Shown here: positions 1 through 64,000 of the stretch, piece after piece | How the letters are laid out: the number at the start of each line of letters is the position of its first letter | Position numbering within the stretch: position 1 is the first letter of the stretch | Source of the DNA: Haloterrigena turkmenica DSM 5511 | Lineage (GTDB): Archaea > Halobacteriota > Halobacteria > Halobacteriales > Natrialbaceae | Assembly (NCBI RefSeq): GCF_000025325.1 | Contig: NC_013745.1 | Span: 62,001 to 126,000 of the forward strand | Direction of reading: 5' to 3' | Length of the DNA: 64,000 bases | Translations under genes and position numbers: made by a program | Notes under the pieces: generated by a model | The model's input: the letters and a program-made list of their open reading frames with translations, nothing else | Told to the model about the DNA's origin: nothing | Database searches by the model: none

Positions 1-1
1 G

Positions 2-922
<921 letters not shown>

Positions 923-1040
923 CTCGGTCTACGGACTGGACCGCGGACGGTCTCTGCTCTGCCAGCGTTTCGTCGACGCGGTCGCTGGGTTCAACGGCGC
1001 CACGCCGGTCGCCCCTATCGATCGGTCGCGTTCGCTCCCG

Positions 1041-1793
1041 TCAGCGCCAGTTCAGCACGGTCGCAATCGCCTCGTCGGCGTCGCCGACCGGCGAGAACTC
1101 GCAGCCGACGTAGCCGTCGTACCCCGCCTCATCGATCGCCGCGAAGACGGTCTCGTAGTCGAGTTCGCCGGTGCCTGGTTCGTGCCGTCCGGGAACGTCG
1201 GCGACGTGAATGTGGCCGATTCGGTCGACGTTCTCCGTGATCGCTCGAACGACGTCTCCCTCAGTGATCTGCTGATGGTAGACGTCGTACAGCAGCCGAA
1301 CGTTCGGCGAGTCGACCGCGTCGACGATCTCGAGCCCCTCGGCGGACGTCTCGAGGTAGTTGCCGGGGTGATCGACCGCCGTATTCAACGGTTCCAGCGC
1401 GATCGTTACGTCCGCCGCTTCGGCGTCGAGTGCGACCCGCGAGAGGACGTCGACGATCGCGCCGCGCTGGGTCGCCCGATCCAGTCCCTCCTGATCCGGT
1501 CCGCTCGTCGCGATGAGCGTGGGAATGCCGAGGTCGGCCGCCGTCTCGATCGACTCGCGGATCGTCTCGACGGCGTCGTCGGTTGCCTCGGGATCGGTGA
1601 GCGTCCCGTCCGCGACGCAGCCGGCGATCGGAATCTCGGCTTCGGCGGCGGCGCGCTCGAGCCGCTCGAGGTCCTTCCCGCGCCAGTCCCAGAACTCGAC
1701 GGCGTCGGCGCCCGCCGCGGCGGCCCGTGCGATCCGCTCGTGGAACGGCTCGTCGTCGTACACCAGCTCCACGCAGACGGAGACCGCCGGCAT
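1041..1793 (-). CDS. sugar phosphate isomerase/epimerase-like TIM-barrel protein (hydroxypyruvate isomerase type)
   Basis: A 250-residue TIM barrel of the xylose isomerase-like (AP endonuclease 2) superfamily. Visible family features are the N-terminal VELVYDD and AVEFWDW strands, LEPLN carrying the metal-binding Glu, LLYDVYHQQ carrying a metal Asp/His, HIHVADVPGR and the terminal GCEFSP Glu. Hydroxypyruvate isomerase and keto-sugar epimerases share this pattern, so the substrate is uncertain. The start codon abuts the stop of a 42-codon ORF (TAA-ATG), which suggests co-translation. It lies downstream of the GH127 gene on the same strand, in line with a role in sugar or aldonate metabolism. 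Confidence 0.8.
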   Translation of the reverse strand: MPAVSVCVELVYDDEPFHERIARAAAAGADAVEFWDWRGKDLERLERAAAEAEIPIAGCVADGTLTDPEATDDAVETIRESIETAADLGIPTLIATSGPDQEGLDRATQRGAIVDVLSRVALDAEAADVTIALEPLNTAVDHPGNYLETSAEGLEIVDAVDSPNVRLLYDVYHQQITEGDVVRAITENVDRIGHIHVADVPGRHEPGTGELDYETVFAAIDEAGYDGYVGCEFSPVGDADEAIATVLNWR

Positions 1794-1922
1794 TTACTCG
1801 CCCGCCCTCGCCGCGGCGTGGTGATACGCCATCGGGTAGCCGTCTTCGTCGGGACCGTCGGGACTGTCGGGGTCGGTTTCGGTTCCGGTGGCGGTGCCGA
1901 TCACGGTGACTCGATGGAACAT
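1794..1922 (-). CDS. small acidic leader ORF abutting the TIM-barrel gene (42 aa)
   Basis: This short ORF starts at an ATG 24-29 nt downstream of a TATA box and ends with a TAA immediately followed by the ATG of the TIM-barrel gene. The peptide begins MFHRVTVIGT, has an Asp/Pro/Gly-rich centre and ends in AAARAGE. The spacing suggests a leaderless transcript whose first product is this peptide, with the downstream gene translated by coupling. No family is recognised. It could be only a translated leader. Confidence 0.5.
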   Translation of the reverse strand: MFHRVTVIGTATGTETDPDSPDGPDEDGYPMAYHHAAARAGE

Positions 1923-1945
1923 ATGCCCTGATACCGGGGGACACT

Positions 1946-1951
1946 GTATAA
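1946..1951 (-). promoter_or_regulatory. TATA box for the leader ORF and TIM-barrel gene
   Basis: On the minus strand this reads TTATAC, 24-29 nt before the ATG at 1922, the distance expected for a leaderless archaeal transcript. Confidence 0.5.
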
Positions 1952-2015
1952 CAATTGTCACCGGTAGTCCACGTCGGTTCGGGCTCGGCAGTTCGAACGG
2001 GAAGATCGGATACCG

Positions 2016-3941
2016 CTACGACCGAATCCAGACTCTCATCGCTCCCGGCTCGCGGTTGTCCCACGCGTAGTACGGGACCGCCGTGAACTCGGTTCGTTCT
2101 CGAGCCGTTTCGTCGGCCGGCCGGTACAGTCGGCCGTCCCAACCCGCCCGGTCCGGCACGCTCGCTTCGCCCTCGATGACCGTGACGCCCTCGAGTAGGT
2201 CCGGTCGGTGCGTCGTCGAGGTGGGCGACGGATCCTCGTACTGGTGGAGCGGCCGGTCGTTGTCGATCGCCTCGAGGCAGTAGACGAGCGGCCCGCGTTT
2301 GAGGGCGACGCGACCGGCGTCGGCCGCCACGTCAGGATGGGCTTCCAGCCGCGTGACCGTCTGCTCGAAGGTCAGCTCGATCCGGTCGTCGTCCCACACC
2401 CGTTCGATCTCGAGGTAGCCCTCGGACGGCGTCTCGACCGACTCGCCGTTTACCGTCACCGTCGACGACTCGGCCCACTCCGGGATGCGGAGTCGGAGCG
2501 GCACCGACGCCCCGTCGGCGTCGACGTCGACGGTCACCTCGCCCGACCACGGGAGGGAGCTGTCCTGCGATAGCTCGACGGTCGCGCCGTCGACCGCCGT
2601 CGTGACGCTACTGCCGAGGTACTGATTGACGTAGATCGCCGAGTCCCGCTGGCTGTAGACGTATTCGCCCAGCGACGCGAGCAGCCGGGCCGCGTTCGGC
2701 GGACAGCACGCGCAGGTGAACCAACCCTTTCGGTGGTGGTCGCCGTCGCTCTCGAGGGGATTCTCGTAGAAGAACTCGGTCCCGTCCAGCGAGACGCCGG
2801 CGAGGAAGCCGTTGTACAGCGTCCGCTCGATGAGGTCGGCGTACTTCGCCTCGCCGGAGAGTTCGAACAGCCGCTGGTTCCAGTAGACGCTCCCGATCGC
2901 GGCGCAGGTCTCGGCGTAGGCGTCGTTCCTGAGGTCGTAGTCCGTCGTGAACCCCTCGTGGGCTTCCTCGGGACCGAGCCCGCCGGTGACGTACATCCGC
3001 TTTGTCGTCATGTTCGTCCAGAGGCGCTCGAGGGACTCGATCAACTCGTCTTCGCCCGTCTCGATGGCGAGGTCCGTCGCGGCCGCGAACAGGTACATCG
3101 CCCTGACGGAGTGGCCTTCGACGGTCTCCTGGTCCCGGAGCGGCTCGTGGGCCTGGGCGTACCGCCCGTCGTACGTTCCGTCCTCGTGGGTGAAGACGTC
3201 CCGTGCGGCAGGAATGATAGAACCGTCCTCGTACTCGCCGCCGCCGAGCGTCTCCGGATTGTCGATCTCCCACGCCAGTCGGTCGTCCTTCCCGCGGAGG
3301 TCGATGAAGTACTTCGCGAGCTCGAGATACCGCGTCTCGTCGGTGACCCGGTAGAGCTTCAGGAGCGCCAGTTCGATCTCCTCGTGGCCGGGAACGCCCT
3401 CGACCTCGTCGCCGAAGACGTCGTCGACAAGATCTGCGAAGTCGACCGCCACCTCGAGCAGCGTCTCCTTCTCCGTTGCACGGTAGTGGGCGACCGCGGC
3501 CTCAATCAGATGCCCGGCGCAGTAGAGTTCGTGCATCATGTGGAGGTTCGTCCACCGGTTCTCGGGTTCGACCAGCGAGAAGTACGTGTTCAGATAGCCG
3601 TCGGGCTGCTGTGCGTCGGCGATCAGCGAGATGACCCCGTCGACCTTCGCTTCCAGCTCCGGATCGTCGCGCTGGGCGAGCACGTACGAGGCGGCTTCGA
3701 TCCACTTGTACGCGTCCGTGTCCTGAAACCACATCCCCTGAAAGTCGCCGGACTCCCCGGCGGCGACGCGCCGGAAGTTCTCGAGGGAGCCCGACTCCTC
3801 GAGTTGTTCGTACTGGTACTCGATCGTCACGTCCCTGTTTCGCTCCCGTCGCGGCGACCAAAATCCGTCGTCGATCGCGACTTCGGAGAGCGAAATCCCG
3901 TCCGTAACCGCATCTCGTGGACCCATGCGTGTAGTTCCCAA
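2016..3941 (-). CDS. GH127 beta-L-arabinofuranosidase
   Basis: A 641-residue protein of the DUF1680/GH127 family. It carries the features of the Zn/Cys active site known from Bifidobacterium HypBA1: a Glu-x-Cys pair in AETCAAIGSVYWNQR (around residue 343) and the double Cys in FTCACCPPNAAR (around residue 415). The N-terminal half is the (alpha/alpha) barrel (WFQDTDAYKWIEA, YLNTYF) and the C-terminal third is beta-sandwich. It should remove beta-L-arabinofuranose from arabino-oligosaccharides. No signal peptide is seen, so it acts in the cytoplasm on imported sugars. The ATG at 3941 is chosen over the one at 3926 because a TATA element sits 22-29 nt upstream. It is divergent from the IclR regulator. 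Confidence 0.9.
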   Translation of the reverse strand: MGTTRMGPRDAVTDGISLSEVAIDDGFWSPRRERNRDVTIEYQYEQLEESGSLENFRRVAAGESGDFQGMWFQDTDAYKWIEAASYVLAQRDDPELEAKVDGVISLIADAQQPDGYLNTYFSLVEPENRWTNLHMMHELYCAGHLIEAAVAHYRATEKETLLEVAVDFADLVDDVFGDEVEGVPGHEEIELALLKLYRVTDETRYLELAKYFIDLRGKDDRLAWEIDNPETLGGGEYEDGSIIPAARDVFTHEDGTYDGRYAQAHEPLRDQETVEGHSVRAMYLFAAATDLAIETGEDELIESLERLWTNMTTKRMYVTGGLGPEEAHEGFTTDYDLRNDAYAETCAAIGSVYWNQRLFELSGEAKYADLIERTLYNGFLAGVSLDGTEFFYENPLESDGDHHRKGWFTCACCPPNAARLLASLGEYVYSQRDSAIYVNQYLGSSVTTAVDGATVELSQDSSLPWSGEVTVDVDADGASVPLRLRIPEWAESSTVTVNGESVETPSEGYLEIERVWDDDRIELTFEQTVTRLEAHPDVAADAGRVALKRGPLVYCLEAIDNDRPLHQYEDPSPTSTTHRPDLLEGVTVIEGEASVPDRAGWDGRLYRPADETARERTEFTAVPYYAWDNREPGAMRVWIRS

Positions 3942-3962
3942 TCGTTCGTATCGGCCAGTTGG

Positions 3963-3970
3963 TCATAAAT
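3963..3970 (-). promoter_or_regulatory. TATA box for GH127 gene
   Basis: ATTTATGA on the minus strand, 22-29 nt upstream of the ATG at 3941. Confidence 0.5.
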
Positions 3971-4596
3971 GTTGGCGAAACGACGATGCGGTCGCGGAGA
4001 GCGCAACGCTGCGCGTAAGAGTCGGAACTCGAGGCGCTCGGGCAGTGACCGACGATAGTCTCGGGCGGGCACACGAGCGCCGATCGGTTGCGGGGCGCGA
4101 TCGCATCCGTTCGCTCACGCTGGGCCCATACGGCGCAGCGAACCAGTGGGTGTGGCGCTATAGACGCACTCGTTCTGCCGTCGAGCCGAGACTAACGGTC
4201 ATACGACCGTAACGTTCCGTAGCATACAATGCTATTCTCTATGTTTGAACAACCGTCTCTAAATCTGGACAAGTCGTGTTAACGGTTACCGAGACTCAAT
4301 TCGAAACGGTGTGCCGCTATAGCGGCGAATAACGCAGTGTCTCTTCGTCACACACGGGTTCAGATACCGGAGAAGAACAGGTTTTACATACATACTATTG
4401 TAATATTCGCCAATTCGCCTCGACAATACGGCGTTCTGTATAGTGGAAGCCCCTTCTCTATTCCTAGCAGAGAGGGCACTCCTGGAGAACGGCATGCTGT
4501 CTGTTCCTGTATCGGCGATACCGACCGCTGCCGTTCAGTGATAGAGAAGATTCGCCGATCCCTTGAGAAAGCGGCGCGTCTCAACCAGAACAAAAA
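3971..4596. other. intergenic regulatory region between GH127 and IclR genes
   Basis: About 600 nt with no convincing gene. The ORF that extends the IclR frame upstream lacks haloarchaeal composition. The stretch becomes AT-rich from about 4200 and holds the 14-bp palindrome at 4313-4326. It lies between divergent genes of one pathway, so it is the natural place for operators. Confidence 0.5.
4313..4326. promoter_or_regulatory. perfect 14-bp palindrome, candidate operator
   Basis: GCCGCTATAGCGGC is its own reverse complement. It sits in the divergent GH127/IclR gap, ~310 nt before the IclR start. A role as an IclR binding site is inference. Confidence 0.35.
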
Positions 4597-4601
4597 TTAT
4601 A
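4597..4601 (+). promoter_or_regulatory. TATA box for IclR gene
   Basis: TTATA, 24-28 nt before the ATG at 4625. It decides the start against the in-frame ATGs upstream at 4610 and 4337. Confidence 0.5.
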
Positions 4602-4624
4602 GTGGTTCAATGCATAGGGAGACC

Positions 4625-5386
4625 ATGGCAGAACCGAAACATCCGGTCCGGACGGTCGACAGAGCGATGGAGATCGTGGAGATCATTCAGGAACTCGACG
4701 GTGCGGGCGTCTCAGAGATCGCTGAGCAGGTCGATATCGGCAAGAGCGCGGTTCACAACCACCTGAACACGCTCGTGAACAGGGAGTACCTCGTCAAGGA
4801 GGGCGACGAGTACCAGATCGGTCTCTCGTTCCTCGGCCTCGGCGCGTACGCTCGAGACCGAACCCAGATCTACGAGACGGCGCGATCCGAGATCGACAAG
4901 CTCGCGAACGAAACCGGTGAGTTGGCGAACCTCCTCGTCGAGAAAAACGGGATGGGGATCTACCTCTATCAGGCGCAGGGCCAAAACGCCGTGGAGCTCG
5001 ATACGCACGAGGGCAAGCAGGTCAGACTGCACTGCACCGGACTGGGCAAGTCAATCCTCGCCTTCCGACCCCGCGACGAAGTCACCGAGATTCTCGACAA
5101 GCACGGGATGCCCAAGATGACCGAGCAGACGATCACGGACCGCGACCAACTGTTCAACGAACTCGACCAGATCCGAGAGCAGAAGTACGCGGTCGACAAC
5201 GAGGAGCGTCTCGCCGGCCTCTGCTGTGTCTCCGCGCCCATTACGAACGGCGAGGAACGGAGCATCGGCGCTATCAGCGTCGCCTGTCCAGTCCACCGGA
5301 TCAGCGAGGAGCGGTTCTACGAGGAGCTCCCGGACGCCGTCCTCGGCACCGCGAACGTCATCGAACTCGAGCACAACTACTCCTAA
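4625..5386 (+). CDS. IclR family transcriptional regulator, XacR-like
   Basis: A 253-residue IclR regulator with an N-terminal winged helix-turn-helix (about residues 6-70; recognition region VDIGKSAVHNHLNTL) and a C-terminal GAF-like effector domain (residues ~80-250; HCTGLGKSILAF, AGLCCVSAPI, ISVACPVHR). In Haloferax volcanii the IclR protein XacR controls the xylose/arabinose genes. This one sits among the same pathway genes, so it probably senses a pentose or a pathway intermediate. The start at 4625 is set by the TATA box at 4597-4601. The SMP-30 lactonase gene follows on the same strand after ~100 nt. Confidence 0.9.
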   Translation: MAEPKHPVRTVDRAMEIVEIIQELDGAGVSEIAEQVDIGKSAVHNHLNTLVNREYLVKEGDEYQIGLSFLGLGAYARDRTQIYETARSEIDKLANETGELANLLVEKNGMGIYLYQAQGQNAVELDTHEGKQVRLHCTGLGKSILAFRPRDEVTEILDKHGMPKMTEQTITDRDQLFNELDQIREQKYAVDNEERLAGLCCVSAPITNGEERSIGAISVACPVHRISEERFYEELPDAVLGTANVIELEHNYS

Positions 5387-5484
5387 CTCCGTCTCCCGAC
5401 CGTTCCTCGCCGGTCTTCCCGAATCGCCCGTCGAAACTGCTGCGCGGAGATATCTTCAAGTGATAGTGGCGACACGAACGGGGT

Positions 5485-6357
5485 ATGACCCGACTCCAAC
5501 GCGTCGCGGACACGCAACACGACACGGGCGAAGGACCGCTGTGGCATCCCGACGAGGACTGCCTGTACTGGGTCGATATCCCGGCGGGCGAACTGTACCG
5601 GTACGATCCGGACGCTGAAACGCACGCGCTCGCGTACGAAACCGACGGCGACCAGCCGATCGGCGGCTTCACGATCCAGGCCGACGGCTCGCTGTTGCTC
5701 TTCCAGAACGGTCGAGTCAGTCGCTGGCAGCCGGGTTCGGAATCGGCGACGCTCGTCACCGAAGTCGACGCCGACACGCGCTTTAACGACGTCATCGCGG
5801 ATCCCGAGGGGCGGGTCTTTTGCGGGACGATGCCCGGCGAGAACTCGCTGGGCGATCTCTATCGGCTCGACGTCGATGCCACCGTCACGACCGTCGTCGG
5901 GGACGTCGACATCGCGAACGGCATGGGCTTTACCGCCGACCTCGAGACGTTCTACTTCACCGAGTCGGAGGCCCACCGGATTTACGCGTTCGACTACGAC
6001 CGGGAGACCGGCGCGCTCTCGAACCGACGGACGTTCGTCGAGACGCCCGACGACGACGGGGTTCCGGACGGGCTGACCGTCGACGAGGACGACTACGTCT
6101 GGTCGGCGCGGTGGAACGGCGGCCGCGCGGTTCGGTACGACCGATCCGGAGAACCGATCGCCGAGATCGCCGTTCCGGCACGAAAGGTGTCCTCAGTCAC
6201 GTTCGCTGGCCCCGAATACGACGACCTGTACCTGACGACGGCGCTCGAGGGCGGCGATCGGGAGGAAGAAGGCGACGGTGCCGGCGCGCTCTTCCGAGCC
6301 ACGGGGCTCGAGACCGGCGGCAGCGAGACGTTCCGTTCGCGAGTCAGGACGGAGTGA
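5485..6357 (+). CDS. SMP-30/gluconolactonase family sugar lactonase
   Basis: A 290-residue six-bladed beta-propeller of the SMP-30/regucalcin family. The divalent-metal ligands appear as GEGPLWHP (Glu), RFNDVIADPEGR (Asn), IANGMGF (Asn) and VPDGLTVDEDD (Asp). It hydrolyses aldono-1,4/1,5-lactones produced by sugar dehydrogenases. In this locus it is best read as the xylono/arabinonolactonase step (the XacC role). It is cytoplasmic, with no signal peptide. It converges on the SDR gene, with an 18-nt gap between stops. Confidence 0.88.
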   Translation: MTRLQRVADTQHDTGEGPLWHPDEDCLYWVDIPAGELYRYDPDAETHALAYETDGDQPIGGFTIQADGSLLLFQNGRVSRWQPGSESATLVTEVDADTRFNDVIADPEGRVFCGTMPGENSLGDLYRLDVDATVTTVVGDVDIANGMGFTADLETFYFTESEAHRIYAFDYDRETGALSNRRTFVETPDDDGVPDGLTVDEDDYVWSARWNGGRAVRYDRSGEPIAEIAVPARKVSSVTFAGPEYDDLYLTTALEGGDREEEGDGAGALFRATGLETGGSETFRSRVRTE

Positions 6358-6375
6358 GAGCGGTCGCGCTGGCGG

Positions 6376-7149
6376 TCAGAACGCGCTGTCGGCGAAGCCG
6401 CCGTCGATCGTGACGATCTCGCCGGTCACGAACGAACTGGCGTCGCTGCCGAGGTAGATTGCCGCGCCGACGATCTCCTCGCGCTCGGCGACCCGTCCGA
6501 GCGGGGTCCGCTCGTCGATGCGCTCGCGCTTCTCGGTTCCTTCGGCGTACGTGTCCGCGTTCTGGGGCGTGATGACGAATCCCGGCGCGATCGCGTTGAC
6601 TCTGATATCTGGTGCGAGTTCCTTCGCGGACGCGCGCGTGAAGGCTTCGACGCCGCCCTTGGCGGCGGTGTACGCCGGCAGGTTCGCCATCGAGAGTCGC
6701 GCCGTCAGCGAGGAGATGTTGATGATCGATCCGCCCTCCTCCATCGCCGGCGCGAAGGCCTGGGTCACCCGACGGACGCCGTCCAGCGCGACGTCGGTGA
6801 CGAAGTCCCAGTCCTCGTCGGAGATGTCCCGAACCGACTCTCGGGAGATCGCTCCCTGCGACGCGACGACGATGTCGACGCCGCCGAGTTCGTCGACGGC
6901 CGTCTCGCGGACGGCCTCGAGCGAGTCAGTGTCGGTGACGTCGCAGGTGACCCGCGCCGTCTCGACGCCGCGGTCTTCGATCTCCGCCGCGGTTTCCTCG
7001 ACTTTCTCCTCGCCGCGACTCGTCGCGATGACGTCGGCGCCCTCCTCGGCGAAGCCGAGGGCGATCGCCTGTCCGATTCCGCTCGTCCCGCCGATGACGA
7101 CGGCTCGTTTGCCACTGACGGTCACTGGGCTGTGTTGGTAGTCGACCAT
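6376..7149 (-). CDS. SDR family oxidoreductase (candidate pentose/aldose dehydrogenase)
   Basis: A classical short-chain dehydrogenase of 257 residues. The Rossmann motif GGTSGIG lies near residue 18. The NNAG-equivalent is ASQG. The catalytic Ser is in INISSLTA, YTAAK gives Tyr/Lys, and DGGFADSAF ends the protein. The start at 7149 (MVDYQHS) is preferred because the longer frame adds ~46 residues unlike the family. The NAD(P) preference and sugar substrate are not readable. The neighbouring lactonase makes a sugar 1-dehydrogenase plausible, as L-arabinose dehydrogenase of H. volcanii also belongs to the SDR superfamily. Confidence 0.85.
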   Translation of the reverse strand: MVDYQHSPVTVSGKRAVVIGGTSGIGQAIALGFAEEGADVIATSRGEEKVEETAAEIEDRGVETARVTCDVTDTDSLEAVRETAVDELGGVDIVVASQGAISRESVRDISDEDWDFVTDVALDGVRRVTQAFAPAMEEGGSIINISSLTARLSMANLPAYTAAKGGVEAFTRASAKELAPDIRVNAIAPGFVITPQNADTYAEGTEKRERIDERTPLGRVAEREEIVGAAIYLGSDASSFVTGEIVTIDGGFADSAF

Positions 7150-7352
7150 ACGGCAAGCGAGACCGTGCGCCCTCATTACGTTTACCCTCTCGAGCGGGGC
7201 CGAACGGCCGACCGCAGAAATGGGACGCCCAATCGCAATCGACGAGGGCTGTCGATCACATCCGTCAGTGATCCGTATCTGGGGCACCGGCGAGGGAGTG
7301 TTCAGATAGGCAATGTCCGACTGGAACGGAATGGACTCTCCACATTTTTCTC

Positions 7353-7362
7353 AAAAATACTT
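7353..7362 (+). promoter_or_regulatory. TATA-like element for HalOD1 gene
   Basis: AAAATACTTT, about 19-28 nt before the ATG at 7381. Confidence 0.4.
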
Positions 7363-7380
7363 TTCCGTTCCGCTACCGTC

Positions 7381-7647
7381 ATGCTCGAGCAACGCATGAG
7401 CAATACATCCCGATCGATAGAGACGGCTGTGTCGACGAAACTCGTCCAGCGCGTTGCGGCAGTCACGGATCAAACGGTGACTGAGTTACCGCCCTTATAC
7501 GAGACGATCGATCCGGAGGCACTCGACGCCGTTATCGATTCGGCCGCGACGGACGAGTCGTCGCTGAAGGTCCAATTCACATATTCGGGCTGTCAAATCA
7601 GTGTCTCCGGAGCTGGAGCCGTCCGCATCGAACGGGATGGCTGTTAG
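7381..7647 (+). CDS. HalOD1 output-domain protein
   Basis: An 88-residue protein consisting almost only of the haloarchaeal HalOD1 output domain. Family-like segments are TELPPLYETIDPEALDAVI, the short LKVQFTYSGCQISVSGAG strand region and a terminal V-R-I-E. These proteins are common small haloarchaeal signalling or regulatory proteins whose biochemical role is unknown. The TATA position supports the start at 7381; an ATG at 7396 is the alternative. It stands alone between the SDR and MDR genes. Confidence 0.75.
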   Translation: MLEQRMSNTSRSIETAVSTKLVQRVAAVTDQTVTELPPLYETIDPEALDAVIDSAATDESSLKVQFTYSGCQISVSGAGAVRIERDGC

Positions 7648-7750
7648 TACCGGTCGAGGTTGTAGTGGCTGCTAGCCATCGGTAGTACACCCCGCTCCCA
7701 GCCGAACTCGTCACGGTTTCCGAATAGGGCTGTCGGCAAACCCCACAGAA

Positions 7751-7756
7751 TTATAA
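7751..7756 (+). promoter_or_regulatory. TATA box for MDR dehydrogenase
   Basis: TTATAA, 24-29 nt upstream of the ATG at 7780. Confidence 0.55.
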
Positions 7757-7779
7757 CTGCGGGCGAACGATGCGGTACC

Positions 7780-8823
7780 ATGCGTGGATTAGCCAAGACC
7801 AGTCGCAGCCAGGGAGCCATGGAACTCATCGAGCGTGACCGTCCGGAGCCGGAACCGGACGAGGCGCTGATCGAAGTCGATTACGCGGGACTCTGTGGCA
7901 GCGATGCGGGTATTTACGAGTTCGAATCGGCGTTCGAGCGGATGGAACTGCCGACGGTCATCGGCCACGAGTACTCGGGTCGTGTCGTCGAGGTCGGCGA
8001 CGCCGTGACGAAGTTCGCGGTCGGCGACCGGGTCGTCGAGCGGCCGATCCGCGGCTGTGGCGACTGCTACCAGTGCGAGATCGGCGAATCGAACGTCTGC
8101 CAGGACGCGGTCATCACGGGCGTAGACCACGACGGCGCCTACGAGCCCTATATCGCCGTCCCCGAGGATGCGCTCCACCCCGTCCCCGACAGCGTCGAAC
8201 AGCAACACGCGGCGATGGTCGAACCGACCAGCATCGCTACCCGCGCCGTCATCCAGAACTCCCGCGTGCGCGCCGGTACGCGGGTCCTCGTCGAGGGACC
8301 CGGCCCGATCGGGCTCCTCACCGCCCAGGTCGCCCGCGCACAGGGCGGCGAGGTCGTCGTCAGCGGCGTCGGTCAGGACGCCGAGTACCGTCTTCCCCTC
8401 GCTGAGGAACTCGGGTTCGAGACGCTCAATATCGCTGACGACGATCTCGACGCCGTCCGCGACGAACTGACCGACGGCGTTGGCTACGACGTCGTCTTCG
8501 ACACAACGGGCCACCCGTCGGGGCTGCCGTCGGCCGTCGACGAGGTCCGGAAGGGCGGCCAGATCGTCCTCATCGGACAGACCGGCGAGACGACGATGCC
8601 CTACTCACCGCTCGTCCGCTCGGAGATCGACCTGCAGTGTTCCTACGCGTCGAAGTACGAGGACTTCGAGAACGCGTTGCGCCTGATCGACACGGGCGAC
8701 GTCGACGCCGAGACGTTCATCGACGATCGGTTCTCGCTGTTGGACGCCGACGAGGCCTTCGAGACGTTCGTCGGCGGCGGCACCTGCAAGCCCGTCTTCG
8801 ACGTCTCGGTACTGCGCGACTGA
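7780..8823 (+). CDS. zinc-dependent MDR alcohol/sugar dehydrogenase
   Basis: A 347-residue medium-chain dehydrogenase. Catalytic zinc ligands are in LCGSDAG (Cys) and GHEYSG (His/Glu). The structural zinc lobe is CGDCYQCEIGESNVC, slightly shortened to three clear Cys plus a distal one. The nucleotide-binding motif is GPGPIGLL near residue 170. Relatives include threonine, sorbitol and archaeal glucose dehydrogenases. Here it is a candidate sugar or polyol dehydrogenase feeding the lactonase and dehydratase. A T5 run (8836-8840) just after the stop may terminate it before the separate promoter of the dehydratase gene. Confidence 0.88.
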   Translation: MRGLAKTSRSQGAMELIERDRPEPEPDEALIEVDYAGLCGSDAGIYEFESAFERMELPTVIGHEYSGRVVEVGDAVTKFAVGDRVVERPIRGCGDCYQCEIGESNVCQDAVITGVDHDGAYEPYIAVPEDALHPVPDSVEQQHAAMVEPTSIATRAVIQNSRVRAGTRVLVEGPGPIGLLTAQVARAQGGEVVVSGVGQDAEYRLPLAEELGFETLNIADDDLDAVRDELTDGVGYDVVFDTTGHPSGLPSAVDEVRKGGQIVLIGQTGETTMPYSPLVRSEIDLQCSYASKYEDFENALRLIDTGDVDAETFIDDRFSLLDADEAFETFVGGGTCKPVFDVSVLRD

Positions 8824-8870
8824 GTACCACCGCGATTTTTCTCGTCGGACGCGATCGTCTGAGACGGAAG

Positions 8871-8878
8871 TTTTAGTA
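8871..8878 (+). promoter_or_regulatory. TATA-like element for aldonate dehydratase gene
   Basis: TTTTAGTA, 27-34 nt before the ATG at 8905. Confidence 0.4.
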
Positions 8879-8904
8879 GTGCCTGTTGTAATCTACCACT
8901 GTAG

Positions 8905-10134
8905 ATGGATTACAGACAGCTATCCGATCCAAACGCAGAGTATACGATGCGAGACCTCTCCGCGGAGACGATGGAGATTTCCAACTCCCGCGGGCCGCGC
9001 GACGTCGAGATTACGGACGTTCAGACGACCATCGTCGACGGCAACTACCCGTGGACGCTGGTCCGCGTCTACACCGACGCTGGACTCGTCGGCAACGGTG
9101 AATCCTACTGGGGCGCAGGCGAGCGAGAGATCATCGAGCGTATGGCGCCGTTCCTCGAGGGCGAGAACCCGCTCGACATCGACCGTCTCTACGAGCACCT
9201 CGTTCAGAAGCTCTCCGGCGAGGGATCGATCTCCGGCAAGGCGATCTCCGCGATCTCCGGCATCGAGCTCGCGCTCCACGACGTCGCCGGCAAGATCCTC
9301 GAGGTGCCGGCCTACCAGCTGCTCGGTGGCAAGTACCGCGACGAGATGCGGATGTACTGTGACTGCCACACCGAGGAGGAAGCCGACCCCGACGCCTGCG
9401 CCGACGAGGCCGAACGCGTCGTCGAGGACCTGGGGTACGACTCCCTGAAGTTCGACCTCGACGTTCCCTCGGGCCACGAGAAGGACCGCGCGAACCGTCA
9501 CCTTCGGAACCCGGAGATCGAACACAAAGCCGAGATCGTCGAGAAGGTCACCGAGCGCGTCGGCGACCGCGCCGACGTCGCCTTCGACTGCCACTGGTCG
9601 TTCAGCGCCGGCAGCGCACACCGCCTCGCCGAGCGCTTAGAGGAGTACGACGTCTGGTGGCTCGAAGACCCGATCCCGCCGGAGAACCACGACGTCCAGG
9701 AGGAGGTCACCAAGCGGACCTCGACGCCGATCACGGTCGGCGAGAACGTCTACCGCAACCACGGCAACCGTCGCCTGCTCGAGAACCAGGCCGTCGACAT
9801 TGTCGCGCCTGACGTCCCCCGCGTCGGCGGCATGCGCCAGACGAGGAAGATCGCCGACCTCGCGGACATGTACTACGTGCCGGTCGCGATGCACAACGTC
9901 TCCTCGCCGATCGGGACGATGGCGAGCATCCACGTCGGCGCGGCGATCCCGAACTCGCTGGCCGTCGAATACCACTCCTACGAACTCGGCTGGTGGTCGG
10001 ATCTCGTCGAGGAGGACATCATCGAGAACGGCTACGCCGAAGTGCCGGAGAAGCCGGGCCTCGGCCTCACGCTCGACCTCGACGCCGTTGAGGAGCATCT
10101 GGCTGACGGCGCCGAGATGTTTGACGAGGCATAA
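8905..10134 (+). CDS. xacD: enolase-superfamily aldonate dehydratase (xylonate/arabinoate dehydratase)
   Basis: A 409-residue mandelate racemase/muconate lactonizing enzyme-type protein. The N-terminal capping domain runs to about residue 150. The barrel carries KFDLD, FDCHWSF, WWLEDPIPPE and TVGENVYRN, which supply the Mg ligands, and MHNVSSPIG with the catalytic His. H. volcanii XacD (xylonate dehydratase, also acting on L-arabinoate) is of this superfamily. The context of lactonase, 2-keto-3-deoxypentonate dehydratase and semialdehyde dehydrogenase supports the same step: pentonate to 2-keto-3-deoxypentonate. The stop codon is followed 14 nt later by a three-hairpin array. Confidence 0.85.
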   Translation: MDYRQLSDPNAEYTMRDLSAETMEISNSRGPRDVEITDVQTTIVDGNYPWTLVRVYTDAGLVGNGESYWGAGEREIIERMAPFLEGENPLDIDRLYEHLVQKLSGEGSISGKAISAISGIELALHDVAGKILEVPAYQLLGGKYRDEMRMYCDCHTEEEADPDACADEAERVVEDLGYDSLKFDLDVPSGHEKDRANRHLRNPEIEHKAEIVEKVTERVGDRADVAFDCHWSFSAGSAHRLAERLEEYDVWWLEDPIPPENHDVQEEVTKRTSTPITVGENVYRNHGNRRLLENQAVDIVAPDVPRVGGMRQTRKIADLADMYYVPVAMHNVSSPIGTMASIHVGAAIPNSLAVEYHSYELGWWSDLVEEDIIENGYAEVPEKPGLGLTLDLDAVEEHLADGAEMFDEA

Positions 10135-10148
10135 GCTGACGTCAAGCT

Positions 10149-10208
10149 CGCAAATCTCTGATTTGCGTTGTTCGACGAAGCGTGAGCTTCGTCGGGCTCG
10201 CTGAGCCC
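10149..10208. repeat. array of three tandem perfect hairpins
   Basis: Three perfect inverted repeats follow one another. Unit 1 has arms CGCAAATC/GATTTGCG with loop TCT (10149-10167). Unit 2 has arms GACGAAGC/GCTTCGTC with loop GTGA (10174-10193). Unit 3 has arms GGGCTC/GAGCCC with loop GCT (10194-10208). No long T run follows. It could end the dehydratase transcript or be a mobile palindromic element. The geometry matches the arrays inside the IS6-type relics at 48123-48238 and 51977-52041. Confidence 0.8.
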
Positions 10209-10565
10209 TACTCAGCGGTCGGCTGACGCGGTACGAGCCGCCGTCGAACTCTCCGAGCGTTGTTCACGCTGTCCCATAGCAACATCGTGTCCGCAACGCT
10301 TCGATCCGGTGGGCCGAGAGAACGCGGGAACGGGACGAATCGAGGTGGTAGTCGAGAATCGACGACTCCCCGCCGACGGCGGCTTTTCCGCGACCTCTGA
10401 CGTTTTCCGGCGCTTCGCAGACGTCTTCTATACAGCATGTAACTCGTTTCAGTGACTACGATAGCACTTGCTCGTTCGCTAGCGACTGCCTCGAGCGCGC
10501 TACGCTGTGTCGAGTCCGGTACGCGATCGGCTGATTACGCTGATCACGCGTTCGGCAACGACGGT
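10209..10565. other. intergenic stretch without a convincing gene
   Basis: No ORF with haloarchaeal codon bias is seen. It lies between the convergent dehydratase and GntP genes. Confidence 0.5.
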
Positions 10566-10570
10566 ACGGT

Positions 10571-10576
10571 AAAAAA
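10571..10576 (-). terminator. oligo-T terminator of the GntP gene
   Basis: A T6 run on the minus strand, 21 nt past the stop of the permease, within T-rich sequence with a second TTTT just before it. This fits the oligo-T terminators of archaea. Confidence 0.4.
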
Positions 10577-10596
10577 CGGCGAAAACGAGTCGGCGC

Positions 10597-11988
10597 TTAC
10601 GCCAGCGGAAGGATCGTCGAGAACATGAGCGTGCTCAGCAGGCCGACGATCCCGATGAGGGTAGTCGCGACGGTCCACGTCTTCAGCGTCTCAGCTTGCG
10701 TGAGGCCGCCGATTTCCTTGACGATCCAGAAGCCGCTGTCGTTGTACCACGAACAGAACGACGCCCCGGCACCGATGGACATGACGAGGTACGCGGTGTT
10801 AACGTCGAGTCCGCTCGCTAGCGGCCCCATGATGCCGGCGGTCGTAACGATCGCGACCGTCGCCGACCCCTGAACGAGACGGACGCCCGCGGCGATCACC
10901 CACGCCGTCACGAGCAGTCCGAGACCGATCCCTTCCAGCCCGTTCGCGATGTACTCGCCGGCGCCGGCCGCCTGGAGCATCGCACCGAATGCGCCACCGG
11001 CGGCGGTGATGGCGGCGATGTTACCGCCGCTCTTGAGCGCGTCCGTGAGCTCGTCGGAGAACGTATCGCTGTCGAGATTGCTCATCCGGTAGTACGTGAA
11101 CGCCGCCGCGAGTGCGGCCACCGTGAGCGCGAGGTTCGGGTCGCCGAAGAAGCCCGTGACGTCGCCCACCGACGCATCTTCCCCGAGGAGCGTCTGCGTG
11201 GTCGTGTCCGCAGTCACGAGGAGGACGGCGAGCAGAATCGGGAGGAGCGACTCGAACAATCCGGGGAGCTGACTCGTTTCGACCTCGTTTTGCTCCTCGA
11301 GTTCTTCGACCGTCGTCCCCATCGTGTCTCGGAGCGGGATCTCAATTCGCTTGTTGATCCAGTACCCGTAGCCCAGTCCCGAGATGAGCGCAGTCGGAAA
11401 ACCGACGAGGACGCCGATCGCAATAGTGCTTCCTAGGTTGGCGCCCACCTCGTCGACGGCGAGCAGCGGGCCGGGGGTCGGCGGAACGAAGCCGTGCGTG
11501 ACCACGCCGGCGGCGCCCATGGCGACGATGTACAGCGCGTAGTTCTTCCCCTTACGTGCGCGAGCGGACCGCGCTAACGGCGCGAGCAGGTAGAAGACGT
11601 TGTCGAAGAACACGGGAATGGACATGATGAAACTGCTGCCGAACAGCGAAATTTCCGTGTTATCTTCGCCGAAGACGCTCGTGAACGACCGAACGATCCG
11701 ATTGGCGGCGCCGCTTTCGACCATCGCTTTGCCGATGATCGCCGCCATCAGGATGGGAATACCGATGCCGGCCATGTTGTTACCGAACGCCGTCGCGAAC
11801 TCTCCGGGCACGTCGGCGAACGCGATCGCCGGCGCGACGATGCCGACCGTAAACCCGGCGACGACAAGCGAAACAAACGCCGGGAGGTCGAGGACGACCA
11901 GTAGCAGGAGGATCGCAACGATTCCTACGATAACTGCGACCAGTGGTTCGTGGCCACCGAGCTGTAATACCGTATTGTTTACCATCAT
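10597..11988 (-). CDS. GntP family gluconate-type permease
   Basis: A 463-residue membrane protein of the gluconate:H+ symporter (GntP) family with about a dozen hydrophobic segments. Recognisable stretches are ILMAAIIGKAMVESGAA, SIPVFFDNVFYLLAP (the family FFD motif), HGFVPPTPGPLL and ASFCSWYNDSGFWIV. It probably imports aldonates such as xylonate, arabinoate or gluconate, which would enter the pathway at the dehydratase. The start at 11988 fits the TATA element at 12010-12021; ATGs at 12006 and 12003 lie too close to it. Confidence 0.9.
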   Translation of the reverse strand: MMVNNTVLQLGGHEPLVAVIVGIVAILLLLVVLDLPAFVSLVVAGFTVGIVAPAIAFADVPGEFATAFGNNMAGIGIPILMAAIIGKAMVESGAANRIVRSFTSVFGEDNTEISLFGSSFIMSIPVFFDNVFYLLAPLARSARARKGKNYALYIVAMGAAGVVTHGFVPPTPGPLLAVDEVGANLGSTIAIGVLVGFPTALISGLGYGYWINKRIEIPLRDTMGTTVEELEEQNEVETSQLPGLFESLLPILLAVLLVTADTTTQTLLGEDASVGDVTGFFGDPNLALTVAALAAAFTYYRMSNLDSDTFSDELTDALKSGGNIAAITAAGGAFGAMLQAAGAGEYIANGLEGIGLGLLVTAWVIAAGVRLVQGSATVAIVTTAGIMGPLASGLDVNTAYLVMSIGAGASFCSWYNDSGFWIVKEIGGLTQAETLKTWTVATTLIGIVGLLSTLMFSTILPLA

Positions 11989-12009
11989 AATACGGTCACT
12001 CATCATCCT

Positions 12010-12021
12010 TCTTTATCTTTT
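12010..12021 (-). promoter_or_regulatory. TATA region for GntP gene
   Basis: AAAAGATAAAGA-type sequence on the minus strand, 22-33 nt upstream of the ATG at 11988. Confidence 0.45.
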
Positions 12022-12398
12022 TGTGTGTTTCAGATTCAATTCGCTGTGACATTATCAGCGAACGTGAGCGAATTTCCGATAATAGAGCGACGGACGAGTG
12101 CACTCACGGCGGTCGTGGTCGATCACGCGGGATCATCTCCGAGTGGCTACGATAGCAGTGGACTCGAGGAGGCGGTAGAACGATCCGTCGTCGCGATTGG
12201 CGGTCAGTATGCAGCCCTCGCAGCGTCACCGTTCGATCGGCGAAATGCGGTTCAGTCGGTGCTACGGCACTGATTCGAAGAAAAAATCGGTACCGCACGT
12301 CGAACCCGTTCGCAGCCGACGTCGGTCGCAAGTTGAATCGTTCGACCGCCAATACATCGATCCACGCGGATGACGCGGCGTTGCGCCTCGTCAGCCCG
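12022..12398. other. intergenic stretch, no convincing gene
   Basis: An 82-codon ORF (12025-12273, +) exists but matches nothing recognised and starts inside the GntP promoter region. Confidence 0.4.
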
Positions 12399-13838
12399 TC
12401 AGTAGTTGTCGTAGACCGTCTTGCTGATCTGGTAGAAGTCCAGTCCGGCGTCGCCCTGCTCGCGGTAGGTCTCGCTCGAGGAGTCCTTCATGCCGCCGAA
12501 GGGGACGTGCAGTTCGAGACCGGTGGTCTTCTCGTTGATCTTGACGACGCCCGCTTCGACCTCCTCGACGAAGCGGTTCGCCTCGGTGTGGTCGTCCGTG
12601 ACGACGCTGGCCGAGAGGCCGAAGTCGACGTCGTTGGCGACCTCGACGCCCTCGTCGAAGTCGCTCACGGGGATCACTGCGAGGACCGGCCCGAAGACCT
12701 CCTCCTGTGCGAGGCGCATGTCGTTGTCCACGTCGGAGAAGACGGCGGGCTCGACGAAGTAGCCCTCGCGGTCGAGTTCGTTCCCGCCGCACTCGAGGGT
12801 CGCGCCCTCGTCTTCGGCGATGTCGACGTACTCGAGGGTGCTCTCGAGTTCGGACTCGCTGACGTGGGGGCCCATACCGGGGTCGTCCAGCCCGTGGCCG
12901 TGGTCGATGGCCTCGGCTCGCTCGACGATCGCCTCGACGAACTCGTCGTAGACGTCCTCGTGAACGATCGCGCGAGACGCGGCCGTACATGCTTGCCCGG
13001 TGACGCCGAACGCGCCCGCAGAGACGATGTCGGCCGCTTCCTCGACGTCCGCGCTGTCGGTGACGAGGGTGGGGTTCTTGCCACCCATCTCCAGCTGGAC
13101 GCGCTTGCCGTCCTCGGTCGCGGTGTCGTAGACCGCGTTCCCGACCTGCGTGCTGCCGGTGAAGGAGACGGCGTCGACCGCGGAGTGGCCGGCGATCGCG
13201 TCCCCGACCGTGCTCCCGGGACCGGTGACGACGTTGATGACGCCGTCGGGGAGGCCGGCCTCCTCGAGGGCGGACGCCATCTCGTGGACGACGCCGGGCG
13301 CCAGCGTCGCCGGCTTGATGACGATGGTGTTACCCGCGGCCAGCGCGGGCGCGATCTTCCAGGCCGGGATGGCGATGGGGTAGTTCCACGGCGTGATCAG
13401 ACCGGCGACGCCGAGCGGTTCGTTCTTCGTGTAGAGGTTCGTGTTGCGGGCGCTGGAGCTTTTGACCGTGCCGCCGAGATCGCTGGCCTTGGCGCCGTAG
13501 TAGTGGAAGATGTCGATCGCGCGCTGTACCTCGCCGGCGGCCTCGCTCCAGGTCTTGCCCTCCTCGCGGACGAGCAGTTCGGTGAGGTCGTCCTTGCGCT
13601 GGGCGAGCAGCGAGCCGGTCTCGGTGAGGATGCGGCCGCGCTCGGGGCCGGGGGTCGTTCCCCAGTCGTCGCTCGCCGCGTCGGCGGCCTCGATGGCCTG
13701 TTCCGTGTCCTCGGCATCGGACTGGGGATAGGTCGCGACGACTTCCTCCGGGCTCGCCGGATCGGTCGTTTCGAACGTTTCGCCGGTGTGTGATTCGGTC
13801 CACTCGCCGTTGACGTAATTCAGGCGGTCGTCAGGCAT
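12399..13838 (-). CDS. xacF: aldehyde dehydrogenase, 2-oxoglutarate semialdehyde dehydrogenase type
   Basis: A 479-residue NAD(P)-dependent aldehyde dehydrogenase. The Rossmann segment SFTGSTQVGNAV lies near residue 220, the general-base Glu in LEMGGKNP, the nucleophile Cys in GQACTAASR, and EVFGPVLAV and the C-terminal VPFGGMKDSS are typical. The last step of the oxidative pentose route oxidises 2-oxoglutarate semialdehyde to 2-oxoglutarate. The divergent neighbour is the dehydratase making that semialdehyde, which gives the assignment. The start at 13838 (MPDDRLNYVNGEW) matches family length; the longer frame adds 21 atypical residues. Confidence 0.85.
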   Translation of the reverse strand: MPDDRLNYVNGEWTESHTGETFETTDPASPEEVVATYPQSDAEDTEQAIEAADAASDDWGTTPGPERGRILTETGSLLAQRKDDLTELLVREEGKTWSEAAGEVQRAIDIFHYYGAKASDLGGTVKSSSARNTNLYTKNEPLGVAGLITPWNYPIAIPAWKIAPALAAGNTIVIKPATLAPGVVHEMASALEEAGLPDGVINVVTGPGSTVGDAIAGHSAVDAVSFTGSTQVGNAVYDTATEDGKRVQLEMGGKNPTLVTDSADVEEAADIVSAGAFGVTGQACTAASRAIVHEDVYDEFVEAIVERAEAIDHGHGLDDPGMGPHVSESELESTLEYVDIAEDEGATLECGGNELDREGYFVEPAVFSDVDNDMRLAQEEVFGPVLAVIPVSDFDEGVEVANDVDFGLSASVVTDDHTEANRFVEEVEAGVVKINEKTTGLELHVPFGGMKDSSSETYREQGDAGLDFYQISKTVYDNY

Positions 13839-13916
13839 ACACCTGTAGTTCGGACTATGGTCTGATAACGTTTTGTGATTCGACGAGAGCCGTCCCGACA
13901 TCTGCCACGGACGGGA

Positions 13917-13924
13917 GTTTTATT
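13917..13924 (+). promoter_or_regulatory. TATA box for 2-keto-3-deoxypentonate dehydratase gene
   Basis: TTTTATTA, 25-32 nt before the ATG at 13949, in the divergent gap with the aldehyde dehydrogenase gene. Confidence 0.5.
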
Positions 13925-13948
13925 ACCAAGAAGCAACTTTGACTGCTC

Positions 13949-14815
13949 ATGCGGTATCATCGCCTTCCCGATGGAGACGGGTATAGACTGATTGCCGACG
14001 ATGGAGACGCTGCCTACGATCTGACGGCGGTTAAACCTCGTCTCGACGAATTTACTGAACTCGCCGCGGCGGCGAACGTCGCCGATACGGACGTCGACGA
14101 GCTCGCGGAAACGCTCGTAGAAACCGCGCCGACGGTCGACCGCGAGGCCTTAGACGACAGCGCGCTGCCGATCGTCCCCGACGAGGTCTGGGCGGCCGGC
14201 GTCACCTACGAGATCAGCGAGGAAGCCCGCGAGGCCGAAAGCGGCATGCCGGAGATGTACGTGCAGGTCTACGAGGCCGAGCGGCCGGAGATCTTCTTCA
14301 AGGCGACGCCGAGTCGAACCGTCGGGCCCGACGAACCGGTCGGCATCCGCGCGGACTCGGCCTGGGACGTCCCCGAACCGGAGCTGGGGATCGTCCTCTA
14401 CGACGGCGAGATCGTCGGCTACACGATCGGCAATGACATGAGCAGCCGCTCGATCGAGGGCGAGAACCCGCTCTACCTCCCGCAGGCGAAGGTATACGAC
14501 AAGTGCTGTTCGATCGGCCCCTGCGTCGCGTCGGCCGAAAGCGTCGGCGACCCCCACGAGCTGACGATGACGATGGAGATCAGCCGCGACGGGGAGACGC
14601 TCTACGAGGGCGAAACCTCGACCGGCGAGATGGACCGCTCCTGCGAGGAACTCGTCGAGTACTGGTGCGATCACAACTCCGTCCCGCAGAACGGCGTTCT
14701 CCTCACCGGAACGTCGCTCGTCCCGGACGACGGGTTCACGCTCCGTCCGGACGACGAGGTGCGCATCGAGATCGACCAGATCGGCGAACTCGTGAACACA
14801 GTCGTTGAAGTATGA
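13949..14815 (+). CDS. xacE: FAH-fold 2-keto-3-deoxypentonate dehydratase
   Basis: A 288-residue fumarylacetoacetate hydrolase-superfamily protein. Mg ligands and active-site residues appear in PEMYVQVYEAERPEIFFK, DVPEPELGIVL (Glu-x-Glu), YTIGNDMSSRSIEG (Asp) and QAKVYDKCCSIGP. It resembles the H. volcanii enzyme that dehydrates 2-keto-3-deoxyxylonate/arabinoate to 2-oxoglutarate semialdehyde. It is divergent from the semialdehyde dehydrogenase and ~100 nt upstream of the GH4 gene. A close paralogue lies at 42385-43257, with long identical stretches from residue ~85 onward. Confidence 0.87.
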   Translation: MRYHRLPDGDGYRLIADDGDAAYDLTAVKPRLDEFTELAAAANVADTDVDELAETLVETAPTVDREALDDSALPIVPDEVWAAGVTYEISEEAREAESGMPEMYVQVYEAERPEIFFKATPSRTVGPDEPVGIRADSAWDVPEPELGIVLYDGEIVGYTIGNDMSSRSIEGENPLYLPQAKVYDKCCSIGPCVASAESVGDPHELTMTMEISRDGETLYEGETSTGEMDRSCEELVEYWCDHNSVPQNGVLLTGTSLVPDDGFTLRPDDEVRIEIDQIGELVNTVVEV

Positions 14816-14881
14816 GCCGTCGTGAGGAACCGTCAGCGAGACGAATTCACGGAATTCGACCGCTGCGGAAGAGCCCACGCG

Positions 14882-14887
14882 TATAAG
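14882..14887 (+). promoter_or_regulatory. TATA box for GH4 gene
   Basis: TATAAG, 25-30 nt before the ATG at 14912. Confidence 0.5.
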
Positions 14888-14911
14888 CGATAGCGAACGT
14901 CGTTTTAACCA

Positions 14912-16231
14912 ATGGCAGACATCACTTTCATCGGAGCCGGGAGTGTCGTGTTCGCGAAGAACCTGATGACGGATATCTTTTCGTTCGAGCGCCTGCGAGA
15001 CAGCACGATCACGCTGATGGATATCGATCCGCAGCGGTTGGATCGGGCCGCCGAGATCGGCGAGGCCATCGTCGATTCCCACGATCTCCCGGGGGAGATC
15101 CGCGCGACGACCGATAGGCGCGAGGCCCTCGAGGGCACTGACTACGTCTTCAACATGATCAACGTCGGCGGCGAAGCGCCGTTCGAGAACGAGATCCGAA
15201 TTCCCGAGGAGTACGGGGTCAAGCAGGCTGTCGGCGACACGCTCGGTCCCGGCGGCGTCTTCCGGGCGCTGCGAACCGCCCCGACGGTGCTCGATATCGC
15301 CCGCGATATGGAGGAACTGTGTCCCGACGCGCTCCTGTTGAACTACACGAACCCGATGGCGATCCTCTGTTGGGCGGTCGACGAGGCGACCGATATCGAC
15401 GTGGTGGGACTCTGTCACAGCGTCCAGCACACGACCGCGGCCATCGGCCGGTATCTCGACGTCCCCAGCGAAGAGCTCCAGCACTGGGTCGCCGGCATCA
15501 ACCACATGGCGTGGTACCTCGAGCTAGAACACGACGGTCAGGACTGTTACCCGGCCCTGCGCGACGCCGCGGACGATCCCGACGTCTACGCGCAGGATCC
15601 GGTCCGGTTCGACGTGATGGACCACTTCGGGGCGTTCATCACGGAATCGAGCCACCACCTGAGCGAGTACCTCCCGTACTTCCGGACGGACCAGGACGTC
15701 ATCGACGACCTGACCCCCGAGGAAGACTTTGGCCACTACACGATCGAGTGGATGCCGACGGGACGGTATCTCGAACACTGGCGCTCCTACCAGCCGGATC
15801 TCGAGGGCGAGGTCGAGATCACCGAGGACGACGTCTCGCTCGAGCGCTCTCCCGAGTACGGCTCTCGGATCGTCCACTCGATCGAGACGGACGAGGTGCG
15901 GCGCATGAATCTCAACGTTCGGAACGACACCGGCGCGATTTCGAACCTTCCGGACGACTCGTGCGTCGAGGTGCCGTGTCTGATCGACGGACGGGGGATT
16001 CACCCCTGTTCCGTCGGTGACCTGCCGTCCCAGCTCGCGGCGCTGAACCGGACGAATATCGGCGTTCAGGAACGCGCGGTGACCGCGATACTCGAGCAAG
16101 ACGAAACCGCGCTTCGCCAGGCGGTGAAACTCGATCCGCTCACCGCGGCCGAACTCGATCTCGAGACGATTGACGAGATGGTCGACGACCTGCTGGCCGT
16201 GAACGCCGAGTATCTGCCCGAACTGGACTGA
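14912..16231 (+). CDS. GH4 family NAD/metal-dependent alpha-glycosidase
   Basis: A 439-residue glycoside hydrolase family 4 protein. The N-terminal Rossmann motif is IGAGSVVFAK. NYTNPMAI and GLCHSVQH (Cys-His metal site) and the GINHMAW His follow. The family uses NAD+ and Mn2+ in a redox-elimination mechanism and is cytoplasmic. The NPM/CHS pattern resembles MelA-type alpha-galactosidases and alpha-glucuronidase/galacturonidase relatives rather than 6-phospho enzymes. In a plant-polysaccharide locus it may cut alpha-galactosyl or alpha-uronosyl side groups. The specificity is inference. Confidence 0.85.
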   Translation: MADITFIGAGSVVFAKNLMTDIFSFERLRDSTITLMDIDPQRLDRAAEIGEAIVDSHDLPGEIRATTDRREALEGTDYVFNMINVGGEAPFENEIRIPEEYGVKQAVGDTLGPGGVFRALRTAPTVLDIARDMEELCPDALLLNYTNPMAILCWAVDEATDIDVVGLCHSVQHTTAAIGRYLDVPSEELQHWVAGINHMAWYLELEHDGQDCYPALRDAADDPDVYAQDPVRFDVMDHFGAFITESSHHLSEYLPYFRTDQDVIDDLTPEEDFGHYTIEWMPTGRYLEHWRSYQPDLEGEVEITEDDVSLERSPEYGSRIVHSIETDEVRRMNLNVRNDTGAISNLPDDSCVEVPCLIDGRGIHPCSVGDLPSQLAALNRTNIGVQERAVTAILEQDETALRQAVKLDPLTAAELDLETIDEMVDDLLAVNAEYLPELD

Positions 16232-16247
16232 CGCTCCCGAACGACAT

Positions 16248-16277
16248 CGCTTCTCGACCACTGTTCTCCGCAAAACG
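16248..16277. repeat. 30-nt dispersed element, copy 1
   Basis: Begins CGCTTCTCGAC and ends TCCGCAAAACG. It matches 23722-23753 except for two substitutions and a 2-nt gap. It lies 17 nt after the GH4 stop. Confidence 0.5.
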
Positions 16278-16626
16278 CGGACTCGTTGCGATGGCGATAG
16301 CGAGCGCTGACTCGACGTGATGGTCTGCTCCGGAGCGTTCACCGCGAAATTGAGCCGCCAGTAGATCACGGGAGCAATTCGCACTGCACGACCGAGTGGC
16401 TGCCGACGGGACGGTAACACTCATTACGGCCAACCCGAGTCTAGTACAAAATGCACGCTCGACGAGGGTTCGACGGGACGGCGAATCGGTCGAGCCACTG
16501 GAGCGACCGACGGCAGTCGAGTAACCGCCGGCTGAGCGGCCAGTCAACGGCTCGCGTCGCAGGCGACGGGACGATTGATCCGATTTGTTGGGTAACGACG
16601 CGACGATGCGCGTTACGGGTGCGACA
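16278..16626. other. intergenic stretch without a gene
   Basis: No coding ORF is seen between the repeat and the DUF624 gene, and no clear TATA box. Confidence 0.4.
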
Positions 16627-17232
16627 ATGAATACGTCAGACGACATCCGTTCGGTCCACCACGGGCTCGGGGTGGCGTTCAAATCCGCGTACAATCACAG
16701 CGGTACGATGGTCCTCGTTAGCCTCCTCTGGGTCATCGCATCGCTTCCGCTCATCACCATCGGGCCGGCGACGCTCGCCGCCTACAAGGCCGTGCTGACG
16801 CTCCGCGAAGAGGGAGAGATCGACCGCGAGGCGGTCGTCTCCACGCTCTCACAGCACTGGCACAATTCGGTGCTCCTCAGCGGCGTGTTCGTCGCCTTCG
16901 CCGCCGTCACCGTCGGCTACGCCACCAACTACGTTCTGACGGGAGCCGTGCAGTCGGGCACCCTCGCGGTCGTCGCGTGCTACCTGACCGCCCACCTCAG
17001 CGCCGTGCTCGTCGTGGCGTTCGTCCGCTTAGCGGAAGGCAACGCGGTATACGACGCGGTTACGGGCGGCTACTCCTGGACCGCCACGCATCCGTTCGAC
17101 ACCGTCCTCCTCGGCTTCGTCAGCATCGGACTGTTCGTCCTCTGCGCCGTTCTCACGGTTACCGTGTGTCTGGCGTTCCCGTTCCTCTTGTTCACCTTCC
17201 ACGTTGCCGTCGTCGCCGAACGTGAGGGATAA
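16627..17232 (+). CDS. DUF624/YesL-like membrane protein
   Basis: A 201-residue integral membrane protein with about five hydrophobic segments (VLVSLLWVIASLPLITIG, a second near GVFVAFAAVTVGYA, then LAVVACYLTAHL and two near the C-terminus). DUF624 (YesL) proteins in bacteria sit beside ABC importers for rhamnogalacturonan and arabino-oligosaccharides. Occurrence here in the same kind of locus supports a link to sugar transport, though the function is unknown. ATG 16627 is chosen; ATGs at 16585 and 16606 are in frame. Confidence 0.75.
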   Translation: MNTSDDIRSVHHGLGVAFKSAYNHSGTMVLVSLLWVIASLPLITIGPATLAAYKAVLTLREEGEIDREAVVSTLSQHWHNSVLLSGVFVAFAAVTVGYATNYVLTGAVQSGTLAVVACYLTAHLSAVLVVAFVRLAEGNAVYDAVTGGYSWTATHPFDTVLLGFVSIGLFVLCAVLTVTVCLAFPFLLFTFHVAVVAEREG

Positions 17233-17478
17233 CATTCGGATAGCTATTCATAAACATCGCTCCCGACCGGGGTGGCTCCGCTGCGTTACGCGGTGCGTCA
17301 CGTGGTACTTCGGAGCGATAAGCGCGATCGACCCGTATCGACTCGGCTCCGGTCTCGGTCCGTCCGATCGACACCGCGATTCGGTCGCGTGGCGAACCGA
17401 CGACCGAGTCGTTTCGTTTCACCTCGGGGAAAGACTATTGTATGCAAATATTGATAGTGATATTGTGGTGACGGATCC

Positions 17479-18807
17479 ATGAAGGACCCAAAGACTAGCG
17501 ACTGCACACGGAGAGAGCACCTGCAATCGATGGGGTTCCTCGGGGCTGCCGGTTTCGGTATGGCCGGCTGTATGCAGCTACCGAACGGTAACTCGAGTTC
17601 AGGTAACAAGCATCGCGGAGAGACGCTTTACTCCCCGCCAGAGGGGGCGCCGGCGCCGGGTGCGATGTATCCGCGCGTCGAACGCCTCGAGTCCAGTTCG
17701 GGCGGCAACGAGACGCTGCTCGCGACGTTCGAGTACTATCCGTCGATGAGCGGCGGTTCGGAGCCGTACTTCCCGATCTATCGGAGCACGAACGGCGGCC
17801 AGACGTGGTCGAAGTTCTCGGAAATCCATGATCAGAGCGGCAAGGACTGGGGATTGCGCTATCAGCCGACGCTGTACGAACTCCCGGAGGAAACCGGGCC
17901 GTGGCCGGCCGGGACGGTCCTCGCTGCTGGGAACGCGATTCCGATCCTCGACGACCCCGAGGACGTCGCGGACGGTGAAATCGGCGAGCTCGGCGATACG
18001 AGTATCGACCTGTACGCGAGTACCGACCACGGCGAGTCGTGGGAGTACGTCAGCACCGTCGTGACCGGCGGCCCAGCGTACCCCCACGCGGGTAACAGCC
18101 CCGTCTGGGAGCCCGAACTGCACCTGGACGCGGACGGAAATCTCGTCTGTTACTTCGCCGACGAACGGCAGGCGGACGACGACGAGTACAACCAGCTCGT
18201 CGGCCTCAAGGCGTCGAGCGACGGCGGTCAGACGTGGGGCGAGGAGGAGTTCGTGGCCGCGGTTCCAAACGGAACCGACCGGCCCGGCATGCCGGGCGTC
18301 GTCGAACTACCGAACGGCACCTATATGGCCGTGTACGAGCTCGTCGGTTCCGACAACGTGAACGGCGAAGTGAGAGTCAAGACGTCACCCGACGGCCGTG
18401 ACTGGGGCGACCCGACGGACCTCGGGCAACAGGTCGTCACCGACGACGGGCGGCGCTTCATCAACGGTCCGTCCATCACGTGGACGCCGAGAGGCGGGCC
18501 CAACGGGACGATCCTCGTTTCCGGAAAGCAGTTGGTCGACGGAAACCGGAATCTGGCCGACGGCAACGGCGAGGTTCTCCTCGCCACCACGAACCTCGAC
18601 GGGAGCGGCAGTTGGACCCCAGTCGAGGCGCCGCTGTCCTTCGAGACGGAGAGCGAACTCGACGGCCGGATTTTCGTCGGGTGGACGACACCGATTCTGC
18701 CATCCGCGAACGGCAAACGCCTCCTCCAGATGACCTCGACCGCGATGAACGAGGAACTCTGTGAGATTCGATATGCGGAGCGTCCGTTGAAGTTGAACGA
18801 GCTCTGA
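17479..18807 (+). CDS. exported BNR/Asp-box beta-propeller lipoprotein, possible GH93-like exo-arabinanase
   Basis: A 442-residue protein with a Tat-type signal (TRREHLQSMGFLG) and lipobox MAGC, so it is anchored outside the cell. The rest is a sialidase-fold propeller with Asp-box repeats at STNGGQTWSKF, STDHGESWEYV, SSDGGQTWGEE and TSPDGRDWGD. Sialidases (GH33) and exo-1,5-arabinanases (GH93) share this fold. No sialic acid genes are nearby while arabinan genes are, so GH93-like activity is the better guess. A cytoplasmic paralogue lacking the signal is at 27915-29072. Confidence 0.75.
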   Translation: MKDPKTSDCTRREHLQSMGFLGAAGFGMAGCMQLPNGNSSSGNKHRGETLYSPPEGAPAPGAMYPRVERLESSSGGNETLLATFEYYPSMSGGSEPYFPIYRSTNGGQTWSKFSEIHDQSGKDWGLRYQPTLYELPEETGPWPAGTVLAAGNAIPILDDPEDVADGEIGELGDTSIDLYASTDHGESWEYVSTVVTGGPAYPHAGNSPVWEPELHLDADGNLVCYFADERQADDDEYNQLVGLKASSDGGQTWGEEEFVAAVPNGTDRPGMPGVVELPNGTYMAVYELVGSDNVNGEVRVKTSPDGRDWGDPTDLGQQVVTDDGRRFINGPSITWTPRGGPNGTILVSGKQLVDGNRNLADGNGEVLLATTNLDGSGSWTPVEAPLSFETESELDGRIFVGWTTPILPSANGKRLLQMTSTAMNEELCEIRYAERPLKLNEL

Positions 18808-19151
18808 GCGCGCCGACTAGGGTAGCGGCCGATCGACGGGCGCGAGACGCCGTTCCATTTCTCAGCGGTCCCGCATCGATTCGTCGGCTTCGCAACGTCC
18901 ACGGCGTGACTCGAGAACGCTGTGTCTTTCCTCGCGGTCGATCGACGTCCCCACCCGAGCATCGCCGTGTCGTCGATCCCCCTCGTTCCACCTTCCGTTC
19001 GAAGCGGCTCGGGGGGACCGAACGATAGCAGTCAGGATACCGGATCCTCGTCGGTGGTAGAATCGAACGACAGCGCAGTCTCGCTGTCGTTTCGAGCGGT
19101 GAAGAATCCGCCAAATTCCGTCGGTACCGAACTACCGCGCCAGCAGCCAAG
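18808..19151. other. intergenic stretch, convergent gap
   Basis: About 340 nt between convergent genes. No gene, repeat or clear terminator is seen. Confidence 0.4.
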
Positions 19152-20294
19152 TTACGCGGTGACTTCCTGTTTTTCGTATTCTTCCACCAGAACGTTCCGG
19201 CCAGTGGATTTCCGGAAGAGATGGATGTCGTCCTCGTCGAAGGAGATGGTCAACGATTCGTTCTCCTCGGGTTTCACGCCGCCGGGAACTCGAACTCGGC
19301 ACTCGTCGATGCCCTCCATGTCGAGGTAGAGGTAGTTGTCCGAACCCACCGGCTCCAGCACGTCGAGGAAGGCCTCGATGGCGTTCTGCTCGGAGGGCTC
19401 CGCGAGGTAGATATCTTCGGGCCGAATTCCGAGCACGAGAGACTCACCGTCCGAGGTTCGTTCCCGAACTCGCTCGGCGCGTTCCTCGGAGAGCTCGTAT
19501 TGGAAGTCGGCTCCGACGAGCGTCGTTCCCTCGAGTTGGACGTCGAACGGATTCATCGCGGGGCTGCCGACGAAGTCGGCGACGAAGAGGTTCGCGGGTT
19601 CGTTGTAGACTTCGTCGGGCGTCCCGATCTGTTGGACTTCACCTTGGTCGAGGATGGCGACGCGGTCGGACATCGTCATCGCTTCCTCCTGGTCGTGCGT
19701 CACGTAGATGAACGTGGTTCCGAGATCCTCGTGGATGCGTTGAATCTCCGTTCGCATGTGTGCGCGGAGTTTCGCGTCCAGATTCGATAGCGGCTCGTCC
19801 ATCAGGAACACTTCCGGGTCGCGAACGATGGCGCGACCGGTGGCAACCCGCTGTTGCTGGCCGCCGGAGAGGCTGCCGGGCTTCTTTTCGAGCTGGTCTT
19901 CGATGCCCATCATTTCGGCGGCGTCCTCGACTCGTTTCTGCACTTCGTCGTTGCTGAGATCCGACGTCAGCTTCAGCCCGTAGGCCATGTTATCCCGAAC
20001 GGTCATGTGCGGGTACAGGGCGTAGTTCTGGAACACCATGGCGACCCCCCGGTCTTGCGGTTGGATGTTATTGACGACGCGGTCGCCGATGCGGATCTGT
20101 CCCTCGCTGATGTCTTCGAGACCCGCGACCATCCGTAGCAGCGTCGACTTGCCCGACCCGGACGGTCCGACGATGGTAAGGAACTCGCCGTCCTTGATAT
20201 CGAAACTTACCTCGTCGACGGCCACAATTTTCCCTTCTCCATCGCTACTCCCGTCATAGAACTTTGACACGTCCTCAATACTAACACGGCCCAT
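19152..20294 (-). CDS. ABC sugar importer ATPase (MalK/UgpC type)
   Basis: A 380-residue ATPase with Walker A GPSGSGKST, Q-loop VFQNYALYPHMTV, signature LSGGQQQR, Walker B VFLMDEPLSNLDAKLR, the H-loop VTHDQEEAMT and a C-terminal TOBE/MalK-type regulatory domain (LGIRPEDIYL). It is transcribed divergently from the binding protein and permeases at 20550-23646 and should energise them, possibly other importers too. The start at 20294 (MGRVSIEDV) is fixed by a strong TATA box 22-30 nt upstream; the longer frame reads through the promoter. Confidence 0.92.
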   Translation of the reverse strand: MGRVSIEDVSKFYDGSSDGEGKIVAVDEVSFDIKDGEFLTIVGPSGSGKSTLLRMVAGLEDISEGQIRIGDRVVNNIQPQDRGVAMVFQNYALYPHMTVRDNMAYGLKLTSDLSNDEVQKRVEDAAEMMGIEDQLEKKPGSLSGGQQQRVATGRAIVRDPEVFLMDEPLSNLDAKLRAHMRTEIQRIHEDLGTTFIYVTHDQEEAMTMSDRVAILDQGEVQQIGTPDEVYNEPANLFVADFVGSPAMNPFDVQLEGTTLVGADFQYELSEERAERVRERTSDGESLVLGIRPEDIYLAEPSEQNAIEAFLDVLEPVGSDNYLYLDMEGIDECRVRVPGGVKPEENESLTISFDEDDIHLFRKSTGRNVLVEEYEKQEVTA

Positions 20295-20315
20295 GTGGCA
20301 TGGGTTACCTCTAAC

Positions 20316-20324
20316 GTATAATAA
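20316..20324 (-). promoter_or_regulatory. TATA box for importer ATPase
   Basis: TTATTATAC on the minus strand, 22-30 nt upstream of the ATG at 20294. Confidence 0.6.
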
Positions 20325-20509
20325 CCCTTTGGATAGGTCAGTTTTCACGAACTACCCGTCCCGGACTCGACACAGTCGGCGGCGCGGCGAATTTTTTATT
20401 GCTTCGATGAAATCGCGACTGTCGGTCGCATCCTAATGATGTAGAGTACTGTACGTACTTCTGAAGAGTTCAGGCGTTAGTGGCGTAATCGGCCCCCCAA
20501 TCACGAACA

Positions 20510-20517
20510 TTTATCAT
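20510..20517 (+). promoter_or_regulatory. TATA-like element for sugar-binding protein gene
   Basis: TTTATCAT, 33-40 nt before the ATG at 20550. The implied transcription start falls within the adjacent palindrome. Confidence 0.4.
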
Positions 20518-20531
20518 GATGCAGCTATCCA

Positions 20532-20544
20532 TGCCTATTAGGCA
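20532..20544. promoter_or_regulatory. perfect palindrome between TATA and start codon, candidate operator
   Basis: TGCCTATTAGGCA (6-bp arms, one central base) lies between the TATA element and ATG 20550. A protein bound here would block transcription initiation of the importer operon. Which regulator binds is unknown. Confidence 0.45.
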
Positions 20545-20549
20545 CAAGC

Positions 20550-21854
20550 ATGACGAACAACCGAATATCGTCGAAATCACGTCGTAGATTCATCAAGACT
20601 GCCGGTGTCGCGGGCACCGCTTCACTCGCCGGCTGTATCGGTGGCGGCTCTAGCGGCTACACTATTGCGTTCTGGGAGCTGTTCAGCGGTGGCGAGGGAC
20701 CCGTGATGGAGGACATCGTTCAAAAGTTCAACGAGGAACAGCCACTCGACGTGGACGAGGAGGTGACGATCGACCGTCAGCGAACGCCGTGGGACCAGTA
20801 CTACAATAACCTGTACACTACGCTCGCGGGCGGTAGCGGACCCGATCTGGCAGTTATGCATGCAGCATATCTGCGTGCGTGGGACGATACGATCGTGCCG
20901 ATGGACAACTATATCGATACCGGGGAAATCGAAGGCGATTACCTCGATAATCACTGGGACCTCGTGTCGGTCGAAGGAGAGACGCGAGCGCTTCCGATGG
21001 ACCTGCACCCGGTTGGGATGTACTACAATAAGGCGATCTTCGAGGAAGCGGGCCTCGACCCCGAGTCCCCGCCGACGAACTGGGAGGAGTTCCAGGCCGC
21101 GGGGAACGCGATCGCCGAAGAAACCGATAAATGGGCGTTCAGCCAGACCCCCTACAACGACGGGTTCGGCTCGTGGCGAACGTGGAGTACGCTCGTCAAG
21201 CAACAGGGCGGAGAGCTCTTCGACGACGACTGGAATCCGACGTTCGACGGTCAGGCGGGCCAGGACACCTCCGAACTGTTCTGGAATATGACCGGCGATA
21301 TGGAGTGGTCCCCCCAGACAACCGAAGCGGACTGGGGCGCGAACGCCTTCGAGAACGGAAACCTGGGCATGACGATGAACGGGACGTGGTACGTGGCCAC
21401 CCTAGAGGAGTCGGACATCGACTGGGGATTCTTCAAGCCGACCATCGCTCCCAACAGGACCCAGGATCGGGTCTGGACGGACGGTCACACGATCGTGTTA
21501 CCCCGGAGCCAGGACCGCGGCGACGACAAATCCGAAATCGCGGCGAAGGTCGCCCACTGGTTGACGACCGAGAACCCCGAGTGGGGTGCGCGAGCGGGTC
21601 ACCTTCCCGCCGCCGCGGACATCAGGGAGTCCGACGTGTTCCAAAACGCGTCGTTCTACGACAAAACCCTCAGCAAATACCTCGAGATGGCCGAAGAGGA
21701 CATGTACTTCTACCATCCGAAGGTGCCGAACGGCGACCCCAACTCGGAGAGTTGGTACCAGTGGCTGCTCGACATGTGGGGCCACAACTACGAGAGTCCC
21801 CAAGAGGCACTCAACGACGGTGTCTCGATGATCAGTAACGGCCTCGAGGAGTAA
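20550..21854 (+). CDS. ABC importer sugar-binding lipoprotein (family 1)
   Basis: A 434-residue extracellular solute-binding protein. The N-terminus has a Tat signal (SRRRFIKTAG) and lipobox LAGC. The mature part has the family 1 pattern (TIAFWELFSGGEGP, ADWGANAFENGNLGMTMNG, FFKPTIAP). It captures a carbohydrate outside the cell and delivers it to the two permeases that follow 9 nt and ~930 nt downstream. The ligand is probably an oligosaccharide of the locus. A 13-bp palindrome just before the start suggests repression. Confidence 0.92.
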   Translation: MTNNRISSKSRRRFIKTAGVAGTASLAGCIGGGSSGYTIAFWELFSGGEGPVMEDIVQKFNEEQPLDVDEEVTIDRQRTPWDQYYNNLYTTLAGGSGPDLAVMHAAYLRAWDDTIVPMDNYIDTGEIEGDYLDNHWDLVSVEGETRALPMDLHPVGMYYNKAIFEEAGLDPESPPTNWEEFQAAGNAIAEETDKWAFSQTPYNDGFGSWRTWSTLVKQQGGELFDDDWNPTFDGQAGQDTSELFWNMTGDMEWSPQTTEADWGANAFENGNLGMTMNGTWYVATLEESDIDWGFFKPTIAPNRTQDRVWTDGHTIVLPRSQDRGDDKSEIAAKVAHWLTTENPEWGARAGHLPAAADIRESDVFQNASFYDKTLSKYLEMAEEDMYFYHPKVPNGDPNSESWYQWLLDMWGHNYESPQEALNDGVSMISNGLEE

Positions 21855-21863
21855 CTGCCAGCT

Positions 21864-22790
21864 ATGGGATTACGAAATCGTTTCACGACCGGTGAAAACG
21901 AGCGCGCCCAGCAGACCGTATTCGGCGTTCGGAAAGAGACGGTCGAGGGGATCGCATGGTCGCTTCCGTACCTGGCGGTGTTCTCGGTGTTCCTCGTTTG
22001 GCCGGCGCTGAAGGGCTTCTACATGAGCCTTCACAACTGGGACCCGTTCGTCCCCTCCGAGTCCGAATTCATCGGACTCGACAACTACATTGCGCTGTTT
22101 AACGACCCCGTCTTCTGGGACGCGATGAAGGGGACGATCTACTTCGTCGTACTTTCCGTCCCGCTGCTGGTCCTCATAGGGCTGGGATTGGCGCTCGGCG
22201 TCAACAAGAACGTCAAGGGCAAACGCGTCCTCCGAGCGATCTACTTCAGCCCGTACATCCTGACCGTCGCGGTCGTCACGCTCATCTGGGCCGAGGTCTA
22301 CTCCGAGGGATACGGACTGATCAACTACTACCTCGGATTCGTCATGTCGAACCCGCCGGGCTGGCTGACGTCCACGAGCTTAGCGATGCCGGCGCTCGCG
22401 TTCATGACCGTCTGGTGGCTGGTCGGGTTTAACTTCGTGATCTTTCTGGCGGCTCGACAGGGCGTTCCGGAACGCCTCTACGAAGCGGCCAGACTCGACG
22501 GTGCGAGCACGTGGCGCGCGTTCAAAGACGTCACGCTCCCGCAGATGCGCAACTCCATTCTCTTCGTCGTTATCATTCAGTTCATTCTCCAGTTCCAGGT
22601 GTTCGCTCAGCCGTTCGTGTTGACCTCGGGCGGTCCGCGGGGCTCGACGGACACGCTGGTGTACTACCTCTACCGTAGCGCCTTCTCCCAACATCAGTAC
22701 GGCTACGGAGCCGCGATCGGCTACGTCCTCGTCATGATCCTCGTAGTCATCGCGATTATCAACTTCAAGGTGATCGGAACCAATGACTGA
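21864..22790 (+). CDS. ABC sugar importer permease (MalF-like)
   Basis: A 308-residue permease with six predicted membrane segments and the EAA loop EAARLDGASTWRAFKDVTLP that docks the ATPase. It begins 9 nt after the binding protein and overlaps the next permease by 8 nt, so the three are one operon. Confidence 0.93.
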   Translation: MGLRNRFTTGENERAQQTVFGVRKETVEGIAWSLPYLAVFSVFLVWPALKGFYMSLHNWDPFVPSESEFIGLDNYIALFNDPVFWDAMKGTIYFVVLSVPLLVLIGLGLALGVNKNVKGKRVLRAIYFSPYILTVAVVTLIWAEVYSEGYGLINYYLGFVMSNPPGWLTSTSLAMPALAFMTVWWLVGFNFVIFLAARQGVPERLYEAARLDGASTWRAFKDVTLPQMRNSILFVVIIQFILQFQVFAQPFVLTSGGPRGSTDTLVYYLYRSAFSQHQYGYGAAIGYVLVMILVVIAIINFKVIGTND

Positions 22791-23646
22791 CGCCACCGCA
22801 GAACAGACGAGCCGATTCGACGACGTTTCGCTCCGTTCGCTGGGTACCCACGCGGTGCTGTACGGAGTCGCCATCCTGATGGCGATTCCGTACCTGTACA
22901 CGCTCTCGCGGTCGTTCCAGCCCCGACGATACCTGACGGACCCGCAGCCGTACTGGATACCGCCGGAAATCACGTTCGACCACTACCAGTACCTCCTAAC
23001 GGAGTCGCTGTTCGTTCAGTGGACGATCAATACGTTCGTTATCGCCGGCGGGGCGACGCTCATCATCCTCATCATCGACTCGATGGTCGCGTTCTCGCTC
23101 ACGCGACTCGACTGGCCCGGCCAGTCTCTCGTCATGGGCGTCATTCTCGCGAGCTTCATGGTCCCGTACTACATGAACATCGTCCCGCTGTACACGGTCG
23201 TGGCCGATCTCGGCCTGGTGAACTCCTACTGGGGAGTGATCATGCCGGCGGTCGCGAGTCCGCTCGGCGTCTTCCTCCTATACCAGTTCTTCCGGGACAT
23301 CCCCGACGAGTACGAGGAGGCCGCACGCCTCGACGGGTTCTCGACGTTCCAGATCTACTACCGCATCATCCTGCCGCTGGCCAGGCCCATCCTCGCCTCG
23401 CTCGCGCTGTTCATGTTCGTCTACAACTGGAACGCGTTCCTCTGGCCGCTCATCGTGCTCTCCGATGAGGCGGCGTACACGCTCCCCATCGGACTGGTGA
23501 ACCTCTACCAAGGGAACATCACGACGCCCGGCCTCCACATGGCCGTGACTGTGTTGGCGTCGCTTCCGCTGTTCGTCGTCTATCTCTTCTTCCAGGGGGA
23601 GATCGTTCGCGCCGTCCAGATTCAGGGGACCGGCTCGACCGGGTAA
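22783..23646 (+). CDS. ABC sugar importer permease (MalG-like)
   Basis: A 287-residue permease with six predicted membrane segments and EAA loop EAARLDGFSTFQIYYRIILP. It overlaps the preceding permease by 8 nt, which implies translational coupling. It pairs with that permease to form the channel. The operon ends here, and a copy of a dispersed 30-nt element lies 76 nt downstream. Confidence 0.93.
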   Translation: MTDATAEQTSRFDDVSLRSLGTHAVLYGVAILMAIPYLYTLSRSFQPRRYLTDPQPYWIPPEITFDHYQYLLTESLFVQWTINTFVIAGGATLIILIIDSMVAFSLTRLDWPGQSLVMGVILASFMVPYYMNIVPLYTVVADLGLVNSYWGVIMPAVASPLGVFLLYQFFRDIPDEYEEAARLDGFSTFQIYYRIILPLARPILASLALFMFVYNWNAFLWPLIVLSDEAAYTLPIGLVNLYQGNITTPGLHMAVTVLASLPLFVVYLFFQGEIVRAVQIQGTGSTG

Positions 23647-23721
23647 TCGGTACCCGGACGAATTTCGGCCGACTATCGTTTTCACGCGGCGTCCGAACCG
23701 AACTGACGTAGCTGATCAGAG

Positions 23722-23753
23722 CGCTTCTCGACGACAGTTCCATCCGCAAAACG
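23722..23753. repeat. 30-nt dispersed element, copy 2
   Basis: Near-identical to 16248-16277, with two extra bases in the middle. It also lies just 3' of a plus-strand gene. Confidence 0.5.
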
Positions 23754-23822
23754 TCGATTCGCAGCGCCGTTACGCGATGCCGGACCGGTGGAGAACGAGA
23801 TCCGCTCCGCGAGCACCGCGGC

Positions 23823-24926
23823 CTATCTGGAGAGCGGCGTCGGTAACTCGAGTCGCAGATCGGCGTCGACGTCCGCGTACTCCGCGGTGGGCCACGAGCC
23901 GGTGTCGGTGACCACGTCGACGTCGGTCGGCGAGAGCAGGACGGTGTCCTCGGTCTTGGCCCCCTGGACGGTCGGGTTCCAGGCGTACGGCGCGGGCGTT
24001 TCGACGGTCGCATCGGCCGACGGCGTCGCGATCCACTCCCGACTCTCGAACCCGATCGACCCGCCCTGATGATGCTGCTGCCACTCGTCCTCCCAGCCGA
24101 CGGCCGCGTACGCCCGCTCGATCTCCGCGAAAACGTCGCTGGCGGTGCCGTCGTCGGCCGTCGCGGCGTCTCGCGTCGCCGCCATCGCCGTCGTCGCGAC
24201 GCGACTCGCGTCGTCGTGGCGCTCACGCAGCCACGCGGGGGCGTCGAAGTCGACGGTCCGCGTGACGGCGATGTTGACGCCGCGGTCGACCGCGACGACG
24301 GTGAGCAGCGCGTAGTCACCCAGCGGCTCGTCCGTCGGCGTGAAGTGACGGTGGCGCTGGGAGCGCTCGGCGCCGCCGACGAGGACGACGGGTGACTCGA
24401 GGCCCCGCTCCCAGAGTTCGTCGCGAAGCCGTCCCGCCGCGGCGCGCTCGGTGTCCTCCGGCGAGATCTCGTGGGCGACCGTTTCGACCGCGTCGGCAGT
24501 GGCTCTGCCGGCCCGCTCGAGGACCTGCCGGTCGTGCTCGGTGAATGGGAGTCGCAGTCGCGACGCGTCGATCGACTCGAGTCCCGGGACCGTCGGGACG
24601 TCCGCACCGGCTCCGTTGGCGCTCGCACGTGCCACCGCCTCGCCGAGGGAGGACTCGTGCCAGTCGAACGTCTCTATGGGTACCTCCGACGGGAGTTCCT
24701 CCTCGCGGAACCGCTCCGCCTCGTTGTTGGACGTGAGCGCTCGCACCGCGTCGCCGTCGTAGCCGAGCGCGGCGACGCCGACGTCGGCCGCGCGGTCGAC
24801 GGTCGAGTTCCCGCCGTCGGTCAGCCACGCGAAGTTCGCCGGTCTGAGAAACCAGAGTTCGGTCAGTTCCCGCTCGGTCATGTACTCGTCTAGGCGCGTC
24901 AGTTTCTGGTCGCGTACCGCCGTCAT
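23823..24926 (-). CDS. M24-fold protein with incomplete metal site
   Basis: A 367-residue protein with the creatinase/prolidase layout: an N-terminal domain to about residue 135 (LWFLRPANFAWLTDGG), then the pita-bread fold (FTEHDRQVLERAGRATADAVE). Of the five M24 metal ligands, the first Asp (AVDRGVNIAVTRT) and last Glu (KTEDTVLL) are visible. The second Asp is missing from AVTRT, and the NPTVQG region lacks the usual Glu. It may be a non-hydrolysing relative or a binding protein. It lies between an importer and a glycosidase gene. A palindrome sits between its TATA box and start. Confidence 0.7.
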   Translation of the reverse strand: MTAVRDQKLTRLDEYMTERELTELWFLRPANFAWLTDGGNSTVDRAADVGVAALGYDGDAVRALTSNNEAERFREEELPSEVPIETFDWHESSLGEAVARASANGAGADVPTVPGLESIDASRLRLPFTEHDRQVLERAGRATADAVETVAHEISPEDTERAAAGRLRDELWERGLESPVVLVGGAERSQRHRHFTPTDEPLGDYALLTVVAVDRGVNIAVTRTVDFDAPAWLRERHDDASRVATTAMAATRDAATADDGTASDVFAEIERAYAAVGWEDEWQQHHQGGSIGFESREWIATPSADATVETPAPYAWNPTVQGAKTEDTVLLSPTDVDVVTDTGSWPTAEYADVDADLRLELPTPLSR

Positions 24927-24927
24927 A

Positions 24928-24944
24928 CCCCTCGCAACGAGGGG
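24928..24944. promoter_or_regulatory. inverted repeat between TATA box and start of the M24 gene
   Basis: Arms CCCCTCG/CGAGGGG with loop CAA, directly before the ATG at 24926 and inside the initiation region. It may be an operator, or a member of the short-hairpin class seen elsewhere in the window. Confidence 0.5.
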
Positions 24945-24950
24945 CGTCCA

Positions 24951-24956
24951 ATAAAT
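24951..24956 (-). promoter_or_regulatory. TATA box for M24-fold gene
   Basis: TTTAT on the minus strand, 25-30 nt upstream of the ATG at 24926. Confidence 0.45.
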
Positions 24957-25068
24957 CGTTGTGGATGCGACCCGTTCGAGCCGCCATCGCCCCGCCCGCC
25001 TCGAGGACGTACTGCGAACCGCATTCGATCGCGATATCGCGGCACCTCCGTACGGATACGAGGGAGGA

Positions 25069-25076
25069 AATATATA
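25069..25076 (+). promoter_or_regulatory. TATA box of the GH2 transcript
   Basis: AATATATA ahead of the short ORF at 25104 (28-35 nt), but about 130 nt ahead of the GH2 start codon. Confidence 0.5.
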
Positions 25077-25103
25077 CGACCGTAGTGCGAACGAGTATCT
25101 CGA

Positions 25104-25208
25104 ATGGTATACTATGACACAGAACTCACCCGGTGGGCGAATTGCCCGCCCGAACGTCGGATACTCACCCGCAGCCAGTTCGAGAGGACGCACGCAGACC
25201 ACCGATGA
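25104..25208 (+). CDS. 34-codon leader ORF overlapping the GH2 start
   Basis: The first ATG after the TATA box opens a short frame (MVYYDTELTRWANCPP...) whose TGA overlaps the GH2 start codon as ATGA. This is the classic arrangement for translational coupling. A second short frame from ATG 25114 to 25215 is an alternative. It may simply be a leader, or a peptide that regulates the hydrolase. Confidence 0.4.
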   Translation: MVYYDTELTRWANCPPERRILTRSQFERTHADHR

Positions 25209-27874
25209 CAGCTAGTTACCGAGAATCGAGATCACTGACCGGACCGTGGGAGTTCGTCACCGACCCGGAGTCCGACGGACGCGCCGATAACTGGTACGCT
25301 CCGGACGCAACCTGGCCCGATAGCCGTTGCACCGTCGACGTCCCCCACTGCTGGCAAGAGCACGACGAGTACCGCGAATACACCGGGACCGCGTGGTACC
25401 GCCGTCGAACCGTCCTCCCGCGATCCGGAGACGATCGCACGGTCCTCCGGTTCGGCGCCGTCGACTACGAGGCGACGGTGTGGGTCAACGGCGAGCGAGT
25501 CGGCGAGCACCGCGGCGGCTATCTGCCCTTCGAGGTAGATATCACCGAGGCGGTGACCGACGGCGAGGACGCGATCGCCGTCGCGGTAACCGATCCCGAA
25601 GACATAAGCGAGATCCCTCACGGCAAGCAGGGCGCGCCGTGGTACCAGCGTGTCAGCGGGATCTGGCAGAACGTGACGGTAGCGACCGTCCCGAAGTGTC
25701 GCATCACCGACCTTCGTGCGACGCCGAACCTCGAGGACGACACGGTTCGGATCGATCTCGACGTAGCGCCCGGGGGCGCGACCGATCTGACCGCCGCCGT
25801 AACGATCGAACGAGACGGAGCGCCGGTCGCGAGTTCGAGCGTCGACGTAGACGCGGGTTCGGGAACCGCAGTGGTAGCCATCGACGACCCCGACTACTGG
25901 ACGCCGGAGACGCCGACGCTGTACGACGTCGTCGTGGAACTGTCGCGCGACGGCGCGGTCGTCGACCGGTACGAGGACTACTTCGGCATGCGGAGCGTCG
26001 AGTCCCGCGACGGTCGACTGTACCTGAACGGCGACCCGCTCTCTGTGCGGGGGGCACTCGATCAGGGATACTACCCGGAGACGCTGTACCGGCCGTTTGA
26101 CGAGGAGCTGTTCGAAGCCGAGATCCGCACGGCGAAGGAGCTCGGATTCAACCTGCTTCGCAAGCACATCAAGCCGGCCCACCCGGACTTCCTGGAACTC
26201 GCGGACCGGCTCGGGATTCTCGTCTGGGAAGAGCCCGCGAATCCGACGGTTCACACCGAGCGCTCGAGGCGGGAGGTCCGCGACCAGATTCGAGGTATGA
26301 TCGACCGGGACTACAACCGCCCCAGCGTGATCGTCTGGAGCCTATACAACGAGGAGTGGGGGATCGGGAACCCACAGGGGCTCGACGACGAGACGTCGCT
26401 GTGGGAGGACGAAGCGAAACAGCGGTACCTCGCGGATCTCTACGACTCGGCTCGGGAGTGGGATCCCACGCGGCTCATCTGCGATAACTCCGGCTGGGCC
26501 CACGTGGCGACCGACGTGAACGACTACCACCGGTACTTCGTCAGTCCGGACCGCGCGGCCGCGTGGGAGGACGACCTCGAGTCGATGACGTCGTCGCCGG
26601 CGGACAACTACGGCGCGACGGAGACCGATCCGGCGGACGCGCCCCGGATCGTCTCCGAGTTCGGGACGTGGGGGATGTGCGATCTGCCCGCGATCGAGGA
26701 GTACTACGGCGGTGAACCGCCGTGGTTCGACTACGAGTTCTTCGACGACCCGATCAAGCGTCCCGCGGGAGTGCACGATCGGTTCGAGGAATCGGCCCTC
26801 TCGGACGTCTTCGACGGCTGGTCGGCGATGGCCGAGGCGTGGCAGCGTCGCGAGTTCCGCTCGATTACGGACGTCATCGAACGAATGCGCACCCGCGAGG
26901 ACGTCGCCGGATACGTACTCACCGAGCTCTCCGACATCGAGTGGGAGTTCAACGGGGTGCTGGACTACCGCCGCGAGGAGAAGGCGTTCCACGACGATTT
27001 CGCTCGGATAAACGGCGATATCCTCGTCAGCGTCGAGCCGGACGCCCACGTCGTCGCGTCGGGCGGGACGCTGACCGCTGACGTGGTCGTCAGCAACGAC
27101 ACCACCGACGCCGTCGAGGGTCCGCTCGAGTGGTCGGTCTTCGGGGAGTCGGGCACGGTCGACGTGGAACTCGACGGATTCGGCGTCGAGCGCGTCGAAA
27201 ACGCGATCACGGTCGACGTCCCGTCCGTCGACGGCGTCCGCGACGACGAGTTGACGGTCTCGGTGCCGAGCGCGCCAGCGAACGGGGAACCGATCACCGT
27301 CGTTCCCGAACCCAGTGCGGACGGCGAGACGACGGTGTACACCGACGCCGAGGGGCTCGCTGACGGACTGTCCGAGACCGGCTTCGAGGTCGCCTCGTCC
27401 CTCGACGAGACCGTCGACGTGGCGCTGGTGATCCGTCCCGACGCTGCCGTTCGATCGTACGTCGAAGACGGCGGAACCGCCGTGCTTGTCCCCGACGAGA
27501 GCGGGCACATGGCGGACGAGGAGTTCTTCGAGTACCGCGGTTTACCGGAAGAGGAGAGCTGGAACCTCGTGGCGTCGCTGTTCTACTGTGCCGACGAGAC
27601 GCTGGCCGAGTACGTGGATACCGTCCCCGGGTGGGAACTCGAAGGGCTCTACCCCTACGACGTGGTCGCCGACGTCTCGGCCGAGGACGTGCTGATCGGC
27701 TACGTCGAAGGCTGGATCGCGAACCGATCGGCGGCAGTCGCCGTCCGCGAGGTCGGCGACGGCCGCGTCGGTGCGTTTACCTTCCGGATCACGGACGCGT
27801 ATGGCACACAGCCTGTCGGGACGGCGGCCCTCGCCGCACTACTCGACGACCTCGGGTCCGAGCAACGCGGCTGA
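25205..27874 (+). CDS. GH2 family glycoside hydrolase
   Basis: An 889-residue family 2 hydrolase. Order: sugar-binding jelly-roll (residues ~10-180, TVDVPHCWQEH, VWVNGERVGEHRGGYLPFE), immunoglobulin-like domain (~180-290), TIM barrel (~290-610) with the acid/base Glu in WSLYNEEWG and nucleophile Glu in IVSEFGTWG, then a C-terminal extension of ~270 residues. Members include beta-galactosidases, beta-glucuronidases and exo-acting arabinosidases or xylosidases; the exact substrate is not readable. No signal peptide, so it is cytoplasmic. The start at 25205 overlaps a leader ORF; ATG 25133 is in frame but adds atypical residues. Confidence 0.9.
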   Translation: MTASYRESRSLTGPWEFVTDPESDGRADNWYAPDATWPDSRCTVDVPHCWQEHDEYREYTGTAWYRRRTVLPRSGDDRTVLRFGAVDYEATVWVNGERVGEHRGGYLPFEVDITEAVTDGEDAIAVAVTDPEDISEIPHGKQGAPWYQRVSGIWQNVTVATVPKCRITDLRATPNLEDDTVRIDLDVAPGGATDLTAAVTIERDGAPVASSSVDVDAGSGTAVVAIDDPDYWTPETPTLYDVVVELSRDGAVVDRYEDYFGMRSVESRDGRLYLNGDPLSVRGALDQGYYPETLYRPFDEELFEAEIRTAKELGFNLLRKHIKPAHPDFLELADRLGILVWEEPANPTVHTERSRREVRDQIRGMIDRDYNRPSVIVWSLYNEEWGIGNPQGLDDETSLWEDEAKQRYLADLYDSAREWDPTRLICDNSGWAHVATDVNDYHRYFVSPDRAAAWEDDLESMTSSPADNYGATETDPADAPRIVSEFGTWGMCDLPAIEEYYGGEPPWFDYEFFDDPIKRPAGVHDRFEESALSDVFDGWSAMAEAWQRREFRSITDVIERMRTREDVAGYVLTELSDIEWEFNGVLDYRREEKAFHDDFARINGDILVSVEPDAHVVASGGTLTADVVVSNDTTDAVEGPLEWSVFGESGTVDVELDGFGVERVENAITVDVPSVDGVRDDELTVSVPSAPANGEPITVVPEPSADGETTVYTDAEGLADGLSETGFEVASSLDETVDVALVIRPDAAVRSYVEDGGTAVLVPDESGHMADEEFFEYRGLPEEESWNLVASLFYCADETLAEYVDTVPGWELEGLYPYDVVADVSAEDVLIGYVEGWIANRSAAVAVREVGDGRVGAFTFRITDAYGTQPVGTAALAALLDDLGSEQRG

Positions 27875-27903
27875 GTCCGTCCCGGTTTCCGTTCCGACGC
27901 CGA

Positions 27904-27915
27904 ACGCTCGAGCGT
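27904..27915. terminator. 12-bp palindrome in the convergent gap
   Basis: ACGCTCGAGCGT lies in the 40-nt space between the GH2 stop and the stop of the opposite gene. It could act as a two-way terminator, but no T run follows. Confidence 0.25.
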
Positions 27916-29072
27916 CAGAACTCGAGCGACGCAGCGGCGTAGCTGATCTCGCAGCGTTCGTCCTCGACGGACGTCGAGGTCAGCTGCAGGAGTCGGTCGC
28001 CGTCCCGGGAGGGGAGCAGCGGCGTGGTCCAGCCGACCGTCTGGTGACCGACGTCAATCGCGTCCTCGAACTGGAGCGGCGCGGACACGGCCTCCCACGA
28101 GTCGAACTCGGAGAGGTCGGTCGTTGCGAGGAGCGTCTGCCCGCTTCCGGGGGCCTGGGTCCCGTCCGAATCGCGCAGCGTCTTCCCCGAGACGAGCACG
28201 GTTCCCTCGTCGCCGCCGGCGGGCGTCCACGTGACGTACGGGCCGTTCGTGAGCTGGTACCCCTCTGCCGTCCGCACCGGAGAGCCGACGTCGGCCGGTT
28301 CTCCCCAATCGCGGCCGTCGGGCGACGTCTTGAGGAAGATCCCGCCCTCGTATTTCGGCCCGACGATCTCGAAGACCATCGCGTAACGGCCGTCGGGGAG
28401 CGTCGTCACGACGGGCATGCCCGGTCGCTGTTCGCCGTCGGGTATCGCGGCGTCGAACGTCTGCTCGCCCCACGTTCGGCCGCCGTCGCCGGAGACGCGG
28501 TGGCCGACGAGCTGGTCGTACCCGTCCTCGCGGTGGCGTTCGTCGGCGAAGTAACAGACGAGGTCGCCGTCGGCGTCGATCGCGAACTCGGGCTCCCAGA
28601 CCGGCGTCGCGCCGACCTGGGGCACGGCTTTCCCGCCGGTGGCGACCGTGCTCACGTACGACCAGCTCCGGCCGCCGTCCTCGCTCGCGTAGACGTCGAT
28701 TTTCGTCCGCGACCGGTCTTCCGGGATGGAGTTCCCCGCGGCCAGTATCGTCCCCGCCGACCAGGGGCCGATCGATTCGGGGAGTTCGAACAGGGTCGGC
28801 TGATACCGGAGCCCCCAGCCGTTCTGCGTGTCGCGGATCTCGGAGAACCGCGACCAGGTGCGCCCGCCGTCTTCGCTGCGGTAGAGCGGGAAGACTGGCC
28901 GCTCTGACTCGTCGTCTCCGCTCTCGTACTGTTCGAAGGTCGCGAGCAGCGTCTCACCCTCGGAGTCGTCGCAGTCCAGCCGAACCACGCGAGGGTACAT
29001 CGCCCCGGCACCGGGAGCGTCCGCCGGCGGCGTGTAGAGTGCGTCCCCGGTTCGGTTCCCGTCGGTCGTCAT
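27915..29072 (-). CDS. cytoplasmic BNR/Asp-box beta-propeller, paralogue of 17479-18807
   Basis: A 385-residue propeller that starts directly with MTTDGNRTGDALYTPPAD and has no Tat signal or lipobox. Asp-boxes are SEDGGRTWSRF, SEDGGRSWSYV, SGDGGRTWGEQ and TSPDGRDWGE. It aligns along its whole length with the mature part of the lipoprotein at 17479-18807, including GLRYQPTL.ELPE and PVWEPE. It is probably the intracellular counterpart acting on imported oligosaccharides; GH93-like exo-arabinanase activity is inferred from fold and context. It converges on GH2. Confidence 0.75.
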   Translation of the reverse strand: MTTDGNRTGDALYTPPADAPGAGAMYPRVVRLDCDDSEGETLLATFEQYESGDDESERPVFPLYRSEDGGRTWSRFSEIRDTQNGWGLRYQPTLFELPESIGPWSAGTILAAGNSIPEDRSRTKIDVYASEDGGRSWSYVSTVATGGKAVPQVGATPVWEPEFAIDADGDLVCYFADERHREDGYDQLVGHRVSGDGGRTWGEQTFDAAIPDGEQRPGMPVVTTLPDGRYAMVFEIVGPKYEGGIFLKTSPDGRDWGEPADVGSPVRTAEGYQLTNGPYVTWTPAGGDEGTVLVSGKTLRDSDGTQAPGSGQTLLATTDLSEFDSWEAVSAPLQFEDAIDVGHQTVGWTTPLLPSRDGDRLLQLTSTSVEDERCEISYAAASLEF

Positions 29073-29241
29073 CTGGCGCTCCCCCGTCCGCTCGCAGTCG
29101 ATACTGCCGGATCAGTTTCGATCCGTTCGCTCAATGTTCTCACGACACTCACATTCGCCTGTAGTTACATAAGTTCGAGTGGTCGACTCGACCGGTGACG
29201 ACGACCGAGACTCGAATCGGTCGCTTCCGAGCGCCTGAAGC

Positions 29242-29250
29242 AATAATTAA
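29242..29250 (+). promoter_or_regulatory. TATA box for second SDR gene
   Basis: AATAATTAA, 25-33 nt before the ATG at 29275. Confidence 0.5.
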
Positions 29251-29274
29251 GTGACTGGTGTCGACAGATAGCGT

Positions 29275-30102
29275 ATGGGAACAATTACGTACGACTTCTC
29301 CGACGAGACCGTGATCGTGACCGGCGGAACGTCCGGTATCGGCCGCGAAGTCGCTCGCCGCTTCGGCGAGGCCGACGCGACGGTGATCGTCGCGGACATT
29401 CGCGAACAGCCCAAAGAAGACGACGAGTCGGCGCCGACCCACGAGCTCATCGAAGATAACGGCGGCCGAGCGGAGTTCGTCGAGACCGACGTCTCCGACC
29501 CCGAGGAGGTCGGCGCGGTCGTCGAAGCCGCCAGGGAGTTCGGCGGCGTCGACGTGATGGTCAACAACGCCGGCATCTACCGCGAGGCGTCGCTCATCGA
29601 AACCGACGCCGACGCGTTCGATCAGGTGTTCGCGATCAACGTTCGCGGCGTCTTCGCCGGCTGTCGGGCGGCGGCTCGAGACATGCTCGAGCGAGAAGAG
29701 CCGGGCTCGATCGTGAACACAGCCTCGATCAGCTCCGAGTACGCGCAGGTCGGCCACTCGATGTACGACGCCTCGAAGGGCGCGGTCATGATGCTCACCC
29801 GCGTCGCGGCCCTCGAGCTCGCCCGCCACGACATCCGGGTCAACGCCGTCGCGCCGGGGATCATCGAAACCACGTTCGGCGCCGGCAACCCCGATTTCGA
29901 CCGGGAGCTCGGCGACGGGTTCATCCACAACGACGCGGAGCTCCCCGATCTCAACGCCCAGGAGATCAACCCCGAGATTCCGATGGGACACATGGGGACC
30001 CCCGAAGACCTCGCGGGATCGTACCTCTTCCTGGCCTCCGACGAGGCCGACTACGTCACCGGCCACCTCCTGTACGTCGACGGCGGCTACCAGATCCTAT
30101 AA
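29275..30102 (+). CDS. SDR family oxidoreductase (candidate sugar dehydrogenase)
   Basis: A 275-residue classical short-chain dehydrogenase. Cofactor motif GGTSGIG, an acidic residue after strand 2 (VADIREQ) that favours NAD, NNAGIYREA, catalytic Ser in NTASISSEY, YDASK, and VDGGYQIL at the end. An insertion around residues 215-240 (GDGFIHNDAELPD) lengthens the substrate loop. It stands between the BNR protein and the GH51 enzyme, so a pentose or sugar-alcohol substrate is likely but not shown. Confidence 0.86.
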   Translation: MGTITYDFSDETVIVTGGTSGIGREVARRFGEADATVIVADIREQPKEDDESAPTHELIEDNGGRAEFVETDVSDPEEVGAVVEAAREFGGVDVMVNNAGIYREASLIETDADAFDQVFAINVRGVFAGCRAAARDMLEREEPGSIVNTASISSEYAQVGHSMYDASKGAVMMLTRVAALELARHDIRVNAVAPGIIETTFGAGNPDFDRELGDGFIHNDAELPDLNAQEINPEIPMGHMGTPEDLAGSYLFLASDEADYVTGHLLYVDGGYQIL

Positions 30103-30257
30103 TCGGTTCTTCTAGTCGATTCTGCGGACCGGAACGGGATTCCGAGCGGCCACCGTTCGCCGTCAGCCGAGACGAGCGCCGTTCACCGGTCGTGTGACCC
30201 TCGGCCTCGAGACCAGTCTACGTCGAGCAGGTCGGACAGCGACGGCCCGCGACCCAG

Positions 30258-32675
30258 TCACTTTCGGGGACGGCGGTCGCACTCGTTACCGTTGAGCCCC
30301 GACCACACGCCGTCGTCGCCGATCGTCGCGGGACGTCCGTGGTCGTTATCGACGAGTAACCGGACGACCGAGGCAGGGCCGACCTCGAGCGTGAGCGAGC
30401 CGTCACGGTCGACTGATTCGATGGCGGTGTCCACCGCGTAGACGTCCGGTTCCTCCCACGAGTCCTGGAAGTCGTGCGGAAGCGGTCGCTCGGACGCGGT
30501 CGCGCGGTGGCGAGTGATCGCCACAGACTTGCCGGCGTACTTCTCGGGGAGATCGATCGTGACCTCGCCGTGCTCCCGGAGGTTCCGATTCGTGAGGAAG
30601 ACGCACAGTTCTTTGCCCCGCTTGTTCTGCATGGCGGCGGCGTCGACGTAGGGAACGTCCTCCATGGGGTCGATGCGCGGTCCGGTGTCGGGGATGTCAC
30701 GGCCGTCGCCGTCGATCTCGGTATCGACCGCGTGCCACTCGGCGTTGGTCTCGAACACCGCCGAGTAGAGACCGAACACCGATCCCGCCGGCGCCAGCGG
30801 GTTCGGATCCGGCGGCGCCTCGGTGAACTCCGGCGGGAACATGCGCACGGGCACCCACGTCTGAGAGGCCTCGACGACGGTCTCGCTCTGCCGGATGAAC
30901 GAGTTGAGCATGCCCGCGATATAGGAGCCGCCCGGCATCGTCTCCGGGCCGGGGTACGGATCGCCCTCGTTGACCGACGGAAAGAGCCCGTACTCGCCGA
31001 CGTTGATCCGGAAGTCCTCGATCCCCGCGTCGGCGGCTTCGGCGCTGAGGTCGTCCATCAACACCCCGAACTGCGTCGGGAACATGACCAGCACCTCGTT
31101 GTAGTCGATGGCGTCCGCGTCGTTCTCGTCGAACCACGCGTCTCGCGCCTCTTGGTCCTCGATACCCCAGTTGTAGCGGTGGAGGTCCAGCCCGTCGATG
31201 CGGTCTCCGGACTCCTCGAACAGCGTCCCGTTCCACTCGTCGGGATCCGGCGTCTCCGCCTCGTCGTAGCCCGGATCCATCCCGTCCGCGAGGACGGTAA
31301 TGGAATCGTCGACTGCCATCATCGCGTCGTAGTACTCGTTGAACCCGATCCGCTCCTCGGAGCCGCTCGCGTACTCGGAGGGATCGGCGGTGTGGCCGCG
31401 CTGCCACGGCCCCCAGACCTCGTTGCCGACTTCCCAGTGTTTGACGTCGTACGGCTCCGGGTGGCCGTTCTCGGCGCGCAGCGCGCCCATCTCCGTCTCC
31501 GTCGACCCGTTACAGTACTCGACCCAGTCGGCGGCGTCTTCGGGGAGGATCTGGCGCTCCGAGGCCCACTCGCCGGGGTTGTCCCACCAGCCGATAGTCA
31601 GTCGCGGCGTGAGGTCGGCGATCTCGCACAGCTCGAGGTACTCGTCGATGCCGAAGTAGTTCGGATTGACGCCGCCCCACGCGTGATTGAAGCGCATCGG
31701 CCGCTCGTCGAGCGGACCGATGCCGTCGCGCCAGTTGTACTGGCTCGTGAAGTTCCCGCCCGGCCACTTCAGCCAGGTCGTGTTCTGCTCTCGCATCAAC
31801 TCGACGGTCGACGGGTTGAACTTGCCGTTGATCGCGTCGTCGGCCCCGAGGGTGATCCAGTCGAGATCGACGTGACCGCTTCCCTCGGCGGTGAACTCGA
31901 GGACGTACTCCCCGTAGGGGGTGTCGACGTTCGCGACCGAGCCGGCGACGTACTGATCGCCGCTGGCCTCGCTCAATTCGAGCGCGAGCTCGTGGCGGGT
32001 CCAGTCGTCGGTGACGTCGACGTCGGCGGTCGCGAGGGTCTCACCGTCAAGCGTCGTGATGGCGGCGGTGACCGACTCGAGACCGTCGCCGCGCACCGAG
32101 AACGAGAGGTCGTAGCCCAGCGTGCGGAAGTCTGGCAGGACGATCTTCTGTGAGATCCCTCCACGGGCGTCCTCGAGGGAGACCCGCTGGTAGTTCGTCG
32201 TATCCACGGCGGCGACGCCGCCCTCGCGCTGCTCGAAAGAGACCCCGGAGTTATCGACGGGTTCCCACGGGAACGGGACGTTCTCGTGGCGTGCTATCGA
32301 TTCGGGATCGAAGCGCGTCTTCGGGCCGAAGTAATCGTCTTCCGACCACGTTCTCGGATAGAACGAGTTGTTCTTGACGTGTTCGGAGTAGACGCCGGGG
32401 TAAATCGTCCCCGACTCGTAGTGCTCGCAGAGCCGGCCGAACAACTGGTCGGACACCTCGTCTTCGGTCCGTTCCGAGAGGTCCAGCGAGACGGTGTTCC
32501 GGATGCCGTCACCGGATTCGGCTCCAGTGTGCGAATCGGCCGCCGCCGTTCCGGTCGCGGCCCCGGCCACGACCATCGACTGGAGCGTCAGAAAGCGTCG
32601 GCGAGAGACGATCCCGCTACCGTCATCGGCGTCAGTACGACTGCCAGCGGACCTGTGGTTGTTACCACGAACCAT
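30258..32675 (-). CDS. exported GH51 alpha-L-arabinofuranosidase
   Basis: An 805-residue protein with a Tat signal (SRRRFLTLQSMVVAG then AAA cleavage region). A carbohydrate-binding-like beta-sandwich (residues ~130-260) precedes the GH51 TIM barrel with KWPGGNFTSQYNW, acid/base Glu in EVGNEVWG and probable nucleophile Glu in INVGEYGLF. A C-terminal beta-sandwich closes it. It should remove alpha-L-arabinofuranose from arabinan or arabinoxylan outside the cell. The start at 32675 is fixed by the TATA element; ATG 32690 lies too close to it. Confidence 0.88.
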   Translation of the reverse strand: MVRGNNHRSAGSRTDADDGSGIVSRRRFLTLQSMVVAGAATGTAAADSHTGAESGDGIRNTVSLDLSERTEDEVSDQLFGRLCEHYESGTIYPGVYSEHVKNNSFYPRTWSEDDYFGPKTRFDPESIARHENVPFPWEPVDNSGVSFEQREGGVAAVDTTNYQRVSLEDARGGISQKIVLPDFRTLGYDLSFSVRGDGLESVTAAITTLDGETLATADVDVTDDWTRHELALELSEASGDQYVAGSVANVDTPYGEYVLEFTAEGSGHVDLDWITLGADDAINGKFNPSTVELMREQNTTWLKWPGGNFTSQYNWRDGIGPLDERPMRFNHAWGGVNPNYFGIDEYLELCEIADLTPRLTIGWWDNPGEWASERQILPEDAADWVEYCNGSTETEMGALRAENGHPEPYDVKHWEVGNEVWGPWQRGHTADPSEYASGSEERIGFNEYYDAMMAVDDSITVLADGMDPGYDEAETPDPDEWNGTLFEESGDRIDGLDLHRYNWGIEDQEARDAWFDENDADAIDYNEVLVMFPTQFGVLMDDLSAEAADAGIEDFRINVGEYGLFPSVNEGDPYPGPETMPGGSYIAGMLNSFIRQSETVVEASQTWVPVRMFPPEFTEAPPDPNPLAPAGSVFGLYSAVFETNAEWHAVDTEIDGDGRDIPDTGPRIDPMEDVPYVDAAAMQNKRGKELCVFLTNRNLREHGEVTIDLPEKYAGKSVAITRHRATASERPLPHDFQDSWEEPDVYAVDTAIESVDRDGSLTLEVGPASVVRLLVDNDHGRPATIGDDGVWSGLNGNECDRRPRK

Positions 32676-32696
32676 GCAAACATCCTTCATTGCCGT

Positions 32697-32706
32697 TTAT
32701 TAAATA
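32697..32706 (-). promoter_or_regulatory. TATA box for GH51 gene
   Basis: ATTTAATAAA on the minus strand, 22-31 nt upstream of the ATG at 32675. Confidence 0.55.
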
Positions 32707-33160
32707 TTCTTCGAAAATATCTGATTTAGAGATAGATCAGAGATGTACTATTGAAGTGCGTTCCTTCTAAAGGAGTTTTTCGCCGATTGTCCACCACTGT
32801 TGACTCAGTGTTCGACTGACTGCCATGCGAGTTCTGTGCGACCGGTCTGGTCTCGAATAATTGGTCCGATCAGCGAAATCGATTCGTTCTATCGAAACGC
32901 CGTTCTTCCCGCTCTGGGCGCCGCGGCGACCGTGAGCGACCGGACGAGAGTTACACCTCTGGTGGGTTACGCCGTCTGTACGTTGATATCAGCCGCCTCG
33001 AGTTCGGTGGGGAACGTCTCGAGGACGGAGAGTCGTCGCCTTCGTCCCGGTCGCTGTTGACCGATCACGGTCGTCCGCGGATCATCGCGACGCCCGCAGA
33101 TTACGACGACGATCCGTCAGCCTTCTCATCAGTTCTTGTTGGAGCCACTATTTTCAAAAA
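32707..33160. other. divergent gap between GH51 and GH43 genes
   Basis: About 450 nt. The GH43 frame is open upstream from 33057, but the TATA box lies inside that stretch, so it is not coding. No other gene is seen. Confidence 0.5.
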
Positions 33161-33170
33161 ATTATTATAC
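33161..33170 (+). promoter_or_regulatory. TATA box for first GH43 gene
   Basis: ATTATTATAC, 25-34 nt before the ATG at 33195. Confidence 0.6.
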
Positions 33171-33194
33171 ACCGGTACAGATAGCTATTCCCGC

Positions 33195-34706
33195 ATGGTT
33201 GATAGTCATGATCACACAGGGTTGAATCGGCGAAGCGTACTGAAGACGATCGGCGCCGGCGCGCTCGGTGCGGGCGTCATCGCGACGAGCGGGACGACGG
33301 TCGCCGACGAGAGTTCGACGCATTACCACAATCCGGTCGGACCGGTCGGGTTCGGAGACGTAACCGTCATTCAGGCCGGCGACGGAACCTACTACGCGTA
33401 CGGAACCGAGACGCCGGAGGACATCGTTCCGATCGCGACCTCGGACGATCTGGTAGACTGGACGTACATCGACTCGGCGTTCGACAGCTACCCCGACTGG
33501 CGGGACGATCCGGACGCCGGGGTCTGGGCGCCCGACATCAACTACTACAACGGCCAGTACTACCTCTATTACTCCTACTCGACGTGGGGGAGCCAGGACA
33601 ATCCGGGGATCGGCGTCGCGCTCTCGGACACACCGGACGGTCCGTTCGAGGATCAGGGGCCGGTGTTCAGGGCCGAAGACCTCGGGATGACCAACTGCAT
33701 CGACTCGGAGTTCCGCGTCGTCGACGGCACTCCCTACATGATCTGGGGGAGTTTCTACGGGTTCTACGGCGTCGAACTCACGAGCGACGGGATGGACTAC
33801 GTCCCGGATACGACGTTCCACTTGGCGGGTGACAATCGCGAAGGCCCGATGGTCATCGAAGAGAACGGCTACTACTACCTGTTCTACTCGACTGGCCACT
33901 GCTGTGAGGGGTACGACAGCACCTACGAGGTCGAAGTCGGCCGCTCCGAATCGTTCTTCGGCCCCTACTACAACCAGAACGGGACCGACCTGCGCGACCT
34001 GAACGAGCACCGCAGCGGCGTGTCGGTCCTCAACGGGACGGACGAGTTCACCGGTCCGGGTCACAACACCGCGATCCAGGACGAGAACGGCGACTGGTGG
34101 ATGCTCTACCACGTCGAGGCCACGGCGGACCAGGAGACCCGCATCATGATGATCGATCGAATCCAGTGGGAGAACGGCTGGCCGGTCGTCGCCTGTGACG
34201 GGACGCCGAGCACGCAGAGCCCGATGCCGAACACCGGCAGCTACGACTGCGGCGCCGTCACCAGCGGTATCGGCATCAGCGAGGGGACCTACGCGATCAC
34301 GAACGTCAACAGCGGCAAGCGCCTCGAGGTCGCCAGCGCCGGAACGAGTGACGGCGACAACGTTCAGCAGTACAGCGATACGGGACACGCCTGCCAGCAG
34401 TGGGACGTAATCGAGACGGACGACCACGAGACGTTCCACCTTCGAAACGTCAACAGCGGGAAGCTCATGGAGGTGGCCGGCGCCGACACGAGCGACGGAG
34501 CGACCGTCCAGCAGTACGCCGACACCGGGCACGCGACCCAAGACTGGCACATCGTCGACAACGGTGACGGTACCTACCGCATCGAGAACGCCAACAGCGG
34601 CAAGGTCGCCGAGGTCAACGGTGCGTCGACGGACGACGGTGCCGACGTCATCCAGTGGTCGTGGAACGGCGGCGCGAACCAGCGGTGGACGTTCGATCTG
34701 GTGTAA
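33195..34706 (+). CDS. exported GH43 arabinanase/arabinofuranosidase with ricin-type lectin domain
   Basis: A 503-residue protein with a Tat signal (NRRSVLKTIGAGALG), a five-bladed GH43 propeller (residues ~40-350; VWAPDINYYNGQYYLYYS, CIDSEFRVVDGTPYMIWGS, EGPMVIEENGYYYLFYS) and a C-terminal ricin-B trefoil (~360-503) with three QxW-like repeats (CQQWDV, TQDWHI, NQRWTF). The usual FPDP motif holding the catalytic base reads GFGDVTV, keeping the Asp but losing the Pro. It probably cuts 1,5-arabinan outside the cell. A second copy is at 43537-45069. The start follows the TATA box. Confidence 0.88.
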   Translation: MVDSHDHTGLNRRSVLKTIGAGALGAGVIATSGTTVADESSTHYHNPVGPVGFGDVTVIQAGDGTYYAYGTETPEDIVPIATSDDLVDWTYIDSAFDSYPDWRDDPDAGVWAPDINYYNGQYYLYYSYSTWGSQDNPGIGVALSDTPDGPFEDQGPVFRAEDLGMTNCIDSEFRVVDGTPYMIWGSFYGFYGVELTSDGMDYVPDTTFHLAGDNREGPMVIEENGYYYLFYSTGHCCEGYDSTYEVEVGRSESFFGPYYNQNGTDLRDLNEHRSGVSVLNGTDEFTGPGHNTAIQDENGDWWMLYHVEATADQETRIMMIDRIQWENGWPVVACDGTPSTQSPMPNTGSYDCGAVTSGIGISEGTYAITNVNSGKRLEVASAGTSDGDNVQQYSDTGHACQQWDVIETDDHETFHLRNVNSGKLMEVAGADTSDGATVQQYADTGHATQDWHIVDNGDGTYRIENANSGKVAEVNGASTDDGADVIQWSWNGGANQRWTFDLV

Positions 34707-34826
34707 CGGGTCGAGACGCACTCGCCCGACCACCGGCGAAGAAGAGAGTTCCAATCGCGACGAGCGAACGGAACAGCATCCCGCCGACCGGCTACCGCCG
34801 TCTCCCGGTCGCCGGTTCGTGCGGCC

Positions 34827-35900
34827 TCACTCGATGTCGACCGGTTCGCCCCGCTCGGCGGACTCGTGGACGGCTTCGATGATCCGCATGTCCTGTAGGC
34901 CGTGGCGGCCGTCGGGGTAGATCTCGCCGTCGCCGAGGATGCGGTCGGCGAAGTAGTCGAACTCCTCTTCCATCTCGCGTTCGGCGTCGAAGCTCTCGTG
35001 GTCGACCGTGACCGAGACGTCGCCCCGCGAGAGGTGCAGCGAACACTCCCCGTGGAAGGCGGGCCGGAGATCGATCTGACCCTCCGTCCCCGTGATCTTG
35101 AGGTGGGTGTCCTCGTGGGCGTTCTGGCTCGACGTCGAGATCATCTGGACGTCGTCCTCGAAGACGAACAGCGACGAGGAGCGCTCGTCCGGCACGTCGT
35201 CGAACGCCTCGTGGTTCGAGACCATCTGGGACTGCACGCTGACGGGGTCCCGTCGGAGCAGGAATCGGGTCGTGTTGATCGAGTAGATGCCGAGATCCAT
35301 CACCGACGTCCCGTACCCGCTCAGGTCGGGATCGAGGCGCCACTGGTCCGGATCGGGGATCATCTCGAGCAGCGGCTGGCTGTTGTGCCCGTAAACGGAC
35401 ACCGGCTCGCCGATAAAGCCGTCCGCGATCAGCTCGCGCGCCCGCTGGACCGCCGGATCGGTGTGCATCCGGTAGGCGATCATCAGCGGCACGTCCGCCG
35501 ACTCGCAGGTCTCGACCAGCGACTCGGCGCGCTCGACGGTCGATTCCATCGGTTTCTCGCACAGAATCGCCTTGTCCAGTTCGGCCGCGGTCTCGGCGTA
35601 CTCGAGGTGGTAGGCGTTCGGCGTCCCGATGTAGACGGCGTCGTACTCGTCGCTGGCCGCGCCGTCGTGGAACTCGTCGTAGCTGATCCCTTCCGGGACG
35701 TCGTTCTCCTCGGCGAGTCGGGAGGCCTTCTCCGTCGAACTGCTGACGAGGACCGTGACCTCGCCCAGATCGGAGGATTCGATCGCCGGAAGCGCGACGT
35801 CGATCGTCCACCAGCCCAGCCCGATGAGGGCGTATCGGACGGTTCCGTCGTCGGTCGTTTGCCACGTTCGTTCTTCGTAATTGTCGATCCAGTCGAGCAT
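34827..35900 (-). CDS. xacA: Gfo/Idh/MocA family D-xylose dehydrogenase
   Basis: A 357-residue oxidoreductase closely resembling haloarchaeal NADP-dependent D-xylose dehydrogenase. Cues are ALIGLGWWTIDVALPAIE (dinucleotide fold), VLVSSSTEKA, FHDGAASDEYDAVYIGTPN and the catalytic Lys in CEKPMEST. The C-terminal half is the antiparallel sheet typical of the family. It oxidises the pentose at C1 to the lactone, the first pathway step. Its own TATA box lies 23-31 nt upstream, and it converges on GH43. Confidence 0.88.
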   Translation of the reverse strand: MLDWIDNYEERTWQTTDDGTVRYALIGLGWWTIDVALPAIESSDLGEVTVLVSSSTEKASRLAEENDVPEGISYDEFHDGAASDEYDAVYIGTPNAYHLEYAETAAELDKAILCEKPMESTVERAESLVETCESADVPLMIAYRMHTDPAVQRARELIADGFIGEPVSVYGHNSQPLLEMIPDPDQWRLDPDLSGYGTSVMDLGIYSINTTRFLLRRDPVSVQSQMVSNHEAFDDVPDERSSSLFVFEDDVQMISTSSQNAHEDTHLKITGTEGQIDLRPAFHGECSLHLSRGDVSVTVDHESFDAEREMEEEFDYFADRILGDGEIYPDGRHGLQDMRIIEAVHESAERGEPVDIE

Positions 35901-35922
35901 GTCAGACGGTTGTTTCCGATCC

Positions 35923-35931
35923 GATAAAAAA
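35923..35931 (-). promoter_or_regulatory. TATA box for xylose dehydrogenase gene
   Basis: TTTTTTATC on the minus strand, 23-31 nt upstream of the ATG at 35900. Confidence 0.5.
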
Positions 35932-36623
35932 CGCCCGATGAGGCTGTGTAGCGGGGCACACAGCGGTATCGTCGCGCTGGTTTCTGACAGTCAGCTCGAC
36001 TCGAGAACGGCGAGGGGCGCGCCTCGAGGCGACTGACCGGGACGCCGATCGAGATTCGGTAGCCTCCGGTCAGCAGCCGGATCAGTTTTCGGAATCGAGC
36101 GCAAAATCGGAGCGGCATAGAGGACCACAAGAGTTCTGCTATGTAGAACAGTGTTCGCATTCGTGAGTGCCTCCTTCTTTTTCGCGAACGCCACTGACAG
36201 TACCTCTCACCGCGGTAGTTCGATCACAGGGTGAAGATAGTCGCCTATGAATACAGTAGTACGACTGTAAATAGATGGGCCGCCGGACGGAGAGAGCCCG
36301 ATATCGACGGAAACGGCTACTAAGAAGTACCGAGAGTTATAGAGCAGTTATAGAGAACGGGACCTGAAAGGAGTTGACCGTAATTCTATTTCCCTCTTAT
36401 CGATCGTGACAAACCGCGCTGTCCCGTCCCGAACGGGCTCTACAGTGATCGTGACTGAGACGACGGACGGAGGTCGCTACCGGAGAACTAGCCGATCGAC
36501 ACGAGCCGTGCTGTTGAAGCAGATAGTGGAACGCCTGTCGGACTGCTCGTCGCCGCTGAGGAGATCGCACCGACCGATTACACACGCACTCGCGGCGGGA
36601 CACCCGCCGAACGGGATCCGACG
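35932..36623. other. intergenic stretch without a convincing gene
   Basis: Nearly 700 nt. Short frames on both strands lack family resemblance. It lies downstream of the transporter operon and upstream of the dehydrogenase promoter. Confidence 0.45.
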
Positions 36624-37769
36624 CTACGGCAGCACCGCGTTCGGCGTCCCGGTGAACGAGAGATCCCGGTTCTTAATCGCGTCGCCGCTGGCGCCGTCGA
36701 AGAGGTGAATCGCCGACTCGGGAAACTCGACGTCGACGCGGTCGCCGGCGCTCACGTTCGGAACTCCCTCGGTCGTCACGACGAACTCGTCATCGGCCGC
36801 CATCCCGTCGAACCGTAGGTGGATGATGTTCTCGTTCCCCATCGGCTCGACGACGAGGACTTCGGCCTCGAGCTGTCGGTCGCTGTGCTCGGTATCGCCG
36901 AGTCGGACGTCCTCCGGTCGGATGCCGAGGACGAGGTCGCGTCCCGACTCGAGGTCGTGGCGCGACTCCTGGGACAACGGATACTCGAAGTAGTCGGTGA
37001 CGAGCGCGTCGTTCTCGAGCGTTCCGTCGAAGAAGTTCATCGACGGCTCGCCGATGAAACTCGCGACGAACAGGTTGTTCGGCTCGTGGTAACACTCGAG
37101 CGGGGTGCCGACTTGCTGGAGTTCGCCCTCGTTTAAGACGGCGATCCGGTCGCCCATCGTCATCGCCTCCGTCTGATCGTGGGTCACGTAGACCGTCGTC
37201 ACGTCCAGTTGTTCCTGCAGGTGCTGGAGTTCCGTTCGCATCTCGGCGCGCAACTTCGCGTCGAGATTGGAGAGGGGTTCGTCCATGAGGAAGACGTCGG
37301 GGTCGCGAACGATGGCCCGGCCGAGTGCGACCCGCTGTTGCTGGCCGCCCGAGAGTTCGCCCGGCTTGCGGTCGAGCAGGTCCTCGATTCCCATCATCGC
37401 CGCCGTCTCTTCGACCGTCTCGGCGATCGCGGAATCGGAGAGCTCCGTCGATTCCTCGAGCCCGAAGGACATGTTCGAACGGACGGTCTTGTGGGGATAC
37501 AGCGCGTACGACTGGAAGACCATCGCGATGTCCCGTTCCTGTGCCGAGACGTCGTTTATCGTTCGGCCGCCGAGTCTGATCTCTCCTTCGGTGATCTCCT
37601 CGAGGCCGGCGATCATCCGCAGCGTCGTCGACTTCCCGCAGCCGGAGGGGCCGACGAGGACGAGGAAGTCCCCGTCGGGAACCTCGACGGAGATGTCCTG
37701 AACGGCAACGACGCTCGACTCTCCGCTCCGGTACTCCTTGGTTACGTCGTCGATTTCTAAGCGTGCCAT
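36624..37769 (-). CDS. xacK: ABC pentose importer ATPase (second of two)
   Basis: A 381-residue MalK/UgpC-type ATPase: Walker A GPSGCGKST, VFQSYALYPHKTV, LSGGQQQR, VFLMDEPLSNLDAKLR, VTHDQTEAMTMG and a C-terminal regulatory domain (LGIRPEDVRL). Last gene of a five-gene operon, 1 nt after the sister ATPase. Two different ATPases in one operon is the XacGHIJK layout of H. volcanii, where the importer serves xylose and arabinose. The start at 37769 is chosen from family length and from this tight junction. Confidence 0.88.
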   Translation of the reverse strand: MARLEIDDVTKEYRSGESSVVAVQDISVEVPDGDFLVLVGPSGCGKSTTLRMIAGLEEITEGEIRLGGRTINDVSAQERDIAMVFQSYALYPHKTVRSNMSFGLEESTELSDSAIAETVEETAAMMGIEDLLDRKPGELSGGQQQRVALGRAIVRDPDVFLMDEPLSNLDAKLRAEMRTELQHLQEQLDVTTVYVTHDQTEAMTMGDRIAVLNEGELQQVGTPLECYHEPNNLFVASFIGEPSMNFFDGTLENDALVTDYFEYPLSQESRHDLESGRDLVLGIRPEDVRLGDTEHSDRQLEAEVLVVEPMGNENIIHLRFDGMAADDEFVVTTEGVPNVSAGDRVDVEFPESAIHLFDGASGDAIKNRDLSFTGTPNAVLP

Positions 37770-37770
37770 G

Positions 37771-38916
37771 TTAGATCGTGAGTTCGCGCGCGGTTTCGAG
37801 CCGCCGGTTACGAAGCACTTCGCCGGTTTCGCCGTCGAAGACGTGAACGGCGTCCGGTTCGATGGTGACGATGACCGACTCGCCAGCGTTGACGATGTGC
37901 ATCCCGTCGGTGACGGCACGGATGGCGTCGTGGCTGGCCTCGTCCTCGGCGTGCGTGAGGGTCACGACGTTCTGGTCGCCGTGAGTCTCGGTGACAGTGA
38001 CGGTCATCCGGAACTCGTGCGGACCGAGGCTCTCCAGCGCCGATTCGCCGGCGTGGCGAACGTCGATTGCTTCGGGTCGAATCCCGAGGACGAGGTCGTC
38101 GGTATCGCCGACGGCCTGCTCGAGGCGCTCGTCGAACGGATACTCGATGTATTCGCCGGCGAACCCCTTCTCGGAGCGACTCCCGTGGAGGAAGTTCATC
38201 ATGGGCTCGCCGATGAAGCCGGCCACGAACTGGTTTTCGGGCGCGTGATAGAGCTCGAGCGGTTCGCCTACCTGCTGGAGCCGCCCGTCGTTCAACACGG
38301 CGATCCGGTCGCCCATCGTCATGGCTTCCGTCTGGTTGTGGGTCACGTAGACCGTCGTGACGTCCAAGTCCTCCTGCAGGCGCTGGAGTTCCGTCCGCAT
38401 CTGGGTCCGGAGTTTGGCGTCGAGATTCGCGAGCGGCTCGTCCATCAGGAAGACCTCGGGATCGCGCACGATCGCTCGCCCGAGCGCGACCCGCTGTTGC
38501 TGACCGCCCGAGAGCTCGCCCGGTTTGCGATCCAGCAAGTCGTCGATGCCGAGAGTCTCGGCGACCTCCTCGACCCGCTCGTCCCGCTCGTCGGGGGTGT
38601 ACCCCGGTTCCTCTTCCAGACCGAACCGAATGTTCTCCCGGATAGTCATGTGCGGATAGAGGGCGTAATCCTGGAAGACCATCGCGATGTCGCGGTTCTG
38701 CGGAACGCGATAGTTCATGTGCTCGCCGGCGATGTAGAGTTCCCCGGACGTCGGCGTCTCGAGCCCGGCCAACATCCGCAGCGTCGTCGACTTCCCGCAG
38801 CCGGAGGGACCGACCAACACGAGAAATTCGCTGTCCTCGATGTCGAACGTCACGTCATCGACGGCGACCGTCTCTCCGAATCGCTTCGTCAGCTGCTCGA
38901 GTTGAATTCGTCCCAT
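37771..38916 (-). CDS. xacJ: ABC pentose importer ATPase (first of two)
   Basis: A 381-residue ATPase with Walker A GPSGCGKST, VFQDYALYPHMTI, LSGGQQQR, VFLMDEPLANLDAKLR, H-loop VTHNQTEAMT (Asn in place of the usual Asp) and a C-terminal MalK-type domain (LGIRPEAIDV). It begins 3 nt after the MalG-like permease stop. It probably forms a heterodimer with the next ATPase. Confidence 0.88.
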   Translation of the reverse strand: MGRIQLEQLTKRFGETVAVDDVTFDIEDSEFLVLVGPSGCGKSTTLRMLAGLETPTSGELYIAGEHMNYRVPQNRDIAMVFQDYALYPHMTIRENIRFGLEEEPGYTPDERDERVEEVAETLGIDDLLDRKPGELSGGQQQRVALGRAIVRDPEVFLMDEPLANLDAKLRTQMRTELQRLQEDLDVTTVYVTHNQTEAMTMGDRIAVLNDGRLQQVGEPLELYHAPENQFVAGFIGEPMMNFLHGSRSEKGFAGEYIEYPFDERLEQAVGDTDDLVLGIRPEAIDVRHAGESALESLGPHEFRMTVTVTETHGDQNVVTLTHAEDEASHDAIRAVTDGMHIVNAGESVIVTIEPDAVHVFDGETGEVLRNRRLETARELTI

Positions 38917-38919
38917 GAG

Positions 38920-39852
38920 TTATGCACTCTCCGTTTCCAGTCCTTTGGCGAACTGCTCGGCGAACGCGACGTACAGGATGATCGTCGGCAGTGCCGCGAG
39001 GAACGCCGCCGCCATCCGAATTCCGAAGTCGATTCCGGACGTCGACGCCCCGACCGTCGGAATGATCAGCGTGATCGGCGCTTCTGACGAATTCGCGCTC
39101 GTAACCAGGGTAAACGAGAACAGGAACTCGTTGTAAATCTGGGTGAACTGGTAGATGAAGACGACGCCGAACATCGGTTTCGAGATCGGCAGAATGATGC
39201 GTCGATAGATCTTGGTGATGCTCGCACCGTCGATTTTGGCCGCCTCGACCAGCGAGTTCGGGAGGCTCTGGTAATACGATCGGAACAGGAGCATACAGAT
39301 CGGGATCCCGTAGGCGACGTGTGTGACGATCAGCGGCACGAGAGCCGAGTGGTAGCCCTGGATCAGCGGCACGATGGAAAACAGCGGCTCCAGCATGTCC
39401 GCGATCGGGAAGATGTTGTTCCAGAACCGCGCCAGCGGCACCAGCACGGCCTGGTACGGGACGAAGATCCCGATCAGGAACAGGACCAGAATCCCCAGCT
39501 GGCCGCGCCATCGGACCATCGTGAGCCCGAACGCCGCCATACTCGCGAGCAACACGTTGATGATCGTCGCCGGAATCGCCATCAGCAACGAGTTGACGAA
39601 CGCGTGCGAGAGTCGGCCGAACGCGTACTCGAGGTTGGCCAGCGTGAAGCCGTCACCCAGCGGCGGCATGAACGGGAGCGTGTTGGCGACGGCGTTGCTC
39701 GTTTTTAGCGCCGTCATGATCCCCGTTATCAGTGGGAGGAGAAAGAACCCGAGGAAGAGGATGATTATCGTGTAGTGGCCGATCCGTCTGAGGTTGACGT
39801 CTTCGACGACCGATGCGACATCGAGGGCGGTGTCGGATGTTGATTGTGACAT
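38920..39852 (-). CDS. xacI: ABC pentose importer permease (MalG-like)
   Basis: A 310-residue permease with six predicted membrane segments and EAA loop VEAAKIDGASITKIYRRIIL. The start at 39852 (MSQSTSD) lies 2 nt after the stop of the first permease; the longer frame overlaps that gene. It pairs with the permease at 39855-40820. Confidence 0.9.
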   Translation of the reverse strand: MSQSTSDTALDVASVVEDVNLRRIGHYTIIILFLGFFLLPLITGIMTALKTSNAVANTLPFMPPLGDGFTLANLEYAFGRLSHAFVNSLLMAIPATIINVLLASMAAFGLTMVRWRGQLGILVLFLIGIFVPYQAVLVPLARFWNNIFPIADMLEPLFSIVPLIQGYHSALVPLIVTHVAYGIPICMLLFRSYYQSLPNSLVEAAKIDGASITKIYRRIILPISKPMFGVVFIYQFTQIYNEFLFSFTLVTSANSSEAPITLIIPTVGASTSGIDFGIRMAAAFLAALPTIILYVAFAEQFAKGLETESA

Positions 39853-39854
39853 TG

Positions 39855-40820
39855 TCAGAGCGACCCCTGTCGGTGCTGGAAGATGAGATACGGCGCGATG
39901 ACGGCGAGCGACAGTAAGAGCAGCATCGTCGCGATCGCCGCACCGTAGGCCCACTGTCCGTACTGGAACGCTTCGCGAACCATCAGCGTCGCCAGGATAT
40001 CGGTTCCGTTCGGCGGCCGGTAGTTGCCGGTGATCGCGTACAGGAAGTCGAACGCCTTGAGGGCGAATAACATCAGGACGACGGCGGCGCCGACGGACGC
40101 TTGCTTGAGTTGCGGAATAATGATCCGAACGTACGTCTTGGTCGTGCTCGCGCCGTCGACTTTCGCCGCTTCGAACTGGTCCGACGGGAGCGACTGGAGG
40201 CCGGCCAGAAAGACGACCATCGCGTAGCCGCTGAACTGCCAGACCAGCGCGAAGATCACGGCTGCGAGTGAGAGTTTGGGGTTACCCAACCAATCGATCG
40301 GTTCGAACCCGAACGTCGTTACGAGAACGTTCAACATCCCGTTGCTCCCAGGGCTGTACATCCACAACCAGAGCTGTGCCGTCACGACGAACGAGAGGGC
40401 CATCGGGAGGAGGTAGATCGTCTGGATCGTCTCCTTGTATCTGATTCCGTAATCGAGGAGGACCGCGAGGAACAGTCCAAGCCCCAGCGAGATCGACGTG
40501 AAACCGACGAGCAGGACGAAGTTTTGGAACGCAGCGGCCCGGAACGATCCGTCCGCAAGCGCTCTACGGTACATCTCCAGATCGAGGCTGGAAAACGACG
40601 GTCGGGCGATTCCCGCGTAGTCCGTAAAGGAAATCGCGAGGTTGTAGCCGATCCCGCCGTACACCGCGATCCCCATGAGGAGAAACGGAATCCCCCAGTA
40701 CGGCGACGACCGAACGAAGTCGCTGTTGAGGAAATACCGGAGTTTTGTCTGCCAGTCGACCCGCTCCTCAGACGGACCCGTCGCCGTCTCCGTAGTTTCA
40801 GTCGTGTCGTGTGTTGTCAT
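39855..40820 (-). CDS. xacH: ABC pentose importer permease (MalF-like)
   Basis: A 321-residue permease with a Thr/Glu-rich cytoplasmic N-terminus, then membrane segments starting at WGIPFLLMGIAVYGGIGYN, and EAA loop FEAAKVDGASTTKTYVRIII. It is separated from the binding-protein gene by 73 nt that contain a TATA-like element, so the membrane and ATPase genes may be expressed separately from the binding protein. Confidence 0.9.
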   Translation of the reverse strand: MTTHDTTETTETATGPSEERVDWQTKLRYFLNSDFVRSSPYWGIPFLLMGIAVYGGIGYNLAISFTDYAGIARPSFSSLDLEMYRRALADGSFRAAAFQNFVLLVGFTSISLGLGLFLAVLLDYGIRYKETIQTIYLLPMALSFVVTAQLWLWMYSPGSNGMLNVLVTTFGFEPIDWLGNPKLSLAAVIFALVWQFSGYAMVVFLAGLQSLPSDQFEAAKVDGASTTKTYVRIIIPQLKQASVGAAVVLMLFALKAFDFLYAITGNYRPPNGTDILATLMVREAFQYGQWAYGAAIATMLLLLSLAVIAPYLIFQHRQGSL

Positions 40821-40842
40821 CTGACTTTTTCCTTCGGTTTCT

Positions 40843-40853
40843 CATATTAATAC
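40843..40853 (-). promoter_or_regulatory. internal promoter candidate within the importer operon
   Basis: GTATTAATATG on the minus strand, 23-33 nt upstream of the permease ATG at 40820 and after the binding-protein stop. Confidence 0.45.
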
Positions 40854-40893
40854 GGTTGTTGTGGCGTGTCGATCTCATAGCGGACGAGTTTCG

Positions 40894-42177
40894 TTATTCG
40901 GAGACGGCATTGAGCAGGGCGTCCGCGGCTGCATCGGCATCGTACGGACCCATGAAGTGATCGCCGATCGCACCCTCACAATCGTTCTGCTGTTGGGGTT
41001 CGACGGCGAGGCCGTGTGCGAGCGTCGGCGGATACCGCTCAGAATTGAGGAGGTCCTCGTACGTCATCGCCAGGAAGTCCGTCAACTCGCTCGAGTCGAT
41101 GTCCGTTCGAAGCGGTACCGATCCCTTGAGATTGTTGAACTCGATCTGTGCCTCCGCCGTCCCGACGAATTTCTGCCACTCGATCGTATCCTCCGGACTC
41201 GGGTTGTCACCGGGGGCGATGAAGGCGTCGAGGTGGTAGAAGTACGTCCCCTCGGTTCCGGGGAAGGGGATCCAGTCCCAGTCCTCGCCGAACTCGACGT
41301 CGTACTCGTCGGATCGGTACATCCCGTACTGCCAGTTTCCGCCGTGAATACACGCGGCCTCGCCGGCGATCAGTTTCTGCGCGGCCTGCGTGTAGCCGAT
41401 CGACGATGCGTCGTCGGAGATATAGTTCTCCTGGATCTCCTGGAGCGTTTCCAGCGCGTCGATCACCGCGTCCCTGTCGCCGTTGCCCTCGATAAAGTCC
41501 ATGTAGGCGTCGACTCCGGACTGGCTCGAGAGGATCTGAACCCACGTCTGCAAGCCGAGGAACGCTGACCGCATCCCGTGAGCGAACGGGATGTAATCGG
41601 TGTCCTGATCGATCGTCTCGAGGGCGTCCATGAGGTCGGACATACTCCCGAGGTCCTCCGCATTGATCCCCGCCTCGTCGAAGGCGGCCGTGTTGTAGAA
41701 CAGGTTGTTCATCCGGTGTGAGCCGACCGGGACCGCCGGCATCTTGTCGTTGTACGTACAGAGTTCGACGGCACGCTCCTGGATGTTGTCCTTCAGTCCG
41801 TCGGCCTCCCAGACGTCCTCCTCGAGATCCATGAGGACGCCTTCGTACCGCTTGAGATTGTTGCCCGGCCAGTTGGCGAACGAACTCATCGGGTTCTCGT
41901 TCGTCAACCGCTGCAGGACGGCCGTATTCAGTTCGACGTTCCCGTCGCCGCCGACGGCTTCGAAGGTTCCGTCGATATCGGAGTGTTGCTCCTTGAACGC
42001 CTCGGTGAGCGTCTCGATCGCAGCCGCCCCGTCACCGCCGGTCCAGCCGTGGAGCACTTCGAGTCCGTCGTCTTCGCTATCGGTACAGCCCGCTAATCCG
42101 GCCACAGCACCCGCCGCAATCCCACTGAGATACGTTCGTCTATCGAGTCCATTAGTCAGTTTGTCATTCTCGACCAT
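40894..42177 (-). CDS. xacG: ABC pentose importer substrate-binding lipoprotein
   Basis: A 427-residue family 1 binding protein with a Tat signal (LDRRTYLSGIAAG) and lipobox LAGC. Features include LHGWTGGDGAAAIETL, PAVPVGSHRMNNLFYN and AAQKLIAGEAACIHGGNW. First gene of the binding protein-permease-permease-ATPase-ATPase operon matching XacGHIJK. The start at 42177 is set by the TATA box at 42202-42212; the longer frame covers the promoter. Confidence 0.88.
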   Translation of the reverse strand: MVENDKLTNGLDRRTYLSGIAAGAVAGLAGCTDSEDDGLEVLHGWTGGDGAAAIETLTEAFKEQHSDIDGTFEAVGGDGNVELNTAVLQRLTNENPMSSFANWPGNNLKRYEGVLMDLEEDVWEADGLKDNIQERAVELCTYNDKMPAVPVGSHRMNNLFYNTAAFDEAGINAEDLGSMSDLMDALETIDQDTDYIPFAHGMRSAFLGLQTWVQILSSQSGVDAYMDFIEGNGDRDAVIDALETLQEIQENYISDDASSIGYTQAAQKLIAGEAACIHGGNWQYGMYRSDEYDVEFGEDWDWIPFPGTEGTYFYHLDAFIAPGDNPSPEDTIEWQKFVGTAEAQIEFNNLKGSVPLRTDIDSSELTDFLAMTYEDLLNSERYPPTLAHGLAVEPQQQNDCEGAIGDHFMGPYDADAAADALLNAVSE

Positions 42178-42201
42178 GCTAATCGGCAGATTTCCACACA
42201 C

Positions 42202-42212
42202 ATTAATAAAAT
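42202..42212 (-). promoter_or_regulatory. TATA box for the importer operon
   Basis: ATTTTATTAAT on the minus strand, 25-35 nt upstream of the ATG at 42177. Confidence 0.55.
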
Positions 42213-42384
42213 TACCGAATTGGACGTATTCTAACTCGAGCGTAGATGCAAATAGGAGCGCCTCATCGGCGATCTTTCGTGAATTGCAGATTAAAACGCG
42301 CAAGGGTCGAACGAGATCACGACGACGCGGGCCGCCGATTGGATCGGCTGGACTAGTTACCCGACGTTCGTCGACGTCGTTCGC

Positions 42385-43257
42385 TCAGACTTCGACGACG
42401 GTGTTCGAGAGCGTCCCGATCTCCTCGAGGCCGATACTGACCTCGTCGCCCTCCCGAAGCGTGAACCCCTCATCGGGAACCAGCGACGTTCCGGTGAGGA
42501 GGACCGAAACGTCAGGGACGGCGTCGTGGGCAACGTGGCAGTCCACCAGCTCCTCGACGGAACGCTCCATCTCGTTCGTTCGCGTCGACTCGTCGTACAG
42601 GACCTCGCCGTCGCGGCTGATCGTCATCCACATCTCGAGATCGTGCGGATCGTCGATCGACTCGGCCGAACGGATGCACGGGCCGATCGAACAGCACTTG
42701 TCGTACACTTTCGCCTGGGGGAGATAGAGCGGGTTCTCGCCCTCGATCGAGCGACTGCTCATGTCGTTGCCGACCGTGTAGCCGACGATCTCGTCCTCGA
42801 AGAGGACGACCCCCAGCTCCGGTTCGGGGACGTCCCACTCGGAGTCGCCGCGGATGCCGACGCTCTCGTCGGAACCGACGGTTCTGCTCGGCGTCGCCTT
42901 GAAGAACACCTCCGGACGGTCGCTCTCGTAGACGTCGAGATACATCTCCGGCATCCCGCTTTCGGCTTTGCGCGCCTCCTCGCTGATACGGTACGTGACG
43001 CCTGCCGCCCACACCTCGCCCGACGAAACGGGCGCCGACGGGGGCGTTTCGTCCAAGACGTCCGACGAGAGAACGGTCGCATCCTCGCACAGTCGGTCGG
43101 CGATCGTATCGATCGATTCCTTCGCGATCGCCGCCGCCCGAAGGAGGTCCTCGAACGTCCGTAGCTGGTCCGTTGCCGCGGTGAGATCGTACAGCGATCC
43201 CTCCGTTTTCACGACGAGACGGGGGGCGTTCCCCTCGTGGAGCTGGTAGTAACGCAT
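42385..43257 (-). CDS. second FAH-fold 2-keto-3-deoxypentonate dehydratase
   Basis: A 290-residue paralogue of 13949-14815. The catalytic core is nearly identical (PEMYLDVYESDRPEVFFK, DVPEPELGVVL, NDMSSRSIEG, QAKVYDKCCSIGP), while residues 20-80 and the loop before VLLTGTSL differ. It may act on a different stereoisomer, for example the L-arabinonate-derived rather than the D-xylonate-derived keto acid, or be induced separately with the importer. Its own TATA lies at 43281-43290. Confidence 0.83.
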   Translation of the reverse strand: MRYYQLHEGNAPRLVVKTEGSLYDLTAATDQLRTFEDLLRAAAIAKESIDTIADRLCEDATVLSSDVLDETPPSAPVSSGEVWAAGVTYRISEEARKAESGMPEMYLDVYESDRPEVFFKATPSRTVGSDESVGIRGDSEWDVPEPELGVVLFEDEIVGYTVGNDMSSRSIEGENPLYLPQAKVYDKCCSIGPCIRSAESIDDPHDLEMWMTISRDGEVLYDESTRTNEMERSVEELVDCHVAHDAVPDVSVLLTGTSLVPDEGFTLREGDEVSIGLEEIGTLSNTVVEV

Positions 43258-43280
43258 GTCGCTACGTCCTTTCTACCCGA

Positions 43281-43290
43281 CGATATTAGC
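43281..43290 (-). promoter_or_regulatory. TATA box for second dehydratase gene
   Basis: GCTAATATCG on the minus strand, 24-33 nt upstream of the ATG at 43257. Confidence 0.45.
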
Positions 43291-43421
43291 TCTGGTGCCG
43301 TGCTCCTCGAATCGGTACGCGAGAGCGAACCGTGAGAAACGGCTCTCTACACCCGTCGTCGGCTCAGTTCGTCCGTTCGACGGCGTTCGCCTCGAGCCAT
43401 CAGCGTTTGGTTCACGCCGAT

Positions 43422-43439
43422 CGCCACCACGAGGTGGCG
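43422..43439. repeat. single perfect hairpin downstream of GH43
   Basis: Arms CGCCACC/GGTGGCG with loop ACGA, about 100 nt past the GH43 stop. Either a transcript 3' hairpin or a lone member of the short-hairpin class. Confidence 0.5.
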
Positions 43440-43536
43440 AGGCCGTCTGAAACAGGTCTACTCCCCGCAGAGCGCAGCGTCCCGGATCGCACGGGGGTTC
43501 GACGGGACGACGGCTGGCTCGGCGCTGCTCGACCGA

Positions 43537-45069
43537 TCAGACTGGGTCGAAGTTCCACCGCTGGTTATCGCCGTCCAGCCAACTCCACTGGACGACGTCG
43601 GCGCCGTCGTCGGTCGACGCCTCTAGCACGTCCGCGACGTACCCGCTGGCGCCGTTCTCGAGTCGATACGAGCCGTCGCCCTCGATGAGACGCCAGCGCT
43701 GATCGGCGGCGTCCCCCCAGGCGCGCTGGACCAAACTGGCCCCCTCGCTCGTCGAACCGTCTGCGACCGACAGCACGTGTCCGGAGTGAACGTTCTCCAG
43801 TCGGTAGGTCCCGTCGTCGTGCTCGATGAGCTCCCACTCCTGGCACGGATGACCGGTATCCGACCACTGATTGACGGTCGCTCCCTCGGTGGTGTCCGCG
43901 TCCCCCACCTCCAGCAGTAGACCGCTATTGACGTTCGAGATTCGGTACGTTCCCGCGGAAAGCGGTCCGTCGCCGCCGTTATCGCCGCAGTGTGTGCCGC
44001 TACCCGGTACCGGGGAGACCTCGCTCGGCGTCCCGTCGCAGCCGATCACCGGCCAGCCGTTCTCCCAGTCGATCCGGTCCATCATGAGCACGCGCCGCGG
44101 GACGCCGTCGATGAACTCCGGATCGGTCGCGTCGTACGCGTGATAGAGCAGCCATTCCGAGCCGTCGTCGTACGTCGTGATGTCGCCGTGTGCTGCGCCC
44201 GGGAACCGATCGGTACCGGTGAGGACCGGCGTCCCCTGGTTATACTCGTTGTACTCCATCAAGTCGATGCCGTTCTGATCGACGTACGGCCCGAAGAAGT
44301 CCGTCGACCGGCCGACTTCGTACTCGTACGTGCTGCTGTGCCCTTCACAGCAGGTTCCGGTCGAAACGAACAGATAGTGGTACCCATTGCGCTCGTAGTG
44401 GATCGTTCCCTCGTAGGCGTCGCCGGCGACCTGCGTGACCGTCGCCATATCGACGTCCCGCAGGTCGGGCGTCAGTTCCGCGACGTAGATCCCCTGGAAG
44501 CTCCCCCAGAAGAGGTACGGCGTCCCCTGATACTCGACGAAGTAGGCGTCGATGGTTCCGCCGCCCGTGTCGCTGTCACCGATGACTTGTCCGTGATCGG
44601 TAAACGGTCCCCTCGGCGTGTCGGACGTCGCGAGGCCGATACCGAACTCGCCGCTCTCCCACGGACGCGGCTCGAGCGAGTAGAACATGATCCACTCGTC
44701 GTTGTAGTAGTGGATGTTGGGTGCCCAGATCGAGCCCTCGGTCCAACCGGGTCGCGCGTCGAACGCCTCGCCCTCGTAGGTCCAGTTCACCAGATCCGTC
44801 GAGGAGAGGACCGGAACGAGGAGTTCGTCGTCGGTATTTTCCCGGTTCATGTTCGTCCCGTAGGCCCACCACGTACCGTCGTCAGCGCGGTGAACTTCCG
44901 GATCCGGAAAGTGCGGTTCGTACAGCGGGTTATAGTAATGCTCGCCGCCGTGGTCGGCACTCCCCAATCCGCTACCCCCGAGCGCGCCCGCAGTACCGAT
45001 CGCGCCGGCGCCGATCGCTTGCAGCACGGTACGTCGATTCGGATCACCGCAATCATGACTATCCGTCAT
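43537..45069 (-). CDS. second exported GH43 enzyme with ricin-type lectin domain
   Basis: A 510-residue protein with a Tat signal (NRRTVLQAIGAGAIG), GH43 propeller with the canonical FPDPEVHRADDG catalytic base region, SIWAPNIHYYNDEWIMFYS, IDAYFVEYQGTPYLFWGS and EGTIHYERNGYHYLFVS, then a ricin-B trefoil with QxW repeats (CQEWEL, DQRWRL, NQRWNF). Its domain plan matches 33195-34706 but the sequence has diverged, so the two may differ between endo and exo action or linear and branched arabinan. The TATA box sets the start at 45069. It is the last gene of the catabolic island. Confidence 0.88.
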   Translation of the reverse strand: MTDSHDCGDPNRRTVLQAIGAGAIGTAGALGGSGLGSADHGGEHYYNPLYEPHFPDPEVHRADDGTWWAYGTNMNRENTDDELLVPVLSSTDLVNWTYEGEAFDARPGWTEGSIWAPNIHYYNDEWIMFYSLEPRPWESGEFGIGLATSDTPRGPFTDHGQVIGDSDTGGGTIDAYFVEYQGTPYLFWGSFQGIYVAELTPDLRDVDMATVTQVAGDAYEGTIHYERNGYHYLFVSTGTCCEGHSSTYEYEVGRSTDFFGPYVDQNGIDLMEYNEYNQGTPVLTGTDRFPGAAHGDITTYDDGSEWLLYHAYDATDPEFIDGVPRRVLMMDRIDWENGWPVIGCDGTPSEVSPVPGSGTHCGDNGGDGPLSAGTYRISNVNSGLLLEVGDADTTEGATVNQWSDTGHPCQEWELIEHDDGTYRLENVHSGHVLSVADGSTSEGASLVQRAWGDAADQRWRLIEGDGSYRLENGASGYVADVLEASTDDGADVVQWSWLDGDNQRWNFDPV

Positions 45070-45091
45070 GCGAGTCGACATCACTCATGCA

Positions 45092-45102
45092 GATATTTAT
45101 AG
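45092..45102 (-). promoter_or_regulatory. TATA box for second GH43 gene
   Basis: CTATAAATATC on the minus strand, 23-33 nt upstream of the ATG at 45069. Confidence 0.6.
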
Positions 45103-45863
45103 ATACTTGTAATTAATACCATGAATTATTATATATTACAATTATTGTAAAAGAATAATCCTCTGTTTCAAGCCTTCACCAGCGAGTGGAGAGAAACGGA
45201 TTCGCTAATAGAGTACCGATACATTCCCCATCAGTAAGTGTCGTTCTCCTCTGGAGAATAATAGTGAGTGATACACCATGTCCTGTGCTACACGATATCA
45301 ATCAAATAGGAAACACGATGTCGAATTACGTGAGAGATCGGGCGCCTCACAGCGCGCTTTAGTCGGAACCACAGTAGATCGGCGAAGTCCGATGTGCCGG
45401 CCAATAACGGTCGATACTCTCGACGACAGTACCGGCTTTTACAATCGTATACACGTAATAGAGCATCGCTACCGTTCAGTGGCCAATCAGAGCGAAGGCG
45501 ATATCAACGCTAGCGGATTCGATACGTGCCCAGACGAAATCACGTTGTTATCGCCTTATACTGGATAGTCGTTCCAAGACATAGAATGCAATTCACTGCA
45601 AGTGTAGGCGAGTACGTGTAAGCGTTTCGCTGGCTACGATATCGAACTGGCGCCACGGGGTCGAAACGCATACTCGGTCCCTCGATATCGACACAACCCG
45701 ACGACTATTCCAGACTGACTCGCTCGAGCCGACCGATCAGCGGGACAGACCGAGAACCGGCATGTTCATAGGTGTTCGCTGAGCCCCTCCGGTAGGGTCG
45801 TCGAAGATCGGTGTACATCTCATCGTACTCACGAACACCATGCAGTCGTAGCTCATCGAGCCG
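45103..45863. other. AT-rich boundary region without a convincing gene
   Basis: Base composition drops sharply here and stays low to the window end. A 96-codon frame (45278-45568, +) has no recognised similarity or clear promoter. Confidence 0.5.
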
Positions 45864-46262
45864 ATGTTCCGACGACCCTATTTGCTGACCGTCGTCGCTT
45901 GCTTCCGGATGTCGAAGTCAGCAACGACTGACCGGATGAATACCACACGGAGTCGTGACTGCCTCACGGACGATATCAACGGACGTCTGGAGCATCACGC
46001 ACGTATTCACGCTCCGCTCAGTAGCCGTACTGCGTCACTGTCAGCCGTTGTGAACGGTGACATCGTTGGCCGGCACTCAGGTGTCCACTCACCGGTGAAT
46101 TACTTGGAATACGACGATCGTCGTAGTAACGCTTTAGTGATTGCCGATGTTTCCGCCGGTATGGAGTACAAGTGCTCCCGCTGTTCCCAACTGATCGTGC
46201 TCCGACAGCACCCCTCGAGTTGCCCACACTGCGGACATCCACCGCGACGCGGTGCCGACTAA
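45864..46262 (+). CDS. small zinc-ribbon protein
   Basis: The C-terminal 33 residues form a zinc ribbon (YKCSRCSQLIVL then SSCPHCGHPP), a common haloarchaeal small-protein fold. The N-terminal ~100 residues are unrecognised and may not be translated; internal ATGs at 45909 and 46161 are alternative starts, the last giving only the ribbon. Function unknown. Confidence 0.4.
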   Translation: MFRRPYLLTVVACFRMSKSATTDRMNTTRSRDCLTDDINGRLEHHARIHAPLSSRTASLSAVVNGDIVGRHSGVHSPVNYLEYDDRRSNALVIADVSAGMEYKCSRCSQLIVLRQHPSSCPHCGHPPRRGAD

Positions 46263-46619
46263 CGATTCGTCCGTCTCGAGACCGCAACCGACAGACGAGG
46301 AGACGAGAGTCGGATAGTCAAATCGCCGACGTCAGTGACCGTTTGGATTGGGTCGCCCCAAACTGACAAACTGAGCGCCAGCCGTCTCTTTCCGGTCCGC
46401 GACGAGAGGAATCATTCGAACCGCCGCGTCGATAGATGCACTACCCGTAGTCCGTGGCCCAAAGAAGGGAGTTCGTGCGGAGAGAACCGGTTGCGAGCAA
46501 TTGAGACAGTGATTCGATGCCCGCCATTTTATATAGCGATATAAAATTTATCAACGGCTATGTCCCTGTTACAGCGGTCCAAACCATTGATACCAGTGAA
46601 AACTGATCAGGTCGAGGGT
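46263..46619. other. intergenic stretch without a gene
   Basis: No plausible coding frame is seen. Confidence 0.4.
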
Positions 46620-46653
46620 ACACTTGATTAGCTCAATAATCAAGTGTGTTTTT
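46620..46653 (+). terminator. 11-bp hairpin followed by T run
   Basis: Arms ACACTTGATTA/TAATCAAGTGT with a 6-nt loop, then G and TTTTT. It looks like an intrinsic terminator. No intact gene ends just before it, so it may be a remnant or mark an element boundary near the integrase relic. Confidence 0.4.
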
Positions 46654-46727
46654 GCGCGGGTCCGTCCCCTCCGGGAATCGCGATCGATGAATCCGGCATG
46701 AGACCGGCTTTTCGAGGGGGTTCGCGC

Positions 46728-47666
46728 ATGAATTTTGAATCGACGTCAGTCGGAGAACTACTCGCGGAATTCCTCCGCTGAAAGGCGAAAGGGGCCAAGA
46801 GAGCGGGAACTACCGCCGAAATCTCGACTGCATCAAGGACTTTCTCAGCTGGCTCGAAACAGCCGTTCGAGACTATTCGAACCTACTACGCTTAGGTAAG
46901 CACCTACACTAGATGGTGGTTCGCGAAGGCTTCCTCGAGGCAAACTACGCATAGCGAAACGTCGCAAAGGAGCCGCTTCCAGAAAACAACAGACGCGGGT
47001 CAGGAGACCAACAGGCTTGGACGGACGAACATTGGTTACTGATCACCCGTCATGTCGACAAACAAGATCACGACGCTGCTGATGAGAAAGGGTTCGGTGC
47101 GATCAAAGAATACCGCGATCGGGCCCTTGTCTACGTCTCTGTTACTCTGGCGTTCGAGGCGGAGAGATCTTTGCGGATCCGAAAGAAGACCGGCGGAACG
47201 GGCTTCGGTGGGCCGACGTCTTCTTCGAAGATCAGAGGATGACCGTCTTCGCGAAGAAGCAGGACTGGTCCGATCGGTCGCTGACGAAACAGGCAGTTAC
47301 TCCGATGAGACGCTACAAAGACCTTTTCGGGCCAGTGATCGACAAGCGGCCGGTCTTCCCGACATTCCACCTCCCGACGCTGTACAAAACGCTCCGGACG
47401 AGACTCCACGACGAGCACAGCTGGTCAGAAAACAAGATCGAAACCTTCGTCGACGATCTTACTGGACAGGCCGAGATATTCGAAGCCCCTATGAGCACGA
47501 GTTGGCGCCGTCTTCGATCAACACCGATGGTGCTCGTCGAGTCATGCGCCGGCTCTGTGAGGAAGCCAATCTCGAACTCGAGGGGAAACACGACTATCTC
47601 GTCCCCTACGGTGGACGTCGAGGTGCTGGTTCGCTAGCGTGGGTTCACTGCAGTTATCTGTCTGTT
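46728..47666 (+). pseudogene. decayed haloarchaeal tyrosine integrase
   Basis: Reading across frames recovers most of a haloarchaeal XerC-like integrase: MNFESTSVGELLAEFLR, then GNYRRNLDCIKDFLSWLET, VREGFLEANYA, WTDEHWLLITRHVD, IKEYRDRALVYV, DPKEDRRNGLRWADV, RPVFPTFHLPTLYK, INTDGARRVMRRLCEEA and PYGGRRGAG. At least three in-frame stops, two or more frame changes and a missing N-terminal helix show it is dead. The tyrosine end is absent, and an IS6-type element begins ~15 nt later. It marks a former integration event of a plasmid or virus. Confidence 0.8.
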
Positions 47667-47681
47667 AGATAACATCGAGGG

Positions 47682-48482
47682 GCACTGTCTAGTTTAGCAC
47701 CTCCGCTGGCGTCTATCCGTTGAGTGACTGGTGCGGTCGCTGTGTGTTATAGTAGTGTTCGAACTGTTCAAGATATTCTTGTACACTCGCCCGACTGCCC
47801 GCCCACGAGTGATGGAAGCAGTCGACACGCATTTTGAAGGTATAAAACCACTTTCGATCAGATTTCGATCGACATAGTCGGGCTGACCCCTCAACCTGAA
47901 CCGAGAGAGGGCAGTCAGATAGTCGTAACCATCGGCAAGAAACACAGCCTTGGAGAGATCGTGTTTCTGGTCAATTTATGCAGAAACGCAGCGGCTGGAT
48001 CAGTGCCTCGTCGTCCGAACACTGCGATATCGAGAATTAGCCGCGAGTCATGGACTATTGCAGTATATGGCCAAGACCATTCGCCGTTGATCTTGACAGC
48101 AGTTTCATCAATAGCGACCCGCGACGGCTTCACCGCCCTCAGAACGCTCCACGTTCTGCTGTCGAGGCGAATCTTCGATTCGCCGACCATTGGAGCGCAA
48201 AGCGCTCCAAGAGACCGCACGAGAGCTTCAATCTCGTGGACGCCGGCGGGTCTGGAACGCTGTCTGCCAGCCGATGTACCCAGTGCAGATTGCTTGGTGA
48301 GAGCGTTCAACGCTGAGAGGCGAAGAATCGCTTATGTCTCTCGAAGCGAATACCCGTCCGCTCACGCTCCTAATATTCATCAAATTCCGCCGTGTAGCAT
48401 TCGCTGAGCGGGTCTGCGAGCGACATAGCCACACTAGCTCTACGACCTGCTCGCTTCTCAAACTGCGCTAACTAGACAGTAC
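47682..48482 (-). mobile_element. IS6-family element relic, copy A
   Basis: Terminal inverted repeats are GCACTGTCTAGTTTAGC at the left and its near-complement at 48467-48482. The minus strand encodes a broken IS6 (ISH14/15-like) transposase: RVAIDETAVKINGEWSW (first Asp of DDE), DPAAAFLHKLT, VFLADGYDYLTALSR and a scrambled terminal YYNTQRPHQSLNG region. Several frameshifts inactivate it. No target duplication is recognisable. A five-unit hairpin array interrupts the gene at 48123-48238. Confidence 0.8.
48123..48238. repeat. five-unit tandem hairpin array in IS6 relic A
   Basis: Units: GACGGC/ACCGCC (decayed, 48123-48137), CAGAACG/CGTTCTG (decayed centre, 48140-48158), GGCGAATC/GATTCGCC (perfect, 48166-48184), TTGGAGCGC/GCGCTCCAA (perfect, 48190-48210) and CACGAGA/TCTCGTG (decayed centre, 48218-48238). 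Loops are TTC or AAA in the perfect units. The two perfect ones are absent from copy B. Confidence 0.85.
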
Positions 48483-48578
48483 TGAAAACCTGAATATATG
48501 TAGTTACTAGCAAATATCTATGCAATAGCTTGCCTAATCCTGCCAAGAACCTTCATGGTTTTTCGCTGTATATGGGAT

Positions 48579-48884
48579 ATGCTCGACGAGATCATGGCAG
48601 CGTTAGCGAATGGACATCGTCGGCAGTTGTTGATCGGCCTTCTGGAACACAATCCGCAGGAAGCAGTGCAGACACCGGAAGGTGTGCAGGTCGACGGTGA
48701 GCAGTTAGCGGATCTCCAAGTCGAGATGTATCATAATCACCTGCCACGGTTAGAGGTGGCCGGATTCATCACGTGGGATCGGGAGCAGCACGTGGTCGAG
48801 AAAGGCCCGCAATTCGAGCAGATCAAGCCGGTGCTGGAAGTGTTCGAGGAGAACGCGGATGAACTACCAGTCGACTGGCCATGA
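48579..48884 (+). CDS. small winged-helix protein (DUF7344-like)
   Basis: A 101-residue protein starting MLDEIMAALANGHRRQLLIGLLEHNP, the opening of haloarchaeal winged-helix (ArsR-like, DUF7344-type) regulators. YHNHLPRLEVAGFITWDRE is the recognition and wing region. Upstream ATG 48555 adds eight atypical residues. It is convergent with the small gene at 48933-49205. The target is unknown. Confidence 0.7.
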   Translation: MLDEIMAALANGHRRQLLIGLLEHNPQEAVQTPEGVQVDGEQLADLQVEMYHNHLPRLEVAGFITWDREQHVVEKGPQFEQIKPVLEVFEENADELPVDWP

Positions 48885-48932
48885 CTGGTCGGGGTCGGTG
48901 CCGCCCCTACGCTCTGGACACGCAGCGAGTGG

Positions 48933-49205
48933 TCAGTCTTCGCCAGGTGGGGTGGTGATCCGGAGTTCGCCGTCGACCGCGTAGAAGTAGCCCCGATTGA
49001 GTAGCCGCGTCAGCGCATATTCGGCATCGTCGGGTTCGAGCGCCAGGTCTTCGTCCGCACAGAGTACGTCGACGGCCTGGTCACGGTTGATCGCTGGCGC
49101 CACGCTTTGGCTGCTATCGCCGGCTGTCTCCGTGATAGAGGTCTCGGTGACAGTATAGGCGTCCGTCACCCAGTCGGGGAGCGGTGGGCGTGGATCGTCG
49201 ACCAT
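48933..49205 (-). CDS. small haloarchaeal protein, possibly winged-helix
   Basis: A 90-residue acidic protein (MVDDPRPPLPDWVTDAY). The C-terminal half, with INRDQAVDVLCADEDLALEPDDAEYALTRLLNRGYFYAVDGELRI written here in outline, alternates helix and a terminal hairpin in a way that suggests a winged helix. No family is recognised with certainty. ATG 49211 is an alternative start. Confidence 0.55.
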   Translation of the reverse strand: MVDDPRPPLPDWVTDAYTVTETSITETAGDSSQSVAPAINRDQAVDVLCADEDLALEPDDAEYALTRLLNRGYFYAVDGELRITTPPGED

Positions 49206-49336
49206 TGACATATATCAGATCACCTCTATATGGAGAAGACACTACCATCCGGCTTAACTCTATTCCCGTATCGAAGAAAAGAACATCCGCTGCTACTGTC
49301 CACTAGTACCGATCTTGCCCTGTGCTATAGTAGGAA

Positions 49337-49828
49337 TTAGAAATAATTACTCATATTTGGTACAGAGAGATGATCAAGAGCTGTATCAATCGCTGTTGTG
49401 AGTTCGTCGAGTGACTTAAAGAAGCGGTTGCTGAGTGCCGCTTGTAGCTGTCTCCAGCACTCTTCGACAGGATTTAGCTCTGGTGAGTACGATGGCAGCG
49501 TCACGAAGGCGAGGTCGTTACGGGCCGTAAGGTCCGTGACGGCCGACGCCTGAAAATACGGCGCTCCATCCAACACAATAATCAAATCACCTTCGAACTC
49601 TTTGCATAACGCGAGAATGAAATGTTTGGCGTGGGCGGCGGTCACGTACTCTTCAAATCGAGCGAAAAAGCGATCACCGTGTTCGGTGATCGCGCCCAGC
49701 AAACACGTCCAGTCGCGTTGGCCAGATAATTCGACAGACGGCCGCGTGCCGCGGGGAAACCACGCGGCACGCGGCTCAACTTGCACGGATTTCTTGGTTT
49801 GATCGATACAGACTACTGTGGCGTCCAT
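49337..49828 (-). CDS. IS630-type transposase, catalytic part (ORF B)
   Basis: 163 residues with the DDE residues in VVCIDQTKK, IVLDGAPYF and SPELNPVEECW. It lacks a start of its own in the family sense and is made by -1 slippage from ORF A at the A7 run (49839-49845), which joins LKKKRRE to MDATVV. The gene contains strong perfect hairpins at 49670-49693 and 49741-49775. Confidence 0.88.
   Translation of the reverse strand: MDATVVCIDQTKKSVQVEPRAAWFPRGTRPSVELSGQRDWTCLLGAITEHGDRFFARFEEYVTAAHAKHFILALCKEFEGDLIIVLDGAPYFQASAVTDLTARNDLAFVTLPSYSPELNPVEECWRQLQAALSNRFFKSLDELTTAIDTALDHLSVPNMSNYF
49670..49693. repeat. perfect 10-bp hairpin inside transposase gene
   Basis: Arms GCGATCACCG/CGGTGATCGC, loop TGTT. 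Confidence 0.75.
49741..49775. repeat. perfect 13-bp hairpin inside transposase gene
   Basis: Arms GCCGCGTGCCGCG/CGCGGCACGCGGC with a 9-nt loop. Confidence 0.75.
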
Positions 49829-50349
49829 CTCCCGCCGCTTTTTTTGAGCTCATCGTGGAACTCATCTTGTTCATCTTCGTCGGCTTCAGCGGCTGAGCGG
49901 CGCGGTTTTTGATAGCTCAATCCCGCTTCTTTCAGCAACCGCCGGCAACTCGGGATTGAGTATTCCACATCGTAGGCTTCCTCGAGATACTGCTGGACGA
50001 GCGCCGGCGTCCACGCCGGCGCGTCGAATCCAACTTCTTCGGGTGAGTCGTGGACAACGTTTTCGAACTCTTCTTGCTCTTTTTCTGAGAGCTTTCTCTT
50101 TCTCCCAGATCGGTGAGCATCAGTAACGGCCTGCTCAAGCGACTCGTTAGTGTCGAGTCGTTTGAGCCAACTATAGATCGTCCGTCGTTGAACGTCGTAC
50201 CACTCGGCTAGTTCAGTCTGCGTAACACCGTTTTTGTACGCTATTGCTACCAAAAGCCGTTGTGTCGGCTTCTTTCCTTCCACGTTGTCGAGGGCATCTT
50301 GCAATTCCTCGACGGAGATCTCGTCGAGATGATCCACTGCATTTAGCAA
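49813..50349 (-). CDS. IS630-type transposase, DNA-binding part (ORF A)
   Basis: 178 residues. The helix-turn-helix lies at TQTELAEWYDVQRRTIYSWL, followed by the linker SGRKRKLSEKEQEEF and DAPAWTPALVQQYLEEAY. It ends soon after the slippery A7 run with an out-of-frame tail (SGGRWTPQ). The normal product is likely the A-B fusion. Confidence 0.88.
   Translation of the reverse strand: MLNAVDHLDEISVEELQDALDNVEGKKPTQRLLVAIAYKNGVTQTELAEWYDVQRRTIYSWLKRLDTNESLEQAVTDAHRSGRKRKLSEKEQEEFENVVHDSPEEVGFDAPAWTPALVQQYLEEAYDVEYSIPSCRRLLKEAGLSYQKPRRSAAEADEDEQDEFHDELKKSGGRWTPQ
49839..49845 (-). promoter_or_regulatory. programmed -1 frameshift site (A7)
   Basis: AAAAAAA on the minus strand at the end of ORF A. 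A -1 shift continues directly into ORF B. Confidence 0.65.
50001..50022. repeat. perfect 9-bp hairpin inside transposase gene
   Basis: Arms GCGCCGGCG/CGCCGGCGC, loop TCCA, within ORF A. Confidence 0.75.
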
Positions 50350-50427
50350 CGTTCTCTGAGTAGAAATTTCTAACGGGTACTATAGCTACCATCAGAGTAT
50401 AATGCGCTGTACTGCGTATCCATCCGT

Positions 50428-50598
50428 ATGTCGGAAAAGGAACTCGACGGTAAGCGACTCAATCGTGGTGACGACGCTACCGATACCCAGACCGACTCGA
50501 CGATCGTTAGTGATGGCGGCGTTCAGACCGGTGACGACGGTCAGCGGAAGCTAGAAGGGATGCACTGCCGGGGTGCCAACCGTCCCACGCACGACTAG
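50428..50598 (+). CDS. small acidic hypothetical protein (56 aa)
   Basis: MSEKELDGKRLNRGDDAT opens an Asp/Thr/Gly-rich 56-residue frame with typical haloarchaeal codon choice, ending HCRGANRPTHD. No family is recognised. The last codons overlap the GGTGCC repeats. Confidence 0.45.
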   Translation: MSEKELDGKRLNRGDDATDTQTDSTIVSDGGVQTGDDGQRKLEGMHCRGANRPTHD

Positions 50599-50711
50599 GG
50601 TGCCGGTGTGATGAGACGGGGGTGACCAATGTAAACCGCACGAGAGCACCAGTGAGGTGCCAGTATCGACGCGCCATCTGGGTGCCATCGTGACCGCACT
50701 AGTTGGGTGCC
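50571..50711. repeat. GGTGCC iteron-like repeats
   Basis: GGTGCC, mostly preceded by G, occurs at 50571, 50598, 50654, 50680 and 50705, with a degenerate GGGTGACC at 50620. Intervals are 27, 22, ~35, 25 and 25 nt. CGCAC-N-AG motifs sit between several of them. Confidence 0.5.
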
Positions 50712-51224
50712 GTCTTGTGCGAAACACCGTGGTTCCAGTAACAGCAGATCATGTGGACTCGAGATCACTCATGAACTCGACAGCAGTAGGGGACTGAGGG
50801 TCTCATAGAAGGATCCGCATGACGTTCTTTTCACCCAATCTGGAGCGAACTATCCGTTCAATACACGTGCGAATAAAGCGCTCCGCAGACAAGGGATGCT
50901 GCTCGATTTCGGTGGAATAGTATCATAAAATATACTGTGGCTCCTGATTCTCAAACCACTATGCAAAGATTGGACAACTACTATGCGACTGAGTAGCGTG
51001 GTTCCACTTGATCTGCTTCCGGATGACACTGGCTGGAGGCAGATCGGTCCACCGGCTACCAACTATATCTGCGCCTCGATTGGCTGCGTAGTAGCATACG
51101 AAGGGGGCTAATTACCCCTTTCCATCACCACCGGAGCAGTAATTACCTGTATTGCAGAAAGTCGGTTAGACTTGCAAGCGCTACGTGTAGGACTATCCAC
51201 AGAGGGCTGGGCGATTCATATAGT
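50712..51224. other. intergenic stretch without a convincing gene
   Basis: Only short frames without family resemblance are seen. Confidence 0.4.
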
Positions 51225-51518
51225 ATGTCCACTCCCCGATCGTCCGAAGACGAATGCCATCACATCTACACAACTGACGAGAACCGCAGTCTGAGCATTG
51301 CGATTGTAGAGGCGGTTGCAGAGTACGAGAATGCCAATTTGATGGAACGTGAGTTCAGACTGTACGATAGCATAAACCCGTCAGCACTCAATACGTTGTT
51401 CCAATCCAATCAGGAGGCTGCTGTAACAGTATCGTTTGCCGTTAGTAATTCTCAAGTCTTTCTACGAGACATTGGTGACGGAGTCGAAATTTGTGTTTCC
51501 GATCTCCCGAATGGCTAA
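51225..51518 (+). CDS. HalOD1 output-domain protein
   Basis: A 97-residue protein with the HalOD1 pattern: SLSIAIVEAVAEYENANL, RLYDSINPSALNTLF and TVSFAVSNSQVFLRDIGDGVEI. It is a second member of the family besides 7381-7647, with an AT-richer coding style. Role unknown. Confidence 0.75.
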   Translation: MSTPRSSEDECHHIYTTDENRSLSIAIVEAVAEYENANLMEREFRLYDSINPSALNTLFQSNQEAAVTVSFAVSNSQVFLRDIGDGVEICVSDLPNG

Positions 51519-51582
51519 ACAATAGCCGTTCCACTCTCAGTCCGCAGATCGCCGATTGAGAGAGATCCAACCTCGTTAGATG

Positions 51583-51731
51583 TCATTCTTCCTCAGAATT
51601 CGGAGGGTCAATACCAGCAATCCACTTTTGATTACAATTAACACATTCGAGTTCAACTTTACCCCCTGTTCAAGCAAGATGCTGAAATTTTCCATCCCAC
51701 AGTTCGGGCAAACAGCACTTTCCATACTCAT
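51583..51731 (-). pseudogene. small zinc-ribbon gene with single-base deletion
   Basis: Frame 1 reads MSMESAVCPNCGMENFSILLEQG. Frame 2 continues as KVELECVNCNQKWIAGIDPP with a natural stop. Adding one G to a G5 run joins them into a CPNCG/CVNC zinc ribbon of about 50 residues. It is a broken gene or a sequence error. Confidence 0.55.
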
Positions 51732-51792
51732 TTTTCCTCTCTCTTTGTAAAAGTTATCGCGTAAGAAAGGTGTAAAAAAATGAGCGACAAAG

Positions 51793-52329
51793 GAACACAG
51801 CCTCGGAGAGATCGTGTTTCTCGGTCAATTTATGCAGGAACGCAGCGGCTGGATCAGTGACTCGTTGTCCGAACACTGCGACATCGAGAATCAGCCGTGA
51901 GTCGAGATCCATTGTAGCATATACCCAAGACCAGTCGCTGTTGGTTTTGACAGTGGTTTTATCAATAGCGACCCGCGACGGCTTCGCCGTCCTCAGAACG
52001 CTTCGCGTTCTGATGGGCCGCACGAGAGCTTTGCTCTCGTGGACGTCGGCGGGTCTGAGACGCTGTCAGCCAGCCGCTGTACCCAGTGCCAGATTGCTTG
52101 GTGAGAGCGTTCAACGCCGAGCAAGCGAAGAATCGTTTGTGTCTCTCGAAGCGAACACCCGGTCGCGTGGAGGCGGACGGCGAACACCCTGACGGGCGTC
52201 GCCGTCCGCTCACGCTCCCAAGCTTCATCAAATTCCGTCGCGTAGCACTCGCTGAGCAGGTCTGCGAGCATCATTCCAACTCAACTCCACGATCTGCTCA
52301 CTTCTCAAACCGCGCTAACTAGACGGTGC
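51793..52329 (-). mobile_element. IS6-family element relic, copy B (truncated)
   Basis: Same family as copy A. It retains the right inverted repeat (52314-52329) and the transposase N-terminus (MMLADLLSECYATEFDEAWE, GCSLRETQTILRLLGVERSH), then in another frame KPSRVAIDKTTVKTNSDWSW and DPAAAFLHKLTEKHDLSEA, and is cut off after AVFL. A three-unit hairpin array at 51977-52041 separates the two frames. Confidence 0.8.
51977..52041. repeat. three-unit tandem hairpin array in IS6 relic B
   Basis: Perfect units GACGGC/GCCGTC loop TTC (51977-51991), CAGAACGC/GCGTTCTG loop TTC (51994-52012) and CACGAGAGC/GCTCTCGTG loop TTT (52021-52041). These correspond to units 1, 2 and 5 of copy A. Confidence 0.88.
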
Positions 52330-52385
52330 CGAGTAGGCAAATATATCAGTGAATGTGGCCTGAGAGCGCGTGGTCAAGTTGATGC

Positions 52386-52808
52386 CTATTCTTCGATCTC
52401 GAACTGCGGATTCCAGACTACTTCCCACAGGTGGTCGTCTGGGTCAAGGAAGTGGCCCGAATATCCGCCCCATTCACGGTCACGTGGCGGGTCGGTGATT
52501 TTTGCGCCTGCTTCGTCCGCTGTCTTCAGTACGGCATCGACTGCTTCTTTCGACGCAACGTTGTGGCCGAGGGTGAATTCTGTAGAACTGGGTGCTGCCT
52601 CCTCAACGTTCGCGTCTTCTGCGATTTGCTGTTTCGGGTAAAGTGCAAGCTGCAAGCCATTATTCAACGGGAAGAAAGCAACAGCTCCCCCTTCAAATTC
52701 AGTTCCGACTATACCCTCCGTCGGCCAACCCAAACCTTCGTGGTAAAAGTCGAGTGACGTTTCGAGGTCGCTGACTCCCAACGTGATGACGGTAATTCGT
52801 GGTTCCAT
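52386..52808 (-). CDS. VOC/glyoxalase family protein
   Basis: A 140-residue vicinal oxygen chelate protein: MEPRITVITLGVSDLETSLDFYHEGLGWP opens the first beta-alpha-beta module, GGYSGHFLDPDDHLWEVVWNP the second. This resembles glyoxalase/extradiol-type proteins of unknown substrate. ATG 52808 is chosen because the family begins there; 52847 adds 13 residues. It is the only intact enzyme-like gene between the IS relics. Confidence 0.8.
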   Translation of the reverse strand: MEPRITVITLGVSDLETSLDFYHEGLGWPTEGIVGTEFEGGAVAFFPLNNGLQLALYPKQQIAEDANVEEAAPSSTEFTLGHNVASKEAVDAVLKTADEAGAKITDPPRDREWGGYSGHFLDPDDHLWEVVWNPQFEIEE

Positions 52809-53016
52809 AAGCGGACTCGCCTGTTCTGGACTGACGGTTTCCAGCACCGTAGAGAATGGACTGGTGGCGAGATATACCTTTCTCTGGCAACACGAAGGCG
52901 AGCCAGAGTATTAAGAGAGCTATCGATCGTGTTCACTGTACCAAATGATTCGTAGTTCACCTGTACTGAGCGCCTCAAGTAACCCCCATCCAAGTCCGAA
53001 CCGGTGACCGATACGC

Positions 53017-53961
53017 GCCCTGGGTCTTGTTTAGACGCGCGAAATCAGACGAGTTAGGCCCTGAGAGATTGTTCAATGTTTCTGACAGCGGCCTTAAGGA
53101 CGAGCTCTCGGAACTGTCCAAACCACGTTCTTGCCTTAAGTGTTGAACCGAATCGCTTGCGTAACGCGAAAAATATCGATTCTGCGATAGACCGTTGATG
53201 GTAGGTTTCATCATCAATCCGAGCATTGTGTGCGGCGTCGAGTGAGTAGAACTCACGATGCTTGATCACCGGTCTAATTCCCTCGCTTCGCAGCATCTGT
53301 CGAAGTTCATCCCAATCAAATCCTTTATCAGCGACGACAGTATCTACGTTGCTTAGGTCCTTTTCAGGACTTGCCACGCAATCTGCGTGTCATGTGGAAG
53401 GTTCATCGAGCAGTGTACATCGAGAATAGCTCGCGTAGAACAGTCTACAAGAATAGTGGTTTTGACCGACTCAAACGTCCCTTTAACGCGCTTTGCGTAG
53501 TTATGGCTAGACGAGCGATAAGCGATGCTGGTTGAGTCGATTGCTTGAACCTCTCCGGTATCGAATAGTTTCGCCGACAGCTGCAACAGCATCCGCCAGA
53601 CGGGCATTTTGAGATCTTGTTTTCGAGCACAAACGGTGGTGAAGTCCGGCAACTCATCCGGTGCAAGGCCGAGTTTGGCGACAATAGCAGGCATTTCTCG
53701 AAGAATATCTAGCAACTGTCGGTAGGAGTGATCGAGGTATTCTCGGAGACCATGGATCGCTACGATCACCCAATCAGCGTAGCCATCTTTTCCTTTACTG
53801 AGAGGTTCTTTCGAACCGCTTCCGACAGCTTTTTGAGACAATTCGACGCATCGTTCGGTGAAGCGGGCCAGTTTGGAGTGCACATCCACCTGTGCTCGCT
53901 TCATTTCCCAGAATTCCCGACATAGAGGCAATATTACTAGCGTCCAAACACGGCCCAGGGC
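53017..53961 (-). mobile_element. IS5-family insertion sequence
   Basis: Bounded by imperfect inverted repeats (left 53017-53037, GCCCTGGG...GTTT.GACG; right 53941-53961 in complement). It encodes one frameshifted transposase. Length 945 bp. Confidence 0.75.
53054..53904 (-). pseudogene. IS5-type transposase with one frameshift
   Basis: The N-terminal frame runs MKRAQVDVHSKLARFTERC through VQAIDSTSIAYRSSSHNY (first Asp) to HDTQIAWQVLKRT. The second frame carries VDTVVADKGFDWDELR (second Asp), HREFYSLDAAHNARID, and SIAESIFFALRKRFG (Glu). One extra A in an AAAA run near 53365 would restore a ~283-residue protein. Confidence 0.8.
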
Positions 53962-54014
53962 ATCTATTGAGCACCAAATTACGGAAATCATCACTGGGAA
54001 GGGGTATTCTTAGC

Positions 54015-54623
54015 TCACGGTCGGAGCGTAAGCTGTGACCGCTGACTTCGGTCGTGATGAGGCATGGTGCCGACTTCGACTCGATCACAACACTGACATA
54101 CACCGATTCCCTGTACGTTCATCAGTTGGGTATTGCAGTCTGGGCAGTGGCTCGGGGGTGGTGCAGCCGAGTCAGGGGCATACGGGAACAGCTCAAGGTC
54201 GTCCGTTCTGAGGGCTGCAATCGCGTCCATTACTCCGTGGTGATCGTCACCCCATGAGTGTGGGAAGACGTTCGCCAATTGCTCTCCAACGTATACAGCA
54301 AGACACATCATTGGAGTTCGGAGCGTGGTCTGTATTTCGTTCGTAAAGGTGGACGTGGAAGTCCGAACGCTGAACGGCGGTTGGATGCTGCCCCCGTGTT
54401 TACCGACCCACATTTCCATCTGTTCAAACGCATCGATCGCGTCGCTGTAGGGTATTTGGTCTGTGAGCGTGATTGCTGCCGGCCACGCGTGTATCACCAG
54501 GTTGTCAATATGATCCGCAGAGTCAAGCTGGTGTAACGTGTCGATTTTGCTGTCGATTGGCTCAACTAGTCCGTCCGGACGGACATACACCTCTACGGTC
54601 AGTTCGTTGGCATGAATGTTCAT
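54015..54623 (-). CDS. conserved haloarchaeal protein with C-terminal zinc ribbon
   Basis: A 202-residue protein. The N-terminal part (ELTVEVYVRPDGLVEPIDSK, IHAWPAAITL) looks like a haloarchaeal family of unknown function. The C-terminus has a zinc ribbon, HCPDCNTQLMNVQGIGVCQCCDRVEV. It is probably a regulator or nucleic-acid binder; no assignment is made. Confidence 0.65.
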   Translation of the reverse strand: MNIHANELTVEVYVRPDGLVEPIDSKIDTLHQLDSADHIDNLVIHAWPAAITLTDQIPYSDAIDAFEQMEMWVGKHGGSIQPPFSVRTSTSTFTNEIQTTLRTPMMCLAVYVGEQLANVFPHSWGDDHHGVMDAIAALRTDDLELFPYAPDSAAPPPSHCPDCNTQLMNVQGIGVCQCCDRVEVGTMPHHDRSQRSQLTLRP

Positions 54624-54939
54624 GGGACTCCCACGAAGGGGATAAGAGGCTTACATCCCGTGGCTAGATAACGGTTGGTCCGGTATAAAATGATTGTCTC
54701 GGATAATCAAATATCTGGTAAATGGGCTGGTTTGCATATGTAGTTGCCGTTCAGTGCAGAGAGAGTACTGACCGTTGCAGCATTAAGGGAAATACGGGCC
54801 ATCGAATCATAGTTGGGCGATTGGTCCATGATCTGCCTCTATAGCACAATAATCTACGTAAATAAGGGTGGGAATCAGACAGAAGTCTGTTCAATACAAG
54901 TCAAACCTGGCACTCGTAGAAGGAGAGATTATTGTGAAA
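54624..54939. other. intergenic stretch without a gene
   Basis: AT-rich, nothing recognisable. Confidence 0.4.
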
Positions 54940-55371
54940 TTAGGGGAGCTGTGCCTGTTCAAACCAGAATCGTTCGAGTGAATCCATTAGTGAACTAAGC
55001 GCATCAGGGGCTATCGGTTTTGTCAGATAGGCATTAGCGCGGGCATCGTAGCATCGCGCAATGTCTTCGTCGGTTTCAGAACTAGCGAGCATTATCACGG
55101 GGAGTGGTTTGAGTTGTGGGTCCTTTCGAATTTCGCCGAGAACTCCACACCCATCTCGACCAGGAAGATTCAAATCTAAGAGAACGAGATCGGGCAGCGG
55201 GTTCCCCGTGGACTGCTGCAAAAACTCTACGGCATTGTCTCCACTGGAAACTGTATGTAGTGTTATCTCTCGTTTTGTCGTCTTGAGCCCTTCCTGAATA
55301 AGCTGAACATCGTCGGGGGTATCTTCGACAAGGAGAATATCGATTGCGTCGTTGGAGGGAGTGTCGTGCAT
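54940..55371 (-). CDS. single-domain response regulator (CheY/Rcp1 type)
   Basis: A 143-residue receiver domain: acidic pocket LLVEDTPDDVQLI, phospho-acceptor Asp in LVLLDLNLPGRDG, MLASSE (switch Ser/Thr region) and LTKPI with the conserved Lys. No output domain, so it acts through protein contact with a histidine kinase partner not in this window. The start at 55371 (MHDTPSN) fits the fold; the longer frame adds unlikely residues. Confidence 0.87.
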   Translation of the reverse strand: MHDTPSNDAIDILLVEDTPDDVQLIQEGLKTTKREITLHTVSSGDNAVEFLQQSTGNPLPDLVLLDLNLPGRDGCGVLGEIRKDPQLKPLPVIMLASSETDEDIARCYDARANAYLTKPIAPDALSSLMDSLERFWFEQAQLP

Positions 55372-55635
55372 AGTGTCGGCGAGAATGAATTCTGTGATGC
55401 GCCCGTGACCGTTACACGACCATTCAGCCGGCAAACACCCTCTCTGCAAAGGGTGACGCACAGTGCAAAATTTCTCGTTATTAACGAAAGGAGTTGGAGA
55501 TATATAAAGAGGGCGTTTATTTACATCATCAAAACAAACAGGCGGAGATCAGTTTGCATACTCAGTTACCGAATTGCTCACTTCGATTTCGATCGTATTT
55601 CTGAATAAAGAAACCGTGCTACTATCTACTAGTAG

Positions 55636-56072
55636 TTAGTCACCCAGAATCGCCTCCCGCGCCTTCTCGAGTTTCTGGAACCGGCCGGACGAGCCGCTCG
55701 CGTCGGGGTGGCCCTCGAGGTCTTTCACCTGCGCCCGGAACGCCGCCTGCACGATCTCGTCCGGTGTGTCTGGCGCAACATCTAGGACTTCGTGTGGTTC
55801 CTCGTCGCCGAGAGGATTGCTCTCAAACGGTGCTGGCGGCGCTGCAATCGCCTCGCCGGTGCCGCCCTGGACGTCGCCGCCGTCCGGCGGCAGCTGGGCA
55901 ACCTCGTCGATGTCCCACGCGGTCTCTACGGCCTCCTGGGCAAGTGAAGCATCGGGAAGAGATCCTGCCAGTCGCAGTGGGTCTCGTGGCAGGTGACCAA
56001 GACGCCCTCGTCGGCCTCGCGGATCGTCTCGCTCTCGAGTGGCTGGTCAACCTTGATCTCGTCACTCTGCAT
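55636..56072 (-). pseudogene. J-domain-like protein gene with one frameshift
   Basis: Frame 1: MQSDEIKVDQPLESETI, then VTCHETHCDWQDLF. Frame 2 continues PDASLAQEAVETAWDIDEVA, EEPHEVLDVAPDTPDEIVQ and HPDASGSSGRFQKLEKAREA before a natural stop. One additional C in a CCC run near 55955 joins them. The second half resembles the DnaJ J-domain (HPD present). A related J-domain frame is at 63465-63686. Confidence 0.55.
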
Positions 56073-56166
56073 CGGGGCTACCCCGCATGCAATCTGTATT
56101 CACCGAGCGATCAGGTCCCAGAGATACTTGCCAGCTGATTGTAGATTTATTAGTGTTTGCTGCATG

Positions 56167-56397
56167 TTAACTATTAGACTTAGGACCATCCGTGTACTCG
56201 GGGATCCACGGTGGCATCGATCGGTCCTTCGACCAGCCGAACAGGTGACGTTTCCCGTTGGCGTAGTAGTACCGATAGGCGTCGACGTAGTTGTCGGCCG
56301 TCCACTCTCCAGTCAGTTGCGGCGGATCGTCGCGAATGCGTTCTTCCTCGAGCGAGCGAACGGTCGCCCACGAGCCGTGTTCGATGGATTTCGCCAC
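56167..56397 (-). CDS. hypothetical protein (up to 76 aa)
   Basis: Well-formed haloarchaeal-style sequence (SWATVRSLEEERIRDDPP, then a Tyr-rich YVDAYRYYYANGKRHLFGWS) with no recognised family. It may be the 3' part of a larger gene truncated upstream, where a DUF2270-like fragment in another frame begins. Confidence 0.4.
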   Translation of the reverse strand: MAKSIEHGSWATVRSLEEERIRDDPPQLTGEWTADNYVDAYRYYYANGKRHLFGWSKDRSMPPWIPEYTDGPKSNS

Positions 56398-56512
56398 GAT
56401 AGAGGTGAGCCATTGACGAACTCAGTGCCATCTCCTCTTCTAATAACCCCTCGCCAACTTCGCGGTGTTCAGCGTCACTGGGATCAATATCCTTTGCTGA
56501 TTCCTGAGCCAT
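56381..56512 (-). pseudogene. DUF2270-like N-terminal fragment
   Basis: MAQESAKDIDPSDAEHREVG followed by the AHLYRGEIHR motif found near the N-terminus of haloarchaeal DUF2270 membrane proteins. The frame then becomes unlike the family and none of its membrane segments remain. Confidence 0.45.
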
Positions 56513-56592
56513 TGCGGTTAGATGCTTTCAACGACCGAGGTAATAGAGGCAGTATTTTTGGATACCATAATCTAACTGACTTATTCACTCTC

Positions 56593-56948
56593 TTATTTTT
56601 CTTCCCTATTGCCGAATTTAGAACAGTATAGAAATCGGTAATAAATATTTCCGGAAGAGAAAACCGGTACTTCGGATCTCCTCTCTTCTATTGTCTCGAG
56701 ATTCTCGGGATCGAGTTCTACCCCTTGAGCAAACACACCGATTTCAGCGGGTGTAAGTCGATCAACTTCCCGACTTCCACTCGCTCCACTAACTGCTCAC
56801 CATTGAGACGGTGGTCGATATTAATTGAAACATCAACATTGGTTACTTCTCCGGCTAATGGCTCGTTCGGATCTGTATTCCGATGGTTCCTCGTTGTCGT
56901 CGAACTCACCGCGCGTGATCGGCTGCTAGTTGTCTCGTACCTCTTCAA
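56593..56948 (-). pseudogene. frameshifted hypothetical gene
   Basis: Two plausible halves in different frames: EPLAGEVTNVDVSINIDHRL then REVDRLTPAEIGVFAQGVEL with a natural stop. No family recognised. Confidence 0.3.
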
Positions 56949-57049
56949 AGACGGCGTCCAGTGCGACTGGTTCGAGGGGAGTGCGATACCTGTTCCCGAC
57001 GGAGGATTCCCGCCCGTGTTACGTGGTGCGAAGCATGGCTCCTAGAGTT

Positions 57050-58069
57050 CGTACAAAACGAGGGCGGTGGTTCTGGTGACTGACTCGAGCGGTAACGTCT
57101 TGAGGGGAACTCAGCGATCTTGTATCCCATCCGTTCAAAAGGTAGAGATTCGTTGAATCCCTGCTACGGCAGGTGGTGGGTGTGTCTCAGAACAACTGCC
57201 TCTGACATCCGGGACTGGCTTTTAATTGAATTCTGGGTATTATCAAGATATAGAAACACATCACAGGCTGCCGACATCTCCGACAACCAGCGACCGAACG
57301 ATAGATCCGGGAAAACAGCGTCGTGACTCAGGTGGTTCGGCGTGAAAGTAATGTCCCCCCTCGAGCGTCCTTCCAAACCGGATGGAGCAATTAGCGGAAC
57401 ACTCTGGAAGTTCGACTGTCAACTCGCCGCAGCCCGGACTCATGCGACGTTTGAAGGCCATGATGTGCCGCCACGTGCCGTATTCGAGGGCTATGACCGC
57501 GTGTTCCATCCGTGGATCCGTAGCTGGCGAGTCGGTGAGATCCGGGAGACACTCCGGTCGAAATTCGTGGGGACGCTACTATGAGTATAGATACCTCGGA
57601 ACACCAAATGCACACTTACGGCTGCGGTGGGATCGACATTCGACCGGTCGACGATCATCCCGAGCGCTGTCGCTGCCGAAGTCGGGACGTTTCTCGAACC
57701 GGGGTCTGTAGCGAGAATACGCGGATAGCTTGCATCAGCTATAGCTATGGTATGTACCATCTGCTATTGCTGGGAACGGCCATACTGTTCGAGTGCCTCA
57801 CGGATCTCGGCGAGCGTCCTGTTCGTGGTATGTTCATCAATCCGCTGTCGACGACTCTGGTCTCGTCAAGCTTTTAGGATATGCTCAGCGGTTTGGCTCG
57901 TCGACGATAGTTCACGATCCAATACCCAGCCGAGCACGCCACCGTAGACGAGGTGTAGAACGAGCTATCGCCGGCGTGATCGACTGAAGAAGGGATCGCC
58001 ACTCTCATTATGCGGAATTCTGTAAGTGCTACCCCATTACTTACCCGTCTGGCGACCTGCTGATACACA
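57050..58069. other. decayed stretch with possible gene remnants
   Basis: No intact gene is supported. A minus-strand frame near 57330-57580 (EYGTWRHIMAFKRRM, ELPECSANCSIRFGR) has coding-like composition and may be a relic. Confidence 0.3.
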
Positions 58070-58477
58070 ATGTCATCACCAGATGTCCAGCAGTCGCTGT
58101 CGACTATCCAGTGTGATGCGTGCCAGTCTGCCGTTCAATCTGGCGGCCAGCAGACAGTATCATTTCTCCTCCTCGAGGGACTCACGATCCCCGTTCTCGG
58201 CTGTGACGACCATCTCGAGCAGTTTTCCTCGATCTGTGAATTGAGTTCCGACGACACGGCCGATATCTTGCATCATCGACCGGCCGGCGGTCTTTCCTGT
58301 CCCAGTTGCCGCCTCGCACCGTATAATGCATCCTATCCCATGATACAAGTTCAGGACGGGGCCATCGTCCCGATAGCGTGCCCGGAGCACCAGTCAGAGA
58401 TTGCCCAGCGGTTCCAGACCGGACTCCGAACCCGGCAACAGCTGACGTCTGACCTCGTTACCCACATTGATTCATAA
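58070..58477 (+). CDS. conserved haloarchaeal Cys/His-rich protein
   Basis: A 135-residue protein with metal-site candidates CDACQ, CDDH, CPSCR and CPEH. The spacing of the four motifs suggests one or two zinc sites. It has a clean haloarchaeal composition and looks intact. No function is assigned. Confidence 0.65.
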   Translation: MSSPDVQQSLSTIQCDACQSAVQSGGQQTVSFLLLEGLTIPVLGCDDHLEQFSSICELSSDDTADILHHRPAGGLSCPSCRLAPYNASYPMIQVQDGAIVPIACPEHQSEIAQRFQTGLRTRQQLTSDLVTHIDS

Positions 58478-59068
58478 AGCGCTGCTCGAACGGCTCGAGG
58501 GACGCATCCCGCTGATCTATATTAGACATAGCCGCCGATCCCCGTCGAACTAGGCGATCTCACTGGCTTGAGAGGACTTGATTCTTGTACTCCGAAAACA
58601 GGTTTCCGGTTGACAAGGTTTTATTGAAATCAAGGTGACATCGTATAGGCGCAGGGTTTGTCAGACGTTCCCTCGTTCATGTCTCCCTGCTTATTGACAA
58701 GAGATCAGTACGGCTCCCCAGTCGTACACTCTTCCCTCAAGACATAGCTGCTCGAAGACACGGTTCTATCGGCTTGAATCCCTACCCTCTACCCTCGTGT
58801 ATCTAAACCCCGGCCGTAGATACGTCTCTCTGGTCGAGCATGGAATATTGGGGAGAGAGTAGACCTCTTTTTCAGGGACTTGGCACAGTCCCGACAGATC
58901 GTCTTATCGACCGTACCCGCTGATAGCACTCGGTTGGTAACTATCTCACCGCACTGGTGTTCCACAGAAACGTCCTGCTGCTTGAGCTCAACGACATCGT
59001 CCGCTCGTGACCACCCCCGTAGATAGACCTTAGATAGCCTTAAGTGTACCAGTTCTCGACAACTCACT
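58478..59068. other. stretch without a convincing gene
   Basis: A 97-codon minus frame (58789-59082) includes a possible Cys cluster (ICRDCAKSLKKR) but is otherwise unconvincing. Confidence 0.3.
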
Positions 59069-59140
59069 ATGTCGAACATCAATTTCGAGGTTGACGACGA
59101 CCAATACGAGAGGAGGCGGTGTGACTATGCCCGAATGTGA
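59069..59140 (+). pseudogene. truncated small gene remnant
   Basis: MSNINFEVDDDQYERRR matches the opening of a small haloarchaeal family, then stops after 23 codons, overlapping the zinc-ribbon start at 59127. It is likely an internally deleted copy. Confidence 0.35.
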
Positions 59141-59270
59141 AGAGTGCGGAGGGTTCGTCACTCAAGACTTTATTCGAGTGTTCGGCATTAGCGGCGAGGT
59201 ACACGGCTGTCCCCACTGTATGACCAATCGAGAATTGGGTGACGGTGATGCGACCTCGAGGAGCGAGTGA
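59127..59270 (+). CDS. 47-residue zinc-ribbon protein (DUF7563-like)
   Basis: MPECEECGGFVTQDFIRVFG followed by HGCPHC is the pattern of a very short haloarchaeal zinc-ribbon family common on plasmids and proviruses. It overlaps the upstream remnant by 14 nt. Function unknown. Confidence 0.65.
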   Translation: MPECEECGGFVTQDFIRVFGISGEVHGCPHCMTNRELGDGDATSRSE

Positions 59271-59477
59271 CCGACAACGAAGTGTATACGCCGCTGCCAG
59301 ACATACCCACTACCAGACCCCGCCCAACAGCCACGGTCTTACCCGTACTCGCGAGATCACCGAACAGCCACTCTCCCATCTCCCGGACTCGGTGACGCAA
59401 TGCACGTTCTGCTCCGGCGAGTACCAACCCTGTTCGACTAGTGACTGGGAGAAGCAAGACCCGTCCGAATGCCGGTC

Positions 59478-59888
59478 CTACGATGTGGCTGCGGAAGGTT
59501 CGTGACCGGGAAGGCAAATAAGATTCTCTCGACCCAGACTGAGTTTCGTTATCTCTCCCTCTTTTTCCAGATCCGACAACAGACGACTGACCTTGGCTTT
59601 CGACCAGTCGACCGCGTCAACGATCTCGGACTGTTTCATCTGCCCCCCGTTTTCCTGAAGCAGCCTGTGAACCTGCTCCCGATCAGTGCCGATCAATGTT
59701 TGGCTATGTGATGAGTCGACAGCAGCCGTGTCACCTCGTTTGAACCGATTCCAGACCACAAAAAGGACGCTAAGCATCGTGAGAGCACCAAGTCCGAGTA
59801 CCGCAACAAGATCGGCTGCAATCCACGCGATACCTGATATGCTGTCGGTCACTCCAAATGTCCCCAACACAGCATATATGTTATTCAT
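59478..59888 (-). CDS. membrane-anchored winged-helix protein
   Basis: 136 residues: two hydrophobic stretches at the N-terminus (ISGIAWIAADLVAVLGLGAL and LSVLFVVW), a short linker, and a MarR/DUF7343-like winged helix (REQVHRLLQENGGQMKQSEI, WSKAKVSRLLSDLEKEGEI). Membrane-tethered regulators of this plan are frequent in haloarchaea. Confidence 0.8.
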   Translation of the reverse strand: MNNIYAVLGTFGVTDSISGIAWIAADLVAVLGLGALTMLSVLFVVWNRFKRGDTAAVDSSHSQTLIGTDREQVHRLLQENGGQMKQSEIVDAVDWSKAKVSRLLSDLEKEGEITKLSLGRENLICLPGHEPSAATS

Positions 59889-60002
59889 TCAAGCCATCCT
59901 CCGTATGATTTGGTATTCAGGTTTCGTGTTTTCGCTGCGTACACGCCGGCACGCTCTCACTCCGGATCTACTACCGATTCACCGGGATCGGAATCTATGG
60001 TA

Positions 60003-60222
60003 ACATCCCACATATAACTATCAAGAGCCCAATATAAATGAGTATCATCTACAGCGGTGTATTCTGGAGAGCCTCGTCCAGTCTCTACCTCGAAAGAGGG
60101 AGACCGATCGCGGGAACCGACAACTGAAGGAGCCGGCTTCGGGAAAGCCCGAAACTACAAACCACTATACTGTCCAGTGGCCACAACGTTCTATTGAAAA
60201 GTTGTTTAAACAAAACATACTG
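60003..60222. other. intergenic stretch without a gene
   Basis: Nothing recognisable. Confidence 0.35.
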
Positions 60223-60389
60223 TTACTCGGAAGACAGATCTTCATACGACTCTAACAATTCGAAGAGATCCGGGTGAGTTCCTGGTGAGCTTCGGCACCA
60301 GTTCCTACCGGACCTTCTAAACTGGCATCCACCTTGATCGAGGTCCTATACTCGAGATCGTCCTTGCTGAAGTCGTCTGATTCGACCAT
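60223..60389 (-). pseudogene. small acidic gene with single-base deletion
   Basis: Frame 1 reads MVESDDFSKDDLEYRTSIKV to AHQELT. Frame 2 reads PDLFELLESYEDLSSE with a natural stop. One more C in the CCC run (60272-60274) joins them into a ~55-residue protein of unknown function. Confidence 0.5.
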
Positions 60390-60571
60390 TTTGCTATTCT
60401 CGTTCCTCAGATTGGTCGGAGATTTTATTTCGCCTCACTTTCGTCTGAGTCGTGACGCTGTTTTCCGTGTGTAGTAACCGACATTGATAAACAGAACTGT
60501 CGTCGGATGTACGAATAGTGACGGCTAGATTAAGGGATGTCGATGCTGTTTTGAGAAAGTGGGTGAATAAT

Positions 60572-60730
60572 ATGGCACAATCCGAGCAAACACAATCCAA
60601 GCGCGTCGTCGGCGTCTGTGAGCGCTGCGGATCAGTATATGCTGCAAAAGTGCTTTCGTCGGGGCGAGTCCGTCCAATTGGAAGAGACAGTTGCTCTTGT
60701 GGAAACGAGAGATTCCGAACTATGCGGTGA
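60572..60730 (+). CDS. 52-residue zinc-ribbon protein
   Basis: MAQSEQTQSKRVVGVCERCG, then SCSCGNERFRTMR: a two-knuckle zinc ribbon (CxxC, CxC). The ATG at 60572 is chosen over an upstream one at 60518. Confidence 0.55.
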   Translation: MAQSEQTQSKRVVGVCERCGSVYAAKVLSSGRVRPIGRDSCSCGNERFRTMR

Positions 60731-61006
60731 GCAGTACTGTCGCTACTCATTTTGATCCCACCATTTCCGCTTGGAGTGATCGAATTCCACTATCGGTATG
60801 AAGCGGTAGTATATACATGACCACTCTACACCCGGCTCCAGCCCCTCTCAGAGAGTGGCGGTCATCAACCGTGTTACTGGCCCAACCACGGACGGTTCGA
60901 TGACCGCCGCTCCTTCATCACCGACAGTGCGTTCAGTACCGCTCGAGGCGTTACCGCTCGAATCAGTCACCAGAACCACCGCTCTCGTTTCGCATGAACT
61001 CCGGCA

Positions 61007-61213
61007 GTGACGATCGCTGCGATCGGTATCTTCCGGTATCCGTACGTTGCGGATTTGGCATTATCACACGATGTCCGAGTAGTCGTAGTCCTATCGCTAC
61101 TTCTCGTGACGCTCGTTCCGCTCGTGATATTAAGCGCCTCTATCCTCCGCGTGGCGACGATCGTCCGTCAAACGGTGACATACAGACCATTTGTTCCAGA
61201 ATCTAATGGCTAA
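61007..61213 (+). CDS. possible small membrane protein
   Basis: GTG start; 68 residues with one long hydrophobic stretch (VVVLSLLLVTLVPLVILSAS). Weak support; it touches the end of the integrase pseudogene. Confidence 0.3.
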   Translation: MTIAAIGIFRYPYVADLALSHDVRVVVVLSLLLVTLVPLVILSASILRVATIVRQTVTYRPFVPESNG

Positions 61214-61872
61214 TTCGTCCTAACGTCTCCTTTGATAGGAGGGATAGTGGAAAGACGGTTTTCTGGAACGGTTCCGTGGTTGCCACCGCTCAAAAAGCCG
61301 ACTTTAGATCGCTCACGCTTGATCGCTTCGGGAGAAAATTCGCCGAGATAATGCTCTCAGAAGGTATCCCAGTCTCGCCAGCCACCCCAAGCCATTACGA
61401 CTGATGGGAGGACTCCCTGCTCGAGGAGGGACGTCCACTAGGTACGACGGAGATCGTGGACATCGAGATACGCCCATCCCTCGTCGTCCGTCTATCTCTC
61501 GAGTTTGGTAGCGGCCTTCTGTACCCTCCGGTAGACGGTCGTTCCATCGACATCGATGAGGGGCTAGTCATCGGCCTGCTCGAACGCCAGCATGTTGGCG
61601 ATCGCTTCGACTTTGTCGGGTACTGGTGGCTCGCGGTACTGATCGCGCTTGGCATAGTCTTCCCAGATACGAACGTGCTTTCCTGTCGGCCTCTCAACGA
61701 GATCGTTCGGAGTGATTTGAATAATCTCGGACCGACGAAGGCCGACACGCCCACCTAACAAGAACGCGAGCCGTTGATGGGGAATCTCGGCGTGATCGAT
61801 CAGTGCGTCGAACTCTTCGTTCGAGAGCCAGACGCGCATCCCGTCTCGAGAGTCGTACTGTTTGAGTCGCAT
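61210..61872 (-). pseudogene. tyrosine integrase with four in-frame stops
   Basis: One unbroken frame encodes a haloarchaeal site-specific integrase catalytic domain: RVWLSNEEFDALIDHAE, GRVGLRRSEIIQI (first Arg), KRDQYREPPVP, EGWAYLDVHDLRRT (His-x-x-Arg), WGGWRDWDTF and EHYLGEFSPEAIKRERSKVG (Tyr). Stops interrupt it at 61564 (TAG), 61492 (TAG), 61438 (TAG) and 61357 (TGA), but no frameshift has occurred. It is probably dead but recently so. Confidence 0.8.
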
Positions 61873-62129
61873 CTTAGACTGGTTGCAAACTACCTAGCTT
61901 TTGTGGCTCAATCGGATCGAAAAGAGTTAATTGAACCAGACACACAATAGAATCCGGATTCTCGTGCGATTCTTGTTACAGAATATGTGGTCGGTAAATA
62001 GGAAAGCAGTCCATCGATCAGGATCTCTGCGCTTTGATACCGCTCCTCGTATCATAATTCGTGATTACAGTAGATTGGGAACGCCAAGCATCTATAGCCA
62101 TTCGGCAATAAACAGAGACAGCGGCTCTC

Positions 62130-62771
62130 ATGATTACTGCCTTCACAACTTGGCTCCATTCGCAGAGAGGAGACGATAGCGAACGGGCCGCGAACCTCGG
62201 TCTCCAACTCGCTATCGCCACTGCGCTCGTCGAAGGAGTCCATCGGCGCGATCCGAGCGTGATCGTCAACGGTATCGTTTCGCTTCTGTTTGCAGCGATA
62301 CCGAAATCTCTCGAGAACAGATACGGTGCTCGTTTCCGGCCGTGGCAACGACTGTGGGTCTCGGGAGCGGCGTTGGTCCACACGCTGGGGATGCTGGGTC
62401 CGTACGACCGGATCTGGTGGTGGGATCACCTCGCGCATACGCTATCTGGTGTCGTCGTCGCGGGGGCCACAGATATCTCGTTTCGAGCGGAGGCCGAAAA
62501 GGACACCCAAGGAAACTCTTTATCGAAGTCTAGACCGGCAGTGATCGTGGGGATAACACTCGGATTCGGTGTTCTCTGGGAGATACTTGAATACACCATC
62601 CACGCAATCGCCGATCGGAAAGGGTTCGAACCGCTGCTCGTTCACTACGGACGACTCGACGCGATCGGAGACATCATCTTTGACCTCTTGGGAGCGGGTC
62701 TCGTGGTCCTGTTTGGCCGAGACGGACTCTCCAACGTCACTGAATCGATCACCGACGAGAGCGGCGAATGA
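62130..62771 (+). CDS. YjdF/DUF2238-like integral membrane protein
   Basis: 213 residues with about five hydrophobic segments. DRIWWWDHLAHTLSG and GVLWEILEYTIHAI carry the Asp-His/Trp-Glu pattern of the DUF2238 (YjdF) family. DAIGDIIFDLLGAGLVVLFG closes the fold. Function unknown. Confidence 0.75.
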   Translation: MITAFTTWLHSQRGDDSERAANLGLQLAIATALVEGVHRRDPSVIVNGIVSLLFAAIPKSLENRYGARFRPWQRLWVSGAALVHTLGMLGPYDRIWWWDHLAHTLSGVVVAGATDISFRAEAEKDTQGNSLSKSRPAVIVGITLGFGVLWEILEYTIHAIADRKGFEPLLVHYGRLDAIGDIIFDLLGAGLVVLFGRDGLSNVTESITDESGE

Positions 62772-62919
62772 TGGTCAACCGTGACCGCGAGAGGGAGCGG
62801 AACCCTAGTCGAGTGAGAAATAGTAGACTCATAAATATCGTGTGAATCACTCCAAGGGTAGATCATACCTTGCTAATACTGCCGTCCCTCTCATTATCGT
62901 CCGAGTACTGGGATCAAAC

Positions 62920-63180
62920 ATGGTTGGAGTCAACAAGGTAGAGACGGAGGAAGACTATATCCACGTCCGATTTAGAGATCCGGACCAATTCGACGAAATT
63001 CGGACGCCTGATTGGGCAGAGGATCCCGCCCACTCGGTCTCTGAGGGAAGTGAAGTGCGAATGGGACGGGAAGATGATAGTGACGACTGGAAGGTGGAGT
63101 CCGTTCTCATCAAGAAAAGTGTCGGCGAAGACAAGGCTGAAGAGCAGGCTCGGGATATCGTCGACAAGATCGAGTCGTAA
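62920..63180 (+). CDS. conserved small haloarchaeal protein (86 aa)
   Basis: MVGVNKVETEEDYIHVRFRD opens a compact acidic protein; IRTPDWAEDPAHSVSEGSEV and WKVESVLIKKS are well-formed. It appears intact. No function is known to me. Confidence 0.6.
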   Translation: MVGVNKVETEEDYIHVRFRDPDQFDEIRTPDWAEDPAHSVSEGSEVRMGREDDSDDWKVESVLIKKSVGEDKAEEQARDIVDKIES

Positions 63181-63464
63181 GGACGCCCCAGCTTACATCG
63201 CCACCGTGTTGCGCTAGCCGATCACGACCGCCTGTGGAGTCAAACGGCTGGTACCGTTTTCTAACCAGTCCGCAAACAGCGAGCGATGATAGTAGCATTG
63301 CTGGAGGGAGTACTAACACCGAAAACTGTGGTGGAAGGCTATTTATCGGCTGGTCGCGACACTTCCCGCACACTCGAGAGTGACGTCGTCGACGGGCTCA
63401 CAGCCAGTTCCGCACCACTGACAGCCGTTCCACTCGAGCGTCACCCAGAGACAACCGTCAGATC
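63181..63464. other. stretch without a convincing gene
   Basis: A minus-strand Cys-rich patch (GCQWCGTGCEP) near 63405-63440 may be a remnant. Confidence 0.3.
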
Positions 63465-63686
63465 GTGGCCGGAACGATACCTTTCGCGGCGTCGCCGGCC
63501 TTGAGCGATGACGGCCTCGACGAGGACCCCCATGAGATCCTCAAGATCTCGCCGGACACCTCAGACGATGTTGTCAAGGCCGTCGCCCATCGGAAGTCGG
63601 CGGACGTCCATCCCGATAGCGATAGTCCCGATACGGAGGAGTACGTCCGGATCCAGAAGGCGAAAGATGCGCTGCTCGAGGGCTGA
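63465..63686 (+). CDS. J-domain-like small protein
   Basis: GTG start; 73 residues. DEDPHEILKISPDTSDDVVK, the DVHPD (HPD) motif and VRIQKAKDALLEG match the helix layout of a minimal DnaJ J-domain. It resembles the frameshifted gene at 55636-56072. The start is uncertain. Confidence 0.5.
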   Translation: MAGTIPFAASPALSDDGLDEDPHEILKISPDTSDDVVKAVAHRKSADVHPDSDSPDTEEYVRIQKAKDALLEG

Positions 63687-64000
63687 CTCTATAGTTTCTC
63701 CGGATACTGCTGATAGTCTTTCTCGGCAACGGGATAGATTCCAGCCTCCGGTTGTACTGTTGGCCAGTATGCTTAATTCCCAATGACCGAATGCACCAAA
63801 TGGCGGGGTGGAGAGTCCGTCGTTGCCGATAGCCTATCCGTTCGAACTGAGACATTCGTAAACGCCCGCCACCGATCGAGGATCGTTCCAACGTCGACCT
63901 ATCCAGCCGACACCTGGTCTTCGATCGACCCCATCCGATTTACTCACTGACCAGTCGGAGGGGGGCTCCAACGCCGATCCGTATTCGGCGTTTCTCGTGC
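63687..64000. other. window end, no gene supported
   Basis: Only shadow-like frames are seen. Confidence 0.3.

Follow-up and report, generated by a model that had tools for sequence, protein, structure and literature searches.

CGTC-tagged REPs, in the passages of Di Nocera et al. (2013, PMC3733652) that concern them, are reported from five bacterial phyla and from no archaeon, and include Neisseria dRS3 and Rickettsia RPE-4/RPE-6. They are there mostly inverted (HH) dimers with intragenic copies and without an associated transposase. The SMR-A and SMR-B elements of Haloquadratum walsbyi are 80-110 bp long and have prominent terminal inverted repeats (Dyall-Smith et al., 2011, PMC3119063). 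SMRs make no target duplication, their mobilisation was called 'enigmatic', they have often landed in mobile elements, IS605-type palindromes among them, and their families are alike without sequence similarity (PMC3119063).

We describe two short paired-hairpin modules, M1 (56 nt) and M2 (51 nt), from a 64-kb stretch of Haloterrigena turkmenica DSM 5511 (the window). With the CGTC REPs of the above passages, M1 shares the foot tag CGTC (in M1 a flanking C plus GTC), stems of 8-9 bp, inverted dimers and intragenic copies. The lack of a dedicated transposase reported there is also shared, as no inspected Y1 locus was bounded by M1 and many M1 genomes have no Y1. The differences are that the CGTC REPs are given loops of 4-5 nt, AT first pairs and a CCA tail, whereas M1 loops are 3 nt, M1 stems start CAGAA and CACGAGA, and M1 has no CCA tail. 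Exact ends, a target rule and nested modules, all of which M1 has, are not described in those passages. Because loop length, first pair and tail deviate from the description given there, we do not file M1 as a CGTC REP member.

Compared by description only, M1 resembles the SMRs in being tiny, in having neither target duplication nor transposase, in landing in IS605-type palindromes and other mobile elements and in belonging to families that are alike without similar sequences. On its own M1 has 56 nt, against 80-110 bp in SMRs, and inverted ends of GTCC/GGAC only, but M1 plus M2 amounts to 107 nt. No M1 was found on the H. walsbyi plasmid PL47. PATEs and IS200-IS605 elements are like M1 in their palindromes near both ends, absence of target duplication and short target motif, but at the Y1 loci inspected M1 was not found as an IS605 end; some of its copies lie within such end palindromes, and it occurs in genomes without a Y1 match. 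The mitochondrial double-hairpin or repetitive hairpin-forming elements (PMC2800124) are organellar and are likened to M1 by plan, not by sequence: they have paired hairpins, conserved stems, changing loops and tandem growth. No published description of M1 or M2 was found in a search that covered few subscription papers. Searching the literature by element sequence returned chance primer matches only, and RepRanger 2025 (PMC12306157) gave no text match for haloarchaeal names.

M1 and M2 are new class-wide archaeal paired-hairpin insertion elements of REP-like and, as far as descriptions can be compared, SMR-like character. Judged from their sequences, they are probably non-autonomous mobile elements of haloarchaea, analogous to inverted bacterial REP dimers. 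The range of REP-like dimers, which is bacterial in the passages of PMC3733652, would widen to a whole archaeal class. Elements whose mobilisation has been called unknown or enigmatic, among bacterial CGTC REPs as well as Haloquadratum SMRs, thereby gain exact ends, a catalogue of empty sites and a rule for the target, which is C|G without duplication, and genetically workable haloarchaea offer a tractable system for finding the enzyme. The elements also explain why the frame is broken in many 'pseudogenes' for transposases and TnpB, and in a hydrolase gene of one host.

The hairpin array of the two IS6-type relics

The window contains two relics of an IS6-type element, copies A and B, with these features:

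47681..48482, minus strand: copy A of the IS6-type relics, complete to its two terminal repeats (GGCACTGTCTAG... / ...CTAGACAGTAC)
48123..48137: native transposase hairpin of copy A, decayed; it belongs to the empty site, outside the insertion
48135..48241 (48135-48161 + 48213-48241), plus strand: M1 of copy A, 56 nt split by M2 (alignment, covariance match)
48140-48158 and 48218-48238: decayed counterparts in copy A of copy B hairpins 2 and 3
48162..48212, plus strand: M2, 51-nt double hairpin nested between the two hairpins of M1 in copy A (covariance E 1.8e-21)
48166-48184: extra perfect hairpin of copy A, GGCGAATC-TTC-GATTCGCC
48190-48210: second extra perfect hairpin of copy A, TTGGAGCGC-AAA-GCGCTCCAA
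51781..52330, minus strand: IS6-type relic copy B, truncated on the low-coordinate side; right end ...CTAGACGGTGCC
51977..51991: native transposase hairpin of copy B, GACGGC-TTC-GCCGTC
51989..52044, plus strand: M1 of copy B, complete 56-nt double hairpin (covariance E 2.8e-30, full model)
51993-52013: hairpin 2 of copy B, (T)CAGAACGC-TTC-GCGTTCTG(A)
52021-52041: hairpin 3 of copy B, CACGAGAGC-TTT-GCTCTCGTG

The M1 of copy B reads GTCCT(CAGAACGC ttc GCGTTCTG)ATGGGCCG(CACGAGAGC ttt GCTCTCGTG)GAC, and the M2 of copy A reads TCGA(GGCGAATC ttc GATTCGCC)GACCA(TTGGAGCGC aaa GCGCTCCAA)GA. A first-pass annotation of this DNA had reported hairpins in both relics, all of which were confirmed by coordinates. 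Its reading of copy A also stood: copy A has the three units of copy B, decayed, plus two perfect extra ones, which makes the interval 51 nt longer. Runs of at least three perfect hairpins occurred once in the window against 0.025 expected from Markov-3 shuffles, and runs of at least two occurred six times against 1.35.

Because intact copies of this IS occur in the own genome, empty sites are available for comparison with the array. Intact, uninterrupted copies (G000:C4:57907-58650 and C2:168500) have transposase frames of 227-240 codons; an intact copy encodes PF13610 (DDE_Tnp_IS240), which gives the carrier a DDE transposase as well as terminal repeats. In an alignment of 21 own-genome copies, the intact ones read CGACGGCTGCGCC|GTCGGCGGG, on the gene strand DPP|TAQPSRVAID, with nothing between. 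At the position of the native hairpin, the aligned empty copies have GACGGCTGCGCCGTC or near variants. Hairpins 2-5 of the array are inserted, and hairpin 1 (GACGGC-nnn-GCCGTC) is native coding sequence; the first-pass annotation had counted it as an array unit, but intact IS6 copies code GACGGC-TGC-GCCGTC there. Intact IS6 relatives exist without the array, where the annotation had allowed that they might always carry it. The frame break that it saw across the array is real, with inserts of 56 nt (M1) and 107 nt (M1 plus M2), neither of which is divisible by three. The copy A transposase, on the minus strand, is broken by the array and by other damage.

Among 86 IS6 copies, the insert measured 0-1 nt in 23, 55-56 nt in 36 and 104-107 nt in 25, with one copy each at 67 nt and 123 nt. 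In an IS6 tree for which M1-bearing copies were preferentially taken, the insert state is scattered, with 16 label changes of which at least five are forced. This scatter could be due to gene conversion between IS copies instead of gain and loss; for this reason and because of the preferential sampling, the tree is not decisive for counting independent insertions. We propose that the IS6 transposase is a frequent and tolerated landing place for M1.

The annotation had suggested that the array adds single units beside existing ones. Units are indeed inserted and can be gained, and arrays do grow; the unit of growth is a whole two-hairpin module and not a single hairpin, and new modules nest between the two hairpins of an older one. 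The five-hairpin array arises from the three-hairpin one by an M2-type module nested between M1-type hairpins.

M1 and M2 beyond the IS6 site

The consensus of M1 is GTCCT(CAGAAxxx nnn xxxTTCTG)ATGGGCCG(CACGAGAxx nnn xxTCTCGTG)GAC, and that of M2 is TCGA(GGCGAATC nnn GATTCGCC)GACCA(TTGGAGnGC nnn GCnCTCCAA)GA. M1 is an inverted hairpin pair with its tags outward, and the end tags C|GTCC on the left and G(A/G)AC|G on the right are present in 88-89 of 91 copies. Counted by eye, the left base is C in 88/91 copies and the right base is G in 89/91. M2 has no CGTC tag; its left junction is TG|TCGA. A target duplication is unnecessary to account for any site, and M1 lies in sense orientation in some genes and antisense in others. 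When the 56 nt were cut out and the flanks joined, conserved proteins were restored at six places. These junctions are DPP|TA, RTA|TPVR, RGTDPA|AAFL and DVDD|AVFLVDG in IS6, and G|VDLG, which we take to be the RuvC motif, and FA|ASKLW in TnpB. The data show that the modules are present or absent between relatives with nucleotide precision and without duplication at many sites, that they occur in both orientations, that they nest and that their pairing is constrained. We rejected the idea of a larger autonomous element whose two hairpins enclose a gene, as the two M1 halves are spaced only 0 or 50-51 nt apart at the examined loci with a matching right half.

The first-pass view of an array expanded inside IS6 does not hold, since M1 is spread across the haloarchaea, in many hosts and both within genes and in intergenic spacers. 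Apart from the IS6 site of the array, it is inserted elsewhere in IS6, in genes for TnpB, in the ends of IS605 elements and in a hydrolase gene of the chromosome. The array as query matched 49 of 125 genomes of the family, some without a surrounding IS6. M1 with a nested M2 was seen in the 3' portion of further TnpB genes, as well as at IS6-free places elsewhere. M2 alone lengthens TnpB genes by exactly 51 nt, or 17 codons, and so leaves them in frame; about ten alignable empty TnpB homologues at CTCGTTG|CCACGG are without it. The 478-codon frame of one M2-bearing TnpB (L141) is open; in several other such genes, the loop contains a stop.

The chromosomal gene is an Abhydrolase_3 (PF07859) interrupted at its HG|GG motif. 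Four of six congeners have it uninterrupted, and the own genome (G000:C1:1705729) and G026 carry the 56 nt. The synonymous distance of the G026 gene is 0.10 to the uninterrupted gene of G025 and 0.39 to that of the own genome. Because G026 is nearest to an uninterrupted gene, there were two insertions at the same nucleotide, an old insertion was lost twice, or the allele was transferred.

With the M1 covariance model, 271 of 292 genomes of the class Halobacteria had matches at E <=0.001. Copy numbers are lower bounds because about 19 candidates were scored per genome; the own genome had at least 17 matches in this class-wide search and 45 at E 0.1. A strict M1 pattern found 37 stretches among 84,980 species, in haloarchaea only, and the exact pattern was not found in IMG/VR.

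Pairing constraint, alternative origins and candidate movers

Linkers, end tags and outer stem pairs of M1 are near-invariant, inner stem pairs co-vary, and loops are almost free. Compensation comprised 14 two-sided cells, which none of 500 shuffles reached, although part of it may represent two or three founder subtypes. At non-IS6 sites, a set in which the way copies were found favours stem conservation, the 93 non-consensus cells consisted of 78 other Watson-Crick pairs, 4 G-T pairs and 11 mismatches. Compensation by Watson-Crick and hardly by wobble pairs speaks for DNA, not RNA, as the strand that pairs, although a few founder subtypes account for part of this pattern. In seven pairs of same-site copies, loops differ at 71% of positions while the flanks are 90-95% identical. 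Off-majority bases in own-genome copies, chosen by IS6 similarity, amount to 24-54% in loops, 18-23% in flanks and 4-13% in stems. Two origins of the loop variation agree with these data: modules with diverse loops may have inserted repeatedly, or loops may change fast in hairpins that form in the cell.

Stems that stay near perfect even in relics beside almost random loops, and several unrelated arm families sharing one plan, would also be expected if a polymerase that switches templates at short palindromes built the hairpins on the spot (quasi-palindrome growth), so that a geometry and not a mobile sequence multiplies. This origin is largely refuted by identical 51- and 56-nt sequences, linkers and ends at unrelated sites in different genera, and it is at odds with the quantised insert sizes at the IS6 site. 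At that shared site, one-sided changes also outnumber two-sided ones (22 vs 4 cells), against in-place correction, and we regard this origin as very improbable. That the hairpins are conserved coding sequence of this IS6 lineage is true of hairpin 1 in intact copies; for hairpins 2-5, which are absent from those copies and break the frame, it is refuted and has practically no chance.

Two further alternatives invoke RNA. M1 might be removed or bypassed at the RNA level, as an intron-like or translational-bypass-like insert, which would explain why both halves of an interrupted gene can be intact: joining gives back a full ORF in many of the IS6 and TnpB copies that M1 interrupts, and the own hydrolase copy is otherwise open with a dN/dS of about 0.1 against relatives. 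Such processing does not agree with both orientations relative to genes, with the few wobble cells at non-IS6 sites or with the further damage in the interrupted hydrolase of G026. An annotated TnpB of Salinigranum marinum, beside an IS200/IS605 tnpA, contains an M1 of 57 nt with a loop of 4 nt and stays in frame, which would be needless if M1 were removed, and Rfam gave no match in the window at the gathering threshold; we hold this account to be very improbable. Movement through a reverse-transcribed hairpin RNA, instead of single-stranded DNA, is improbable to a lesser degree. It would suit the absence of target duplication, the free loops and a foldable transcript, and such a route has been put forward for the double-hairpin elements of fungal mitochondria (see PMC2800124), but the preference for Watson-Crick over wobble compensation favours DNA pairing.

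For M1 and M2 as mobile DNA elements, we infer movement in the form of folded single strands, with stem geometry and the end tag (C)GTC...GAC(G) as the features that are recognised. An enzyme acting in trans, most likely of the HUH/Y1 type (IS200/IS605-like) or else a host enzyme, would join them into a CG step. Selection for a foldable substrate would keep the stems paired through compensatory changes while the loops drift, and the IS6 carriers presumably spread with transposase from intact copies. We give an HUH/Y1-type mover nearly an even chance, and a host enzyme other than HUH/Y1 is a somewhat more tentative candidate. A Y1 match was present in 7 of the 20 M1-less genomes listed and in about 194 of the 271 M1-bearing ones (hand tally, Fisher p ~0.001-0.003), a co-occurrence confounded by the general mobile-element load. 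About 77 of the 271 M1-bearing genomes are without a Y1 match, which speaks against a Y1 transposase as the necessary mover. M1-like matches were inspected at nine of 30 Y1 loci; none looked like an element end, and some lay inside IS605-type end palindromes. A bolder version, which we consider doubtful, is that these are class-wide mobile paired hairpins moved by a probably host-encoded archaeal enzyme that reads geometry and the CG step instead of sequence, with repeated insertion at the same nucleotide and precise, gene-restoring excision.

Other families of paired hairpins

A geometry scan for two perfect hairpins (stem >=7, gap <=14) was run on unbiased stretches and on shuffles. It found 13 pairs on the own plasmid C3 (0/0/0 in three shuffles), 13 in 540 kb of the own chromosome (2/2/2) and 21 in 400 kb of another genome (2/2/4). 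Single hairpins showed a modest excess over shuffles; it is the pairs that stand out. The first-pass annotation had named a count no higher than in shuffled sequence as an outcome against it, and the pairs exceed the shuffles in these stretches.

Further families have unrelated arms and are each repeated with their own linker. M3 reads GTCCCCAGAA..TTCTGGTGTGCGAACGAGACGC..GCGTCTCGTCAAC, M4, nested in M3, reads TCTCGGAAACC..GGTTTCCGATGAGTCCGCAGAATC..GATTCTGCGAGA, and another paired family reads GAGGGAC..GTCCCTC-aagca-GCCGGCGC..GCGCCGGC-GAC. The earlier idea of an element defined by hairpin geometry and not by sequence applies between unrelated families (M1, M2, M3, M4 and others), whose arms differ while the plan recurs. 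It does not apply within a family, where linkers, end tags and outer stems are strongly conserved in sequence and free variation is limited to the loops and the inner pairs of the stems. The first-pass interpretation as a whole is partly supported. In the nesting seen across these families, M2 or M4 lies inside M1 or M3.

M1 in coding sequences

The 56-nt paired-hairpin element M1 interrupts a chromosomal hydrolase gene of H. turkmenica, at

G000:C1:1705729-1705784 (= L048:5729-5784): M1 in an Abhydrolase_3 gene, splitting the HGGG motif exactly.

One congener (G026) carries M1 at the identical nucleotide, and the gene is without interruption in four congeners. An annotated TnpB of Salinigranum marinum (L351, NZ_CP100463.1), which an IS200/IS605 tnpA adjoins, contains a 57-nt M1 whose second loop is 4 nt. 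The reading frame is continuous across this M1, and TnpB gains 19 in-frame codons.

M2 loops in TnpB genes

Five TnpB copies with the 51-nt element M2 at the M2 site (L139, L140, L142, L096, and L105) share the loop TAC, and because of this loop they contain an in-frame TAG. The TnpB of L141 has the M2 loop TTC and its frame is open.

Other hairpins and the flank of copy A

Separate from the copy A and B arrays, the window holds closely packed perfect hairpins:

10146-10197 (to about 10220): CGCAAATC-tct-GATTTGCG, CGACGAAGC-gtga-GCTTCGTCG, next CGCTGAG..CTCAGCG.

This run matches the M2 model weakly (E 4.9e-5) and is probably a member of a different paired-hairpin family. Distinct paired-hairpin elements are inserted at corresponding positions in IS605-type end palindromes (L272, L293, L176, L181, and L200); SMR-A, small mobile repeats of Haloquadratum walsbyi, are described as likewise often inserted in IS605-type palindromes (PMC3119063). 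Directly downstream of the IS6-type relic copy A, window 48483-49000 has a 93% identical copy on a different replicon (G000:C2:330140-330656).
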